Below, piece after piece: positions 1-44,031 of a stretch of DNA of 44,031 bases (position 1 is the first letter of the stretch; each line of letters begins with the position of its first letter). Made by a program: the position numbers and the translations under genes. Below the pieces are notes generated by a model that searched no databases, had not been told where the DNA came from, and saw only the letters and a program-made list of their open reading frames with translations. This DNA is from Catellatospora methionotrophica (GTDB lineage Bacteria > Actinomycetota > Actinomycetes > Mycobacteriales > Micromonosporaceae), in contig NZ_JAAOTJ010000036.1 in assembly GCF_011297335.1 (NCBI RefSeq), positions 1 through 44,031 on the forward strand, given 5' to 3'.

Positions 1-36
1 GCGGCCTCAGGACAGTCCTGAGGCCGCGACTTTTTA
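1..36 (+). terminator. Intrinsic terminator of a gene upstream of the window
   Basis: Bases 1-12 and 16-27 are perfect reverse complements (12-bp stem, 3-base loop CAG). A TTTTT run follows at 31-35, so the stem and T tract sit in the order expected for termination of + strand transcription. The gene served lies left of the window. The stem could be longer because it begins at base 1. Confidence 0.85.
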
Positions 37-92
37 AGAGTTGCGCACGGAGCCGGGCCGGGCCCGGCGGGCCGGGCGGTGGGGCGGGAGGG

Positions 93-1070
93 TTATTCGT
101 CGCCGGAGCCGAAGTCCATGTCCATGTCGAAGACTTCTTCGGCTACCTCGCCGGCGACCATGCCGCCGACGAAGCCCGCGGCGGCTCCGGCGGCGACGCC
201 GCCCATGCCGTGGCCGCGGTGGCCGCCGTGGCTCTGGTGGCCGCCGTGCCCGCCGTGGAAGCCGTGGCCGCCGCCGTGGCCGTAGCCGCCGTGGCTGGAA
301 CCGTGGCGGTCCAGGGCGGCACGGATCCAGCCGTCGACGACGGCGGGCCAGTCGGTGCGGCCCGCGTCGGCGTGGCTGACGTGGTGGCGGCTGAACGTGT
401 CGTGCGAGCCCATGAAGCCGCGCTTGTCGAACTCCAGGATCACGTCCATGCCCTGCGGGCTGGTCACGAAGGTCAGCTCCAGCTGGCGCATGCGGCCCGC
501 GTACGCCTGGGAGGGGTGGAACTCGATCTCCTGGTAGAACGGCAGCGTCTGGTGGACGCCGCTGATCCGGCCACGCTCCAGGTCAGCGCGGGTGAAGTGG
601 AAGCCGAGGCGGGTGAACGCCTCCATCACGGCGGCCTGCAGCGGCAGCGGCTCGACGCCGACCGGGTCGATGTCGGTCTTGTCGACGGCCTTGGCCACCG
701 ACAGCTCGGTGCGTACGCCCATGGTCATGCCGTGCAGCGGCGTGCCGTAGAACCGGGTGACCGGGGTCTCCCAGGGCAGCTCGACCGTGAACGGCAGCGC
801 CTGCTGCGCCCCGGCGGCCAGCGTGAACGAGCCGGTCAGGTGCACCCGGTGGAACTCCACGGTGGTGTCGTACTCGCTGTCGTGGCCTTCGACCTCGACG
901 CGGGTGACCAGGCCGACGGAGACGTACTCGATCAGCGTGTCGCGTTCGCCGCCGCGGATGTGCACGGTGCCGGACAGCGTGCCGCCCGGCTGGACGACGG
1001 GGGTCGCGAGCACGGTGTCGACCGACGGGCCGCCGACGCCGAAGGCGGCGAGCATCTTCTTGAAAACCAC
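93..1070 (-). CDS. Spo0M-like sporulation-control protein with His/Gly-rich C-terminal tail
   Basis: The N-terminal 240 or so residues resemble the Spo0M (SpoOM) arrestin-like beta-sandwich family, including an opening FKKMLAAFGVGG and a V-x-P-G-G-x-L-x-G beta-strand pattern. I place the start at GTG 1070 (325 aa) because AGAGGAG lies 9 bases upstream and the family begins near this point; an ATG at 1103 is also open. The C-terminus is unusual: roughly residues 255-290 are a His/Gly/Ser repeat, followed by a Gly/Ala-rich hydrophobic stretch with GxxxG spacing and an acidic DMDMDFGSGDE end. The tail suggests metal binding or membrane contact, which is inference. The gene lies 54 bases downstream of the ABC-F gene on the same strand and may be cotranscribed. 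Confidence 0.8.
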   Translation of the reverse strand: MVFKKMLAAFGVGGPSVDTVLATPVVQPGGTLSGTVHIRGGERDTLIEYVSVGLVTRVEVEGHDSEYDTTVEFHRVHLTGSFTLAAGAQQALPFTVELPWETPVTRFYGTPLHGMTMGVRTELSVAKAVDKTDIDPVGVEPLPLQAAVMEAFTRLGFHFTRADLERGRISGVHQTLPFYQEIEFHPSQAYAGRMRQLELTFVTSPQGMDVILEFDKRGFMGSHDTFSRHHVSHADAGRTDWPAVVDGWIRAALDRHGSSHGGYGHGGGHGFHGGHGGHQSHGGHRGHGMGGVAAGAAAGFVGGMVAGEVAEEVFDMDMDFGSGDE

Positions 1071-1124
1071 GGAACTGATCTCCTCTGGGCTGCGGGGGTC
1101 CACTCGACCCGCGCTGTCACCTTC

Positions 1125-2714
<1,590 letters not shown>

Positions 2715-2822
2715 GGACACCACCGAGAGGTTTCGGACGGCGAAGCCTGCCGGGCGTGCGCGACGGCCCCGCGTATCGCGGTCGGCGGGTCGCAGCCTCA
2801 GGTCACAGGCCGGGCGATGGTG

Positions 2823-2863
2823 TCACAGCTTCATAGTGGGGCCAGCCTAACGACCGGCCCCAC
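2823..2863 (-). promoter_or_regulatory. Hairpin, promoter-like hexamer and three-codon ORF before the ABC-F gene
   Basis: Bases 2836-2843 and 2856-2863 form a perfect 8-bp stem (GTGGGGCC/GGCCCCAC) with a 12-base loop, just past the stop of the GNAT gene. On the minus strand the loop contains TAGGCT, a TANNNT -10 hexamer, followed nine bases later by ATG AAG CTG TGA (2834-2823). It could be a terminator for the GNAT gene, an attenuator of the ABC-F gene, or both. Antibiotic-responsive leaders with short ORFs are known for ABC-F genes; assignment here is inference. Confidence 0.45.
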
Positions 2864-2878
2864 CGGACTGCCAGTGAT

Positions 2879-3178
2879 TTACGCGCGTTCGAGCAGCGGC
2901 AGGTATTCCGGATGCTCCTGCACCCAGTTGCGCACGAACGAGCACTGCGGCACCACGTGTACGCCGTCGGCGGCCGCCCCGGCCAGCGCCGCCGCGCACA
3001 GCATCGCGCCGATGCCACGCCCGCGCGCCTCCGGTTCGACGCCGGTGTGGTCGAACACGATCGACCCCGGCTTACGGTGGTACGTCAGCACCCCGAGCAG
3101 GCGGCCGCCCTCGCGGGCCTCGTACCGGCTGCTCTCGGGCACCTCGACGACCTCGACCCCGGACACGGCGGCCGTCAC
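2879..3178 (-). CDS. Small GNAT-type acetyltransferase (YjdJ/COG2388-like)
   Basis: A 99-residue protein matching the mini-GNAT family: beta strands with EAREGGRLLGVLTYHRKPGSIVF, then the conserved HTGVEPEARGRGIGAML acetyl-CoA loop (R-G-R-G-I-G) near residues 63-80. Members of this size are predicted N-acetyltransferases with unknown acceptors. It starts with GTG whose bases overlap the TGA stop of the aldo/keto reductase gene (GTGA, 3178-3175), so it is probably translationally coupled to it. It ends before an 8-bp hairpin at 2836-2863 that may terminate the operon. Confidence 0.85.
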   Translation of the reverse strand: MTAAVSGVEVVEVPESSRYEAREGGRLLGVLTYHRKPGSIVFDHTGVEPEARGRGIGAMLCAAALAGAAADGVHVVPQCSFVRNWVQEHPEYLPLLERA

Positions 3179-4137
3179 AGCGTCGGCAGCGGGGCGAGCT
3201 TGTCCAGCTCGGCAAGCTCCGCCGTGGTCGGCTCCCAGTCGGCGGCGGCCGCGTTCGCGGCGACCTGCGCGGGGCTGGTCGCCCCGGCGATGACCGAGCC
3301 GCAGCCCGGCTGCGCCGCGAGCCAGCCGATCGCGACCTTGCCCAGTTCGTGGCCGTTGGCCTCGGCCCAGCCCGCGAGCCCTTCGACGGCGTCGAGCCGT
3401 TCGGCGGTGATGAACCCGGCCTGGTCCTTGGCCAGCCGGCTGTCCGATGGCGCGTCCTGGCCCTTGCGGACCTTGCCGGTCAGCAGGCCGTTGGCCAGGG
3501 GGAAGAACGGCAGCACGCCGAGCCCGAAGTGGCGGGCGGCGGGCACGACCTCGATCTCGCTGCCGCGCTCCAGCATCGACCAGTGGTTCTGCGCGCTGAC
3601 GAACGGCGTCACGCCCATGCTCTCGGCCAGCCGCGCCGCGTCGGCGATCTGCCAGCCCGCGAACTGCGAGCTGCCGATGTAGCGCACCTTGCCCTCGACG
3701 ACCAGTTCGTGCAGCGCGGCCAGGGTCTCGGCCAGCGGCGTCACCGGGTCGGGGCTGTGCAGCTGGTACAGGTCGATGTGGTCGGTGTCGAGCCGCCGCA
3801 GCGACTCCTCGACCGCCCGGCGGATGTACGCCCGCCCGCCCTTGGCCCCGGCGGCCGGGCCGTAGCCCATGTCCGCGCCCTGGTGGCCGAACTTGGTGGC
3901 CAGGACGACCTGGTCACGGCGTCCCTTGAGGACCTCGCCGAGCATCGTCTCCGACGCCCCGATCGCGGTCGCCCGGCCGTAGATGTCCGCGGTGTCGAAG
4001 AACGTGATCCCCGCGTCGATCGCGGCGTCGACCACGGCACGCGTGCCGTCCAGGTCGAGCCGCCATCCGAAGTTGTTGCAGCCCAGCCCGACCGCCGAGA
4101 CGACCAGCCCTGACTTTCCCAGTGCCCGATAACGCAT
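3175..4137 (-). CDS. Aldo/keto reductase
   Basis: A 320-residue NADPH-dependent oxidoreductase of the AKR TIM-barrel fold. The catalytic tetrad is visible: Asp and Tyr in FFDTADIYGRA, Lys in VLATKFGHQ, and His in DLYQLHSPDP. A C-terminal GCGSVIAGATSPAQVAANA segment fits the cofactor phosphate-binding loop. The carbonyl substrate cannot be told. I choose ATG 4137 over GTG 4146 because TAGTGT ends exactly seven bases before it, giving a leaderless transcript; no Shine-Dalgarno is present. The gene is first in a two-gene operon with the mini-GNAT, sharing a GTGA overlap. Confidence 0.92.
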   Translation of the reverse strand: MRYRALGKSGLVVSAVGLGCNNFGWRLDLDGTRAVVDAAIDAGITFFDTADIYGRATAIGASETMLGEVLKGRRDQVVLATKFGHQGADMGYGPAAGAKGGRAYIRRAVEESLRRLDTDHIDLYQLHSPDPVTPLAETLAALHELVVEGKVRYIGSSQFAGWQIADAARLAESMGVTPFVSAQNHWSMLERGSEIEVVPAARHFGLGVLPFFPLANGLLTGKVRKGQDAPSDSRLAKDQAGFITAERLDAVEGLAGWAEANGHELGKVAIGWLAAQPGCGSVIAGATSPAQVAANAAAADWEPTTAELAELDKLAPLPTL

Positions 4138-4144
4138 GATCGCC

Positions 4145-4150
4145 ACACTA
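4145..4150 (-). promoter_or_regulatory. -10 hexamer for leaderless aldo/keto reductase transcript
   Basis: TAGTGT on the minus strand is separated from ATG 4137 by seven bases, the spacing expected when transcription starts on the A of the start codon. Confidence 0.55.
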
Positions 4151-4179
4151 TCTCGCCGGGCCGGGCCGCCTGCCGGGCG

Positions 4180-4422
4180 TCACGGGGTGAAACGGGACAG
4201 CAGGTCCTGGGCGGCACGGTCGACGGCCGCGCCGTTGCCCGGGTCGGGCACCTTGATCTGCGCGCCGGTCACCGTGTACCACTCCTCGGCGCCCTTGTAC
4301 TGCGCCCGCAGCCGCACCGTGCCGTCGTCGCCGACCTTCGGCTCCAGAGTCAGCTCACCGGTGATCGTCCCGACCTCGTCGGTCATCACCCCGCCGGGCG
4401 GCGCCACCACATCTTTGGTCAT
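4180..4422 (-). CDS. Conserved-looking small hypothetical protein
   Basis: An 80-residue soluble protein with no recognised domain. It is mostly beta-type, with a GTITGELTLEPKVGDDGTVRL stretch split by acidic turns and a YTVTGAQIKVPDPG segment, ending in a short helix QDLLSRFTP. ATG 4422 is preceded by AGGAG only two bases upstream and GGGGG further back, so the start is reasonable but not certain. The frame is open upstream to 4596, yet that part overlaps the promoter and start of the divergent DUF4184 gene and reads as low-complexity shadow. The gene points toward the aldo/keto reductase operon 42 bases away but is not clearly part of it. Confidence 0.6.
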   Translation of the reverse strand: MTKDVVAPPGGVMTDEVGTITGELTLEPKVGDDGTVRLRAQYKGAEEWYTVTGAQIKVPDPGNGAAVDRAAQDLLSRFTP

Positions 4423-4514
4423 GGCTCCTGCATACCCCCGATGGTCGCGCGGCGAACCGCCCGGTGGAGTGACATCTGGATCAAGCCGGGTCCCGCCGCC
4501 GCTATGCTCCCGCG

Positions 4515-5288
4515 ATGCCGTTGACGTTCCCCGCGCACCCGGCGGCGGTGCTGCCGCTGAAACTGTGGCGGCCGCGCTGGTTCGACGGCGTGGCACTGAC
4601 AGCGGGCGCGGTCGTGCCGGACGTCGCCTACCTGGCCCTGGACGCTGACGGGCGGCCGTTCGCCGACACCCACACGTGGCACGCGCTGCTGTGGTGGTCG
4701 CTGCCGGTGGCGCTCGCCTACACGTGGGTGGTGCGGCGCACGGTCGGCACGGTCGCCGCCCACCTGCCCGGCAGCCGGTGGTTCACCTGGCGGGCGTACG
4801 CCGAACTGGCCCACCACCGCCGCCGCTGGCCCATCACCGCCGCGTCGTGCCTGCTCGGCGCGGCCAGCCACGTCGCCTGGGACCACCTCACCCACACCGA
4901 CGGCTGGATCGGCACCGTGTTCGGCGTGCGCTGGGCCGACGTCAGCGCGATCCCCTGGTGGACGGTCTCGGACCTGGCCAGCACGATCGTCGGTACGGCG
5001 GTCACGGTCGGCATCGCGTTCCGCGCCGGACGGCACTCCACCAGCGAAAGGGTCGTCGCTGCGGACAGCCCTCGATCACCGCAGGTGCGGCCCAGGCTGT
5101 TCTGGGCGGCGACGGTCACTTCCGGCCTGGCCGGTCTGCTGGCCGTGCCGTCGCTGCCCGGCGCGGAGTTCCCCGCCGCCACGGGGGTACGGCTGCTACA
5201 CGTCGCTGCCGTGGCACTGCTGACCGGGGCCGTGGCGGTGCGGATCTCCGCCGCTCGAGAACGGTCCCCGGCGGGCACCCCGCCGTAA
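4515..5288 (+). CDS. DUF4184 family integral membrane protein
   Basis: A 257-residue membrane protein that opens with the DUF4184 hallmark MPLTFPAHPAAVLPL, followed by DGVALTAGAVVPDVAYL. Conserved His/Asp positions appear in THTWHALLWW and the GAASHVAWDHLTH motif, a histidine-rich pattern reminiscent of membrane metal-dependent hydrolases. About five to six hydrophobic helices can be counted, the last two after residue 190. Function of the family is unknown. It is transcribed alone, divergent from the 80-residue gene. Downstream lies a degenerate 33-bp repeat. Confidence 0.85.
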   Translation: MPLTFPAHPAAVLPLKLWRPRWFDGVALTAGAVVPDVAYLALDADGRPFADTHTWHALLWWSLPVALAYTWVVRRTVGTVAAHLPGSRWFTWRAYAELAHHRRRWPITAASCLLGAASHVAWDHLTHTDGWIGTVFGVRWADVSAIPWWTVSDLASTIVGTAVTVGIAFRAGRHSTSERVVAADSPRSPQVRPRLFWAATVTSGLAGLLAVPSLPGAEFPAATGVRLLHVAAVALLTGAVAVRISAARERSPAGTPP

Positions 5289-5398
5289 ACCCACACGGTT
5301 CCGACGGCTACCGCGCCGCAAGCCGATCCGGTCCCGGTGGGCACCTGGCCGTGTGCGGGCTCAGCCCCGGTGGGCACCCCCAGCCGTGAGCCGACGGG
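5267..5398. repeat. Degenerate 33-bp tandem repeat
   Basis: CCCGGYGGGCACC recurs at 5267, 5333 and 5366, spacings of 66 and 33 bases, and a diverged unit fits at 5300. The array begins in the last codons of the DUF4184 gene and fills the gap to the convergent kinase gene. No gene is apparent in 5289-5422 besides this. Confidence 0.5.
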
Positions 5399-5422
5399 TG
5401 TGACGCGAGAGCCGCGAGCCGG

Positions 5423-6871
5423 TCAGGTGATCTTGCAGATGCCGGTCGGCTTGCCGATGACCACGTCCACGGTCGACCCGGCCGCCACGACGGTGCCGCC
5501 CACCGGGGACTGCTCCAGCACATGGCACTGGTCGAGCGTCGACCGGTATTCGATCCGCGCCACCAGCCCCAGCCGCTCCAGCGCCTCCTTGACCTCGTTC
5601 TCCCGCCAGCTGAACATGCCCGGCACGGTCCGGCTCGGCGACACGGGGCTCGGCGACGTTGGCGGGCCGGTGGTCTCAGCAGGGTCGGGCGCGGGCGAGT
5701 TCACCGGGCCAGGCGATGGGTCCGCCGCACCGGTCACGGCCGGTGAAGCCCGGCGGGTCGGCGTGGCGCTCGGCGACGGCGTCGCCGGTGGCGTCCCTCC
5801 CGCGACCGCACTGCCGGACACGGCAGCCGACGACGAAGCCGCCGCGCCCTGCGGTGGCGCGTCCCCGGCACCGCCGCGCGACAGCACGAACCCGGTCACC
5901 GCGACCAGCGCGAGCCCCACGGCACCGGCAGCCACCAGCCGCCGACGCCGAGGCGCGGCGACGTCCGCTGCCGGTGGCTGCCCGTCCCCGGGCCTGGCCA
6001 CCGCCCGCGTGCCCGCCGCTGGCGGCGATCCCGTACCCGCCGCAGCCGACGACCCTGGTCCGGTGACCGCCGCTGAGGCCGCCGCACCCAGGGCGGCCGC
6101 GCTGGGCCACCGCTGCGCCGGATCCTTGGCCAACGCCCGCATGACCAGCTCCCGGACCGGTGTCGGCACACTGTCCGGCAGCTCCGGCGGCGGCTCGTTC
6201 ACCTGCTGGATCGCCACCGCGAACGGGGTGTCCCCGGTGAACGGGCGGCGCTGGGTCAGCATCTCGTAGGCGACCACGCCCAGGGCGTACACATCGGTGG
6301 CCGGACCGATGTCGGCACCGGTCACCTGCTCCGGGGCCAGATACGACGCGGTCCCGAAGATCTCCCCGGCGGCGGTCAGACGATCGGCGGCGACGATCCG
6401 GGCGATGCCGAAGTCCGTCAGCGCCAGCCGCCCGTCCGGGCGCAGCAGCAGATTCGCCGGCTTCACGTCACGGTGCACGATGCCCTGCAGGTGCGCGGCG
6501 TGGATCGCGTCGGCGGCCTGGGCCAGCAGCCGCATCGCCCGGCCCGGCTCCAGCGGCCCCGCCCGGCGCACCAGCGACAGCAGCGACTCGCCCTCCACGA
6601 ACTGCATCACCAGGTACGCGATACCGTCGGCCTGGCCGTAGTCGTAGATCTCGACGATGCCCGGATCGCTGAGCGCCGCCATCGCCTGCGCCTCAGCCCG
6701 GAACCGGGCCGCGAAACCCGGATCGGCGGCCAGGTTCGGCAGCAGCACCTTCACCGCCACCCGGCGCGCCAGCACCGTGTCCTCGGCGCTCCACACCTCG
6801 CCCATACCCCCACGGGCGACCAGGGTCCGCAACGTGTACCGACCCCCGAGCACCAACCCCGGATCAAGCAT
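5423..6871 (-). CDS. Membrane Ser/Thr protein kinase with one PASTA domain
   Basis: A 482-residue Hanks-type kinase of the PknB class. The kinase domain (about 1-270) has the glycine loop ARGGMGEV (19-26), the catalytic Lys in VAVKVL (41), HRDVKPANLLL and DFGIARI followed by GTASYLAPEQVTG. A Ser/Ala/Pro linker leads to one transmembrane helix (VAAGAVGLALVAVTGFVL). An extracellular Thr/Pro-rich spacer precedes a single C-terminal PASTA repeat, opening at VPGMFSWRENEVKEALERLG, that may sense muropeptides. The usual PknB has three or four PASTA repeats. ATG 6871 is chosen because GGAGGG lies eight bases upstream. No partner phosphatase or division gene is adjacent, so it is an accessory kinase. 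Confidence 0.92.
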   Translation of the reverse strand: MLDPGLVLGGRYTLRTLVARGGMGEVWSAEDTVLARRVAVKVLLPNLAADPGFAARFRAEAQAMAALSDPGIVEIYDYGQADGIAYLVMQFVEGESLLSLVRRAGPLEPGRAMRLLAQAADAIHAAHLQGIVHRDVKPANLLLRPDGRLALTDFGIARIVAADRLTAAGEIFGTASYLAPEQVTGADIGPATDVYALGVVAYEMLTQRRPFTGDTPFAVAIQQVNEPPPELPDSVPTPVRELVMRALAKDPAQRWPSAAALGAAASAAVTGPGSSAAAGTGSPPAAGTRAVARPGDGQPPAADVAAPRRRRLVAAGAVGLALVAVTGFVLSRGGAGDAPPQGAAASSSAAVSGSAVAGGTPPATPSPSATPTRRASPAVTGAADPSPGPVNSPAPDPAETTGPPTSPSPVSPSRTVPGMFSWRENEVKEALERLGLVARIEYRSTLDQCHVLEQSPVGGTVVAAGSTVDVVIGKPTGICKIT

Positions 6872-6986
6872 GCGTCGAACCCTCCGCCATCGCCTGCCCG
6901 CAGTCAAACGCCCTCGTCCAACCCCGACCCCGAGCCCCCACGCGCCGCCGCGCGGCGTGCGCCATCGGCGGGGGCGTCGGCCGACG

Positions 6987-7223
6987 TCAGGCTGGTGGTG
7001 GGTGAGGACTGCTGCGTGGGCGTGCTCGTGTTATCCGCGACAGGATGGCGGACGGCCGTACGCCCAGGTGCTCGCCGGTGTGCTGCCCGGCCGTGACCTC
7101 GATGACCGGGCAGCCGGTGACAGTCGTTGCGATGATGACGCCGTTGCCCTCGGCCAGGGCGACCGTGTCACTCATCTGCACGCCGTCGCCGTTGGCTGCG
7201 AGCCAGAACGTCGGGCCGCTCAC
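6987..7223 (-). CDS. Small hypothetical protein, second gene of a two-gene operon
   Basis: A 78-residue ORF, not recognised. The first 55 residues look like a compact beta protein (VIIATTVTGCPVIEVTAGQ); the last 20 are Arg/Pro/Ser-rich and could be unstructured. The GTG start overlaps the stop of the 65-residue gene by four bases (GTGA, 7223-7220), good evidence that it is translated as a coupled partner. The pair faces away from the mini-GntR gene and shares its control region. Confidence 0.55.
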   Translation of the reverse strand: MSGPTFWLAANGDGVQMSDTVALAEGNGVIIATTVTGCPVIEVTAGQHTGEHLGVRPSAILSRITRARPRSSPHPPPA

Positions 7224-7417
7224 GCGCCGTCCTCGGACTCGAGGCCGAGGAAGTCGGCGATGGAGCGAAGATCCTCCGCGGACGGAGTGGCCCAGGTACG
7301 CGCGTCATTGCACCGTATGAGCTCGTAGCGCAGTCGCTCGGCGATGGTCCATTCCTGTGTGTTCTCGTCGGCCCACGTGGGTCGGGACTCGGCCCGGTTG
7401 ACGTTCGGGCTGCTCAT
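7220..7417 (-). CDS. Small hypothetical protein divergent from mini-GntR
   Basis: A 65-residue soluble, acidic protein with a central helix (TIAERLRYELIRCND) and a C-terminal helix (SAEDLRSIADFLGLESEDGA). No family is recognised. ATG 7417 has GGGAGG four to five bases upstream. It is followed by a GTGA overlap with the 78-residue gene. Upstream sits a roughly 130-base untranslated leader containing a perfect 10-bp hairpin (7481-7504), then a promoter overlapped by a palindrome. An overlapping ORF extending to 7647 crosses that promoter and hairpin and is unlikely to be real. Confidence 0.6.
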   Translation of the reverse strand: MSSPNVNRAESRPTWADENTQEWTIAERLRYELIRCNDARTWATPSAEDLRSIADFLGLESEDGA

Positions 7418-7480
7418 CGCGCCTCCCGGCGGAAGTCCCCGGTGCGCGGAGTCTCCTGTCGCGTACGACGGGGGATAGGA

Positions 7481-7504
7481 CCCCGGCGGGTGTGCCCGCC
7501 GGGG
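7481..7504. repeat. Perfect 10-bp hairpin in the leader of the small-gene operon
   Basis: CCCCGGCGGG (7481-7490) and CCCGCCGGGG (7495-7504) pair perfectly across a TGTG loop. It lies in the predicted 5' leader of the 65-residue gene, with no T run after it in either direction. It could act as an attenuator, roadblock or mRNA stabiliser. Confidence 0.6.
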
Positions 7505-7552
7505 CTGGGGCAGCTCTCCCTTAGCGCCAACCAGAGGAGACCCGCGCCCGTC

Positions 7553-7582
7553 AGCCTATGCGTATAGGTCACATAAGGGCAA
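7553..7582 (-). promoter_or_regulatory. Promoter with overlapping palindromic operator between mini-GntR and small-gene operon
   Basis: On the minus strand TTGCCC (7582-7577) and TAGGCT (7558-7553) are separated by 18 bases. The inverted repeat CCTATGCGTATAGG (7555-7568) covers part of the -10 hexamer. Its position between divergent genes, one a small GntR-type protein, suggests it is the repressor's operator. That link is inference. Confidence 0.5.
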
Positions 7583-7645
7583 CCGGGTGTGGCGGGTGAA
7601 TTAGTGACCGTGGTTGTATCGGGATGCCAACCAGGGGAGAGCGTC

Positions 7646-7861
7646 ATGCCAGTGCCGATGACCTATGCGCAGATTGCGGACGATCTCGCCGCACGGATCA
7701 AGGGCGGCGAGTACGCCGCAGGCGCCAAGCTGCCTAGTTACAACCAGCTTGGCGAGCTTTACTCGGTGGGATTCTCGACGATCGCGAAGGCAGTCGCGCT
7801 GCTTCGCGATCGGGGTGTCGTCATCGGCGCGCCGGGGCGCGGTGTCTACGTCGCCGACTAG
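7646..7861 (+). CDS. Mini GntR-family winged-helix regulator
   Basis: A 71-residue protein made only of the GntR DNA-binding domain: TYAQIADDLAARIKGGEYAAG, then KLPSYNQLGELYSVGFSTIAKAVALLRDRGVV with recognition helix, then the wing GAPGRGVYVAD. No effector domain follows, as in KorSA-like and other short actinomycete GntR proteins. ATG 7646 is preceded by GGGGAG at seven bases; the frame is open to 7589 but lacks a good site there. It is divergent from the two small genes and probably represses them through the palindrome at 7555-7568, possibly autoregulating too. Confidence 0.85.
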   Translation: MPVPMTYAQIADDLAARIKGGEYAAGAKLPSYNQLGELYSVGFSTIAKAVALLRDRGVVIGAPGRGVYVAD

Positions 7862-7880
7862 CGCGTGAGCTGTGCAGCGG

Positions 7881-8317
7881 CTAGGCGTCACCGTCGAGGC
7901 GATGGTTGATCCTTATTCGCACCAGCAGCGCGACGGCGTCGACCGGAAGGCCGTCCACGTAGACGTCGGCGGTCAGCGGCAGCTCCGGGTCGGGTGGCAG
8001 GGCGAAGCGGGAATGCGACCACACGTCGAAGGAGGGTGCGACGACATGGAGGTCGTCCTCGCCGAGGCCGCCCAGGTCGGCCCGCAGCACCGGACCGCCG
8101 CCACCGTCGCACCTGAGGAAGAATCCCCGATCGCCTCCTGGCCGATCATGAGACAGCCCGTGAGCCAGTCGCCGATTCCGTAGGTGGCGTTGCGCTCCAG
8201 CAGGGAATCCCGGCAGAACACGAGCACACCGTCGGCCACCACGTCATCGGTGATCGACGCCAGCCACCGCCGGTAGCCGGCATCCGACCGGGAAAGGAGC
8301 TGCCCGATCATCTCCAC
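7881..8317 (-). pseudogene. SUKH (SMI1/KNR4)-like protein gene, frameshifted
   Basis: Reading from GTG 8317 (or ATG 8311) gives a SUKH-like N-terminal half: DGVLVFCRDSLLERNATYGIGDWL followed by GCLMIGQEAIG. The frame then becomes nonsense while the next frame continues as GFFLRCDGGGGPVLRADLGGLG, then DDLHVVAPSFDVWSHSRFALP, ending at TAG 7881. Adding one G to the GGGG at about 8127-8130 would restore one ORF of about 145 residues. SUKH proteins are often immunity proteins of polymorphic toxins, or cytosolic scaffolds. The gene follows the GNAT stop by about 11 bases, so they were one operon. A sequencing error in the G run is a real alternative to decay. Confidence 0.6.
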
Positions 8318-8327
8318 CGTCGGCCCG

Positions 8328-8801
8328 CTAGGCGGCGAGGGCGGCCAGGGCTTCGCCGTCCAGGCGGTAGACGGTCCAGTCCGACATCGGTTGCGCGCCC
8401 AGCGAGCGGTAGAAGTCGATCGCGGGAGCGTTCCAGTTCAGCACCCACCATTGCAAACGGGTGTAGCCGCGGTCGCGGCAGATCCGGGCGAGTTCGCGGA
8501 GCAGGGCCTTGCCGTGGCCCTGGCCGCGGGCCGACGGGCGCACGTACAGGTCCTCCAGGTAGACGCCGTGCACGCCGTGCCAGGTCGAGAAGTTCAGGAA
8601 CCACATCGCCATGCCGACCGGCTCGCCGGTCTCGTCGTCGACGGCCATGTGCGCGAACGCGGCCGGGTGCGGGCCGAACAGCGCCTCGTGCAGCTGCGCG
8701 GGCGTCGCCTTGGCCTCCTGCGGGGCCCTCTCGTACTCGGCCAGCTCGCGGATCAGGTCGATGAGCACCGGGACGTCGTCCGGCGTGGCAGGGCGGATCA
8801 T
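8328..8801 (-). CDS. GNAT N-acetyltransferase, SSAT-like
   Basis: A 157-residue acetyltransferase resembling the diamine/thialysine acetyltransferase branch (SSAT-like): IRPATPDDVPVLIDLIRELAEYE at the start, then VYLEDLYVRPSARGQGHGKALL carrying the acetyl-CoA R-G-Q-G-x-G loop, and WVLNWNAPAIDFYRSLGA near the end. Substrate may be a polyamine-like or lysine-like amine, inferred from family only. ATG 8801 has TATCGT seven bases upstream (8814-8809), so the message is probably leaderless. It is divergent from the MOSC gene with only 52 bases between starts, and the frameshifted SUKH gene follows it. Confidence 0.88.
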   Translation of the reverse strand: MIRPATPDDVPVLIDLIRELAEYERAPQEAKATPAQLHEALFGPHPAAFAHMAVDDETGEPVGMAMWFLNFSTWHGVHGVYLEDLYVRPSARGQGHGKALLRELARICRDRGYTRLQWWVLNWNAPAIDFYRSLGAQPMSDWTVYRLDGEALAALAA

Positions 8802-8808
8802 GGAGCGG

Positions 8809-8847
8809 ACGATACTCGGTGGCGGTCCGGGGCACGGCCACTAGGCT
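8809..8847. promoter_or_regulatory. Back-to-back leaderless promoters
   Basis: TATCGT on the minus strand (8814-8809) is seven bases from ATG 8801, and TAGGCT on the plus strand (8842-8847) is six bases from ATG 8854. The two starts are separated by 52 bases, so both promoters share this segment. Confidence 0.55.
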
Positions 8848-8853
8848 GGCCCG

Positions 8854-9510
8854 ATGGGCACCGTACTCTCCGTGAACCTGGGCAGGGCCAAGCGCTGCGA
8901 CGCCGCCGACGTCGGCGTCTCCGCGATCGACAAGCACCCGGTCGCCGGGCCGGTCGAGCTGCGCGCCCCGGGGCCGAAGGACGGCGGGCTGGGCAGCGGC
9001 GTCGTCGGTGACGAGATCTGCGACCACCGCCACCACGGCGGCGACGACCAGGCGGTGTACGCGTACGCCCAGGAAGATCTTGACGGCTGGATGGCCGAGC
9101 TGGGGCGCGACATCCCCGGGGGCATGTTCGGGGAGAACCTGACCACGTCCGGCATCGACGTCAACGGGGCCCGTATCGGCGAGCGCTGGCAGGTCGGCGA
9201 CGAGGCGGTGCTGGAGGTGTCACTGCCGCGCATTCCGTGCCGCACGTTCGCCGACCAGATGCGCGAGCAGGGCTGGATCAGGACGTTCACCAAGCGCGCC
9301 CTACCGGGGGCGTACCTGCGGGTGATCGTGCCCGGCCGGGTCAGTCAGGGCGACCCGGTCACCGTGCTGCACCGCCCCGACCACGACGTGACGGTGTCGC
9401 TGACCTTCCGCGCCCTCACCCTCGAACCCGATCTGCTGCCCGCCCTGCTCGCGGCCGACGCGTTGCCGGAGAAGGTCCGCGACAAGGCTCGCCTGCGTTC
9501 CGGTCGGTAG
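8854..9510 (+). CDS. MOSC domain protein (YiiM-like)
   Basis: A 218-residue protein of the MOSC family, which handles molybdenum cofactor sulfur or reduces N-hydroxylated compounds. Visible landmarks are the D-H-R-H-H-G-G-D-D-Q-A-V-Y segment (57-69), GGMFGENLTTSGID, and the conserved cysteine in LPRIPCRTF that would bind Mo-cofactor or carry sulfur. The C-terminal 40 residues fit the 3-alpha domain of YiiM. The ATG at 8854 sits six bases after TAGGCT with no Shine-Dalgarno, so a leaderless start is likely. It is divergent from the GNAT gene. Confidence 0.9.
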   Translation: MGTVLSVNLGRAKRCDAADVGVSAIDKHPVAGPVELRAPGPKDGGLGSGVVGDEICDHRHHGGDDQAVYAYAQEDLDGWMAELGRDIPGGMFGENLTTSGIDVNGARIGERWQVGDEAVLEVSLPRIPCRTFADQMREQGWIRTFTKRALPGAYLRVIVPGRVSQGDPVTVLHRPDHDVTVSLTFRALTLEPDLLPALLAADALPEKVRDKARLRSGR

Positions 9511-9512
9511 AT

Positions 9513-9746
9513 TTGGCTGAGGTGGTGCGGGCGCACGGGAACGCGTCGGGATACATCGCTGAGGCGGTGCGCATGAGGCAACGGCTGGAGGCGACGCGCC
9601 GTGCACTCGCGGCCGTGGGTGTTGAAGGCGTGCCACGCGAGGAGTACGAGCGGATCGCGCGATCAGTGACCGAAGCAGATGGACGGCGTTCCGATGATCA
9701 GGGCTGTCGCCTGATCAGGCGTGGAGGGTGCCGTCGAGGACGGTGA
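9513..9746 (+). pseudogene. Possible 5'-truncated ribbon-helix-helix antitoxin remnant
   Basis: Directly after the MOSC stop, a frame reads LAEVVRAHGNASGYIAEAVR then MRQRLEATRRALAAVGVEGV, much like the helix region of VapB/RHH-type antitoxins (the G-x-S-x-Y-I-x-E-A-V-R pattern). The N-terminal DNA-binding strand is missing, the only nearby starts are TTG 9513 and GTG 9522/9525, and the C-terminus runs antisense into the phzF-like gene. No toxin gene is present. I read it as a decayed toxin-antitoxin fragment, with low certainty. Confidence 0.35.
9695..9717. terminator. Bidirectional hairpin at a convergent junction
   Basis: TGATCAGG (9695-9702) and CCTGATCA (9710-9717) are perfect reverse complements with a 7-base loop, and the right arm includes the stop codon of the phzF-like gene. 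There is no T tract. It separates the MOSC-side and phzF-side transcription units. Confidence 0.45.
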
Positions 9747-10518
9747 CGGCGCGGCCGGCCAGTTCGACACGGTCGCCGCGCAGGGCCGTGCGGACCAGGC
9801 CGGACCGGGCGGAGGCCTGCAGTCCGACCAGCTCGTCGCGGCCCAGCCGCCCGGCCCACAGCGGGGCGAGCGCCGTGTATGCGCTGCCGGTGACCGGGTC
9901 CTCGTTCACTCCGACGGCCGGGCCGAAGAACCGCGACACGAAGTCGTACCCGGCTGACGGGTCGGCGGCGGACGCCGTCACGATCACGCCACGGGTGGAC
10001 AACGCCGCGACCAGGTTCAGGTCCGGTCGCAGGTCGCGGACGGTCTGCTCGTCGGCGACCTCGACGAGCAGGTCGCCCAGCGCCGGTCCGGTCTCCCACG
10101 CGGCGAGCACCGGCGCGCCGAGCGCGTCGGCCACGCCGATCGGCTCGGCGGGGGTCAGCGGCGACACCGGGAAGTCAAGGGTGATGGCCCCGTCGGCGGC
10201 GACGGCGGCGGTCAGCACGCCGCTGCGGCTGCCGAACGCGACCCGGTCGCCGATCAGCTGATCCTCGGCCAGGGCGTGGGCCATGGCCAGGGTCGCGTGG
10301 CCGCACAGGTTCACCTCGCACAGCGGCGTGAACCAGCGCAGCGCCCAGTCCTGCCCGCCGCGCGGATGCGCGAACGCGGTCTCGGCCTGGTTCATCTCGG
10401 CGGCGACGCGCTGCATCCACGCCTCGTCGGGGAACGAGTCGGTGGCCAGCACGACGACCCCGGCCGGATTGCCGCCGAAGGGCCGGTCGGTGAACGCGTC
10501 GATGATCCTGATCCGCAT
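9715..10518 (-). CDS. PhzF family isomerase/epimerase-like protein
   Basis: A 267-residue PhzF-fold protein with the two-lobed diaminopimelate-epimerase-like architecture. The N-terminal lobe has AFTDRPFGGNPAGVVVL and the catalytic glutamate in NQAETAF (Glu46). Also visible are CEVNLCGHATLAMAHAL and, in the second lobe, FFGPAVGVNEDPVTGSAYTALAPLW. Reaction unknown; only some members act in phenazine synthesis and no other phenazine gene is here. ATG 10518 follows TAGGGT (10530-10525) by six bases, a leaderless arrangement. Confidence 0.92.
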   Translation of the reverse strand: MRIRIIDAFTDRPFGGNPAGVVVLATDSFPDEAWMQRVAAEMNQAETAFAHPRGGQDWALRWFTPLCEVNLCGHATLAMAHALAEDQLIGDRVAFGSRSGVLTAAVAADGAITLDFPVSPLTPAEPIGVADALGAPVLAAWETGPALGDLLVEVADEQTVRDLRPDLNLVAALSTRGVIVTASAADPSAGYDFVSRFFGPAVGVNEDPVTGSAYTALAPLWAGRLGRDELVGLQASARSGLVRTALRGDRVELAGRAVTVLDGTLHA

Positions 10519-10524
10519 ACCGGC

Positions 10525-10530
10525 ACCCTA
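10525..10530 (-). promoter_or_regulatory. -10 hexamer for leaderless phzF-like transcript
   Basis: TAGGGT on the minus strand lies six bases before ATG 10518, and no ribosome-binding site is visible. Confidence 0.5.
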
Positions 10531-10589
10531 ACCCGGCCGGCACTGTCGGTGGCACGGCCAATCCCGACCCGGTGGACCGGTCAGGCGCA

Positions 10590-11279
10590 CTACTGGACGA
10601 CAGTGCCGGTGCTCAGCGGGTGGTAGTAGGAGTCGACGGCGGGCTGGCCGGTGTAGTTCGGCCCGGCCTGGTCGTCGGCCCCGGCGTACGCCAGGGGCAG
10701 GTCGAGCACGACCGGGCCGGTGCGGGACACGATCCGGCGGCGGGCGTCGTAGGCGACCCCGGCCTCGCGCAGCAGCCGCCGCACCAGTCTCGCCGCCGGG
10801 GTCAGGTCGGCCATCCGGATGCTCGCCAGGTCCAGGTGGGCGGCGAACGTGCCACCCGGCGACAACCAGCTGAGCGCACTGGCCAGCACACCCAGCTTGT
10901 CGCCGACGTAGTGCAGCCCGTGCACGCACGTGATCAGGTCGAACGTCCGGTCCGGCTGCCAGCCGTCGATCGGCGCGGTGTGCAGGGTGAGACCGTCCAC
11001 CTCGTACGCCCGCGGGTCGAAGTGGCCGACCAGGTCGACGCCGACCAGTTCCAGGCCGTCGGTCTGCGCGGCCTGGACCAGCGCGCGGGCCTGGCCGCAG
11101 CACAGGTCCAGCCAGGCCGCGCCGCCGCGCTCGGCGACGATCGGCGCGAGCCGGTCCAGCGGGTGGAAACCCAGGTCGCGGGCGTAGCTGTTGACGCCGT
11201 CGAGGCCGCGTTCGCGGTTCATGGCGTTGTTGGCCACCACCGAGGACCGGTGCAGGGCGTCATCGTCGAGCAGCCGCAT
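10590..11279 (-). CDS. Class I SAM-dependent methyltransferase
   Basis: A 229-residue Rossmann-fold methyltransferase. Motif I reads AWLDLCCGQARALVQAA (the acidic D-x-C-C-G glycine-type loop), motif II ELVGVDLVGHFD, and motif IV FDLITCVHGLHYVGD, followed by LSPGGTFAAHLDLASIR. Methyl acceptor is unknown. The N-terminal NSYARDLGFHPLDRLAPIV resembles small-molecule methyltransferases. ATG 11279 lies 41 bases after the TPR membrane gene on the same strand, so the two may be cotranscribed. No clear ribosome-binding site was seen. Confidence 0.85.
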   Translation of the reverse strand: MRLLDDDALHRSSVVANNAMNRERGLDGVNSYARDLGFHPLDRLAPIVAERGGAAWLDLCCGQARALVQAAQTDGLELVGVDLVGHFDPRAYEVDGLTLHTAPIDGWQPDRTFDLITCVHGLHYVGDKLGVLASALSWLSPGGTFAAHLDLASIRMADLTPAARLVRRLLREAGVAYDARRRIVSRTGPVVLDLPLAYAGADDQAGPNYTGQPAVDSYYHPLSTGTVVQ

Positions 11280-11320
11280 GGCCGCAGATCATGCCACGGC
11301 CGTGCGCCGCGCGGGGACGG

Positions 11321-12196
11321 TCAGCGCCAGCGGCGTCTCAGCCAGCGGCGCAGCAGCGGCGGCACGACCCACGAGTACACGCACAGCGCGAACCAGGCCA
11401 GCCCGGCGACCGCCGCCAGCGTCGGCAGGCCCAGCGCACGCAGGCCGTAGATGACCAGGATCGCGGCGATCCACGTCTTGACGGCGCCGAACCGGGCGAA
11501 CGGGCGCAGCGGCAGCAGCAGCGGGTGCAGCGCGATCCGTGCCTCGTGGGCGGCCTGCGCGTAGTCGCGGTCCGCCGGGTCGTTCGCGACCGCCTGGCGC
11601 AGCCCCGAGTACGCCGAGCGGACCTGGCCGCGCGCCGCGCTGGTGCCGCCGAGCAGGGCGTGCGCCTGGGCGTTGTCGGGGTGCGCGGCGACGAACTCGC
11701 GGCTGATCCGCTGGGCGAGCGCGTCGTCGCCGCTCGCGTGGGCGAGCTGCACCCGTGTCGAGAACACCATCGGCGAATCCGGCTCCTGTGCGGCGGCCAG
11801 CTCGACCAGGCGGCGGGCCTTGTCGGGCTGGCGGTGCTCCAGGCACAGCCGGGCGTACACGCACAGCAGGCTGACGTCCTCCGGGGCCAGGGCCAGCCCG
11901 TCGAGCAGGGCCCGCTCGGCGGTCTCGTGCCGCCCCTGCCGGTATTCGGCCAGGCCCAACTGGCAGAGCAGGTCCGGGTCGGGTCCGCCCGCGGCGAGCC
12001 CGGCGCGGGCCGCGTCGCCCGCCTCGGCCCAGCGTTCCAGCTGCAGCAGCGCCGCCGCGCGCAGCTCGAACACGATCGCCGACATCGCGTCGGCCTCGGT
12101 CAGCACCGCGAGCTCGCGCAGCGCCTCGGCGGGCCGGTCGGCGGACAGCAGCGCGTGCGCGCGCAGCAGCGCGGGGGCGTGCACGTGTTCGGTCAT
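11321..12196 (-). CDS. TPR-repeat protein with C-terminal membrane anchor
   Basis: A 291-residue protein. Residues 1-200 are successive tetratricopeptide helix pairs (LRAHALLSADRPAEALRELA, LRAAALLQLERWAEAGDAAR, LCQLGLAEYRQGRHETAERA, VYARLCLEHRQPDKARRLVE). Residues from about 225 form two hydrophobic helices (WIAAILVIYGLRALGL; AAVAGLAWFALCVYSWVV) and an Arg-rich tail LRRWLRRRWR, so it is a cytoplasmic TPR domain tethered to the membrane. Its ATG shares one base with the stop of the upstream 142-residue membrane gene (TGATG at 12198-12194). The divergent neighbour is a TPR-AAA+ ATPase, suggesting one membrane-associated complex. Confidence 0.85.
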   Translation of the reverse strand: MTEHVHAPALLRAHALLSADRPAEALRELAVLTEADAMSAIVFELRAAALLQLERWAEAGDAARAGLAAGGPDPDLLCQLGLAEYRQGRHETAERALLDGLALAPEDVSLLCVYARLCLEHRQPDKARRLVELAAAQEPDSPMVFSTRVQLAHASGDDALAQRISREFVAAHPDNAQAHALLGGTSAARGQVRSAYSGLRQAVANDPADRDYAQAAHEARIALHPLLLPLRPFARFGAVKTWIAAILVIYGLRALGLPTLAAVAGLAWFALCVYSWVVPPLLRRWLRRRWR

Positions 12197-12624
12197 CAGT
12201 CCACCACCACAGCGATCAGGATGTTCTCGAGCAGGCCACAGCCGATCGCGGCGGCCAGGCCGGGCCAGAGCAGGCTCGCGGGTTCACCGTCGCCGTACTC
12301 GTACGCCCGGAATGCCTGCTTCTGGGTCATGGTGACGAGGCCCCAGACCGCGAGGGCGAGGATCACGCCCACGGGTCGTCCCACGCCCGTACCGAAGTAG
12401 ACGGTCACGGCGAGCCGGACCGCCGTGGCCGCCAGTCCCGCTGCGGCGACGGCCAGCTGCTGGTTGCGGCCCAGTGACAGGCGGCGTGCGTTGAGCACCC
12501 CGAGAATCGTGACGGCCAGCGCGCCGCCGAAGAAGGCCGGGTAGACGATCGAGGAGGGCCGCCACGGCGGCGTGCCGAGCACCGGCCGCGCGCCGATGGT
12601 CGGCTGGAAAAGGTCGTCGTTCAT
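12196..12624 (-). CDS. Small integral membrane protein, partner of TPR/AAA+ genes
   Basis: A 142-residue protein with about four hydrophobic segments: YPAFFGGALAVTILGVL, LAVAAAGLAATAVRLAVTVYF, PVGVILALAVWGLVTM and AAAIGCGLLENILIAVVVD. Family not recognised. ATG 12624 has GAGGA six bases upstream; a frame open to 13179 is a shadow of the AAA+ gene. It is coupled to the TPR membrane gene by a TGATG overlap, and its start lies 58 bases from the start of the divergent AAA+ gene. Conservation of this three-gene order would show whether it is one system. Confidence 0.7.
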   Translation of the reverse strand: MNDDLFQPTIGARPVLGTPPWRPSSIVYPAFFGGALAVTILGVLNARRLSLGRNQQLAVAAAGLAATAVRLAVTVYFGTGVGRPVGVILALAVWGLVTMTQKQAFRAYEYGDGEPASLLWPGLAAAIGCGLLENILIAVVVD

Positions 12625-12646
12625 GAGCAGTCCTCGGGCAGGGGCG

Positions 12647-12674
12647 TTGCCGGTTCGGGCGGGCACAGCATAAT
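12647..12674 (+). promoter_or_regulatory. Promoter of the TPR-AAA+ gene
   Basis: TTGCCG (12647-12652) and CATAAT (12669-12674) are 16 bases apart, and CATAAT ends eight bases before ATG 12683. The message is predicted to be leaderless or nearly so. Confidence 0.5.
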
Positions 12675-12682
12675 GGCACGCC

Positions 12683-13930
12683 ATGAGCTCCCCGCTGATC
12701 GAAAGTCTGCTCGCGGCCGTCGCCGCCCGCCCCGACGACGTGCCGCTGCGGCTGCATGTCGCCGAGCTGCTGGTCGCCGCGGACCGGCCGGGCGAGGCGA
12801 TCGGGCAGCTCGCGGCGGTGCTGGCGCAGCACCCGCAGCACGAGCAGGCCCAGGCGCTGATGGCCCGCGCCCTCGGCGGACCCGTCCAGCCCACCGCCCC
12901 GCCGGCCCCGCCGCCCACCGAACCCGAGCGGCCCGCCTCCTCGCCCGGCGAGCTGGACTGGAAGGCGTACGAGGAGCAGTTCGCCGACGCGGTGCCGATG
13001 CGCTTCGCCGCCGACGACGAGCCCGACGCGGTGCGCGGGGACGGCGACCGGGTCTTCGACCTGGAGACCAGCCAGGTGCGCCTGGCCGACGTCGGCGGCA
13101 TGACCGACGTCAAGAAGCGCCTGGAGCTGGCGTTCCTCGCGCCGATGAAGAACGCGAAACTGCGCGAGTTGTACGGCAAGAGCCTGCGCGGCGGCCTGCT
13201 GCTCTACGGCCCGCCCGGTTGCGGCAAGACGTTCCTGGCCCGGGCGGTCGCCGGGGAGATGGGTGCCAAGTTCACCACGATCTCACTGGTCGACGTGCTG
13301 AACATGTGGATCGGGGAGTCCGAGCGCAACCTGCACGAGATCTTCGAGACGGCCCGCCGCAACGCCCCGTGCGTGATCTTCCTGGACGAGGTCGACGCGC
13401 TCGGGCACAAGCGCAGCCAGATGAAGTCCTCGGCGATGCGTACGCTGGGCAACCAGCTGCTGGCCGAACTCGACGGCATGGAGGGCGGCAACGAGGGCGT
13501 GTTCGTGCTCGCCGCGACCAACGCCCCGTGGGACGTCGACCCGGCCCTGCGCCGCCCCGGCCGGCTGGACCGCACCGTGCTGGTCGCCCCGCCGGACGCC
13601 GCCGCCCGGCGCTCGATCCTCGAATACCACCTGCGGCAGCGGCCCATCGCGGGCATCGACCTGAAGAAGCTCGCGGCGAGCACCGAGCAGTTCTCCGGCG
13701 CGGACCTGGCGCACCTGTGCGAGACCGCCACCGAGTACGCCATGCACGCCTCGATCACCAGCGGCGACCTGCGGATGATCGAGCAGCGCGACTTCGAGCA
13801 GGCGCTGCGCGAGGTGCGCCCGTCGACGGGTCCGTGGTTCACCACCGCCCGCAACGTGGCGATGTTCGCCAACGAGGGCGGCGCGTACGACGAACTCGTC
13901 ACCTACCTGAAGAAGCAGAAACTGCTCTGA
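12683..13930 (+). CDS. AAA+ ATPase of the classic (Vps4/Cdc48-like) clade with N-terminal TPR domain
   Basis: A 415-residue single-ring AAA+ protein. Residues 1-65 are a TPR-like helical domain (LRLHVAELLVAADRPGEAIG), followed by a Pro-rich linker to about 90. The ATPase core has VRLADVGGMTDVKKRLELAF, Walker A GPPGCGKT (176-183), Walker B IFLDEVDAL (232-240), pore-loop candidate LNMWIGESERN, sensor AATN (277-280) and arginine fingers in RRPGRLDR. A C-terminal lid follows (FSGADLAHLCETATEYAM). Such enzymes remodel or unfold proteins. No protease domain is present, so it is not FtsH. The N-terminal TPR and a divergent TPR membrane protein suggest a shared client or adaptor. Confidence 0.9.
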   Translation: MSSPLIESLLAAVAARPDDVPLRLHVAELLVAADRPGEAIGQLAAVLAQHPQHEQAQALMARALGGPVQPTAPPAPPPTEPERPASSPGELDWKAYEEQFADAVPMRFAADDEPDAVRGDGDRVFDLETSQVRLADVGGMTDVKKRLELAFLAPMKNAKLRELYGKSLRGGLLLYGPPGCGKTFLARAVAGEMGAKFTTISLVDVLNMWIGESERNLHEIFETARRNAPCVIFLDEVDALGHKRSQMKSSAMRTLGNQLLAELDGMEGGNEGVFVLAATNAPWDVDPALRRPGRLDRTVLVAPPDAAARRSILEYHLRQRPIAGIDLKKLAASTEQFSGADLAHLCETATEYAMHASITSGDLRMIEQRDFEQALREVRPSTGPWFTTARNVAMFANEGGAYDELVTYLKKQKLL

Positions 13931-14005
13931 CGCCACGAGATGGCGTTCCACCGTTACTGTCGGCGAGATCATCGTCAGGACGGGGAGACGGGAGGCGCGT
14001 CGCAC

Positions 14006-14488
14006 ATGGCGGCAGTGAACAGACGCCGGGACCACTATCACGACCCCGACGCGCCGCTCGCCACCCGAGTGGTGCCCGGCGGGGTCGCCGTCATCGCCGA
14101 CGAGCACGGCCGGGTGCTGCTGCAGCGGCGCGCCGACTCGGGCAACTGGTCACTGCCCGGCGGCACGATGGAGATCGGCGAGACCCTCGAACAGTGCGTG
14201 GTCCGCGAGGTCCGCGAGGAGACCGGCCTCGACATCGAGATCACCGGCCTGGTCGGCGTCTACACCGACCCGGGGCACGTCATCGCGTACGGCGACGGCG
14301 AGGTGCGCCAGCAGTTCAGCCTCGTGTACCGCGCCCGGGTCACCGGTGGCCTGCTGACGATCAGCGACGAGTCCACCGACCTGCGCTATGTCGACCCCGC
14401 CGCGTTCGCCGCGCTGCCGATCCACGAGTCGACCCGCCTGCGCCTGCGCCACCACCTCGACCGCCGCCCGACCCCGTACCTGGGCTGA
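14006..14488 (+). CDS. Nudix hydrolase
   Basis: A 160-residue Nudix protein. The Nudix box GGTMEIGETLEQCVVREVRE continues as ETGLDI and satisfies G-x5-E-x7-R-E-U-x-E-E-x-G-U. It is flanked by VIADEHGRVLLQRRADSGNWSLP and VGVYTDPGHVIAYGDGEVRQ, giving the strand order of ADP-ribose or (d)NTP pyrophosphatases; the substrate is not determined. ATG 14006 follows GGGAGG by about ten bases. An in-frame ATG at 13940 is less likely because it has no ribosome-binding site. The DUF4240 gene begins two bases after its stop. Confidence 0.9.
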   Translation: MAAVNRRRDHYHDPDAPLATRVVPGGVAVIADEHGRVLLQRRADSGNWSLPGGTMEIGETLEQCVVREVREETGLDIEITGLVGVYTDPGHVIAYGDGEVRQQFSLVYRARVTGGLLTISDESTDLRYVDPAAFAALPIHESTRLRLRHHLDRRPTPYLG

Positions 14489-14490
14489 TC

Positions 14491-15066
14491 GTGCCACGCG
14501 ACGACATCGACGACTTCTGGGACCTGGTCGAACAGGTGCGTACCCGTACCGGTCGGGCCGGGTTCTGCGACGCGCTCGCCCGCGAGCTCGGCCGCCGCCC
14601 GATCCCGCAGATCGCCCGGTTCCACGCGACCATGATGCGGCTGGCCGACCGGGCGGCGCGGTGGGAGTTGCTGGCCGCGGCCGACCTCGTCTTCGCCCGG
14701 TGCGGCGGCTGCTCGACGGATACCTTCCACGACTTCCGGCTGTGGCTGGTCCACCTGGGCCGGGACGTGTTCGAGGACGTGCTCGCCGACCCCGATGCGC
14801 TCGCCGAGCTTCCCGAGATCGCGGTGCTGGCCGGCGGTGACTGGAGCAACGCAGCCTTCCCGGCCATGGGCGAGGTGTGCGGCGTCGCCGAGCAGGCTTT
14901 CGAGATCGTCCTCGGCAGGCTTCCCCCTGCGGTCGCCGCCGCGATCGTGGAACCGGCGGAGTTCGAGCAGCGCCCGTGCGAGGAGCCCTGCGGCCGATTT
15001 GTCAGCTTCGGCGCGGAGGAGGGCCGGTCGAGGTTTCCCCGGCTGACGGAAATGTTCGGCAGCTGA
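14491..15066 (+). CDS. DUF4240 domain protein
   Basis: A 191-residue protein that matches the DUF4240 pattern: DDFWDLVEQVRTRTGRAGFC at the N-terminus, QIARFHATMMRLADRAARW, then STDTFHDFRLWLVHLGRDVFE. It is helical and cytoplasmic, and the molecular role of the family is unknown. The start is GTG 14491, immediately after the Nudix stop, so translation is probably coupled. The same frame is open far upstream through the AAA+ gene region but that is a shadow. An 18-bp palindrome lies 39 bases after the stop and likely terminates the operon. Confidence 0.8.
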   Translation: MPRDDIDDFWDLVEQVRTRTGRAGFCDALARELGRRPIPQIARFHATMMRLADRAARWELLAAADLVFARCGGCSTDTFHDFRLWLVHLGRDVFEDVLADPDALAELPEIAVLAGGDWSNAAFPAMGEVCGVAEQAFEIVLGRLPPAVAAAIVEPAEFEQRPCEEPCGRFVSFGAEEGRSRFPRLTEMFGS

Positions 15067-15104
15067 GCGCGCGCCCCTGCGATGATCTGCCATACGAGCT
15101 GAAC

Positions 15105-15156
15105 GAAGGAAGGGCACCTTCCACACGGACATCCGTTGGGAAGGTGCCCTTCCTTC
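15105..15156. repeat. Palindromic repeat element, copy 1 (perfect 18-bp stem)
   Basis: Bases 15105-15122 and 15139-15156 are perfect reverse complements; the core reads AAGGGCACC and GGTGCCCTT. The loop holds a nested ACGGA/TCCGT pairing. It follows the DUF4240 gene and can act as its terminator. A second element with the same core and the same 24-base interior length lies at 19843-19896. Confidence 0.8.
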
Positions 15157-15195
15157 TGCATGAGGGGGTGCGGGTTGTTGGTGGGGGAGGTGGTG

Positions 15196-15657
15196 ATGCT
15201 TGCCGAGTGTGTCGGGATGCCGGTGCCGGTGGGGATGCATGACGAGCACGAACGCTGGCCGCTCTACCAGCAGGCGATGGGCAGTCCGGAGTGCCGCGAG
15301 CAGCTGATGGCCACGGTGGCGGTGGACCCTGACCCGGTGCTGGTGATGGCGGTCGCGTTGGCGATGCTCGGGATCGACCGCGCGGGCCGGGACCGGTGGG
15401 CGGCGCTGGCCCCCGACGAGCACGGGCGGGCGTACGCCACCCGCCGCGCGGCCGAGCACGCGGTCCTGGACGTAAACGGTGACGTGCCCGAACTCGGCCC
15501 TGAGCTGATCGCGACCTGGACCGACTGGCTGCAGCGAACCCTGTCCGAGGTGTCGACGGTGCCCGAGGTGCTGCGCCTGCTGGCCGAACACGGCCGCACG
15601 AAGCGGATCAGGGGGACGGCGGCCGGCCGGGGCCATGCGTTACGCAGGCAGCGCTGA
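15196..15657 (+). CDS. Hypothetical protein
   Basis: A 153-residue soluble, mostly helical protein; family not recognised. It carries PLYQQAMGSPECREQLMATV, VLVMAVALAMLGIDRAGRDR and DEHGRAYATRRAAEHAVLDV, ending in a basic tail GRTKRIRGTAAGRGHALRRQ. ATG 15196 is supported by GGGGGAGG about six bases upstream. The frame is open to 15136, which would start inside the palindromic repeat and is unlikely. It is convergent with the CNNM-family gene 66 bases later. Confidence 0.65.
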   Translation: MLAECVGMPVPVGMHDEHERWPLYQQAMGSPECREQLMATVAVDPDPVLVMAVALAMLGIDRAGRDRWAALAPDEHGRAYATRRAAEHAVLDVNGDVPELGPELIATWTDWLQRTLSEVSTVPEVLRLLAEHGRTKRIRGTAAGRGHALRRQR

Positions 15658-15723
15658 CGGGCCGCCGGCCGGTCTCCGAACGCTGCCGGTGCGACATCGC
15701 CCAGCTGTAACGAGCGTCCTGAT

Positions 15724-17043
15724 TCACCCCGCGCGGGGCTTGGGTGGGCACAGGGCGTCGCCCGCCGGGCCGCCGCAGGGGCGCAGCCGGATCTCGGTGA
15801 TCGCGTGCCGGTCGACGGAGGTCACCTGGGCGGTCCAGCCGTCGAGGTGCACGATCTCGCCCGGCCGGGTCGGCACGTGCCCCAGCACGGCGATGACCAG
15901 CCCCGCGATGGTGATGTAGTCGCCGCCGGGCCGCTCGTCGAGGTTCACCCCGATGTCGGACAGGTCGTGGATCGGGAACGTGCCGGGCAGCAGCATGTCG
16001 CCGTCGTCGCCCTGCTGGACCGCCATCACGTCGCGGTCGGTCTCGTCGTAGATCTCGCCGACGACCTCCTCCAGCAGGTCTTCGAGGGTCACGATGCCGT
16101 CGACGGCGCCGTGCTCGTCGACGACCAGCGCGAACTGCTGGTGTTCGAGCTTGAAGCGGCGCAGCGCGTCGGCGGCGTGCAGCGAGTCGGGCAGCAGCAG
16201 CGCCGGGCGGGCCACGGCGGACAGGTGGGCGGCGTCGTCGAGCAGCAGGTCGCGCAGGTGGACGACGCCGAGCGTGTCGTCGAGGTCGCGGCGGCGTACG
16301 ACGGGGGCGCGGGAGAAGCCCGAACCGGCGAGTTCCTTGCGGGCGACCTCGACGGGCATGTCGGCGTCGAGGGTGAACACGTTGCGGCGCGGGATCAGCA
16401 CCTCGCGCAGCACCCGTTCCGTGATCTCCACGGCTCCGGCGATGATGAGCCGCTGCTCGGCGGTGAAACCGCGGTGCACGCTGACCATGTCGCGCACCTC
16501 CGCCGGGGTGATCTCGTCGCCGCGGTGCTGGTTCGGGTCGCCGCCCATGAGGCGTACGCCCAGGTCGGTGGCTTTGCTCAGCACCCAGACGAACGGTCGG
16601 GAGATGCTCGCGAGCACGGTCAGCGGGCGGCCCGCCAGGCGTGCCCACCGCTCGGCGTGCTGCATGGCGACGCGTTTGGGCGCGAGTTCACCGAAGACCA
16701 GGGTGAGGAACGTCAGCAGCAGGGTCACCACGATGACGGCGGCGGGGCGGGCGGCGCGGCCGAGGAAGCCCAGTGCGGGCTGGAGCACTTCGGCCAGCGC
16801 GATCGCGGCGGTCGCCGAGGCCAGGAACCCGGCCAGGGTGATGCCGATCTGGATGGTGGCCAGGAAACGGTTCGGGTCGCGGGCCAGTGCCGCGGCGGCC
16901 GCGGCGCCACCGCCCTGCTGCTCCATCCGGCGCAGCTGGCCCTCACGCAACGAGACCAGCGCCATCTCGCTGCCGGCGAACAGCGCGTTAAGGATGATCA
17001 GTACGGCTACCAGTACGAGCTGAATCCAGTGGTCGCCCACCAC
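15724..17043 (-). CDS. CNNM/CorC (HlyC/CorC) family transporter-like membrane protein
   Basis: A 439-residue protein with the standard layout: an N-terminal DUF21/CNNM membrane domain of three to four helices (LVLVAVLIILNALFAGSEMA; TIQIGITLAGFLASATAAIA; AAVIVVTLLLTFLTLVFGEL), two CBS domains (LREVLIPRRNVFTLDADMPV; LPDSLHAADALRRFKLEHQQ), the EHGAVDGIVTLEDLLEEVVG segment, and a C-terminal CorC_HlyC/transporter-associated domain. Members are implicated in magnesium efflux, with CBS domains sensing ATP-Mg. Start GTG 17043 is followed by another GTG; AGGTGA lies about four bases upstream. It is a single-gene unit. Confidence 0.9.
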   Translation of the reverse strand: MVGDHWIQLVLVAVLIILNALFAGSEMALVSLREGQLRRMEQQGGGAAAAAALARDPNRFLATIQIGITLAGFLASATAAIALAEVLQPALGFLGRAARPAAVIVVTLLLTFLTLVFGELAPKRVAMQHAERWARLAGRPLTVLASISRPFVWVLSKATDLGVRLMGGDPNQHRGDEITPAEVRDMVSVHRGFTAEQRLIIAGAVEITERVLREVLIPRRNVFTLDADMPVEVARKELAGSGFSRAPVVRRRDLDDTLGVVHLRDLLLDDAAHLSAVARPALLLPDSLHAADALRRFKLEHQQFALVVDEHGAVDGIVTLEDLLEEVVGEIYDETDRDVMAVQQGDDGDMLLPGTFPIHDLSDIGVNLDERPGGDYITIAGLVIAVLGHVPTRPGEIVHLDGWTAQVTSVDRHAITEIRLRPCGGPAGDALCPPKPRAG

Positions 17044-17169
17044 AGATCACCTGAGGCCCGCCTGGAGTGTCAGCCGGTACGCGCAGGCCGGGCGTCGGCC
17101 CGGCCCGGTATCACAGCCTTCCATTCGGTCAACGGTAGCAGCAGGTCACGGCCCTGGGGCTGGGTTCGC

Positions 17170-17427
17170 TCAGCGGCCGCCGCGGGGCTGGTTGCCTTTC
17201 TTGAGGCGCATCGTGCCGGACTGGCCCACCGACATCTTCGTCCGCGTGGTCTTCTCCCGCGCGGCCATCGCGCGCTGGCGGGACTGCTCCTGCGCGTGCT
17301 CGGACGCCCAGGCGGCGTGCTCGCCGGGCGCGTGGTCGTGCTCGGCGTGCGGCGTTCCGGGCTGGTCCTGCTCGACGCGCGGCTTGTCCTGGTGCGGGTG
17401 CCGGCGCGAATGGTTGTTCTTGGGCAT
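17170..17427 (-). CDS. Small basic hydrophilic protein
   Basis: An 85-residue highly charged protein with no hydrophobic core: HSRRHPHQDKPRVEQDQPG, a His/Glu/Ala middle part and EKTTRTKMSVGQSGTMRLKK near the end. Family not recognised, and it is probably disordered. ATG 17427 is strongly supported by GAGGAGGAGCG just upstream. An upstream ATG at 17451 lacks such a site. It stands alone between the CNNM and HAD genes. The basic, low-complexity character might fit a nucleic-acid-binding or stress protein, but nothing here proves it. Confidence 0.6.
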   Translation of the reverse strand: MPKNNHSRRHPHQDKPRVEQDQPGTPHAEHDHAPGEHAAWASEHAQEQSRQRAMAAREKTTRTKMSVGQSGTMRLKKGNQPRGGR

Positions 17428-17494
17428 CGCTCCTCCTCGACGGATCACCATCCACGCTATGAGCGCGGGCGGCGGCCCGCAGGCGGATCGCGAA

Positions 17495-18145
17495 TCAGGC
17501 GGGTCGCAGCAGGTCGGGCAGGGCGCCGAGGCTGTCGACGATGGTGGCGTGGCGGGCCGCGTCGGGTTTCTCCGAGCCGAGGTAACCCCACGGGCCGCGC
17601 CGGACCAGCACGGGCTTCATGCCCGCGCGGGTGGCGGGCAGCACGTCGTTGTCGACCCGGTCGCCGACGTAGCAGATCGCCGCGGGCGTCAGCTCGGCGA
17701 CTTCGGCGACCTTGGTGAAGAAGCTCGGGTGGGGTTTCTCGATGCCCCACTCGGCCGAGGTGTAGATCGCGTCGACGGGCAGGTCCATGCGTTCCAGGGC
17801 GGCCTTGGCCTGCGGCGGCTGGTTGCCCGCGATGATCACGGCCAGGCCGCGGCGGCGCAGCTCGGCGAAGGCCGGGCGCACGTCGGGGTAGAGGTCGTCG
17901 ATGTCGAAGTTCTCGCGCAGCCCGTCGGGGTCGTCGGTGGCCCAGGCGGCCATCTCGGCATCGACGTCCAGGCCGGGGCGCAGCAGCGCGAACGCGTCGC
18001 CGTGCGGGCGGTCCATCGCGGCCATGCCGCCGAGCAGCCCGAGCATGGCGAAGCGGGGCACGCCCAGGCGGTCGGCCCAGCGGCTCCAGATGCGGGTCTC
18101 GTCGATCAGCGTCTCGCCCACGTCGAACACCACGGCCTTGATCAT
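17495..18145 (-). CDS. HAD-superfamily hydrolase
   Basis: A 216-residue haloacid-dehalogenase-like phosphatase. Motif I is VFDVGETLIDE (the second Asp of the usual DxD is replaced: D-V-G), motif II VIIAGNQ, and motif III/IV EWGIEKPHPSFF with CYVGDRVDNDVLPA. The D-x-G-x-T pattern is shared with D-x-G-E-T-L branches of the HAD family. The substrate is unknown. ATG 18145 is six bases from TATCCT (18157-18152), so it is leaderless. It is divergent from the FBP gene, whose promoter lies about 100 bases away. Confidence 0.88.
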   Translation of the reverse strand: MIKAVVFDVGETLIDETRIWSRWADRLGVPRFAMLGLLGGMAAMDRPHGDAFALLRPGLDVDAEMAAWATDDPDGLRENFDIDDLYPDVRPAFAELRRRGLAVIIAGNQPPQAKAALERMDLPVDAIYTSAEWGIEKPHPSFFTKVAEVAELTPAAICYVGDRVDNDVLPATRAGMKPVLVRRGPWGYLGSEKPDAARHATIVDSLGALPDLLRPA

Positions 18146-18151
18146 CGGCCC

Positions 18152-18157
18152 AGGATA
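18152..18157 (-). promoter_or_regulatory. -10 hexamer for leaderless HAD hydrolase transcript
   Basis: TATCCT on the minus strand is six bases from ATG 18145. Confidence 0.5.
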
Positions 18158-18249
18158 TCGGGCGCGGAGGCGGTTACGCCGCACGGGTACGGCCCGGGTG
18201 CTGCCGGTCACCGGCGGAAAACGGGTGGTTGCGGCCGTACGGCCGCGCG

Positions 18250-18255
18250 TAGCCT
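18250..18255 (+). promoter_or_regulatory. -10 hexamer deciding the FBP start
   Basis: TAGCCT lies seven bases before GTG 18263, which favours that leaderless GTG over the ATG at 18272. Confidence 0.5.
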
Positions 18256-18262
18256 GCGCCGG

Positions 18263-18691
18263 GTGGACGCGATGACAGAACCGCAGATCAGGCGGTCTAT
18301 GGCGAACTGCTCGCGCGGCGACGCGTCGGCGATGACGCTGCCGAAGGACTTCGCCGAGCTGGACTGGTCGCAGCGCACCTTCCTCGGCTGGCGCGACGCG
18401 AGGCTCGACCGCCGGGGCTACCTGGTGCGTTGGCGCGATGGCGAGCCGGTCGGGCTGCTGCTGCGGGCCGCAGACTCGGTGATGTCGCGCCGGCGCGCCG
18501 CGATGTGTCTGCTGTGCCAGTCGGTGCGCCCCTCCGACGAGGTCACCCTGTTCACCGCGCGCCGCAAGGGCGATGCGGGACGGCGCGGTGACACGATCGG
18601 CACCTACATGTGCGCCGACCTGGCGTGCGCGCCGGGCGACGAGGTCGAGGCCAGGGTCGACGCGTTCATCGCCGAGGTGCTGCACTCCTGA
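18263..18691 (+). CDS. FBP (FusB-type, EF-G-binding) zinc-finger protein
   Basis: A 142-residue protein of the FBP domain family related to FusB, which binds elongation factor G and rescues it from fusidic acid. The C-terminal treble-clef zinc finger is clear: C-L-L-C in AAMCLLCQSVRPSDEV, VTLFTARRKGDAGRRGDTIG, then a second Cys pair in TYMCADLACAP. The N-terminal half has DWSQRTFLGWRDARLDRRGY. Start GTG 18263 is preferred because TAGCCT precedes it by seven bases. Its job in resistance or translation recovery is inferred from the family. Confidence 0.85.
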   Translation: MDAMTEPQIRRSMANCSRGDASAMTLPKDFAELDWSQRTFLGWRDARLDRRGYLVRWRDGEPVGLLLRAADSVMSRRRAAMCLLCQSVRPSDEVTLFTARRKGDAGRRGDTIGTYMCADLACAPGDEVEARVDAFIAEVLHS

Positions 18692-18697
18692 GCTGGT

Positions 18698-18766
18698 GCG
18701 CCGGTCCGGGGACGACGATCCGCCTAAGCCGCCAGGTTCGGGCGGCCGGCGTCCCCGGACCGGCGC
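18698..18766. terminator. Strong hairpin terminator 1 between convergent genes
   Basis: Bases 18698-18714 and 18750-18766 form a perfect 17-bp stem, and the 35-base loop contains an inner GCCGCC/GGCGGC stem. There is no T tract. It lies seven bases after the FBP stop. Confidence 0.7.
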
Positions 18767-18773
18767 GAGGTGT

Positions 18774-18816
18774 CCGCGGGGGCCGGGCCCTACCCCGAGT
18801 GGCCCGGCCCCCGCGG
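18774..18816. terminator. Strong hairpin terminator 2 between convergent genes
   Basis: CCGCGGGGGCCGGGCC (18774-18789) pairs perfectly with 18801-18816 across an 11-base loop. It ends five bases before the ddl stop, so it mainly serves alr-ddl transcription. Confidence 0.7.
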
Positions 18817-18820
18817 CGTC

Positions 18821-19819
18821 TCAGCGCCGACCGGCCAGGGTCAGCGAGCGGGCCGCCGCCGCGGCGGCCGTGTTCACGAGCGTGTTCAGCAGGTCCGGGT
18901 AGGTCATTCCGGCGGCCTGCCAGATGCGCGGGTACTGCGACGCGGCGGTGAAGCCCGGGAACGTGTTGACCTCGTTCAGGACCGGTTCGCCGCCGTCGGC
19001 GGGCAGGAAGAAGTCGACCCGGAGCAGGCCCCGGCATTCCAGGGCGGCGAACGCCTGCAGCGCCCGGCACTGCAGCAGTGCGGTCACCCACGGGTCGAGC
19101 CGCGCCGGGATGTCGAAGATCACCTCACCGGCGGTGTACTTGGCGTCGTAGTCGAAGAAGCCGTGCCCGTCGGCGACCCGGATCTCCAGCGGCGGACCGG
19201 CCTGCAGCGAGCCGTCCGGGTGCTCCAGCACGGCCACATCGACCTCGCGCCCGGCGACCCCGGCCTCGACCAGGACCTTGCCGTCGCATTCGCGGGCGGC
19301 GGCCAGCGCTGCGGGCAGCTGTGCCCAGTCGTCGACGCGGGTCACGCCGATGCTGGACCCGGCACGGGCCGGTTTGACGAACACGGGCAGGCCCAGGCGC
19401 TCGCGGTCGGCAGGGGACACGTCGTCCTGGCCGGGGCGCAGCACGACGCCGTCGGCGACCCGCAGCCCGTCGGCGGCCAGGATCTTCTTGGTGAACTCCT
19501 TGTCCATGCCGGTGGCGCTGGCCAGCACGCCGCTGCCGACGTACGGCACGCCGACCATCTCCAGCAGCGACTGCACCGTGCCGTCCTCGCCGTACGGGCC
19601 GTGCAGCGCGGGGAAGACCACGTCGGCGCGGCCCAGGGCGCGTAACGCGTCGCCGATGCCGACCGGGATGCCGTCGACGTGCCACGCGCCGTCGCGCCCG
19701 ATGACCACCTCGGTGATCTCGTACCGCTCGCGGTCCAGGTGAGCCAGGATGCTGCGCGCGCTCTTGCACGACACCTCGTGCTCCCCGCTCCGCCCCCCGT
19801 ACACGACGGCCAGCTTCAT
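18821..19819 (-). CDS. ddl: D-alanine-D-alanine ligase
   Basis: A 332-residue ATP-grasp ligase that joins two D-alanines for peptidoglycan. Visible: VYGGRSGEHEVSCKSA (N-terminal substrate site), PALHGPYGEDGTVQSLLEMV, FVKPARAGSSIGVTRV, and metal-binding VDFFLP and LNEVNTFPGFTAASQYPRIW. The omega-loop FFDYDAKYTAGE is the D-Ala-D-Ala type; D-Ala-D-Lac ligases of the VanA kind differ here. ATG 19819 has GGAAGGA seven bases upstream and overlaps the alr stop (ATGA). It is cotranscribed with alr, opposite a two-component system. Confidence 0.95.
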   Translation of the reverse strand: MKLAVVYGGRSGEHEVSCKSARSILAHLDRERYEITEVVIGRDGAWHVDGIPVGIGDALRALGRADVVFPALHGPYGEDGTVQSLLEMVGVPYVGSGVLASATGMDKEFTKKILAADGLRVADGVVLRPGQDDVSPADRERLGLPVFVKPARAGSSIGVTRVDDWAQLPAALAAARECDGKVLVEAGVAGREVDVAVLEHPDGSLQAGPPLEIRVADGHGFFDYDAKYTAGEVIFDIPARLDPWVTALLQCRALQAFAALECRGLLRVDFFLPADGGEPVLNEVNTFPGFTAASQYPRIWQAAGMTYPDLLNTLVNTAAAAAARSLTLAGRR

Positions 19820-20997
19820 CGACGTTTCCTTCCGTGGTGCAGGAGAGGAAGGGCACCTCGCGCACCGGCGTCCGAGGCGACGGTGCCCTTCCCCTCGTGG
19901 CGGCGCGGCACGCGGGTGCCGATGCCGGTGAGGATCTCGTGGGGGTTGGTGGCGGCCCAGGCGGCCCAGTCGGCGGCGGTGGGTTCGCCGTCGTCGCCGG
20001 GGCCGAGCACGGTGACCGGGTCGCCGAGGTGGACGTCCAGGTCGCCCGCGTCGACTACGCACTGGTCCATGGCGACGCGGCCGATGATCGGCAGTCGCCG
20101 CCCCCCGAGCAGGACCTGTGCGCGGCCGTCGACGCCACGCGGGATGCCGTCGGCGAAGCCGAGCGGGATCAGCGCGAGAGTCGTGGGCCGGGACGTGACG
20201 TGGGTGTGCTGGTAGGAGACCCCGGTTCCGGCGGGCACCCGCTTGACCATGATCACCTGTGTACGCAGGGTCAGCGCGGGGCGCAGCCCGATGGCGCGAC
20301 CGGGCACGGGCTCGACGCCGTAGACGGCGATGCCCGCGCGGACCAGGTCGAAGTGGGTCCGCGGGGCGGTGAACACGGCCGCCGAGTTGGCCAGGTGCAG
20401 CAGTTCGGGGTCCAGCCCGGCGTCGCGGGCGTACGCCACCGCCTCGGTGAACGCGGCCGTCTGCGCGGTCACGCCGTACGGGGAGGAGTCGGCGGTGGCC
20501 AGGTGCGACCAGACGCCACGGACGCGGAGCACGCCCTCGCGCTCGTACTTGCGGGACCAGGCGACCAGCTCCGGCCAGCCGTCGGCGGTCGCGCCGTGCC
20601 GCGACATGCCGGTGTCGATCTTCAGGTGGACCCGGGCGGTGCGGCCGGTGGCGCGGGCCGCGGCGGCGACCGCGTCGAGCAGTTCCGGGGCCGCCACGGA
20701 CACGTCCACGTCGGCGGCGAGCAGGGCGGCGAAGTCGGTGGCGGGGGAGTGCAGCCAGCTCAGCACCGGGGCGGTGAGCCCGGCGGTACGCAGCTCGAGG
20801 GCTTCGGTGGCGCTGGTGACGCCGAGCCAGGTCGCGCCGCCGGACAGCGCGGCGCGGGCCACCGGCACCGCGCCGTGGCCGAACCCGTCCGCCTTCACCA
20901 CGGCCATCACCGCGGCGCTCGTGGCCCCGGCGATCCGCTCGACGTTGCCCGCGATCGCCGCGAGGTCGACTACCGCCTCCGCCTGCTCTCCAGTCAC
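19816..20997 (-). CDS. alr: Alanine racemase with repeat-derived C-terminal tail
   Basis: A 393-residue PLP enzyme making D-alanine. The PLP lysine lies in VVKADGFGHGA (Lys35), KIDTGMSRHG follows, HLANSAAVF is present, and the second catalytic Tyr lies in GVSYQHTHV near a C-terminal beta domain with GRVAMDQCVVD. A normal racemase ends near GTRVPRR, about residue 366. Here 27 more residues follow, of which about 368-385 are encoded exactly by the palindromic repeat at 19843-19896. The stop overlaps ddl by ATGA, coupling the two. The 111-base space to the divergent response regulator carries candidate control sites. Confidence 0.95.
   Translation of the reverse strand: MTGEQAEAVVDLAAIAGNVERIAGATSAAVMAVVKADGFGHGAVPVARAALSGGATWLGVTSATEALELRTAGLTAPVLSWLHSPATDFAALLAADVDVSVAAPELLDAVAAAARATGRTARVHLKIDTGMSRHGATADGWPELVAWSRKYEREGVLRVRGVWSHLATADSSPYGVTAQTAAFTEAVAYARDAGLDPELLHLANSAAVFTAPRTHFDLVRAGIAVYGVEPVPGRAIGLRPALTLRTQVIMVKRVPAGTGVSYQHTHVTSRPTTLALIPLGFADGIPRGVDGRAQVLLGGRRLPIIGRVAMDQCVVDAGDLDVHLGDPVTVLGPGDDGEPTAADWAAWAATNPHEILTGIGTRVPRRHEGKGTVASDAGARGALPLLHHGRKRR
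19843..19896. repeat. Palindromic repeat element, copy 2, inside the alr 3' end
   Basis: Arms 19843-19857 and 19882-19896 pair at 14 of 15 positions; the core is AAGGGCACC/GGTGCCCTT as in copy 1 at 15105-15156, and the interior between GGGCACC and GGTGCCC is 24 bases in both. It is 54 bases, exactly 18 alr codons. Confidence 0.75.
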
Positions 20998-21024
20998 GGT
21001 CGGTAGCCAACAGCAGTGGGTGTG

Positions 21025-21061
21025 AGCGTACCGAGAGGGATTTCACTAACGCTGCGCTAAC
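21025..21061. promoter_or_regulatory. Candidate response-regulator site between alr and the two-component genes
   Basis: CTAAC occurs at 21046-21050 and 21057-21061, an 11-base phase typical of paired half-sites for OmpR-type regulators. On the minus strand TACGCT (21030-21025) is a possible -10 for alr. The site could serve both directions, which is inference. Confidence 0.4.
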
Positions 21062-21108
21062 AACGCCCGTGCATACTTGGCGGTCGGTCGGTACGAGGAG
21101 GTGGCGGG

Positions 21109-21765
21109 GTGCGGGTCCTGGTCGTGGAGGACGAGGAGTTGATGGCCGAGGCCGTCGCCGAGGGGCTGCGGCAGGAGGCCATCGCCGTCGACGTCGCCTA
21201 CGACGGGGCGGCCGCGCTGGAGAAGCTGGCCGTCAATGCGTACGACGTGATGATCTTGGATCGTGACCTGCCCCGGGTGCACGGCGACGAGGTGTGCCGG
21301 CAGGTGGTGGCGCAGGGCCTGGATGTGCGGGTGCTGATGCTCACCGTGTCGGTGACGGTCGCCGAGCGGGTGGCGGGGCTCAGCCTCGGGGCCGACGACT
21401 ACCTGGCCAAGCCGTTCGCGTTCGCCGAGCTGGTGGCGCGGGTGCGGGCGCTGGGGCGGCGGGCCCGCCCGGCCACGCCGCCGGTGCTGGAGCGGGCCGG
21501 GATCCGGCTCGATCCGCACCACCGCGAGACCTACCGGGACGGCCGTTACGTGAGCCTGTCGCGCCGGGAGTTCGCGGTCCTGGAGGAACTGCTGCGGGCC
21601 GAGGGCGCGGTGGTGTCGGCCGAGACGCTGCTGGAGAAGGTCTGGGACGAGAACATGGACCCGTTCACCACCATCGTCCGGGTCACCATCAGCGGCCTGC
21701 GCCGCAAGCTGGGCGATCCGCAGCCGATCGAGACGGTCACCGCCGTCGGCTACCGGATCCGCTGA
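21109..21765 (+). CDS. OmpR-family response regulator
   Basis: A 218-residue regulator. The receiver domain (1-115) has VEDEE acidic residues, phospho-acceptor Asp51 in MILDRDLP, Thr in MLTVSV, and Lys in LAKPFAFAELVARVRAL. The C-terminal winged helix begins near 125 (GIRLDPHHRETYRDGRYVSL; SRREFAVLEELLRAEGAVVS) and ends with VRVTISGLRRKLGDP and VTAVGYRIR. GTG 21109 is preceded by GAGGAGGTG. Its TGA shares a base with the kinase ATG (TGATG). Divergence from alr-ddl suggests control of D-Ala-D-Ala supply. Confidence 0.93.
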   Translation: MRVLVVEDEELMAEAVAEGLRQEAIAVDVAYDGAAALEKLAVNAYDVMILDRDLPRVHGDEVCRQVVAQGLDVRVLMLTVSVTVAERVAGLSLGADDYLAKPFAFAELVARVRALGRRARPATPPVLERAGIRLDPHHRETYRDGRYVSLSRREFAVLEELLRAEGAVVSAETLLEKVWDENMDPFTTIVRVTISGLRRKLGDPQPIETVTAVGYRIR

Positions 21766-22976
21766 TGGGCGAGTGGCGCGGCAATCTGCGGGTACGCCTG
21801 ACCGTCGTGTTCAGCCTCGTGTTCGCCCTGGCGGGCGGCTCGGTGCTGGCCGGCATGCTGATCATGGTCGACAACGCCATGGAGTACAGCATGGGCATCT
21901 TCTTCGCCGACAAGTACTCGGGCTTCCGGCCCGATCTGGACCAGAGCCCCGAGCAGGCGATGACCTCGCTGGCGGCGTCCAAGCAGACGATCATGGACTC
22001 GATGCAGGCGAACCTGCTGTTCAAGGGCGGGCTGACGTTGCTGGCGATGTGGGTGCTGGCCACCGCCGCGGGCTGGTTCGTCGCCGGGCGGCTGCTGCGC
22101 CCGCTGAGCATGATCACCGCGACCGCGCACCGGATCGCCGGGCGCACCCTGCACAAGCGCATCGACTTGGAGGCCCCGCCCGGCGAGGTCAAGAGCCTGG
22201 CCGACTCGTTCGACAGCATGCTCGACCGGCTCGACGAGGCCTTCGCCGGTCAGGGCCGGTTCATCGCCAACGCGGCCCACGAGCTGAAGACCCCGATCGC
22301 GCTCAACCGCACCCTGGTCGAGGTCGCCATGAGCCGCCCCGACAGCCCGCCGCAGGTGCACCAGCTCGGGCAGAACCTGCTCGCGGTCAACGAGCGCCAC
22401 GAACGGCTCATCGACGCCCTGCTCACCCTCGCCCGCGCCGAGGACGCGGTCACCGAGCGCCGCCAGGTCGACGTCGCGGAGCTGGCCACCATCGCCGCCG
22501 ACACGACCGAGAGCCTGGCCCGGCGGCTGGGCGTGCAGATCGGCCGGGAACTGGCCCCGTCGCCGGTCATCGGCGACCCGATCCTGCTCGAACAGATGAT
22601 CCGCAACCTGATCGACAACGCGACCCGTTACAACGTCGACGGCGGCTGGGTACGCGTGCAGACCGTCGCCCGGCCCCGCCACGCCGAGATCGTGGTCAGC
22701 AACACCGGCGCGGTCATCTCGTCGTACGAGGTGCCGACCCTGTTCGAGCCGTTCCGGCGGCTCACCGACCGGGTCGGCTCGTCACGCGGCAGCGGCCTCG
22801 GGCTGTCCATCGTGCGCGCGGTCGCGCAGGCCCACCGGGGCGACGCCGTCGCCGTGCCCCGACCCGGCGGCGGCCTGGTGGTCCGGGTCATCCTGCCCCG
22901 CTCCGCGCACCCGCTCGCCGAACCCGTGCTCGTCGCCCCGGCCCAGCCCGAACCGCACGACGCCCCGCTCCACTGA
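21765..22976 (+). CDS. Membrane sensor histidine kinase
   Basis: A 403-residue kinase. Two transmembrane helices (about 11-34 and 88-108) bracket a short extracytoplasmic loop of about 50 residues rich in acidic and Ser/Met positions. A HAMP segment follows, then the dimerisation helix with His172 in NAAHELKTPIALNRTLVE. The ATPase domain has the N box RNLIDNATRYN, a poorly preserved G1 region (VVSNTGAVISSYEV), FEPFRRL and the G2 box GSGLGLSIVRAVAQAHRG. The tail from 380 is Pro-rich. It forms an operon with the response regulator. The small sensor loop fits detection of a membrane or cell-wall signal rather than a soluble metabolite. Confidence 0.93.
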   Translation: MGEWRGNLRVRLTVVFSLVFALAGGSVLAGMLIMVDNAMEYSMGIFFADKYSGFRPDLDQSPEQAMTSLAASKQTIMDSMQANLLFKGGLTLLAMWVLATAAGWFVAGRLLRPLSMITATAHRIAGRTLHKRIDLEAPPGEVKSLADSFDSMLDRLDEAFAGQGRFIANAAHELKTPIALNRTLVEVAMSRPDSPPQVHQLGQNLLAVNERHERLIDALLTLARAEDAVTERRQVDVAELATIAADTTESLARRLGVQIGRELAPSPVIGDPILLEQMIRNLIDNATRYNVDGGWVRVQTVARPRHAEIVVSNTGAVISSYEVPTLFEPFRRLTDRVGSSRGSGLGLSIVRAVAQAHRGDAVAVPRPGGGLVVRVILPRSAHPLAEPVLVAPAQPEPHDAPLH

Positions 22977-22990
22977 CTGGTGGCCCGGCC

Positions 22991-23122
22991 TCAGCGCAGG
23001 ACAGGACGACCGGCGAGCATGGCCGCGTGGAGTCCGACCCGGTCCAGGTGTCCGGCCTCGGTCAGGAACTCCGGGCGCAGCGTGCCGTCGTAGAACATGC
23101 GCAGCGTGCCGTCGTAGAACAT
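22991..23122 (-). CDS. Tiny leaderless ORF with duplicated N-terminal octapeptide
   Basis: A 43-residue ORF starting MFYDGTLRMFYDGTLR and continuing PEFLTEAGHLDRVGLHAAML; it is not recognised. The first eight codons are exactly duplicated at the DNA level (24 bases twice). TAGCGT lies six bases before ATG 23122, making a leaderless message plausible, and an in-frame stop lies just upstream, so it is not the visible tail of a longer gene. The start and promoter sit in a perfect 12-bp inverted repeat. It may be a real microprotein or the last exon-like remnant of a lost gene. Confidence 0.35.
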   Translation of the reverse strand: MFYDGTLRMFYDGTLRPEFLTEAGHLDRVGLHAAMLAGRPVLR

Positions 23123-23123
23123 G
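23076..23123. repeat. Perfect 24-bp tandem duplication
   Basis: A 24-base unit at 23076-23099 is repeated without change at 23100-23123. In the minus-strand small ORF it keeps frame and doubles eight codons, so it must be recent or under selection. Confidence 0.85.
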
Positions 23124-23150
23124 AGGGGACGCTACCGGCCCCTCATGTTC
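23117..23150. repeat. Perfect 12-bp inverted repeat
   Basis: GAACATGAGGGG (23117-23128) and CCCCTCATGTTC (23139-23150) flank a 10-base loop. It lies 19 bases past the stop of the gene at 23169 and covers the -10 and ATG of the small ORF, so terminator and operator roles are both possible. Confidence 0.75.
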
Positions 23151-23168
23151 GCGCGGCCAGGGCGGAAC

Positions 23169-23573
23169 TCAGACGAGGCCGAGGCCGAGGATGAGCGTGC
23201 CCGCGGCCAGGGACGCGCCGCCGAGCGGGACGAGCCAGATGAGCTTGTTCGGCTTGGTGTCGGACGGTCGGGCGACGGACAGGAAGAAGCCCAGCGCCAT
23301 CACGATCGGCGGGGCCACCAGCAGCGCTCGGACCAGCGTCTGCGTGCCCGGGCCGTAGCCGGTCCGGTCGAGGTAGGGCAGGGCGACCAGCGCGAAGATC
23401 ACCAGTACGCCCGCGTGGGCGTGCCCGGCCGTCCACAGCGCCCGGCGTACCGGGTTGTCGAGGTAGCCGGGGATGCGCTTGACGATGCTCATCAGCAGCG
23501 ACAGCCCGCCGAAGACGATCGTCGACACGGTGATCAGCAGGATCCCGGCAGTGAGAAGGGTGGCGCTGGACAT
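23169..23573 (-). CDS. Small four-helix integral membrane protein
   Basis: A 134-residue membrane protein, family not named with confidence. Four hydrophobic segments: TLLTAGILLITVSTIVFGGL, HAGVLVIFALVALPYL, LVRALLVAPPIVMALGFFLS and LIWLVPLGGASLAAGTLILG. A conserved-looking WTAGHAHAGV histidine cluster sits at the start of helix 2. ATG 23573 has AGAGGA about six bases upstream. The promoter region carries GGATAG repeats resembling a TetR operator. The histidine pattern resembles small heme- or metal-associated membrane proteins but this is only a hint. Confidence 0.75.
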   Translation of the reverse strand: MSSATLLTAGILLITVSTIVFGGLSLLMSIVKRIPGYLDNPVRRALWTAGHAHAGVLVIFALVALPYLDRTGYGPGTQTLVRALLVAPPIVMALGFFLSVARPSDTKPNKLIWLVPLGGASLAAGTLILGLGLV

Positions 23574-23588
23574 GGCAGTCCTCTCATC

Positions 23589-23612
23589 GGATAGCGGATA
23601 GCGTCACTATCC
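23589..23612. promoter_or_regulatory. TetR-type operator candidate
   Basis: GGATAG occurs at 23589-23594 and 23596-23601, and its reverse complement CTATCC at 23607-23612, giving the inverted repeat GGATAGCGTCACTATCC plus an extra half-site. It lies 16 bases before the start of the small membrane protein gene. No TetR gene is in the neighbourhood. Confidence 0.5.
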
Positions 23613-23675
23613 AACATAGGTGCCGCGCCCGTCAACGGGATTCCGGGCGCCTAGGAGTCGCGGTTGCGCGGGTGA

Positions 23676-23738
23676 TGATCGCTGCTTGAGGTCAGAAAGT
23701 GCGGTGGGAGCGCAGATCTTGACCTCAAACGGCGATCA
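23676..23738. repeat. Imperfect 19-bp inverted repeat, dispersed-element candidate
   Basis: TGATCGCTGCTTGAGGTCA (23676-23694) and TGACCTCAAACGGCGATCA (23720-23738) pair with two mismatches around 25 bases. Its TTGATCGCCGTTTG side resembles a segment of the structured element at 36072-36189. Confidence 0.6.
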
Positions 23739-23743
23739 AGACG

Positions 23744-23792
23744 AGCGGCGGAGCGGCGGAGCGGCGGGGTGGCGGGGTGGCGGGGTGGGCGG
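23744..23792. repeat. 8-bp tandem repeat array
   Basis: AGCGGCGG occurs three times (23744-23767), followed by three GGTGGCGG-like units. The array ends nine bases before the SDR stop. It is likely a slippage-prone simple repeat without coding role. Confidence 0.7.
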
Positions 23793-23800
23793 AGTCGGGG

Positions 23801-24529
23801 TCAGCGGCCGCCGGAGACTTTGAGGGTGGCGCCGGTGGTGTAGGAGGCTTCGTCGCTGAGGAGCCAGGCGATGGCGTTGGCGACCTCTTCGGGCTGGCCG
23901 GAGCGGCCCAGCGGGGCGGCGGGGCCGAGGCGGTCGGCGCGGCCGGGTTCGCCGCTGCCGGCGTGGAATCCGGTGTGGATGATGCCGGGGGAGACCGTGT
24001 TGACCCGGATCCCGGCCGGGCCGAGCTCCTTGGACAGGCCGACGGTCAGCGTCTCGACGGCGGCTTTCGATGCGGCGTAGTGCACGTACTCGCCGGGGCT
24101 GCCCAGGTTCGCCGCGACCGAGGAGACGTTGACGATCGCGCCGCCGGGGGCCATTCGGCGGGCGGCCTCCTGGGCGCAGAGGACCGCGCCGATGACGTTG
24201 ACGTCGAACACCCGGCGCAGGTCGGCTTCGGACAGCTCGGTGAACGGGCCCATCGTGCTGCTCACCGCGGCGTTGTTGACCAGCCCGGTGGGCGTGCCGA
24301 GCGCGGCCTGCGTACGGTCGAACAGCTCGCGCACCTGCGTGCCGTCGGACACGTCGACGCGTACCGCGATGGCCCGCCGTCCGGCGGCCTCGATCTTCGC
24401 CACGACCTGTGCCGCCGCGTCGGCGTCGCCGCGGTAGCCGACGGTCACGTCATGCCCCGCCGCGGCCAGCTTCACGCAGGTGGCAGCGCCGATGCCGCGG
24501 CTTCCGCCGGTCACGATGATGATCCCCAT
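23801..24529 (-). CDS. Short-chain dehydrogenase/reductase
   Basis: A 242-residue SDR of the FabG-like classical type. Rossmann TGGSRGIG lies at 7-14, LVNNAAVSSTMG marks the NNAG region, and the catalytic Ser and Y-x-x-x-K lie in IVNVSSVAANLG and YVHYAASKAAVETL. The C-terminal GATLKVSGGR is typical. NADP(H) preference is suggested by Arg near the first strand. The substrate is unknown. ATG 24529 follows TCTAAT by six bases, so it is leaderless; the frame is open upstream to 24682 but crosses the divergent DNA-damage promoter region. Confidence 0.92.
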   Translation of the reverse strand: MGIIIVTGGSRGIGAATCVKLAAAGHDVTVGYRGDADAAAQVVAKIEAAGRRAIAVRVDVSDGTQVRELFDRTQAALGTPTGLVNNAAVSSTMGPFTELSEADLRRVFDVNVIGAVLCAQEAARRMAPGGAIVNVSSVAANLGSPGEYVHYAASKAAVETLTVGLSKELGPAGIRVNTVSPGIIHTGFHAGSGEPGRADRLGPAAPLGRSGQPEEVANAIAWLLSDEASYTTGATLKVSGGR

Positions 24530-24535
24530 CGGTCC

Positions 24536-24541
24536 ATTAGA
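24536..24541 (-). promoter_or_regulatory. -10 hexamer for leaderless SDR transcript
   Basis: TCTAAT (one mismatch from TATAAT) is six bases upstream of ATG 24529 on the minus strand. Confidence 0.45.
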
Positions 24542-24648
24542 GCAACGCGGCGCGGGTCTGGCACTGTCACCGCCGACACACCCCTCTGCGCGGAGCGCGG
24601 CGGTGCTGCGAAGATGTCCCCACTTTCCGCATGATGTCGGTGCCGCCT

Positions 24649-24694
24649 TTGTCGGTGGGCTCTGATAGAACATGCGTATCAAACATGTGTTCGG
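24649..24694 (+). promoter_or_regulatory. Dual DNA-damage control region: RecA-NDp/PafBC-type promoter and LexA-type SOS box
   Basis: TTGTCGGTG (24649-24657), eight bases, then TAGAAC (24666-24671) matches the mycobacterial RecA-independent damage promoter TTGTCRGTG-N8-TANNNT except for the last base. Just downstream, TCAAACATGTGTTCGG (24679-24694) matches the actinobacterial LexA box TCGAAC-N4-GTTCGA in 10 of 12 defined positions. The predicted transcription start falls at the box. The gene start is 53 bases further on. A second TGTCGGTG lies at 24635-24642. Confidence 0.65.
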
Positions 24695-24747
24695 CGAGGG
24701 TGGATGCGGTGGCCGTGCTGCCGCTGGTGGAGGGTGGGAGCGCGGTT

Positions 24748-25443
24748 ATGGCACTGTCGACTCAGGAGTTGACGCAGATCCAGGAGACGCTTGCGACCGG
24801 CAAGCGGCCCAGGGTCATGTTCACCGAGGCGGCCGGCCAGATCGCGGGCCAGCTGGGACAGGTCGTGCAGCTCGACGACCCGGCCGCCCACGATGAGTGG
24901 ATCATGGTGAAGTTCGGCAGCGACGTGCTGCCGTTCGCGCCCGGCGACCTCATCATCGCGCCCAAGGGCGCCACGGGCCGCAAGCCCGCGCCCGAGCCGG
25001 TTCCGGAGCCCGTCGCCCCGCCCGAGCCCGAGTTCATGATCATCCGTGAGAAGCCTGTCCGTCAGGAGCGACCCGTGTCCGTAAATCCCGAGGTGTCCGA
25101 GCAGGAGACGCCCGTCGTCGCGCCCGCCCCGCGCAGGCCCGCCGCCGGCAAGGGCCCGAAGGTCAAGCCGCCGGCCGGGCTGACCGTGACGCTGGCCTAC
25201 ACCGAGGGCGAGTGGACGGTCGGCGCGGTCCAGGGCACCAAGGCGCTCGCCAAGCCGTACATCATCAAGGCCCAGGAGGCGCTGAAGATGGTGTCGATGC
25301 TGGACGTGCCGGGGGTGCAGGAGGCGGTGGAGCACATCCTGTCCGCCGAGCGGGCCGAGGCCGAGTCGCACGCGCTGAAGCTGCGCGCGGAGCTGGCCGA
25401 GCTGGAGGCCAAGCTCGCCGAGCTGGGCGCGGCAGGCGCCTGA
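24748..25443 (+). CDS. Coiled-coil protein with predicted DNA-damage regulation
   Basis: A 231-residue soluble protein with three parts. Residues 1-77 form a compact alpha/beta domain (LTQIQETLATGKRPRVMFTE; DEWIMVKFGSDVLPFAPGDL). A Pro/Glu/Ala-rich linker runs to about 150, and residues 150-231 have a VTLAYTEGEWTVGAV strand pair followed by a long coiled coil (HALKLRAELAELEAKLAELG). It resembles actinobacterial proteins grouped under DUF6319, as far as I recall. ATG 24748 has GGGAG about nine bases upstream. The regulatory region predicts induction by DNA damage through both PafBC and LexA. A strong terminator follows, so it is monocistronic. Confidence 0.8.
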   Translation: MALSTQELTQIQETLATGKRPRVMFTEAAGQIAGQLGQVVQLDDPAAHDEWIMVKFGSDVLPFAPGDLIIAPKGATGRKPAPEPVPEPVAPPEPEFMIIREKPVRQERPVSVNPEVSEQETPVVAPAPRRPAAGKGPKVKPPAGLTVTLAYTEGEWTVGAVQGTKALAKPYIIKAQEALKMVSMLDVPGVQEAVEHILSAERAEAESHALKLRAELAELEAKLAELGAAGA

Positions 25444-25454
25444 AGTCCGACGCG

Positions 25455-25489
25455 AAGCGGGGCGGCCGTCACGGCCGCCCCGCTTTTTT
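25455..25489 (+). terminator. Strong rho-independent terminator
   Basis: A 14-bp perfect stem (25455-25468 with 25472-25485), three-base loop TCA, and a T run at 25484-25489. It ends the coiled-coil gene. The stem is symmetrical enough to act on convergent esterase transcripts as well. Confidence 0.93.
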
Positions 25490-25571
25490 CTTCGTCACCG
25501 TTCGGACCGTGGTCAGCGCCGGTCGGACCGGCGAACCGAGTCGCCGCCACGGCCCGCAGTGCGGTGTGGTG

Positions 25572-26897
25572 TCACAGTGCGGTGCAGGTCACGGTGGTGC
25601 CGGACGGGCCGCCGTTGGCCTGGAAGCCGAAGTCCGTGGAGGCGCCTGCGGCCAGGGTGCCGTTGTAACCCAGGTTGCCTACCTGGACCGTGCCGGTCGC
25701 CCCGGTGAACTGCCCGTTCCAGCCGTTGACCAGCGTCGCGCCGGACGGCAGTGCCAGTGCCACCCGCCAGCCGCCGATCCCGCCACCGCCTGCGGTCACC
25801 CGCACCGCGGCCACGTACCCGCCGGTCCACGCGTTGCTCACGGTGAACACCGCCGTGCAGCCGCCGGGCAGTGCAGAGCCGCTGGGTGACGGCGACGGCG
25901 GCCGGGACGGCGAGGGTGACACCGACGGTGACGCGCTCGGCCTAGCCGACGGCGACGAGCTGGGGGAGGCTGACGGGCTCGGGGTCGTGGTCAGGCCGAA
26001 GAAGGTGGCCGCCGCGCCGTACTGCACGGGCAGGTTGTGCGAGGTGTTGGCCATGCTGACCGCCTCGACGAGCACCTGTCCGGAGCCGTTGGCGTAGCGG
26101 GTGCGGGTCCAGCCCGACTGCGGTGTGTCGGTCGAGGTCGGCGTCTGGCTCAGGCCGTGCACGTTGGTCCACTGCTCGATCGCCTCGCCGAAGTTGACGT
26201 ACGACAGGACCTCGTCGTTGACGCCGTGCCACAGCTGCATCCGGGGCCGGGCTCCGGTGTAGCCGGGATAGGCGTTGCGGACCAGGTCACCCCACTGCTG
26301 CGGGGTCTTGACGACCTGCCCCTGCGCGCAGGCGCTGCTCCAGCTCTCCGTCCCGGCGAAGCACCCGAACGGCACCCCGGCGAACGCCGCGCCCGCCCGG
26401 TACACGTCCGGGTAGGCCCCGAGCAGGACGTTGGTCATCATGCCGCCTGACGACACCCCCGTGACGTAGGTGCGTGCCGTGTCGGCGTGGTAGGTCTGCT
26501 GCACGTACTTCGTCATCGAGACGATGCTGAGCGAGTCGCCGCCGCCGTTGTGCGTGAGCGTGGCGGACGAGGCGACGTCGAAGCAGCCGTCACTGCGGGT
26601 CACCGACGGGTAGATCACGATGAAGCCGTACTGGTCGGCGAGCCGGGCGAAGTCGGAACCGTTGTACATGGCGGTGCCGTCGCCGTGGCACCAGTGCACC
26701 GCGACCAGCAGCGCGGGCTGGGGCGCGACGGTGTTCGGGACGTAGAGGTACATGCGCAGGTTGCCGGGGTTGGCGCCGAAGCCGGTGACCTCGGTGAGGC
26801 TGGCCGCGGCGGCCGGGGTGGCGACGGTGAGGACCACCGCCGCGATCAGGGGGACGACGGCGAGCCACAGGGCGTGCAGGGCTCTGCGTGGGGTCAT
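25572..26897 (-). CDS. Secreted PHB-depolymerase-family esterase with CBM2
   Basis: A 441-residue secreted protein. A signal peptide (ALWLAVVPLIAAVVLTVATP, ending AAAA) precedes an esterase domain of the PHB depolymerase/CE1 family: oxyanion region VAVHWCHGDG, nucleophile Ser in TGVSSGGMMTN, an Asp in HGVNDEV, and His in NTSHNLPVQ. A Ser/Pro linker follows, then a carbohydrate-binding module family 2 (CTAVFTVSNAWTGGYVAAV; GGWRVALALPSGATLVNGWN) with the terminal Cys. CBM2 binds cellulose or xylan, so acetylxylan or feruloyl esterase is likelier than plastic depolymerase. ATG 26897 has AAGGAG eight bases upstream. Confidence 0.9.
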   Translation of the reverse strand: MTPRRALHALWLAVVPLIAAVVLTVATPAAAASLTEVTGFGANPGNLRMYLYVPNTVAPQPALLVAVHWCHGDGTAMYNGSDFARLADQYGFIVIYPSVTRSDGCFDVASSATLTHNGGGDSLSIVSMTKYVQQTYHADTARTYVTGVSSGGMMTNVLLGAYPDVYRAGAAFAGVPFGCFAGTESWSSACAQGQVVKTPQQWGDLVRNAYPGYTGARPRMQLWHGVNDEVLSYVNFGEAIEQWTNVHGLSQTPTSTDTPQSGWTRTRYANGSGQVLVEAVSMANTSHNLPVQYGAAATFFGLTTTPSPSASPSSSPSARPSASPSVSPSPSRPPSPSPSGSALPGGCTAVFTVSNAWTGGYVAAVRVTAGGGGIGGWRVALALPSGATLVNGWNGQFTGATGTVQVGNLGYNGTLAAGASTDFGFQANGGPSGTTVTCTAL

Positions 26898-27098
26898 GGG
26901 GCGTGCTCCTTGCCGAGGAGACGCACGTCCCGGCCGCATCGGCGAGCGGGAGATGCGCGTGTGCGCTGCCGCCACGCGGGCTCGGCCCGGTGCGCCCTCG
27001 GCAGTCGGATGGGCCGCCCACCCCGGGTGGACGGTCGTTGCTCCCGCTCGGTGAGTCTAGTGGTGTCGGTGAATGTGTGTCATGCCGCGTCGGCGAGC
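26898..27098. other. Intergenic region upstream of the esterase
   Basis: About 230 bases between the esterase start and the cydB stop. Apart from the ribosome-binding site at its left end and the hairpin at its right end I see no gene, box or repeat in it. Confidence 0.5.
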
Positions 27099-27134
27099 GG
27101 TAGCGCCGCAGCGCCGAGCGGTCGCGCTGCTACC
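27099..27134 (-). terminator. Hairpin at the end of cydAB
   Basis: GGTAGC (27099-27104) pairs with GCTACC (27129-27134) and an alternative GCAGCGC (27108-27114) pairs with GCGCTGC (27124-27130). The right arm includes the cydB stop. No T tract, so its strength is uncertain. Confidence 0.4.
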
Positions 27135-28194
27135 CGACAGCCCGGCCGCCGGGTGCGGGCATCTGCGCGGCTTCGTCGGGGATGTGCTGAACACCGATGC
27201 GCTTGCGGAACACCCAGTAGGTCCAGCCCTGGTAGAGCAGCACGATCGGGGTGAAGACCAGGGCCACCCAAGTCATGATCTTCAGGGTGTACGGCGTTGA
27301 CGACGCGTTGGTCACGGTCAGGCTGTTGGTGAGCGGGTCGACCGTGGACGGGAGCACGAACGGGTACAGGTCGGCGAACAGCGACGCGACCGCGAGCGCG
27401 ATGGCCGCGGCGGTGCCCGCGAACGCCCAGCCCTCGCGGCGGCCCTCGGGGTCGGTGCGCGACGGCGCACGGTTCGAGATCAGCCCGCCGACCAGGCACA
27501 GCGCGGCGAGTACGGCCAGCGTCACAGCGCTCGGGGTGGCCCGGCGCAGCAGGGTGACGCCGAGGAACAGCACGGCGGCGATCGCGGCGGCCACGCCCAC
27601 GCGCTCGGCCAGCCGGTTGGCCCGCTGCCGGATCTCGCCGGTGGTCTTCAGCGCCAGGAAGATCGCCCCGTGGGTCAGGAACAGCGCGACCGTGGTCAGG
27701 CCGCCGAGGATGGCGTACACGTTGAGCAGGGTGAACAGGCTGCCGGTGTAGTCGTGGGCGGCGTTGAGCGGCACGCCGCGCACGATGTTGGCGAACGCGA
27801 CGCCCCACAGGAACGCGGGCACGGCCGAGCCGAACACGATGCACCAGTCCCAGCGGCGTCGCCACGAGGTGGCCGGGCGCTTGCCGCGATACTCGAAGGC
27901 GACGCCGCGCAGGATCAGCGCCAGCAGGATCAGCAGCAGCGGCAGGTAGAACCCGGAGAACAGCGTCGCGTACCACTCGGGGAACGCGGCGAACATCGCC
28001 CCGCCCGCCGTGATGAGCCAGACCTCGTTGCCGTCCCAGACCGGCCCGATCGTGTTGATCAGCACGCGGCGTTCGCGCTCGTCGCGGCCGAGCACCGGCA
28101 GCAGCATGCCGACGCCGAAGTCGAAGCCCTCCAGCACGAAGTAGCCGATGAACAGCAGCGCGATGAGCAGGAACCACAGCGTCGACAACTCCAT
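27130..28194 (-). CDS. cydB: Cytochrome bd oxidase subunit II
   Basis: A 354-residue polytopic membrane protein. It opens LSTLWFLLIALLFIGYFVLE then GFDFGVGMLLPVLGRDE, and carries GPVWDGNEVWLITAGGAMFA and FPEWYATLFSGFYLPLLLIL, all hallmark CydB regions; eight or nine helices can be counted. It forms the bd-type terminal oxidase with CydA, reducing oxygen with electrons from menaquinol. ATG 28194 lies 12 bases after the cydA stop, so the two are cotranscribed. No cydDC assembly genes follow, as the operon ends in a hairpin. Confidence 0.97.
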   Translation of the reverse strand: MELSTLWFLLIALLFIGYFVLEGFDFGVGMLLPVLGRDERERRVLINTIGPVWDGNEVWLITAGGAMFAAFPEWYATLFSGFYLPLLLILLALILRGVAFEYRGKRPATSWRRRWDWCIVFGSAVPAFLWGVAFANIVRGVPLNAAHDYTGSLFTLLNVYAILGGLTTVALFLTHGAIFLALKTTGEIRQRANRLAERVGVAAAIAAVLFLGVTLLRRATPSAVTLAVLAALCLVGGLISNRAPSRTDPEGRREGWAFAGTAAAIALAVASLFADLYPFVLPSTVDPLTNSLTVTNASSTPYTLKIMTWVALVFTPIVLLYQGWTYWVFRKRIGVQHIPDEAAQMPAPGGRAVG

Positions 28195-28206
28195 GGCGGC
28201 ACCCTC

Positions 28207-29625
28207 TCAGTACGCGAACGCCAGCGGCCGGTCCTCGTCGGACGCGGTCTCGGGCGGCGGGGCGACGTCGGGCAGCCCGGCGCGGGCATAGTGGACCAGC
28301 AGGCCGACCTCCACGACGGCGAGCGCGCCGTAGAGCAGCGTGTAGACGACCAGGGAGGTGATCACATCACCGGAGGAGGCCGACGGCGACGCCGCGATGG
28401 CGGTCTTCATCTGGCTGAACACGATCCAGGGCTGGCGGCCCATCTCGGTGAAGATCCAGCCGAACGAGTTCGCGGCCAGCGGCAGCAGCGGCAGCGCGAT
28501 CATGCCCCACATCAGGAACCGGGTGCTCCGCCTGCCCGGCGCGGGGGAGCGGCCCTTGCGGATCGACCACAGCGACCACAGGGCCAGCAGCGCGGCCAGC
28601 ACGCCCAGGCCGATCATGAGCCGGAACGACCAGTACGTCACCGGGATGTTGGGCTTGTACTCGCCGGGGCCGAACCGGGCGGCGTACTCGGCCTGCAGGT
28701 CGTTGATGCCCTGGACCCGGCCGTCGAAGGTGCCGGTGGCCAGGAACGACAGCAGCCGCGGCACGTCCAGCGACCAGACCGGCCGGCTGCCGTCGAGCGT
28801 GCCGATGGTGAACAGCGAGAAGGGCGCGGGCTGCTCGGTGGTGTACAGGGCCTCGGCGGCGGCCATCTTCATCGGCTGCACCTCGGTCATGATCTTGCCT
28901 TGGATGTCGCCGGTGATGAACAGCAGCGCCATCGCCACCAACGACGTCCACGAGCCGAGCTTCACGGCGCTGCGGAACGCCTCGGTGTCGCGCCCGGGTC
29001 GCCGCACCAGGTGCCACATGGCCACCGCCGCCATCAGCGCGCCCGCGGTCAGGAACGCGCCGGTGACCGTGTGCGGCAGGGTGATCAGCGCGACCTTGTT
29101 GGTCAGCACCGCGCCGAAGTCGGTCAGCTCGGCCCGCCCGCGCTCCGGGTTGATCCGGAAGCCGACCGGGTTCTGCATCCACGAGTTCGCGGCCAGGATG
29201 AACGCGGCGCTGAGCACCGTGCCGACCGCCACGATCCAGATGCAGGCCAGGTGGATCCTCTTGGGCAGCTTGTCCCAGCCGAAGATCCACAGACCGAGGA
29301 ACGTCGACTCCAGGAAGAACGCCAGCAGCGCCTCCAGGGCCAGCGGCGCGCCGAAGATGTCGCCGACGAAACGCGAGTACACGCTCCAGTTCATGCCGAA
29401 CTGGAACTCCTGCACCAGGCCCGTCACCACGCCCATCGCGAAGTTGATCAGCAGCAGCTTGCCGTAGAACTTCGTCAGCTTGAGCCACTTCTCGTTCCCG
29501 GTCCGCGACCAGGCCGTCTGCAGCCCCGCGACGAGGAACGACAGGCCGATCGTGATCGGGACGAACAGGAAGTGGTACACGGTGGTGATGCCGAACTGCC
29601 ACCGGGCCAGTTCCGTCGCGTCCAT
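28207..29625 (-). CDS. cydA: Cytochrome bd oxidase subunit I
   Basis: A 472-residue heme-bearing subunit. It begins ELARWQFGITTVYHFLFVP with the heme-b595 His in YHFLF, and continues LINFAMGVVTGLVQEFQFGM, FLESTFLGLWIFGWDKLPKR and TLPHTVTGAFLTAGALM, the last containing another conserved His. The periplasmic Q-loop is of the short type seen in actinobacteria, and later NIPVTYWSFRLMIGLGVL supplies the conserved Met region. ATG 29625 has GGGGAG eight bases upstream. An ATG-like start at 29676 has no such site. TATGGT (29671-29666) is a likely -10. The enzyme supports low-oxygen or stress respiration. Confidence 0.97.
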   Translation of the reverse strand: MDATELARWQFGITTVYHFLFVPITIGLSFLVAGLQTAWSRTGNEKWLKLTKFYGKLLLINFAMGVVTGLVQEFQFGMNWSVYSRFVGDIFGAPLALEALLAFFLESTFLGLWIFGWDKLPKRIHLACIWIVAVGTVLSAAFILAANSWMQNPVGFRINPERGRAELTDFGAVLTNKVALITLPHTVTGAFLTAGALMAAVAMWHLVRRPGRDTEAFRSAVKLGSWTSLVAMALLFITGDIQGKIMTEVQPMKMAAAEALYTTEQPAPFSLFTIGTLDGSRPVWSLDVPRLLSFLATGTFDGRVQGINDLQAEYAARFGPGEYKPNIPVTYWSFRLMIGLGVLAALLALWSLWSIRKGRSPAPGRRSTRFLMWGMIALPLLPLAANSFGWIFTEMGRQPWIVFSQMKTAIAASPSASSGDVITSLVVYTLLYGALAVVEVGLLVHYARAGLPDVAPPPETASDEDRPLAFAY

Positions 29626-29744
29626 GCCGTGGGCTCCCCACCTGCCGCATCGATCCCTTTCGCCGACCATACGCACAGGTCGACGGGCCGGTGGGCGACT
29701 TCGCGGACCCTGCGTCGAACAAGTGCCCGGGCCCGTGACCGCGC

Positions 29745-30533
29745 ATGGCAGGATCGTGGACCGTGAGCCCCTCGACGAGCTGGTCCCCGCCCCCGCTGCT
29801 GCGTTTCGCGATGCTGCTCGCCGAGGGCGTGGTGCGTCTGCTGACCCGCCTGGAGGTCACCGGGGACATCCCCGAGCAGGCCCGGCGCGGGCAGCTGATC
29901 CTCGCCGCGAACCACATCAGCCCGTTCGACCCGATCGCGGTCGCGGCGGCGTTCCGCCGGCTGGGCGTGTACCCGCGGATCATGGCCAACGCGGGCCTGT
30001 TCCGAACCCCGGTGATCGGGCCGCTGATGCGCTGGCAGGGCCACATCCAGGTGGACCGTGGCGAGCCGACCGCCGCCAACGCCGTCACCGACAGCGTCAC
30101 CGCGCTCAACGAGGGCGCGATGCTGATGATCTACCCGGAGGGCCGGATCGGCCTCGACCCGGGGATGTGGCCCGAGCGCGGCCGCACCGGCGTCGGCCGC
30201 CTGGTCCTGGCCACCGGCGCCCCGGTCGTCCCGATCGCGATCTGGGGCAGCCACGAGGTCCTGCCGTACGCCGCCCCCACCGGCATGTGGCCGGTCATCT
30301 GGCGCTCGCTGCGCCACCGGCCGCTGGTACGGGTGCACGTCGGCCCGCTCGTCGACCTCACCGGCATCGAGGAGGGACGCCCCGGCGCGGCGCAGCGCAT
30401 CGCCGACCGCATCGTCGACGCGATCGCGGCCGAACTGGCCCCGCTGCGCGCCGACGAACCCGACGCCCCGCGCTTCACCGACCCGTCCCGCCCCACCGAG
30501 ACGCGCCGCGCCCGGCCCCGCAGCGCGCGCTGA
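29745..30533 (+). CDS. 1-acyl-glycerol-3-phosphate acyltransferase (PlsC-like)
   Basis: A 262-residue (or 256 from GTG 29763) acyltransferase. The catalytic H-x4-D is NHISPFDP, the second block VYPRIMANAGLFRTPVIGPL, and the third IYPEGRIGLDPG, followed by the PIAIWGSH block. A hydrophobic N-terminal helix suggests membrane contact. It transfers an acyl chain to lysophosphatidate in phospholipid synthesis or a similar acceptor. The C-terminus is an Arg/Pro tail. The start is uncertain: neither the ATG nor the GTG has a clear Shine-Dalgarno. The gene is divergent from cydAB. Confidence 0.88.
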   Translation: MAGSWTVSPSTSWSPPPLLRFAMLLAEGVVRLLTRLEVTGDIPEQARRGQLILAANHISPFDPIAVAAAFRRLGVYPRIMANAGLFRTPVIGPLMRWQGHIQVDRGEPTAANAVTDSVTALNEGAMLMIYPEGRIGLDPGMWPERGRTGVGRLVLATGAPVVPIAIWGSHEVLPYAAPTGMWPVIWRSLRHRPLVRVHVGPLVDLTGIEEGRPGAAQRIADRIVDAIAAELAPLRADEPDAPRFTDPSRPTETRRARPRSAR

Positions 30534-30576
30534 CCGGCCCGGACCGGCTCGCGCGGCTGCCGCCCGTGCCCGCGGG

Positions 30577-30795
30577 CTAGCCCCGCCGGGTGCGATAGGC
30601 CGCCACCAGTTCGCGGGTGGTGGCCAGGCCAAGCTCCTGGCGTAGGTCGGCGATGCGGCGGTTGGCCGTGCGCAGCGACAGGTACTCCGCGGCGGCCGCC
30701 GCGGCTATCGTCGCGCCGTCAGCCAGCCTGTCCAGCAGCGCACGCTGGACCGGGGACAGCTGCCGCAGCCAGTCCACAGGGTCGTCGTCGGCCAC
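30577..30795 (-). CDS. Mini LuxR-type helix-turn-helix protein
   Basis: A 72-residue protein consisting of a GerE/LuxR-like HTH: LSPVQRALLDRLADGATIAA (helices 1-2), AAEYLSLRTANRRIADLRQE (recognition helix region) and LATTRELVAAYR. No input domain exists, so it could be a stand-alone DNA-binding protein or a fragment. GTG 30795 follows AAGGGG by seven bases. It is convergent with PlsC and divergent from the GDPD gene, with about 210 bases to the latter's start. Confidence 0.75.
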   Translation of the reverse strand: MADDDPVDWLRQLSPVQRALLDRLADGATIAAAAAAEYLSLRTANRRIADLRQELGLATTRELVAAYRTRRG

Positions 30796-31007
30796 CTGAG
30801 CACCCCTTCAGAACATCAACTCCGCTAGTGGCTCGTCCCGGCGATCGCCTGGACGGCGATTCGCCGTGGACTCCCCACCAGCGGCCCCGGAAAGATCGAT
30901 TTGTTTCGACGCGGTGGTGCGGACATTCTCACCGATGTCGCCCGTTGTTGGCGAGCGGTCAGTACGCGGGCCATCCATCCGCACCCGGCAGTGGCAAGCT
31001 TTCCCAG
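30796..31007. other. Intergenic region before the GDPD gene
   Basis: About 210 bases between the mini-LuxR start and the GDPD start. It contains two palindromes, GGCGATCGCC (about 30840) and GGCGATTCGCC (about 30855). I see no clear promoter and no gene. Confidence 0.4.
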
Positions 31008-31790
31008 ATGGAGACGCCGCAGGGTCACCCCCATCCGTATCTCGCCGCGCCGCCGCTCGCCTTCGCCCATCGGGGTGGCGCCGCCGAAGGCGACGAGAAC
31101 ACCGCCGACGCGTTCGATCGTGCGGTGAAGGCGGGCTACCGCTATGTCGAGACCGACGTGCACGCGACCCGCGACGGGATCGCCGTCGTGCTGCACGACG
31201 CGAACCTGGCCCGCGTCGCCGGTGAACCGCAGGCGGTGGCGTCCATGACCTGGGCGGACCTGAAGACGGTACGGGTCGGCGGGGCCGCCGCCGTGCCACG
31301 GCTCGACGAGGTGCTCGACGCCTGGCCGGAGATCCGGTTCAACATCGACATCAAGGCCGACGCGGCCGTCGCGCCGACGGTGACCGCGGTACACGAGCGG
31401 GCCACCCCGGATCAGGTGCTGCTGGCCTCGTTCTCCGACGCGCGGCTGCGGCGGGCGCGGGAGCTGGCCGGTCCGATGTACGCCACATCGCTGGCGCAGC
31501 AGGAGACGGCGCGGCTGTGGCTGGCCTCGCGGGTGCGGCGGCGTATCGCGCTGCCCCCGACGGCGGTCGCGGCGCAGGTCCCGATCCGGTTCGGCGCGGT
31601 GCGGCTGGTCGACCGGCGGTTCGTGGACCACGCCCACGCGCTGGGGCTTCAGGTGCACGTGTGGACGGTCGACGATCCTGCCGTGATGGAGGGGTTACTT
31701 GATCTCGGTGTGGATGGCATCATGACCGATCGCATCGCCGTGTTACGGGAAGTCTTCACGCACCGGGGCCTCTGGAAGGACCAGGCATGA
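31008..31790 (+). CDS. Glycerophosphodiester phosphodiesterase
   Basis: A 260-residue GDPD TIM-barrel enzyme hydrolysing glycerophosphodiesters to glycerol-3-phosphate and alcohol. Catalytic His is in LAFAHRGGAAEGDENT, metal-binding acids in VETDVHATRDG, second His in VVLHDANLARV, and VHVWTVDDPAVMEGLLDLGV plus GVDGIMTDR end the barrel. No signal peptide is visible, so it is cytoplasmic. ATG 31008 is the best start although no Shine-Dalgarno is seen; a frame extends to 30828 but is not family-like. The stop overlaps the UMF1 gene start (ATGA). Confidence 0.93.
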   Translation: METPQGHPHPYLAAPPLAFAHRGGAAEGDENTADAFDRAVKAGYRYVETDVHATRDGIAVVLHDANLARVAGEPQAVASMTWADLKTVRVGGAAAVPRLDEVLDAWPEIRFNIDIKADAAVAPTVTAVHERATPDQVLLASFSDARLRRARELAGPMYATSLAQQETARLWLASRVRRRIALPPTAVAAQVPIRFGAVRLVDRRFVDHAHALGLQVHVWTVDDPAVMEGLLDLGVDGIMTDRIAVLREVFTHRGLWKDQA

Positions 31791-33145
31791 CCGCTGATGT
31801 CAGCGCACCCCCCGCGCCTGCCGAAGGGTATGGGCAGAGCACCAAACGAGAGCGGGTCGGCTGGTACTTCTACGACTGGGCCAACTCCGCGTTCTCGACC
31901 ACGGTCGTCACCGCGTTCCTCGGCCCGTACCTGACCGCCATCGCCGAGAACGGGGCCGACCCCGCGGGCGACGTGCACCTGCTGGGCATGTCGTTCAAGG
32001 CGGGCTCGCTGTTCGCGTACACCACGTCGTTGTCGGTGCTCCTGCAGGTGCTGCTGCTGCCGGTGGTCGGCGCGATCGCCGACCGGGCCGCGCGCAAGAA
32101 GGTCTGGCTCGCGGTGTTCGCCTACATCGGCGCGGCGGCGACCTGCGGCCTGGTGTTCCTGACCGGGGACCGCTACCAGCTCGGCGCGGCGCTGTTCTTC
32201 ATCGCCAACCTGTCCTTCGGCGCGAGCATCGTGGTCTACAACTCGTTCCTGCCGCAGATCTCCGATGAGAACGAGCGCGACGGGGTGTCCAGCCGCGGCT
32301 GGGCCTTCGGCTACCTCGGCGGCGGCCTGCTGCTGCTGCTCAACGTGATCGTCGTGCTGATCGGCGGCGAGGAGAACCAGGGCGAGATCGCCCGCTGGTC
32401 GCTGGTGTCGGCAGGCGTGTGGTGGGCGGCGTTCACCACGCTGCCGCTGCTGTGGCTGCGCGACCGGCCCTCCCCGGCGGGCACCGCCCGCGGCTCGGTG
32501 CTGATCGACGGGTTCAAGCAGCTCAAGCACACCCTCAAGGAGATGCGGGCGTTCCCGCTCACGCTGTTCTTCCTCGGCGCGTTCCTCATCTACAACGACG
32601 GCATCCAGACCGTCATCGCGATGGCGGGCACGTACGGGTCCAAGCAGCTCGGCTTCGACAACACCGTGCTCATGCCGACGATCCTCATGGTGCAGTTCCT
32701 GGCGTTCGCGGGCGCCATGCTGCTGGGCCGGCTCGCCAAGACGTTCGGCGCGTGGAAGACGGTGCTGGGCAGCCTCGTCGGCTGGACCGGCATCCTGATC
32801 GCCGCGTTCTTCCTGCCGTACGGCCAGGCGGTGCCGTTCGTGATCCTCGGCGGCGCGATCGGCCTCGTGCTCGGCGGCAGCCAGGCGCTGAGCCGCTCGC
32901 TGTTCAGCCAGCTCATCCCGCGCGGCAAGGAGGGCGAGTACTTCGGCCTCTACGAGATCTCCGACAAGGGCACCAGCTGGCTCGGCCCGCTGCTGTTCGG
33001 CCTCGCGTACGACCTGACCGGCTCCTACCGGGTCGCGATCATCTCGCTGATCGTGTTCTTCGTCGCCGGGTTCATCATGCTGATGATGGTGCCGATGGCG
33101 CGGGCCATCGCCGCCGTCGGCAACACGCCGCCCGAGAAGCTCTGA
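31787..33145 (+). CDS. UMF1/Atg22-like MFS transporter
   Basis: A 452-residue major facilitator protein. WYFYDWANSAFSTTVVTAFL is the UMF1/Atg22 signature, followed by VVGAIADRAARKKVWLAVFA and about twelve helices in total. Related proteins export small solutes from vacuoles in yeast; bacterial members are uncharacterised. Translation is coupled to the GDPD by an ATGA overlap, so a product or substrate of glycerophosphodiester turnover is a sensible but unproven cargo. It ends 72 bases before the thymidine kinase gene. Confidence 0.9.
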   Translation: MTADVSAPPAPAEGYGQSTKRERVGWYFYDWANSAFSTTVVTAFLGPYLTAIAENGADPAGDVHLLGMSFKAGSLFAYTTSLSVLLQVLLLPVVGAIADRAARKKVWLAVFAYIGAAATCGLVFLTGDRYQLGAALFFIANLSFGASIVVYNSFLPQISDENERDGVSSRGWAFGYLGGGLLLLLNVIVVLIGGEENQGEIARWSLVSAGVWWAAFTTLPLLWLRDRPSPAGTARGSVLIDGFKQLKHTLKEMRAFPLTLFFLGAFLIYNDGIQTVIAMAGTYGSKQLGFDNTVLMPTILMVQFLAFAGAMLLGRLAKTFGAWKTVLGSLVGWTGILIAAFFLPYGQAVPFVILGGAIGLVLGGSQALSRSLFSQLIPRGKEGEYFGLYEISDKGTSWLGPLLFGLAYDLTGSYRVAIISLIVFFVAGFIMLMMVPMARAIAAVGNTPPEKL

Positions 33146-33190
33146 CACGCCCGGCGGCGGGCGAATCGCCGTCATGGATTCCCGATAACG

Positions 33191-33216
33191 GAGGGGTAGC
33201 CACTAGGCTGCCCCTC
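33191..33216. promoter_or_regulatory. Inverted repeat overlapping the thymidine kinase promoter
   Basis: GAGGGGTAGCC (33191-33201) and GGCTGCCCCTC (33206-33216) are reverse complements with one mismatch and a 4-base spacer. TAGGCT (33204-33209), eight bases before GTG 33218, lies inside it. It may be an operator or the terminator of the upstream gene. Confidence 0.5.
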
Positions 33217-33217
33217 C

Positions 33218-33892
33218 GTGACCGCTGCTGACGAACCCACCATCGCCCCGGCGCACTGCCAGTCCGCGGGGGACGGCCGGCTGCGCCACGGCGCCGCGCT
33301 GAAGTTCTTCTGGGGCCCGATGGACTGCGGCAAGTCGACCCTGGCCCTGCAGATGGATCACAACCACGGCCGCCAGGGCCGCCGCGGCCTCGTGCTGACC
33401 CGCAACGACCGGTCCATGGGCCCGCAGGTGACCACCCGTATCGGGCTGGCCCACTCGGCCGTCGAGGTCACCGACGACCTGGACCTCATCGCGCTGGTCC
33501 GCAAGGAGTGGGGCGACGGGGCCCGCATCGACTACCTGATCTGCGACGAGGCCTGCTTCTACACGGTCGAGCAGATCGAGCAGCTGGCCGACCTGGTCGA
33601 CGGCTACGACGTCGACGTGTACGCGTTCGGGCTGGCCTCGGACTTCCGCTCGTTCCTGTTCCCGGCCGCGCAGCGGCTGTTCGAGCTGGCCGACGAGGTC
33701 AACCGGCTGCAGGTCGAGGTGCTGTGCTGGTGCGGCAGGGAGGGCCTGCTCAACGCCCGCATCGTCGACGGCGTGGTGGCCCGCGAGGGCGAGCAGGTCG
33801 TCATCGGCGACACCGCCGCCGCCGACCAGTCCGAGGTCCGCTACCAGGTCCTCTGCCGCCGCCACTACCGCTCGGGCGACCTGGGCCGGTAG
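33218..33892 (+). CDS. tdk: Thymidine kinase
   Basis: A 224-residue type II (TK1-like) thymidine kinase, phosphorylating thymidine in the salvage route. Walker A is WGPMDCGKST (32-41); the D-E pair lies in YLICDEACFYT; thymidine-binding loop residues appear in VDVYAFGLASDFRSFLF; the zinc Cys pairs are VLCWCGREG and the C-terminal VLCRRHYR. The first 25 residues are an extra tail. GTG 33218 lies eight bases from TAGGCT, and no Shine-Dalgarno is visible. It ends seven bases before the convergent membrane gene's stop. Confidence 0.96.
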   Translation: MTAADEPTIAPAHCQSAGDGRLRHGAALKFFWGPMDCGKSTLALQMDHNHGRQGRRGLVLTRNDRSMGPQVTTRIGLAHSAVEVTDDLDLIALVRKEWGDGARIDYLICDEACFYTVEQIEQLADLVDGYDVDVYAFGLASDFRSFLFPAAQRLFELADEVNRLQVEVLCWCGREGLLNARIVDGVVAREGEQVVIGDTAAADQSEVRYQVLCRRHYRSGDLGR

Positions 33893-33899
33893 CGGCGGC

Positions 33900-34820
33900 T
33901 CACCGGTCGGTCTGCGGGGACGCCTCGGTGCTCGCGTCCAGGTCGATCGTGAAGGCGCGGCCGGGCAGACTGCCGGGTAGGGCGGCAGCGCTCGCGGCCG
34001 GGGTGCCGCGTACGGTGAGGACGGCCACGCCCACGGCGAGGGCCGTGACAGCCGCGAAGGCGGCGATCTCGGGCAGGGCGAAGGAGAGGCCGCCGTACCG
34101 ACCCGTGGTGGCCATGGCGTGCGCGGTGCGGGCGAGCGCGCTCAGGCCGACGGCGAGCGCGGCGGCGAGCGCCGCGGGCCGGTGCAGCCGTACGCAGGCC
34201 GCCACGGCCAGGCCCCACGGCAGCGAGTACAGCAGGATCTGGGTAGCGATCTTGCGGATCAGGAAGTCGGTCTCGACGATGCCGAGCACGGGCAGCACCG
34301 CCACGGCCAGCGCCGCGCCGATCAGCAGCCGCAATCGCGGCCTCCCGGCCGGTCCCGGCTGCCGGACGCCGCTGCGGTGGGCCAGGGCGAGGCAGGCGAG
34401 CACGGCGAGCGCCGAGACGATGGCCAGCGCCTGCGCCAGTGGGCGGACCTCGTTGAGGTTGGCCTCGGGAATGCCGTTCATACCGATCATCGGCCGCCAG
34501 TGCCGGAAGGCCCACACGCCGGTGGCGCAGAGCTGGGCGGCGGTGATCGCGCCCGCTACGGCGACCGCTCCGGTGAGCGCGGGCCGCCGCATGGCGATCA
34601 GCAGCACGCCGCAGAGCGCGAGCAGCGCCACCAGGACCTGGTGATGGGCGGTGTACAGGGTGCCGGTGTAACCCGGGGCGAGGCCGCGGCCAGGCACCGC
34701 CATGACGGCCCCGGCTCCGCCGGCCGCGGCGAGCACCACGGCGGCGACGGTCAGCCGGAACCGGTCCAGGCCGACCGGCCCGGTCTGCTGGGATGTGTCG
34801 ATGATGCGGCCTCCGTCCAC
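33900..34820 (-). CDS. Multi-pass membrane protein, unrecognised
   Basis: A 306-residue integral membrane protein with about eight hydrophobic segments, among them LTVAAVVLAAAGGAGAVMAV, HHQVLVALLALCGVLLIAM, LAIVSALAVLACLALAHRSG, LLIGAALAVAVLPVLGI and EIAAFAAVTALAVGVAVLTV. A conserved-looking loop FRHWRPMIGMNGIPEANLNE may face outside. No family is recognised. The start is GTG 34820 with no convincing ribosome-binding site. It ends beside the thymidine kinase stop (convergent). The 400 bases upstream hold the AT-rich palindrome at 34937-35001. Confidence 0.7.
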   Translation of the reverse strand: MDGGRIIDTSQQTGPVGLDRFRLTVAAVVLAAAGGAGAVMAVPGRGLAPGYTGTLYTAHHQVLVALLALCGVLLIAMRRPALTGAVAVAGAITAAQLCATGVWAFRHWRPMIGMNGIPEANLNEVRPLAQALAIVSALAVLACLALAHRSGVRQPGPAGRPRLRLLIGAALAVAVLPVLGIVETDFLIRKIATQILLYSLPWGLAVAACVRLHRPAALAAALAVGLSALARTAHAMATTGRYGGLSFALPEIAAFAAVTALAVGVAVLTVRGTPAASAAALPGSLPGRAFTIDLDASTEASPQTDR

Positions 34821-34936
34821 GATGCTGCTGAATCATCCTGTCTGATCGGGTCGGTGTCGAGCGGCCCCGGCGGGTGTCGGATTCGAGCAAGCAGCAGGGC
34901 GACGGACGCGCTTGGTTGCCGCCCGACGGGTTTGCT

Positions 34937-35001
34937 ATAGACGCTGGCCTATCTAGGTGGGTTCGATCTACAAAAACTCACCTAGATAGGCCAGTGTCTA
35001 T
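34937..35001. repeat. 27-bp near-perfect palindrome, AT-rich island
   Basis: Bases 34937-34963 and 34975-35001 are reverse complements at 25 of 27 positions with an 11-base loop (CGATCTACAAA). The arms contain GGCCTATCTAGGTG. The element is much less GC-rich than its surroundings and is alone in a 400-base gap. It could be a MITE-like remnant, an attachment or binding site, or a structured RNA. The rest of 35002-35222 has no gene or clear motif beyond GGGTGGCTG twice. Confidence 0.85.
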
Positions 35002-35222
35002 GGTTTAAGGCTTCGCCCAGTGGGCGGCTGTTCGGCGTGATGTGACGATCGGGGCGTGGCGCTGGGTGGCTGCGTGGCGGTGGGTGGCTGATAGCGGCTG
35101 GACGAGGCTGCTGCCGTCGGTACGGTGCGGCCACCGGGTGCCGTTATGCCGCTGTTTCGGCCCGCGGTGTGCACAAGGTCGGTCACTATGGTGACGAAAC
35201 GGACTTTGCGAGGTGACGTGGG

Positions 35223-36071
35223 ATGTCCCAGGCTGAGCCGGCGGACGACCAGGCGCCCGGCGACGCCCAGGCCGAGCGGCCGGGCCGCACCGAGCGCGAC
35301 GTGTACCGGATGAAGGTGCAGGAGCTGCGGGCGCTGCTGCGCGAGGCGGGCGTGCCCGGAACCTCGCAGATGCACAAGGACGAGCTGGTCCGCGAGCTGG
35401 TCAAGTCCATGCACTCCGACCGGCGGGCGCGGCCCGTCGCCAAGGTCGCCACGGGTAAGAAGAGCGTGGTCCCGCCCGATGACCACGCGCCCAGCTCGAA
35501 AGTGCCCAAGCCGCCGCGCCCGGCCAAGCGGGTGCCCGCCCCGGCCGCCCCGGCGCCGCTGCCGTTCGACCCCGGCGACGTGATCGACGTGCTGCTGGTC
35601 CAGCACCAGCAGCTGGGAGACCTGTTCGACGAGCTGGAGGCCGCGCGGGGCGCGCGCCGCCGGGACCTGTTCGCCGAGCTGGTGCGGCTGCTCGCGGTGC
35701 ACGAGAGCATCGAGCAGTTGCTGGTGCATCCGCTGGCGCGGGCCAGGCTGTCCGGCGGCGACGCCGTGGTCGACGCGCGCACCGAGGAGGAGGACCAGGC
35801 TGAGCAGGACCTGGTGGAGCTGTACGAGCTGGGCCTGGAGCACGACGATTTCGCCGAGAAGCTGGCCAACCTGCGCGACGCCGTGATCGAGCACGGCGAG
35901 CTGGAGGAGGACGAGGAGTTCGACGCGCTGCGCGAGCAGGTGCCCGCCGAGGAGCTGCGCCGCCTGGCCGCGATCGCGCTGGCCGCCACCGAGGCCGTCA
36001 CCTCCGCCGACGACGCCGCCGCCCCCGACGAGATCTTCGCCCTGGCCCGCGAGTCGTTCCCTGAACCCTGA
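35223..36071 (+). CDS. Rho_N/SAP domain fused to hemerythrin-like domain
   Basis: A 282-residue soluble fusion. Residues 25-62 read MKVQELRALLREAGVPGTSQ then MHKDELVRELVK, a Rho N-terminal/SAP-type nucleic-acid-binding helix pair. A Lys/Pro linker to 115 precedes a hemerythrin-like four-helix domain: VLLVQHQQLGDLFDELE, LLAVHESIEQLLVHPLARAR, LYELGLEHDDFAEKL and LRDAVIEHGELEEDEEF, carrying the His/Glu/Asp pattern for a di-iron site. Such proteins may sense oxygen, NO or redox state. ATG 35223 has GAGGTGA about seven bases upstream. The combination suggests nucleic-acid binding tied to oxidative signals. Confidence 0.85.
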   Translation: MSQAEPADDQAPGDAQAERPGRTERDVYRMKVQELRALLREAGVPGTSQMHKDELVRELVKSMHSDRRARPVAKVATGKKSVVPPDDHAPSSKVPKPPRPAKRVPAPAAPAPLPFDPGDVIDVLLVQHQQLGDLFDELEAARGARRRDLFAELVRLLAVHESIEQLLVHPLARARLSGGDAVVDARTEEEDQAEQDLVELYELGLEHDDFAEKLANLRDAVIEHGELEEDEEFDALREQVPAEELRRLAAIALAATEAVTSADDAAAPDEIFALARESFPEP

Positions 36072-36189
36072 CCCGATCCGCCGTGCCGCTTGATCGTCCG
36101 TTTGCCTGCCGCCGGTGCGAATCGTGAACGGCGCTTCGCCCACTTGCCCGGCAAGTCGGGCGATCTTCGGGCGTGGGGCACGGATCGGG
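36072..36189. repeat. Structured intergenic element with nested inverted repeats
   Basis: CCCGATCC (36072-36079) pairs with 36182-36189, GTGCC (36083-36087) with GGCAC (36177-36181), GATCGTCCG (36092-36100) with 36157-36165 (one mismatch), and ACTTGCC/GGCAAGT form an inner hairpin (36142-36156). It may terminate the hemerythrin gene or be a dispersed element related to 23676-23738. Confidence 0.5.
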
Positions 36190-36215
36190 CACGGAGAGTA
36201 ATTCATCAGTGTCTA

Positions 36216-36264
36216 TTGACTTTGGCGGGGCCACAGTAAAGTCTGTTTCTTGAGAGCGCTCTCA
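36216..36264 (+). promoter_or_regulatory. Promoter and LacI/CebR-type operator of the serine protease
   Basis: TTGACT (36216-36221) and TAAAGT (36237-36242) are spaced 15 bases. TGAGAGCGCTCTCA (36251-36264), a perfect 14-bp palindrome, lies just after the expected start point and matches the Streptomyces CebR box TGGGAGCGCTCCCA at 12 of 14 positions. Confidence 0.65.
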
Positions 36265-36300
36265 CGCACCTGTTCCGTCCCCCTCCCTGAAGGACTCGAC

Positions 36301-37800
36301 GTGAGACTCACTGCGCTGACCAGCGCGGCGGTGCTCGCCGTGGCGCTGATCGCCCCTGCCCCCGCCTCCGCAGCTCCCACCCCCGACCCCGCCCTCGGCA
36401 TGCAGCAGGCGCTGCAACGCGACCTGGGCCTGACCGCCGACCAGGCCCGCGTCCGCCAGGCGCACGAGGCCGCCGCGCCCGTCGTCGAACGCGACGTGCG
36501 CGACCGCCTCGGCAGCCGGTTCGCCGGCGCCTGGTACTCGCCCGAGGACGGCCGCCTAAAGGTCGGCGTGCTCGACGACGAGGCCGCCGCCCAGGCCCGC
36601 GCCGCCGGTGCGCTGCCCGTCCGCGTCGGCCGCAGCGAGCAGCAGCTCGACGCCGTCAAGGCCAGGCTCGACGGCAAGGCCGCCACCGCAGGACGCGACG
36701 TGCACGGCTGGTACGTCGACGTGGCCGCCAACACCGTGACGGTCAGCGCCGCGAACGCCGACGCGGCCCGGCGCTTCGTCGCCGCTAGCGGCCTGACGGC
36801 GGCGCAGGTACGCGTCGTCACCGGCCAGGCCCCGCGCCCGCTGTACGACATCCGCGGCGGCGACCAGTACGTCATCAACGGCAACACGCTGTGCTCGATC
36901 GGGTTCTCGGTCAACGGCGGCTTCGTCACCGCCGGGCACTGCGGCGGCACCGGCAGCCCCACCCTCGGCTACAACAACGTCAGCCAGGGCAACTTCGCCG
37001 GCTCGTCGTTCCCCGGCAACGACTACGCCTGGGTGCGCACCAACGCCAACTGGACCCCGCGCCCGTGGGTGAACAACTACGGCGGCGGCAACGTGACCGT
37101 CGCCGGGTCGCAGGAGTCGGCGATCGGCGCGTCGATCTGCCGTTCGGGCCGGACCACCGGCTGGCGCTGCGGCACCGTGCAGGCCAAGAACGTCACCGTC
37201 AACTACTCCGACGGCCGGACCGTCTACGGCCTGACCCAGACCACCGCGTGCGCCGAGGGCGGCGACTCCGGTGGCGCGTGGATGAGCGGCAACCAGGCCC
37301 AGGGCGTCACCTCCGGCGGCTCCGGCAACTGCTCCACCGGCGGGACGACGTTCTTCCAGCCTGTCAACGAGATCCTCGGCGCGTACGGGCTGACGCTGAC
37401 CACCTCCGGCGGCGGCGGTTCCACGAGCCGGATCATCGGCTGGCAGGACAAGTGCATCGACGTGCCGAACTCCAACTTCGTCGACGGCCAGCGCCTGCAA
37501 CTGTGGGACTGCAACGGCACCAACGCGCAGAACTGGACGTTCCCCGGTGACGGCACCATCCGCACCGTCAACGGGATGTGCATGGATGTGGCCTGGGGCT
37601 CCACCGCCCCCGGCGCGGCGATCCAGATCGTCGGCTGCAGCGGCAACCCGGCCCAGCAGTTCGTGCTCACCGGCGCGGGCGACCTGGTGAACCCGCAGGC
37701 CAACAAGTGCGTCGACGTCACCGGCTGGGGCGGCACCGGCACCCCGCTGTCCACCTGGGACTGCACCGGCGGCGCCAACCAGAAGTGGCGGCGCGGCTGA
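36301..37800 (+). CDS. Secreted S1E serine protease with ricin-type lectin domain
   Basis: A 499-residue exoenzyme. Signal peptide LTALTSAAVLAVALIAPAPA (cleavage after PASA), then an alpha-lytic-protease-type propeptide (about 30-190), then a streptogrisin-like protease: His in VTAGHCGG, Asp in PGNDYAWV, Ser in CAEGGDSGGAWM. After a Gly/Ser linker comes a ricin-type beta-trefoil (CBM13) with QxW-type repeats (DKCIDVPNSN; RLQLWDCNGTNAQNW; LSTWDCTGGANQKW). Start GTG 36301 follows AAGGA by seven bases; the TTG at 36250 lies within the operator and is rejected. The LacI box suggests sugar-controlled secretion. Confidence 0.95.
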   Translation: MRLTALTSAAVLAVALIAPAPASAAPTPDPALGMQQALQRDLGLTADQARVRQAHEAAAPVVERDVRDRLGSRFAGAWYSPEDGRLKVGVLDDEAAAQARAAGALPVRVGRSEQQLDAVKARLDGKAATAGRDVHGWYVDVAANTVTVSAANADAARRFVAASGLTAAQVRVVTGQAPRPLYDIRGGDQYVINGNTLCSIGFSVNGGFVTAGHCGGTGSPTLGYNNVSQGNFAGSSFPGNDYAWVRTNANWTPRPWVNNYGGGNVTVAGSQESAIGASICRSGRTTGWRCGTVQAKNVTVNYSDGRTVYGLTQTTACAEGGDSGGAWMSGNQAQGVTSGGSGNCSTGGTTFFQPVNEILGAYGLTLTTSGGGGSTSRIIGWQDKCIDVPNSNFVDGQRLQLWDCNGTNAQNWTFPGDGTIRTVNGMCMDVAWGSTAPGAAIQIVGCSGNPAQQFVLTGAGDLVNPQANKCVDVTGWGGTGTPLSTWDCTGGANQKWRRG

Positions 37801-37810
37801 CCTGACCGGC

Positions 37811-37852
37811 GACCGGCCCGCGTGTGGTGACATCGCCGCGCGCGGGCCGGTC
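37811..37852. terminator. Bidirectional hairpin between protease and helical-repeat gene
   Basis: GACCGGCCCGCG (37811-37822) and CGCGGGCCGGTC (37841-37852) are perfect reverse complements around 18 bases. It fills the gap between convergent genes. No T tract is present. Confidence 0.6.
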
Positions 37853-37868
37853 TCGGTACAGCGCGATG

Positions 37869-39344
37869 TCAGCGCGGCGAGGCCGGGATCGCCGCCGCGT
37901 CCAGCAGGCCGTGCAGGGTCTCGCCGTCCAGCGCCGGATTCGTGGCGGCGTACGGAGCCCGGTCGCCGGTGAGCAGCTCGCGCAGCCGGTCGGCGGGCAG
38001 GCGGGGATGGGCCGCGGCGGCCTGCCACACCTGGTCGACCGGGTCGGCCAGCAGGCCGTCGACCACGTCGGCGGGCACCTCGGGGTCGAGCAGTGCCAGC
38101 AGCCGCAGCATCGGGTCCGGATCGCGGGCGAACCGGACCAGACCCGCGACGGGGAAACCGGGCCGGGTCGCCAGGTGCGGCCGGTCCCGCTCGCCGGCTT
38201 CCCGATAGGAACGCAGCAGCAGCGGCGGTGGCGGGGACGGGTGGCAGAGCGCCAGCCTGAGGCGTACGCCCTGGTCAGGGTCTTCGGCCAGGCGGGCGGC
38301 GACGGCGTGCGGCAGCCGGGGGTCGCGTGCCGCCTCGCGACGGAGCAGCGGATTCACCGAGTAGGCGCGGGCGATGCCGATGGCGAGTTCCGGCAGCGGC
38401 GGCTGCCGGAGGCGGTCGAAGGAATCGCGCGGCCAGCGGCTCACGACGATCGCGGCGCGCTGGGATTCGCTGAGGGCTGGATGCATCGACACGGTGATCC
38501 GCACACCCTCGTCCACATCGGCGGACAGGCGGGTCAACTGCTCGGCGGACAGGTCGCCGCGCTTGGCGGCGGTGCCGCGGACACCCGCGTCCGGATGCGA
38601 CACCAGCAGCTCGACGACGTCCGGCGGCAGGTGCCGGTTGTAGGCCATGAATTTCAGGTCGACGGGGTCGCCTTCGGCCGTCAGCTGATCCACCAGCGTC
38701 CGGGACAGCCGTCCGACCTGCAGCACCTGCCAGTGGTAGTGGCCCCGGTAGGGCGGCATGTCGGCGGGCTCGATCAGTCGCGCGTCACGGGTGATCGCCG
38801 CGGCCGTCGCGGCACGCACCCGTGGATCGGGATCGCGTTGCAGGGCGAGCCAGCGTTCGTCGGACAGCACACCGCGGAAGCCGCAGGCCGCAGCACGGGC
38901 CTCGGGCTGCGGGTGGGTGGCGGCGATCTCGACCGCCGTCGCGCCGGGCTGGGTGGACGCCAGCTCGTTCAGCAGCTCCTCGACCGTCAGCATCGGGCCG
39001 GGGTCGGCCAGCAGTCGCCGGACGACGTCGTCGGGCAGGGGACGCGGCTCCGTTCCGGTGGACCAGCGCACCGGCTGCACGACGACCGCGAGGGCGATCT
39101 TCGGATCCGGGTCGTCGAGCAGGCGGGCGCGCTGCGCCGGATCGAGATACGGGTTGCGGGCGATGCGCCTGCGTACGAGCCGGTCCGGGTGGGCCAGGAC
39201 GGCGTCGAGAACCGCCGGGGGCAGGTCGCGCTCCCCGCAGAGGGCGTCCCAGCAGGCCTGCGCCTCGTCGGACAGGAGGCGCAGCAGGACGTCGACGGGT
39301 GCGCCGCGGTTGGCCGCCACCCCGATCAGGATCTGTTCGCGCAC
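37869..39344 (-). CDS. Helical-repeat (leucine-rich-variant/HEAT-like) protein
   Basis: A 491-residue soluble protein built from about fifteen 25-35-residue alpha-helical repeats of the LRV type, with a recurring L-x-x-D-P-D-P/H-P-x-x-R-V-R pattern (VLAHPDRLVRRRIARNPYLD; LQRDPDPRVRAATAAAIT; LAEDPDQGVRLRLALCHPSP; RFARDPDPMLRLLALLDPEV). Such solenoids are binding scaffolds; no enzymatic motif is present. GTG 39344 is chosen over the 39410 start because GAGGGG lies six bases upstream and the earlier 22 residues are low-complexity. It is divergent from an ECF sigma factor, and the 149 bases between may be a shared control region. Confidence 0.8.
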   Translation of the reverse strand: MREQILIGVAANRGAPVDVLLRLLSDEAQACWDALCGERDLPPAVLDAVLAHPDRLVRRRIARNPYLDPAQRARLLDDPDPKIALAVVVQPVRWSTGTEPRPLPDDVVRRLLADPGPMLTVEELLNELASTQPGATAVEIAATHPQPEARAAACGFRGVLSDERWLALQRDPDPRVRAATAAAITRDARLIEPADMPPYRGHYHWQVLQVGRLSRTLVDQLTAEGDPVDLKFMAYNRHLPPDVVELLVSHPDAGVRGTAAKRGDLSAEQLTRLSADVDEGVRITVSMHPALSESQRAAIVVSRWPRDSFDRLRQPPLPELAIGIARAYSVNPLLRREAARDPRLPHAVAARLAEDPDQGVRLRLALCHPSPPPPLLLRSYREAGERDRPHLATRPGFPVAGLVRFARDPDPMLRLLALLDPEVPADVVDGLLADPVDQVWQAAAAHPRLPADRLRELLTGDRAPYAATNPALDGETLHGLLDAAAIPASPR

Positions 39345-39493
39345 CCGTTTCCCCTCCCGCCGCGCTGAGCGGGCCAGTCTCCCATCCGGGTCCGGTGCGC
39401 GCTGTCCCATGGCATGGAACGGCGGGTAAAGGCCCGACGGGGTGCCGCGCGTAGTTCATGCGAGAGTTCCCTTCCCGGCCACAGGTGGTGTCG

Positions 39494-39994
39494 ATGGACG
39501 ATTTCGGCGAGTTCTACGCGGCGCGCAAGGACGCCGTCTACCGGGCGCTCCTGGTCGCCACCCGCGGGCAGCCCGGTGCCGAGGACGCCGTCGCGGAAGC
39601 GTTCACCAGGGCGTACGCCCGCTGGGACGCGGTCCGGGCGCATCCGAACCCGACGGCGTGGGTGCTGCGTACCGCGCTGAACGAGCAGCGGTCCTGGTGG
39701 CGGCGGCTGCGCCGGGAGCTGCCGGGTGATCCGCCCGACGTCGGCGGTGTCGCCGACCGCGCTCCGGGCGGGCTCGACGCGCGCCTGCGCGCCCTGGTCA
39801 TGAAGCTGCCCAGGCGGCAGCGCCAGGTCGTGGCGCTGCGGCTGCTGGCCGACCTGTCGGCCGAAGAGACGGGGCGGATGCTGCACATCGGTGCGGCGAC
39901 CGTGCACGTCCACCTCCACCGGGCGCTGGCGGCGCTGCGTGCCCAACTCGCCGTCGCGGTCGGCGACGGCTCGCTGGTCGGGGAGGAGCGGTGA
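39494..39994 (+). CDS. ECF (SigE-like) RNA polymerase sigma factor
   Basis: A 166-residue sigma factor with region 2 (DFGEFYAARKDAVYRALLVA; GAEDAVAEAFTRAYARWDAV; PTAWVLRTALNEQRSWWRRL) and region 4 (MKLPRRQRQVVALRLLADLS; AEETGRMLHIGAATVHVHLH) joined by a short linker. Regions 1 and 3 are absent, as in ECF factors. ATG 39494 has AGGTGG about five bases upstream. The stop overlaps the next gene by the TGATG arrangement, so a membrane partner is co-made. Confidence 0.92.
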   Translation: MDDFGEFYAARKDAVYRALLVATRGQPGAEDAVAEAFTRAYARWDAVRAHPNPTAWVLRTALNEQRSWWRRLRRELPGDPPDVGGVADRAPGGLDARLRALVMKLPRRQRQVVALRLLADLSAEETGRMLHIGAATVHVHLHRALAALRAQLAVAVGDGSLVGEER

Positions 39995-40749
39995 TGACGG
40001 AACTGGATGACGAACGTCTCGCGGAGCTGGTCCGCGGTGCGCACCGGGACACGCACCTGGCCGTGCCGCTGGCCCGGATCATCGGGGCACGCCCCCGCCC
40101 CCGGCCGCTCACGGTGCTGGCGCTGGCCGCGGGCGTGCTGGTCGGGGTGGTGCTGCTCGGCCTGGGCTTCCTGCTGGTGGCAGCCCCGCCGTCGTACGAC
40201 GAGCCCGCGGTGCCGTTGCCATCGGCCTCGCCACCGGGCAAGCCGCCCCGGCCGAGCAGCAGCGCGACGACCGCACCGGGCCGCTGTGCCGACTACGCCG
40301 CCGGGGAGCTGGCCACGGCGGGGCTGACGGCGCTGCCCCCGCTGCGCTTCGAGGTGGAACCGCTGCCGGGACGGCTGCGGCTGCTGATCTACGCCGACGA
40401 CCGCGGCAGCGCGGCGTGCTGGCTCGGCGGCGAGCAGCACGTGGTCGAGGTGGGCGGGTCCAACCTGACCACCGCGATGCGCCCGGCGTACCCGCCGGGA
40501 CGGCTGAGCAACGCCTCGTCGGCATGGGGGCTCGACCCACCGGCGGCGTTCACGTTCGGGCGCGTCCCGGCCGGGGTCACCCGGGTCGAGGTGCACTTCC
40601 CGGGCGGGGTGACCCGCGAGGCGCAGGTCGACGGCGAGTGGTACCTGCTGGCGGCGACGGGCCGGCAAGCGCACGAGTTCTCCGAGATCACGAAGATCGT
40701 CGCGATCGGCCCGGGTGGGCGGGCGGAGCTGCCGGTCGAGCACGGCTGA
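39994..40749 (+). CDS. Putative membrane partner (anti-sigma-like) of the ECF sigma factor
   Basis: A 251-residue protein with one transmembrane helix (PLTVLALAAGVLVGVVLLGL) near residue 35-60. A short cytoplasmic head precedes it (LDDERLAELVRGAHRDTHLA) and a Pro/Ser linker leads to an exported domain of about 150 residues (GRCADYAAGELATAGLTALP; YADDRGSAACWLGGEQHVVE) that is beta-rich. No zinc-binding HxxxCxxC motif is visible in the head, so classical ZAS anti-sigma identity is not shown. The layout (sigma gene first, TGATG coupling, one TM helix) is typical of anti-sigma factors. GTG 39991 is an alternative start. Confidence 0.7.
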   Translation: MTELDDERLAELVRGAHRDTHLAVPLARIIGARPRPRPLTVLALAAGVLVGVVLLGLGFLLVAAPPSYDEPAVPLPSASPPGKPPRPSSSATTAPGRCADYAAGELATAGLTALPPLRFEVEPLPGRLRLLIYADDRGSAACWLGGEQHVVEVGGSNLTTAMRPAYPPGRLSNASSAWGLDPPAAFTFGRVPAGVTRVEVHFPGGVTREAQVDGEWYLLAATGRQAHEFSEITKIVAIGPGGRAELPVEHG

Positions 40750-40753
40750 CAGG

Positions 40754-40803
40754 CGTACGGGCAGGTGGGGTGCGGTGGCGGTCGCGTCCCACCGGTCCGT
40801 ACG
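40754..40803 (+). terminator. Hairpin after the sigma/partner operon
   Basis: CGTACGG and GGTGGG (40754-40769) pair with CCCACC and CCGTACG (40788-40803), with three central mismatches and an 18-base loop. No T tract follows. Confidence 0.45.
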
Positions 40804-40901
40804 TTCGGCCGTTCCTCCTGCTCGGCGCATTCGTGGCACACTGTCGCCTCGCGGACAGTTCATGTTCCGCGTTCACCCCCTCGGACGAAGGAAACCCCCT
40901 C

Positions 40902-41480
40902 GTGGATCTGGCCACCCTGCAGGCTCAGCAGACGCTGTTCATCAAGCAGCGCTTCACCATGATGATCAACCGGTACGAGGTCACGTCGGTGCAGCCCGAC
41001 GGCACCCCCGGTCAGCAGCTGGCGTTCGTCGAGCAGAAGCGCATGGCCTTCAAAGAGCAGGTCACGCTGTACCGCGACGACAGCAAGACCGGCGTCTTCG
41101 CCGCCTTCAAGGCGCGCAGCGTGATCGACCTGGGCGCGACCTACGACGTCACCGACGAGAACGGCGCCCCGATCGGCCTGTTCAAGAAGGACTTCGCCAA
41201 GTCGCTGCTGCGCTCGACCTGGCACGTGGAGCCCGCCGGTGGCGCCCGCATCACCGGTCAGGAGCGGAGCCTGCCGATCGCGCTGCTGCGCCGCTTCGCC
41301 GACCTCACCTTCTGGCCCTACCACTTCGACTTCGTGCGCGACGGCCAGCCCGTGTTCTCCGTGGTGAAGAAGTTCGCGCTGGTGCGCGACAAGTACACCG
41401 TCGAGATCCACGACCCGGCGATCGACCGCCGCCTGGTCGTGGCGATGGCCGTGGCGCTGGACGCGCTCCAGGCCCGCTGA
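40902..41480 (+). CDS. LURP-one-related (DUF567) beta-barrel protein
   Basis: A 192-residue protein of the LURP-one/DUF567 (Tubby-like) family. It opens LQAQQTLFIKQRFTMMINRY, and has YDVTDENGAPIGLFKKDFAK and LLRSTWHVEP, then FVRDGQPVFSVVKKFALVRDKYTVEIHD with IDRRLVVAMAVALDAL, the helix that threads the barrel. Such proteins may bind phosphoinositides or act as scramblase-like folds; the bacterial role is unknown. GTG 40902 is preceded by AAGGAAA eight bases upstream. It stands alone. Confidence 0.88.
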   Translation: MDLATLQAQQTLFIKQRFTMMINRYEVTSVQPDGTPGQQLAFVEQKRMAFKEQVTLYRDDSKTGVFAAFKARSVIDLGATYDVTDENGAPIGLFKKDFAKSLLRSTWHVEPAGGARITGQERSLPIALLRRFADLTFWPYHFDFVRDGQPVFSVVKKFALVRDKYTVEIHDPAIDRRLVVAMAVALDALQAR

Positions 41481-41748
41481 TCCTCGGACCGCCCGTGGGG
41501 GCGTCGGCTGCGGCCGATGTCCCCACGTCCGTATCCAGGGTGTTTAATCTGTGGCCGAATAGCCTCGACCGCGCGGTCGCGGGCGCGCATCATCGCCTGC
41601 GGGGAACCGGCGTATGGCCGGGCGCCGCCGGGTCCCGCCGCGGCGCTCGGCTCTCGCGGGCTTGGCCGCCACAGGGGAGGCCAATCCCGCGCGCCGGGAC
41701 ACCGACGGCGGCGATCCCGGCCCGCCCGACGGCCCGGAGGACGTGCCC
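41481..41748. other. Intergenic region upstream of the ArsR-type regulator
   Basis: A 268-base gap. TAATCT (about 41545) could be a -10, and CGACCGCGCGGTCG (41566-41579) is a perfect 14-bp palindrome suited to an operator of the downstream dimeric regulator. A frame open from 41614 is Arg/Pro-rich and not family-like. No other feature was seen. Confidence 0.45.
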
Positions 41749-42768
41749 ATGCTGCGGATCCACTTCACCGTGCAGGACCTCGCCCGGGTCCGGGTCGTCC
41801 GGCTGGGGCCGCTGGCGCTGGCTCAGCTGGCCGCGCCCGTCATGGCGGCTCGCGAGGAGGGCCACCTCTACGGGCGGTGGCGCTCCGCGGCGAAGGCCCG
41901 GCTGACCCCGCGCGCGATGCACACGGCGTCCCTGCTGTTCCCGCACCACGACCTGCAGGTCGACCTGATCACGCTGGCGGGCGCGGAGGCGAGCGCCGAC
42001 GAGGCCGCCGAGAATCTGCTGTCCCTGTCGCCGCGGCAGCTGAACGCGGAGGTGGGACTGGTCCGGCTGGGCGGACGCCGACCGCCGCCATGGCTGCGCG
42101 ACCTGGTCGCGGGCGACCACGAGGCCCGGCGCGACCTGGTGCGGGCGCTGCGGGAACTGCGGCGCGCGGCGATGCCCGACGACGCCGACGGCCGGATCGG
42201 CGGGCTCGTCGACGCCGAGCAGGCCGCGTTCGGCCATGTCCTGCTCGCCGAGGGGGTGGGAGCGGCGCTGTCCCGGCTGCACCCGCTGGTGCGCTGGGAA
42301 GCCCCGGTGCTGACGATCCCCTCCCACTACGACGGCGAGGTCACCCTGGACGGTGGCAGCCTGCTGCTGGCCCCGTCGGCCTTCTGCTGGCCGATGCCAC
42401 ACCTCTACACGTCGCAGGACCACCGGACCCGCGTGCTGGTGTATCCGGCGGTGCGTGATCTGCGACAGGCGGCGCTGCTGTGGGGCGACCGGTCAGCCCC
42501 GCCACAGGCGGCGCTGGCGGCGCTGCTGGGCCGGACCAGGGCCGCGGTGCTGGAGGCGGTCGCCGGGGGACCGGTCAGCACCACCGTGCTCGCCCGGCGG
42601 ACGAACGTGTCCGCGCCGAGCGCGAGCCAGCACGCCACGGCGCTGCGCGCCGCGAACCTGATCACCTCGCGGCGGGCTGGTCCGTCGATGCTGCACGCGG
42701 TCACGCCGCTCGGCAGCTCGCTGCTGGCGGGGGTCACCGTCGGTCACGACCTGACCCTGCTGCAGTGA
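41749..42768 (+). CDS. ArsR-type HTH regulator with N-terminal DUF5937-like domain
   Basis: A 339-residue regulator. The first 250 residues (LRIHFTVQDLARVRVVRLGP; EAPVLTIPSHYDGEVTLDGG; LAPSAFCWPMPHLYTSQDHR) match the DUF5937 type found in actinomycete transcription factors. The C-terminus is a winged helix (LAALLGRTRAAVLEAVAGGP; STTVLARRTNVSAPSASQHA; TALRAANLITSRRAGPSMLH). No metal-binding Cys cluster of classical ArsR is seen. ATG 41749 follows GGAGG by eight bases. The target genes are unknown; the palindrome at 41566-41579 suggests autoregulation. Confidence 0.85.
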   Translation: MLRIHFTVQDLARVRVVRLGPLALAQLAAPVMAAREEGHLYGRWRSAAKARLTPRAMHTASLLFPHHDLQVDLITLAGAEASADEAAENLLSLSPRQLNAEVGLVRLGGRRPPPWLRDLVAGDHEARRDLVRALRELRRAAMPDDADGRIGGLVDAEQAAFGHVLLAEGVGAALSRLHPLVRWEAPVLTIPSHYDGEVTLDGGSLLLAPSAFCWPMPHLYTSQDHRTRVLVYPAVRDLRQAALLWGDRSAPPQAALAALLGRTRAAVLEAVAGGPVSTTVLARRTNVSAPSASQHATALRAANLITSRRAGPSMLHAVTPLGSSLLAGVTVGHDLTLLQ

Positions 42769-42804
42769 GAGTCCCACGTAGGTCAAGGTTCGGTAACGCT
42801 GTCG

Positions 42805-42889
42805 GACATATCTGACATACCAGGCGACGACCTGTTGAGTTGCCGGGCCCGGCGACCTACTTTTGATCGCCAACGACCCGTTGAGCTGC
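42805..42889 (+). promoter_or_regulatory. Promoter with palindrome and direct repeats before the pentapeptide-repeat gene
   Basis: TTGAGT (42835-42840), 17 bases, TACTTT (42858-42863) form a canonical promoter. The spacer holds GCCGGGCCCGGC (42842-42853), a perfect 12-bp palindrome. A 17-base direct repeat ACGACCTGTTGAGTTGC (42827-42843) recurs with two changes at 42873-42889, and GACATA occurs at 42805 and 42814. Confidence 0.55.
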
Positions 42890-42935
42890 ACCCCGAGCAG
42901 CTCGCCATGCGGCGTTGTCGATACGAGGGGTCCGC

Positions 42936-43916
42936 ATGCTCAACGATGAGGCGCTCGTGGAGCGGTGGCTCGTGTCCGGCGGGCCGGAGTTGCAGTCCGA
43001 GGTCATCCGGCGGCTGCGGACCGGGGAGCGCCTCGACGGCCTGGCCCTGGACCGCATCGACGGCCGCTGGGACCTGCGTGGCCTGGGCGCGTCCGAAACG
43101 AGGTCCGCCGAGCCGGACAGCGCGCCCCGGCAGCCCGGCGCGATGACCTTCGGCTTCGAGTTCTCCGACGTCGCGGCGACGCTGGAGTTCCAGCACGCCC
43201 GCCTGGTAGACCTCGACCTGCGCGGCGCGCACCTGCCGCGGCTGCGGCTGTTCGGCTGCGTCATCGACAACAGCCTGTTCGACGGCGCGCACTGCGTCGG
43301 CCTGCGGATGTGGGCCACCGACGTCACCGACACCTCGTTCCTCGCCGCAGACCTGGCCCGCTCGTCGGTCGGCGGCTGGTACGCCGGACGCGGCAACCGG
43401 CTGCGCGACGTCGACTTCCGCCACGCCGACCTGTCCCGGCTGGGCTGCGGCGTCGCCGCGTTCACCGACGTCGACTTCGCCCACGCCCAGCTCGAGTGCA
43501 CCAACTTCTGGCAGGCCAGCCTGGTCCGCTGCCGGTTCGCCGGGGTGCTGCGCGAGGTCGTGTTCGACGGCCGCGTCCTGGAGCCCGAGCGCGAGCTGGG
43601 CCCCAACCCGATGCAGGACGTCGACATGCGCGGCGTGACCGCGTTCGACGACGTCGACTTCCGCGGCGTGAACTTCGACCGCGTCAACCTGCCCGACCAC
43701 CCGGCGCTGGTCGTGGTCCGCGGCGTCTCCCGCGTCGAAGCGGGCCTGCAGCGCCTGGCCGACCGCGACGACCACGCCGCCCAGGAGGCCCGCGGCCGCC
43801 TCCAGCACCTGCGCAAGTTCATGGGCGTAGCCGGCGGAGCCGACCAGGCCCTCATCGACATGCGTACCCTCATCGACCCCGAAGCCGCCCTCCTCCTCCG
43901 CATCCTCCTCACCTAG
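42936..43916 (+). CDS. Pentapeptide-repeat protein
   Basis: A 326-residue protein. Residues about 75-245 hold pentapeptide-type repeats (LEFQHARLVDLDLRGAHLPR; CVIDNSLFDGAHCVGLRMWA; DVDFRHADLSRLGCGVAAF; DVDFAHAQLECTNFWQASLV) that form a right-handed four-sided beta helix. The N-terminal 60 residues (RMLNDEALVERWLVSGGPEL) and a C-terminal helical part (RLADRDDHAAQEARGRLQH) flank it. Related proteins mimic DNA and protect gyrase from quinolones, but many others have unknown roles. ATG 42936 follows GAGGGG by five bases. Its promoter carries a palindrome and repeats. Confidence 0.85.
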   Translation: MLNDEALVERWLVSGGPELQSEVIRRLRTGERLDGLALDRIDGRWDLRGLGASETRSAEPDSAPRQPGAMTFGFEFSDVAATLEFQHARLVDLDLRGAHLPRLRLFGCVIDNSLFDGAHCVGLRMWATDVTDTSFLAADLARSSVGGWYAGRGNRLRDVDFRHADLSRLGCGVAAFTDVDFAHAQLECTNFWQASLVRCRFAGVLREVVFDGRVLEPERELGPNPMQDVDMRGVTAFDDVDFRGVNFDRVNLPDHPALVVVRGVSRVEAGLQRLADRDDHAAQEARGRLQHLRKFMGVAGGADQALIDMRTLIDPEAALLLRILLT

Positions 43917-44031
43917 TCCGAAAACTTGAGGGTGAGTGGGCAGGCGGCAGCGTCTCGGCGTAGCGCAGCGGAGCCGGGACAGGGTTTGTCGTTGTATCGC
44001 GGTCAGGCGGCTGCCGGTTCGATGGTGACCT
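43917..44031 (-). other. End region, possible 3' tip of an incoming gene
   Basis: On the minus strand a frame enters from the right edge reading VTIEPAAA and stops at TGA 44005-44003. Eight residues cannot identify it. The remaining 43917-44002 holds no other feature that I can see. Confidence 0.25.

What the first reader, a model, noticed from the sequence alone, without database searches (positions are those of the whole stretch)
24634..25443. A gene of unknown function wired to both DNA-damage pathways
The sequence upstream of the coiled-coil protein shows TTGTCGGTG-N8-TAGAAC (24649-24671), close to the PafBC/RecA-NDp promoter, and then TCAAACATGTGTTCGG (24679-24694), close to the LexA box, placed at the expected start of transcription. 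Mycobacterial recA is known to use both controls. A non-repair-like protein with a compact N-terminal domain, Pro/Glu linker and long coiled coil under both controls would be a new damage-response component. The gene is monocistronic with a very strong terminator, as if its dose matters.
Basis: partly seen in the sequence, partly recalled or inferred. Interest (0 to 1): 0.82.

Follow-up and report, generated by a model that had tools for sequence, protein, structure and literature searches.

The report
DNA-damage-wired gene of unknown function
A gene of unknown function in a Catellatospora-type soil bacterium carries, just before its start, sequences that match the control sites of both known actinobacterial DNA-damage pathways; relatives in other genera keep one or both, so it is likely a conserved part of the DNA-damage response, and its protein is predicted to be a paired, DNA-associated adaptor.

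Summary
TTGTCGGTG-N8-TAGAAC (24649-24671) and TCAAACATGTGTTCGG (24679-24694) occur once each in the window, at one gene, whose start is ATG 24748. Alone the LexA match is near chance; relatives decide it. In Micromonosporaceae the PafBC-type core stands at the same spacing in 31 of 34 genomes (21 of 24 genera), a LexA box in 26 of 34 (16 of 24), both in 24 of 34. The deviant TCAAAC half-site is that of the clade's lexA operator. LexA, a PafB-like and a PafC protein are encoded. Distant DUF6319 relatives keep damage wiring but change regulator: PafBC-type element in 29 of 30 Nocardia-like loci, LexA box in 27 of 28 Mycobacterium-like upstreams. Against: the -10 never ends in T in Micromonosporaceae (0 of 31), and no transcription data exist here. 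The predicted fold is an SH3/KOW-like barrel, a linker with a basic patch, and a beta plus coiled-coil domain. The molecular role, a damage-induced DNA-associated dimeric adaptor, is inferred.

The parts
24649..24657 (+). PafBC-type -26 element TTGTCGGTG
   Evidence: the core is at the same spacing in 31 of 34 Micromonosporaceae genomes
24663..24671 (+). extended -10 TGA-TAGAAC (8-base spacer to the -26 element)
   Evidence: TGn present in 29 of 31 orthologue cores, final T in 0 of 31
24679..24694 (+). LexA-type operator TCAAACATGTGTTCGG, at the inferred start of transcription (about +1 to +16)
   Evidence: LexA matrix score 24.4; 13 of 16 letters equal the reverse complement of the clade's lexA operator TCGTACAGATGTTTGA; start of transcription inferred from the -10, not measured
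24748..25443 (+). CDS, 231 aa, distant DUF6319 relative
24748..24960 (+). N-terminal SH3/KOW-like barrel domain (residues 1-71)
24961..25176 (+). disordered Pro/Glu/Ala linker (residues 72-143), with a basic stretch at 25129-25176
   Evidence: pLDDT under 50 for residues 76-138; net positive charge before the C-domain in 315 of 315 relatives measured, of 361 proteins held
25177..25440 (+). C-terminal domain: three strands, one helix, long coiled-coil helix (residues 144-231)
   Evidence: DUF6319 region in relatives
25454..25486 (+). intrinsic terminator

Best explanation
This is a conserved DUF6319-related gene whose promoter carries a PafBC-type element and, overlapping the inferred transcription start, a LexA-type operator, so DNA damage likely switches it on only when LexA is removed and PafBC is activated together, and its product is predicted to be a coiled-coil dimer that would act as a DNA-associated adaptor. 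Shown: both sequence elements, their conservation across genera, and the presence of LexA, a PafB-like and a PafC protein in the genome. Predicted: the two-domain architecture. Inferred: that LexA and PafBC bind here, the start of transcription, induction by damage, dimerisation, contact of the basic linker with DNA, and recruitment of a partner by the N-terminal SH3/KOW-like barrel.
For: Both elements are unique in the window and stand together, the box starting 7 bases after the -10. Conservation across genera. The half-site TCAAAC, which deviates from the textbook box, is the one in the lexA operator in 8 of 8 Catellatospora-genus lexA upstreams read, of 11 genomes. recA of the same genome carries both a LexA box and a PafBC-type P1 (TTGTCGGACCCAGCGCCTAGCGT), about 80 bases apart. 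pafA is followed by a WYL protein and an HTH_PafC protein in tandem. The 7 exact matches to TGTCRGTG-N8-TAG in this genome include, besides this gene, an AlkZ-like glycosylase and a WGR-domain protein. Relatives keep damage wiring with a changed regulator: PafBC-type in 29 of 30 Nocardia-like loci with a LexA box in 0 of 25; LexA in 27 of 28 Mycobacterium-like upstreams. For the adaptor: AF2 models, SH3/KOW-like N-domain (weak KOW2_Spt5 hit, E 0.001, in relative L198), and a net positive stretch before the C-domain in 315 of 315 relatives measured.
Against: The -10 of the Micromonosporaceae promoters never ends in T (0 of 31), unlike recA P1 and the recalled TANNNT. A PafBC matrix trained on recA P1 gives the same site in orthologues -2.5 (p 0.10) and in the window leader prefers another string 15 bases upstream. 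The core with up to 1 mismatch is only modestly enriched genome-wide: 75 + 65 matches against 42 + 45 for the reversed control. LexA box missing or under threshold in 8 of 34 genomes, PafBC core in 3 of 34; three of the counted boxes are borderline (12.0, 13.8, 14.1). LexA box in 0 of 9 order-level upstreams; neither element in 10 of 10 class-level genomes with a readable start. The basic stretch is not unique: 2 to 13% of all 28-residue pieces of these proteins are as positive. The C-domain also forms the tail of four MFS-type transporters of this genome, so the domain itself is not specific to DNA; three of them have no LexA-type hit of 10 or more in the fetched DNA and one, L071, has a borderline 12.4 some 235 bases upstream of its frame. 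PMC9380542 (passages) reports from an initial search that the mycobacterial PafBC motif is not conserved in S. venezuelae. No fold match above noise for the C-domain.
Confidence: 0.65

Rival explanations
1. Only one of the two sites works in this genome: LexA represses a promoter with an extended -10, and the TTGTCGGTG string is a relic or has become part of an ordinary promoter.
For: -10 lacks the final T in 31 of 31 cores while TGn is kept in 29 of 31; the recA-trained PafBC matrix scores the site weakly.
Against: The -26 core and its exact spacing are kept in 31 of 34 genomes, and a PafBC-type element is kept in Nocardia-like loci where no LexA box was found, so it appears to be under selection by itself.
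Confidence: 0.15
2. The protein is a damage-induced growth or division checkpoint factor that binds a protein partner (in the manner of SulA, SidA or ChiZ, recalled), not a DNA-associated adaptor.
For: Such inhibitors are a usual class of SOS genes without a repair domain (recalled); coiled coil and SH3-like domain suit protein binding.
Against: No Pfam or NCBIfam family found and no hydrophobic segment by eye (no predictor was run); the constant basic stretch beside the C-domain suggests nucleic acid.
Confidence: 0.25
3. A transport- or translation-related housekeeping protein with incidental damage control; the C-domain is a general cytosolic coiled-coil tail.
For: The same C-domain ends MFS-type transporters L069-L072; some database names say translation initiation factor, mucin or cell wall anchor.
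Against: The names look like composition artefacts (judgement); damage wiring recurs with different regulators in three lineages.
Confidence: 0.1
4. The two motifs are chance matches or are kept only by recent common descent.
For: A textbook LexA match as good as this occurs in 14 of 100 shuffles of the window.
Against: Kept in most of 24 genera although flanks and distances have diverged; regulator swapped in distant relatives.
Confidence: 0.03

Closest known systems
mycobacterial and own recA promoter region (PafBC P1 plus LexA-controlled P2)
   Same: both a PafBC-type element and a LexA box upstream of one gene (PMC8223512 and PMC11804915, passages; own recA)
   Different: in recA the two are separate promoters or sites about 80 bases apart; here the LexA box overlaps the inferred start of the PafBC-type promoter, which would give one promoter needing both events
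uvrA, uvrC and other genes said to carry both RecA-NDp and SOS box in mycobacteria (PMC8223512, passages)
   Same: dual damage control
   Different: those named are repair genes; this is a protein of unknown function and of another family. How the two sites are arranged in them was not seen
DUF6319, PF19844
   Same: C-terminal domain and, in Nocardia-like and Nakamurella-like relatives, full-length architecture
   Different: the window protein itself is below the Pfam cut-off; the Mycobacterium-like member read (L208) lacks the N-terminal domain
SCO6735 macrodomain gene of Streptomyces coelicolor (PMC5087735, passages)
   Same: gene tied to the damage response through a RecA-NDp promoter and reported as UV-inducible
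   Different: unrelated protein; no LexA box in the passages seen

Membership tests
LexA (SOS) regulon | LexA box of the clade's own type | tested here: met
   score 24.4, median of training sites 22.6; same half-site as the lexA operator
LexA (SOS) regulon | box at a place where it can block transcription, kept in orthologues | tested here: met
   26 of 34 genomes, 16 of 24 genera; in the window 13 bases after the start of the -10
LexA (SOS) regulon | LexA encoded in the genome | tested here: met
   G000:C36 and a second LexA match at C3
LexA (SOS) regulon | LexA binding and damage induction | not testable with these tools
   needs EMSA and transcripts
PafBC regulon | -26 element TTGTCRGTG (consensus recalled) | tested here: met
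   TTGTCGGTG, exact
PafBC regulon | 8-base spacer to TA of the -10 | tested here: met
   window and 31 of 34 genomes
PafBC regulon | -10 TANNNT (recalled) | tested here: not met
   TAGAAC; 0 of 31 orthologue cores end in T. Hence called PafBC-type, not a regulon member
PafBC regulon | PafB and PafC encoded near pafA | tested here: met
   WYL/WCX protein (PafB by position) and HTH_PafC protein, E 1.3e-43
PafBC regulon | PafBC-dependent induction | not testable with these tools
   needs a pafBC deletion
DUF6319 (PF19844) | window protein above the Pfam cut-off | tested here: not met
   no PF19844 line up to E 1; 5 of 17 alignment members match at E up to 1; relative P0119 passes the cut-off, 24.8 against 23.9 bits
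DUF6319 (PF19844) | homology to accepted members over both domains | tested here: met
   query hits the Nocardia-like genome G056 at E 1.4e-12 over residues 3-226; that protein matches PF19844 at 3e-15
KOW/SH3-like domain proteins | barrel fold of the N-domain | tested here: inconclusive
XRCC4/PAXX/SAS-6 head-and-stalk proteins | shared head fold | tested here: inconclusive
   XRCC4 and SAS-6 rows cover only the stalk helix, residues 51-96 of the C-domain model

The most novel reading that the evidence does not exclude
DUF6319 and its relatives are a core DNA-damage protein family of Mycobacteriales that has been overlooked: a damage-induced dimeric scaffold that coats or bridges DNA through its basic stretch and recruits a repair or transcription partner through an SH3/KOW-like barrel, and whose control was rewired in evolution between PafBC alone, LexA alone, and both on one promoter acting as an AND gate.
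Probability: 0.3. Interest if true: 0.82.

Novelty: new variant of a known kind. Interest (0 to 1): 0.66.

Why it matters
It gives a large family of unknown function (1,575 proteins at E up to 0.001, clustered at 90% identity, for one Mycobacterium-like member alone) a concrete, testable place in the DNA-damage response, and shows what looks like a natural case where a gene family kept damage control while the controlling pathway changed. The single promoter with both sites would let one ask directly how LexA release and PafBC activation combine. No paper in the held library contains the word DUF6319; mentions under locus tags, or in supplementary regulon tables, were not searched.

Tried and rejected
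Start at 24631/24634: rejected, because the leader holds both motifs and the upstream starts are not kept in orthologues. A PafBC matrix from 19 recA P1 sites: too narrow (all end in T by the way they were picked, 18 of 19 in CGT; 3 of 30 recA loci gave no site), it misplaces several sites, the window's among them; replaced by the core pattern. In one search four upstreams were mis-scored because the wrong core was picked (L020, L021) or none was found (L047, L048); one search scans for the box independently of the core. The null contained the true sites and was replaced. Relaxed PafBC patterns occur by chance (0.22 per 240 bases), so only the strict core or the specific Nocardia form (TGTCGG[TC]G-N8-CATNNT) is counted; 7 of 9 order-level upstreams with a relaxed form is weak evidence. 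Gene neighbourhood: SDR upstream and cyd genes downstream in the window and L010, a cydA-like frame also in L020; other loci were not checked for this, and candidate neighbours of 15 loci were only glanced at by their first residues, without a shared one seen. Fold comparison of the C-domain: HIV integrase core, PAXX and XRCC4 rows are within noise or cover only the helix; not used. Solved-structure sequence search: best E 0.039, ribosomal protein L9, not used. Anti-phage defence families: none for 3 proteins scanned. PF19844 in the own genome: none, and no control genome rang, so the answer is empty.

Rows dropped before counts: 3 of 37 Micromonosporaceae genomes with gene fragments (G015, G028, G034); G040 (C-domain only) among 10 order-level matches; 2 of 30 Mycobacterium-like loci not located (L222, L224); 5 of 30 Nocardia-like loci not located, but all 30 scanned; 46 of 361 proteins, where the place was not found. 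Loci were fetched for 30 of 45 Mycobacterium-like and 30 of 59 Nocardia-like genomes with a match. Nocardia and Mycobacterium are inferred names for the unnamed genera g46 and g34, from named best hits.

Full report
What is there. The window lies in an 8.39 Mb genome whose nearest named relatives found are Catellatospora. The gene in question starts at ATG 24748 and ends at 25443, 231 residues. By reading of the translations, an SDR-family gene diverges upstream and an esterase-like gene converges downstream, with a strong terminator at 25454-25486, so it appears to be transcribed alone. The leader carries TTGTCGGTG-GGCTCTGA-TAGAAC at 24649-24671 and TCAAACATGTGTTCGG at 24679-24694.

Chance. 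The textbook LexA search gives one match with two mismatches where 0.16 is expected, so the box alone proves little. I therefore took LexA sites from upstreams of recA (30 loci) and lexA in relatives and built a matrix from 51 distinct sites. The window site is not among them and scores 24.4 against a training median of 22.6. In 262,835 background positions 2 reach 12 and none reaches 20. Within the window it is the only position of 12 or more, and the PafBC-type core TGTC[AG]N11TA also occurs once, at the same gene. The letter that makes the site look imperfect, A in TCAAAC, is explained: the lexA operator in all 8 Catellatospora-genus lexA upstreams read (of 11 genomes) is TCGTACAGATGTTTGA, whose reverse complement is TCAAACATCTGTACGA, 13 of 16 letters equal.

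Orthologues. A relative is found in 47 of 61 genomes, all 37 of the family and 10 of 24 beyond it, and in 19 named loci. In 34 family genomes with a readable gene start, the PafBC-type core is present in 31 and a LexA box of 12 or more in 26, both in 24; by genus 21, 16 and 14 of 24. Eleven of the 34 are of the window's own genus. Among the 19 named loci, which partly repeat those genomes, 19 have the core and 18 the box. For boxes found downstream of the core the distance varies from 8 to 20 bases after the start of the -10, in g8 and g26 the box overlaps the -10, and flanks have diverged, so this is not mere recent descent. The misses: the core is absent in g14, g23 and g27; the box is absent or under threshold in g5, g7 (9.6), g12, g13, g14, g15, g17 and g22; g26, g8 and g2 are borderline (12.0, 13.8, 14.1).

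The promoter is not a textbook PafBC promoter. In 31 orthologue cores the -10 never ends in T, while TG one base before the hexamer is present in 29. recA P1 of the same genome is TTGTCGGACCCAGCGCCTAGCGT, with a final T and no TG. I read this as an extended -10 that makes up for a poor hexamer; that is inference. A matrix trained on recA P1 sites does not pick this site. The consensus TTGTCRGTG-N8-TANNNT is recalled; the passages I saw did not print its letters.

The regulators exist here. LexA is encoded. Downstream of pafA lie two tandem WYL-domain proteins, the second with the PafC helix-turn-helix domain at E 1.3e-43. Seven places in the genome match TGTCRGTG-N8-TAG exactly; they include, besides this gene, an AlkZ-like glycosylase (PF06224) and a WGR-domain protein (PF05406), whose frames start 9 and 44 bases after the TAG. 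The other four are an orphan protein (L074), an alpha/beta-hydrolase-like frame (L075) and two without a clear gene. Control: with one mismatch allowed the pattern has 75 + 65 matches and its reversed form 42 + 45, so single matches away from orthologue evidence mean little; for the palindromic LexA pattern the figures are 53 against 13.

The wider family. The C-terminal domain is a distant relative of DUF6319: the window protein itself does not appear in Pfam's list for it, 5 of 17 orthologues match at E up to 1, one relative passes the cut-off, and the query reaches a Nocardia-like protein that is a clear DUF6319 member. Nakamurella-like and Nocardia-like relatives have both domains. In the Nocardia-like genus all 59 genomes searched have the gene, and 29 of 30 fetched loci carry exactly one TGTCGG[TC]G-N8-CATNNT, 62 to 85 bases before the first matched codon; none of 25 has a LexA box. 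In the Mycobacterium-like genus 45 of 118 genomes have a match; the member read is a short form without the N-domain, and 27 of 28 located upstreams carry a LexA box such as TCGAACGTGTGTTCTA. In the outer flanks of these two sets of loci 5 of 116,230 positions reach 12. A further genus of that family shows LexA-type boxes in both members read (L198, L202) and another (L197) a relaxed PafBC-like element (few cases). Ten of ten class-level genomes with a readable start show neither. At order level 7 of 9 upstreams have a relaxed PafBC-like element, which is weak evidence, and 0 of 9 a LexA box. So in three lineages damage wiring is kept while the regulator changes.

How it likely works (inferred). 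Without damage, LexA on about +1 to +16 blocks the start and PafBC is inactive. Damage gives single-stranded DNA; RecA filaments trigger LexA cleavage, and single-stranded DNA activates PafBC, which lets sigma-A RNA polymerase use promoters with the -26 element (mechanism from PMC11804915, PMC6789036 and PMC8223512, passages). Both inputs act on one promoter, so output would be an AND gate, unlike recA, where the sites are apart. The product would pair through its coiled coil, touch DNA by the basic stretch, and recruit a partner with the barrel.

What is known. Genes with both controls are known in mycobacteria: recA, uvrA, uvrC (PMC8223512, passages). RecA-NDp promoters outside mycobacteria are known (PMC5087735 and PMC8223512, passages). 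A LexA study of S. venezuelae reports from an initial search that the mycobacterial PafBC motif is not conserved there (PMC9380542, passages). PMC5656591 and PMC8151990 were also seen as passages only. The library has no paper with the word DUF6319, and a search for Micromonospora with SOS response and LexA lists 3 papers, none on this by title. Regulon tables in supplements were not searched.

Verdict. The finding is real and its regulatory reading is well supported by comparative evidence. The kind of control is known; the gene family in this role, the LexA box on the PafBC-type promoter itself and the change of regulator between lineages were not described in the passages I saw. No experiment stands behind it.

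Noticed in passing
L069:1873-2142, L070:1955-2233, L071:1802-2083, L072:2031-2312 (own genome), L073:2066-2344: MFS-type transporters end in the same three-strand plus coiled-coil domain as the window protein.
   Followed up: partly
24634-24642: A second ATGTCGGTG stands 15 bases upstream of the -26 element; most Catellatospora-genus leaders show a similar TGTC[AG]GTG there (by eye).
   Followed up: no
L074, core at 1501 on the reverse strand: An orphan 220-residue protein without Pfam family follows TGTCAGTG-N8-TAGAAT and a GTGTACGA half-site; perhaps another damage gene of unknown function.
   Followed up: partly
lexA upstreams, e.g. L164, L166-L171, L177: The lexA operator in this clade is asymmetric (TCGTACAGATGTTTGA), with a CAAAC half-site that textbook box searches score down.
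   Followed up: partly
G000:C3:28714-29331 (L178): A second LexA-family gene in the genome; 10 of 11 genomes of the genus have a second match over the cut-off.
   Followed up: no
L206 and L208, upstream of the short DUF6319 gene: The DNA just upstream looks like the end of a transposase gene in two Mycobacterium-like loci (by eye).
   Followed up: no
P0008, P0014, P0060, P0160, P0261: Database names such as translation initiation factor, cell wall anchor protein and mucin for this family look like artefacts of the Pro/Ala-rich linker.
   Followed up: no
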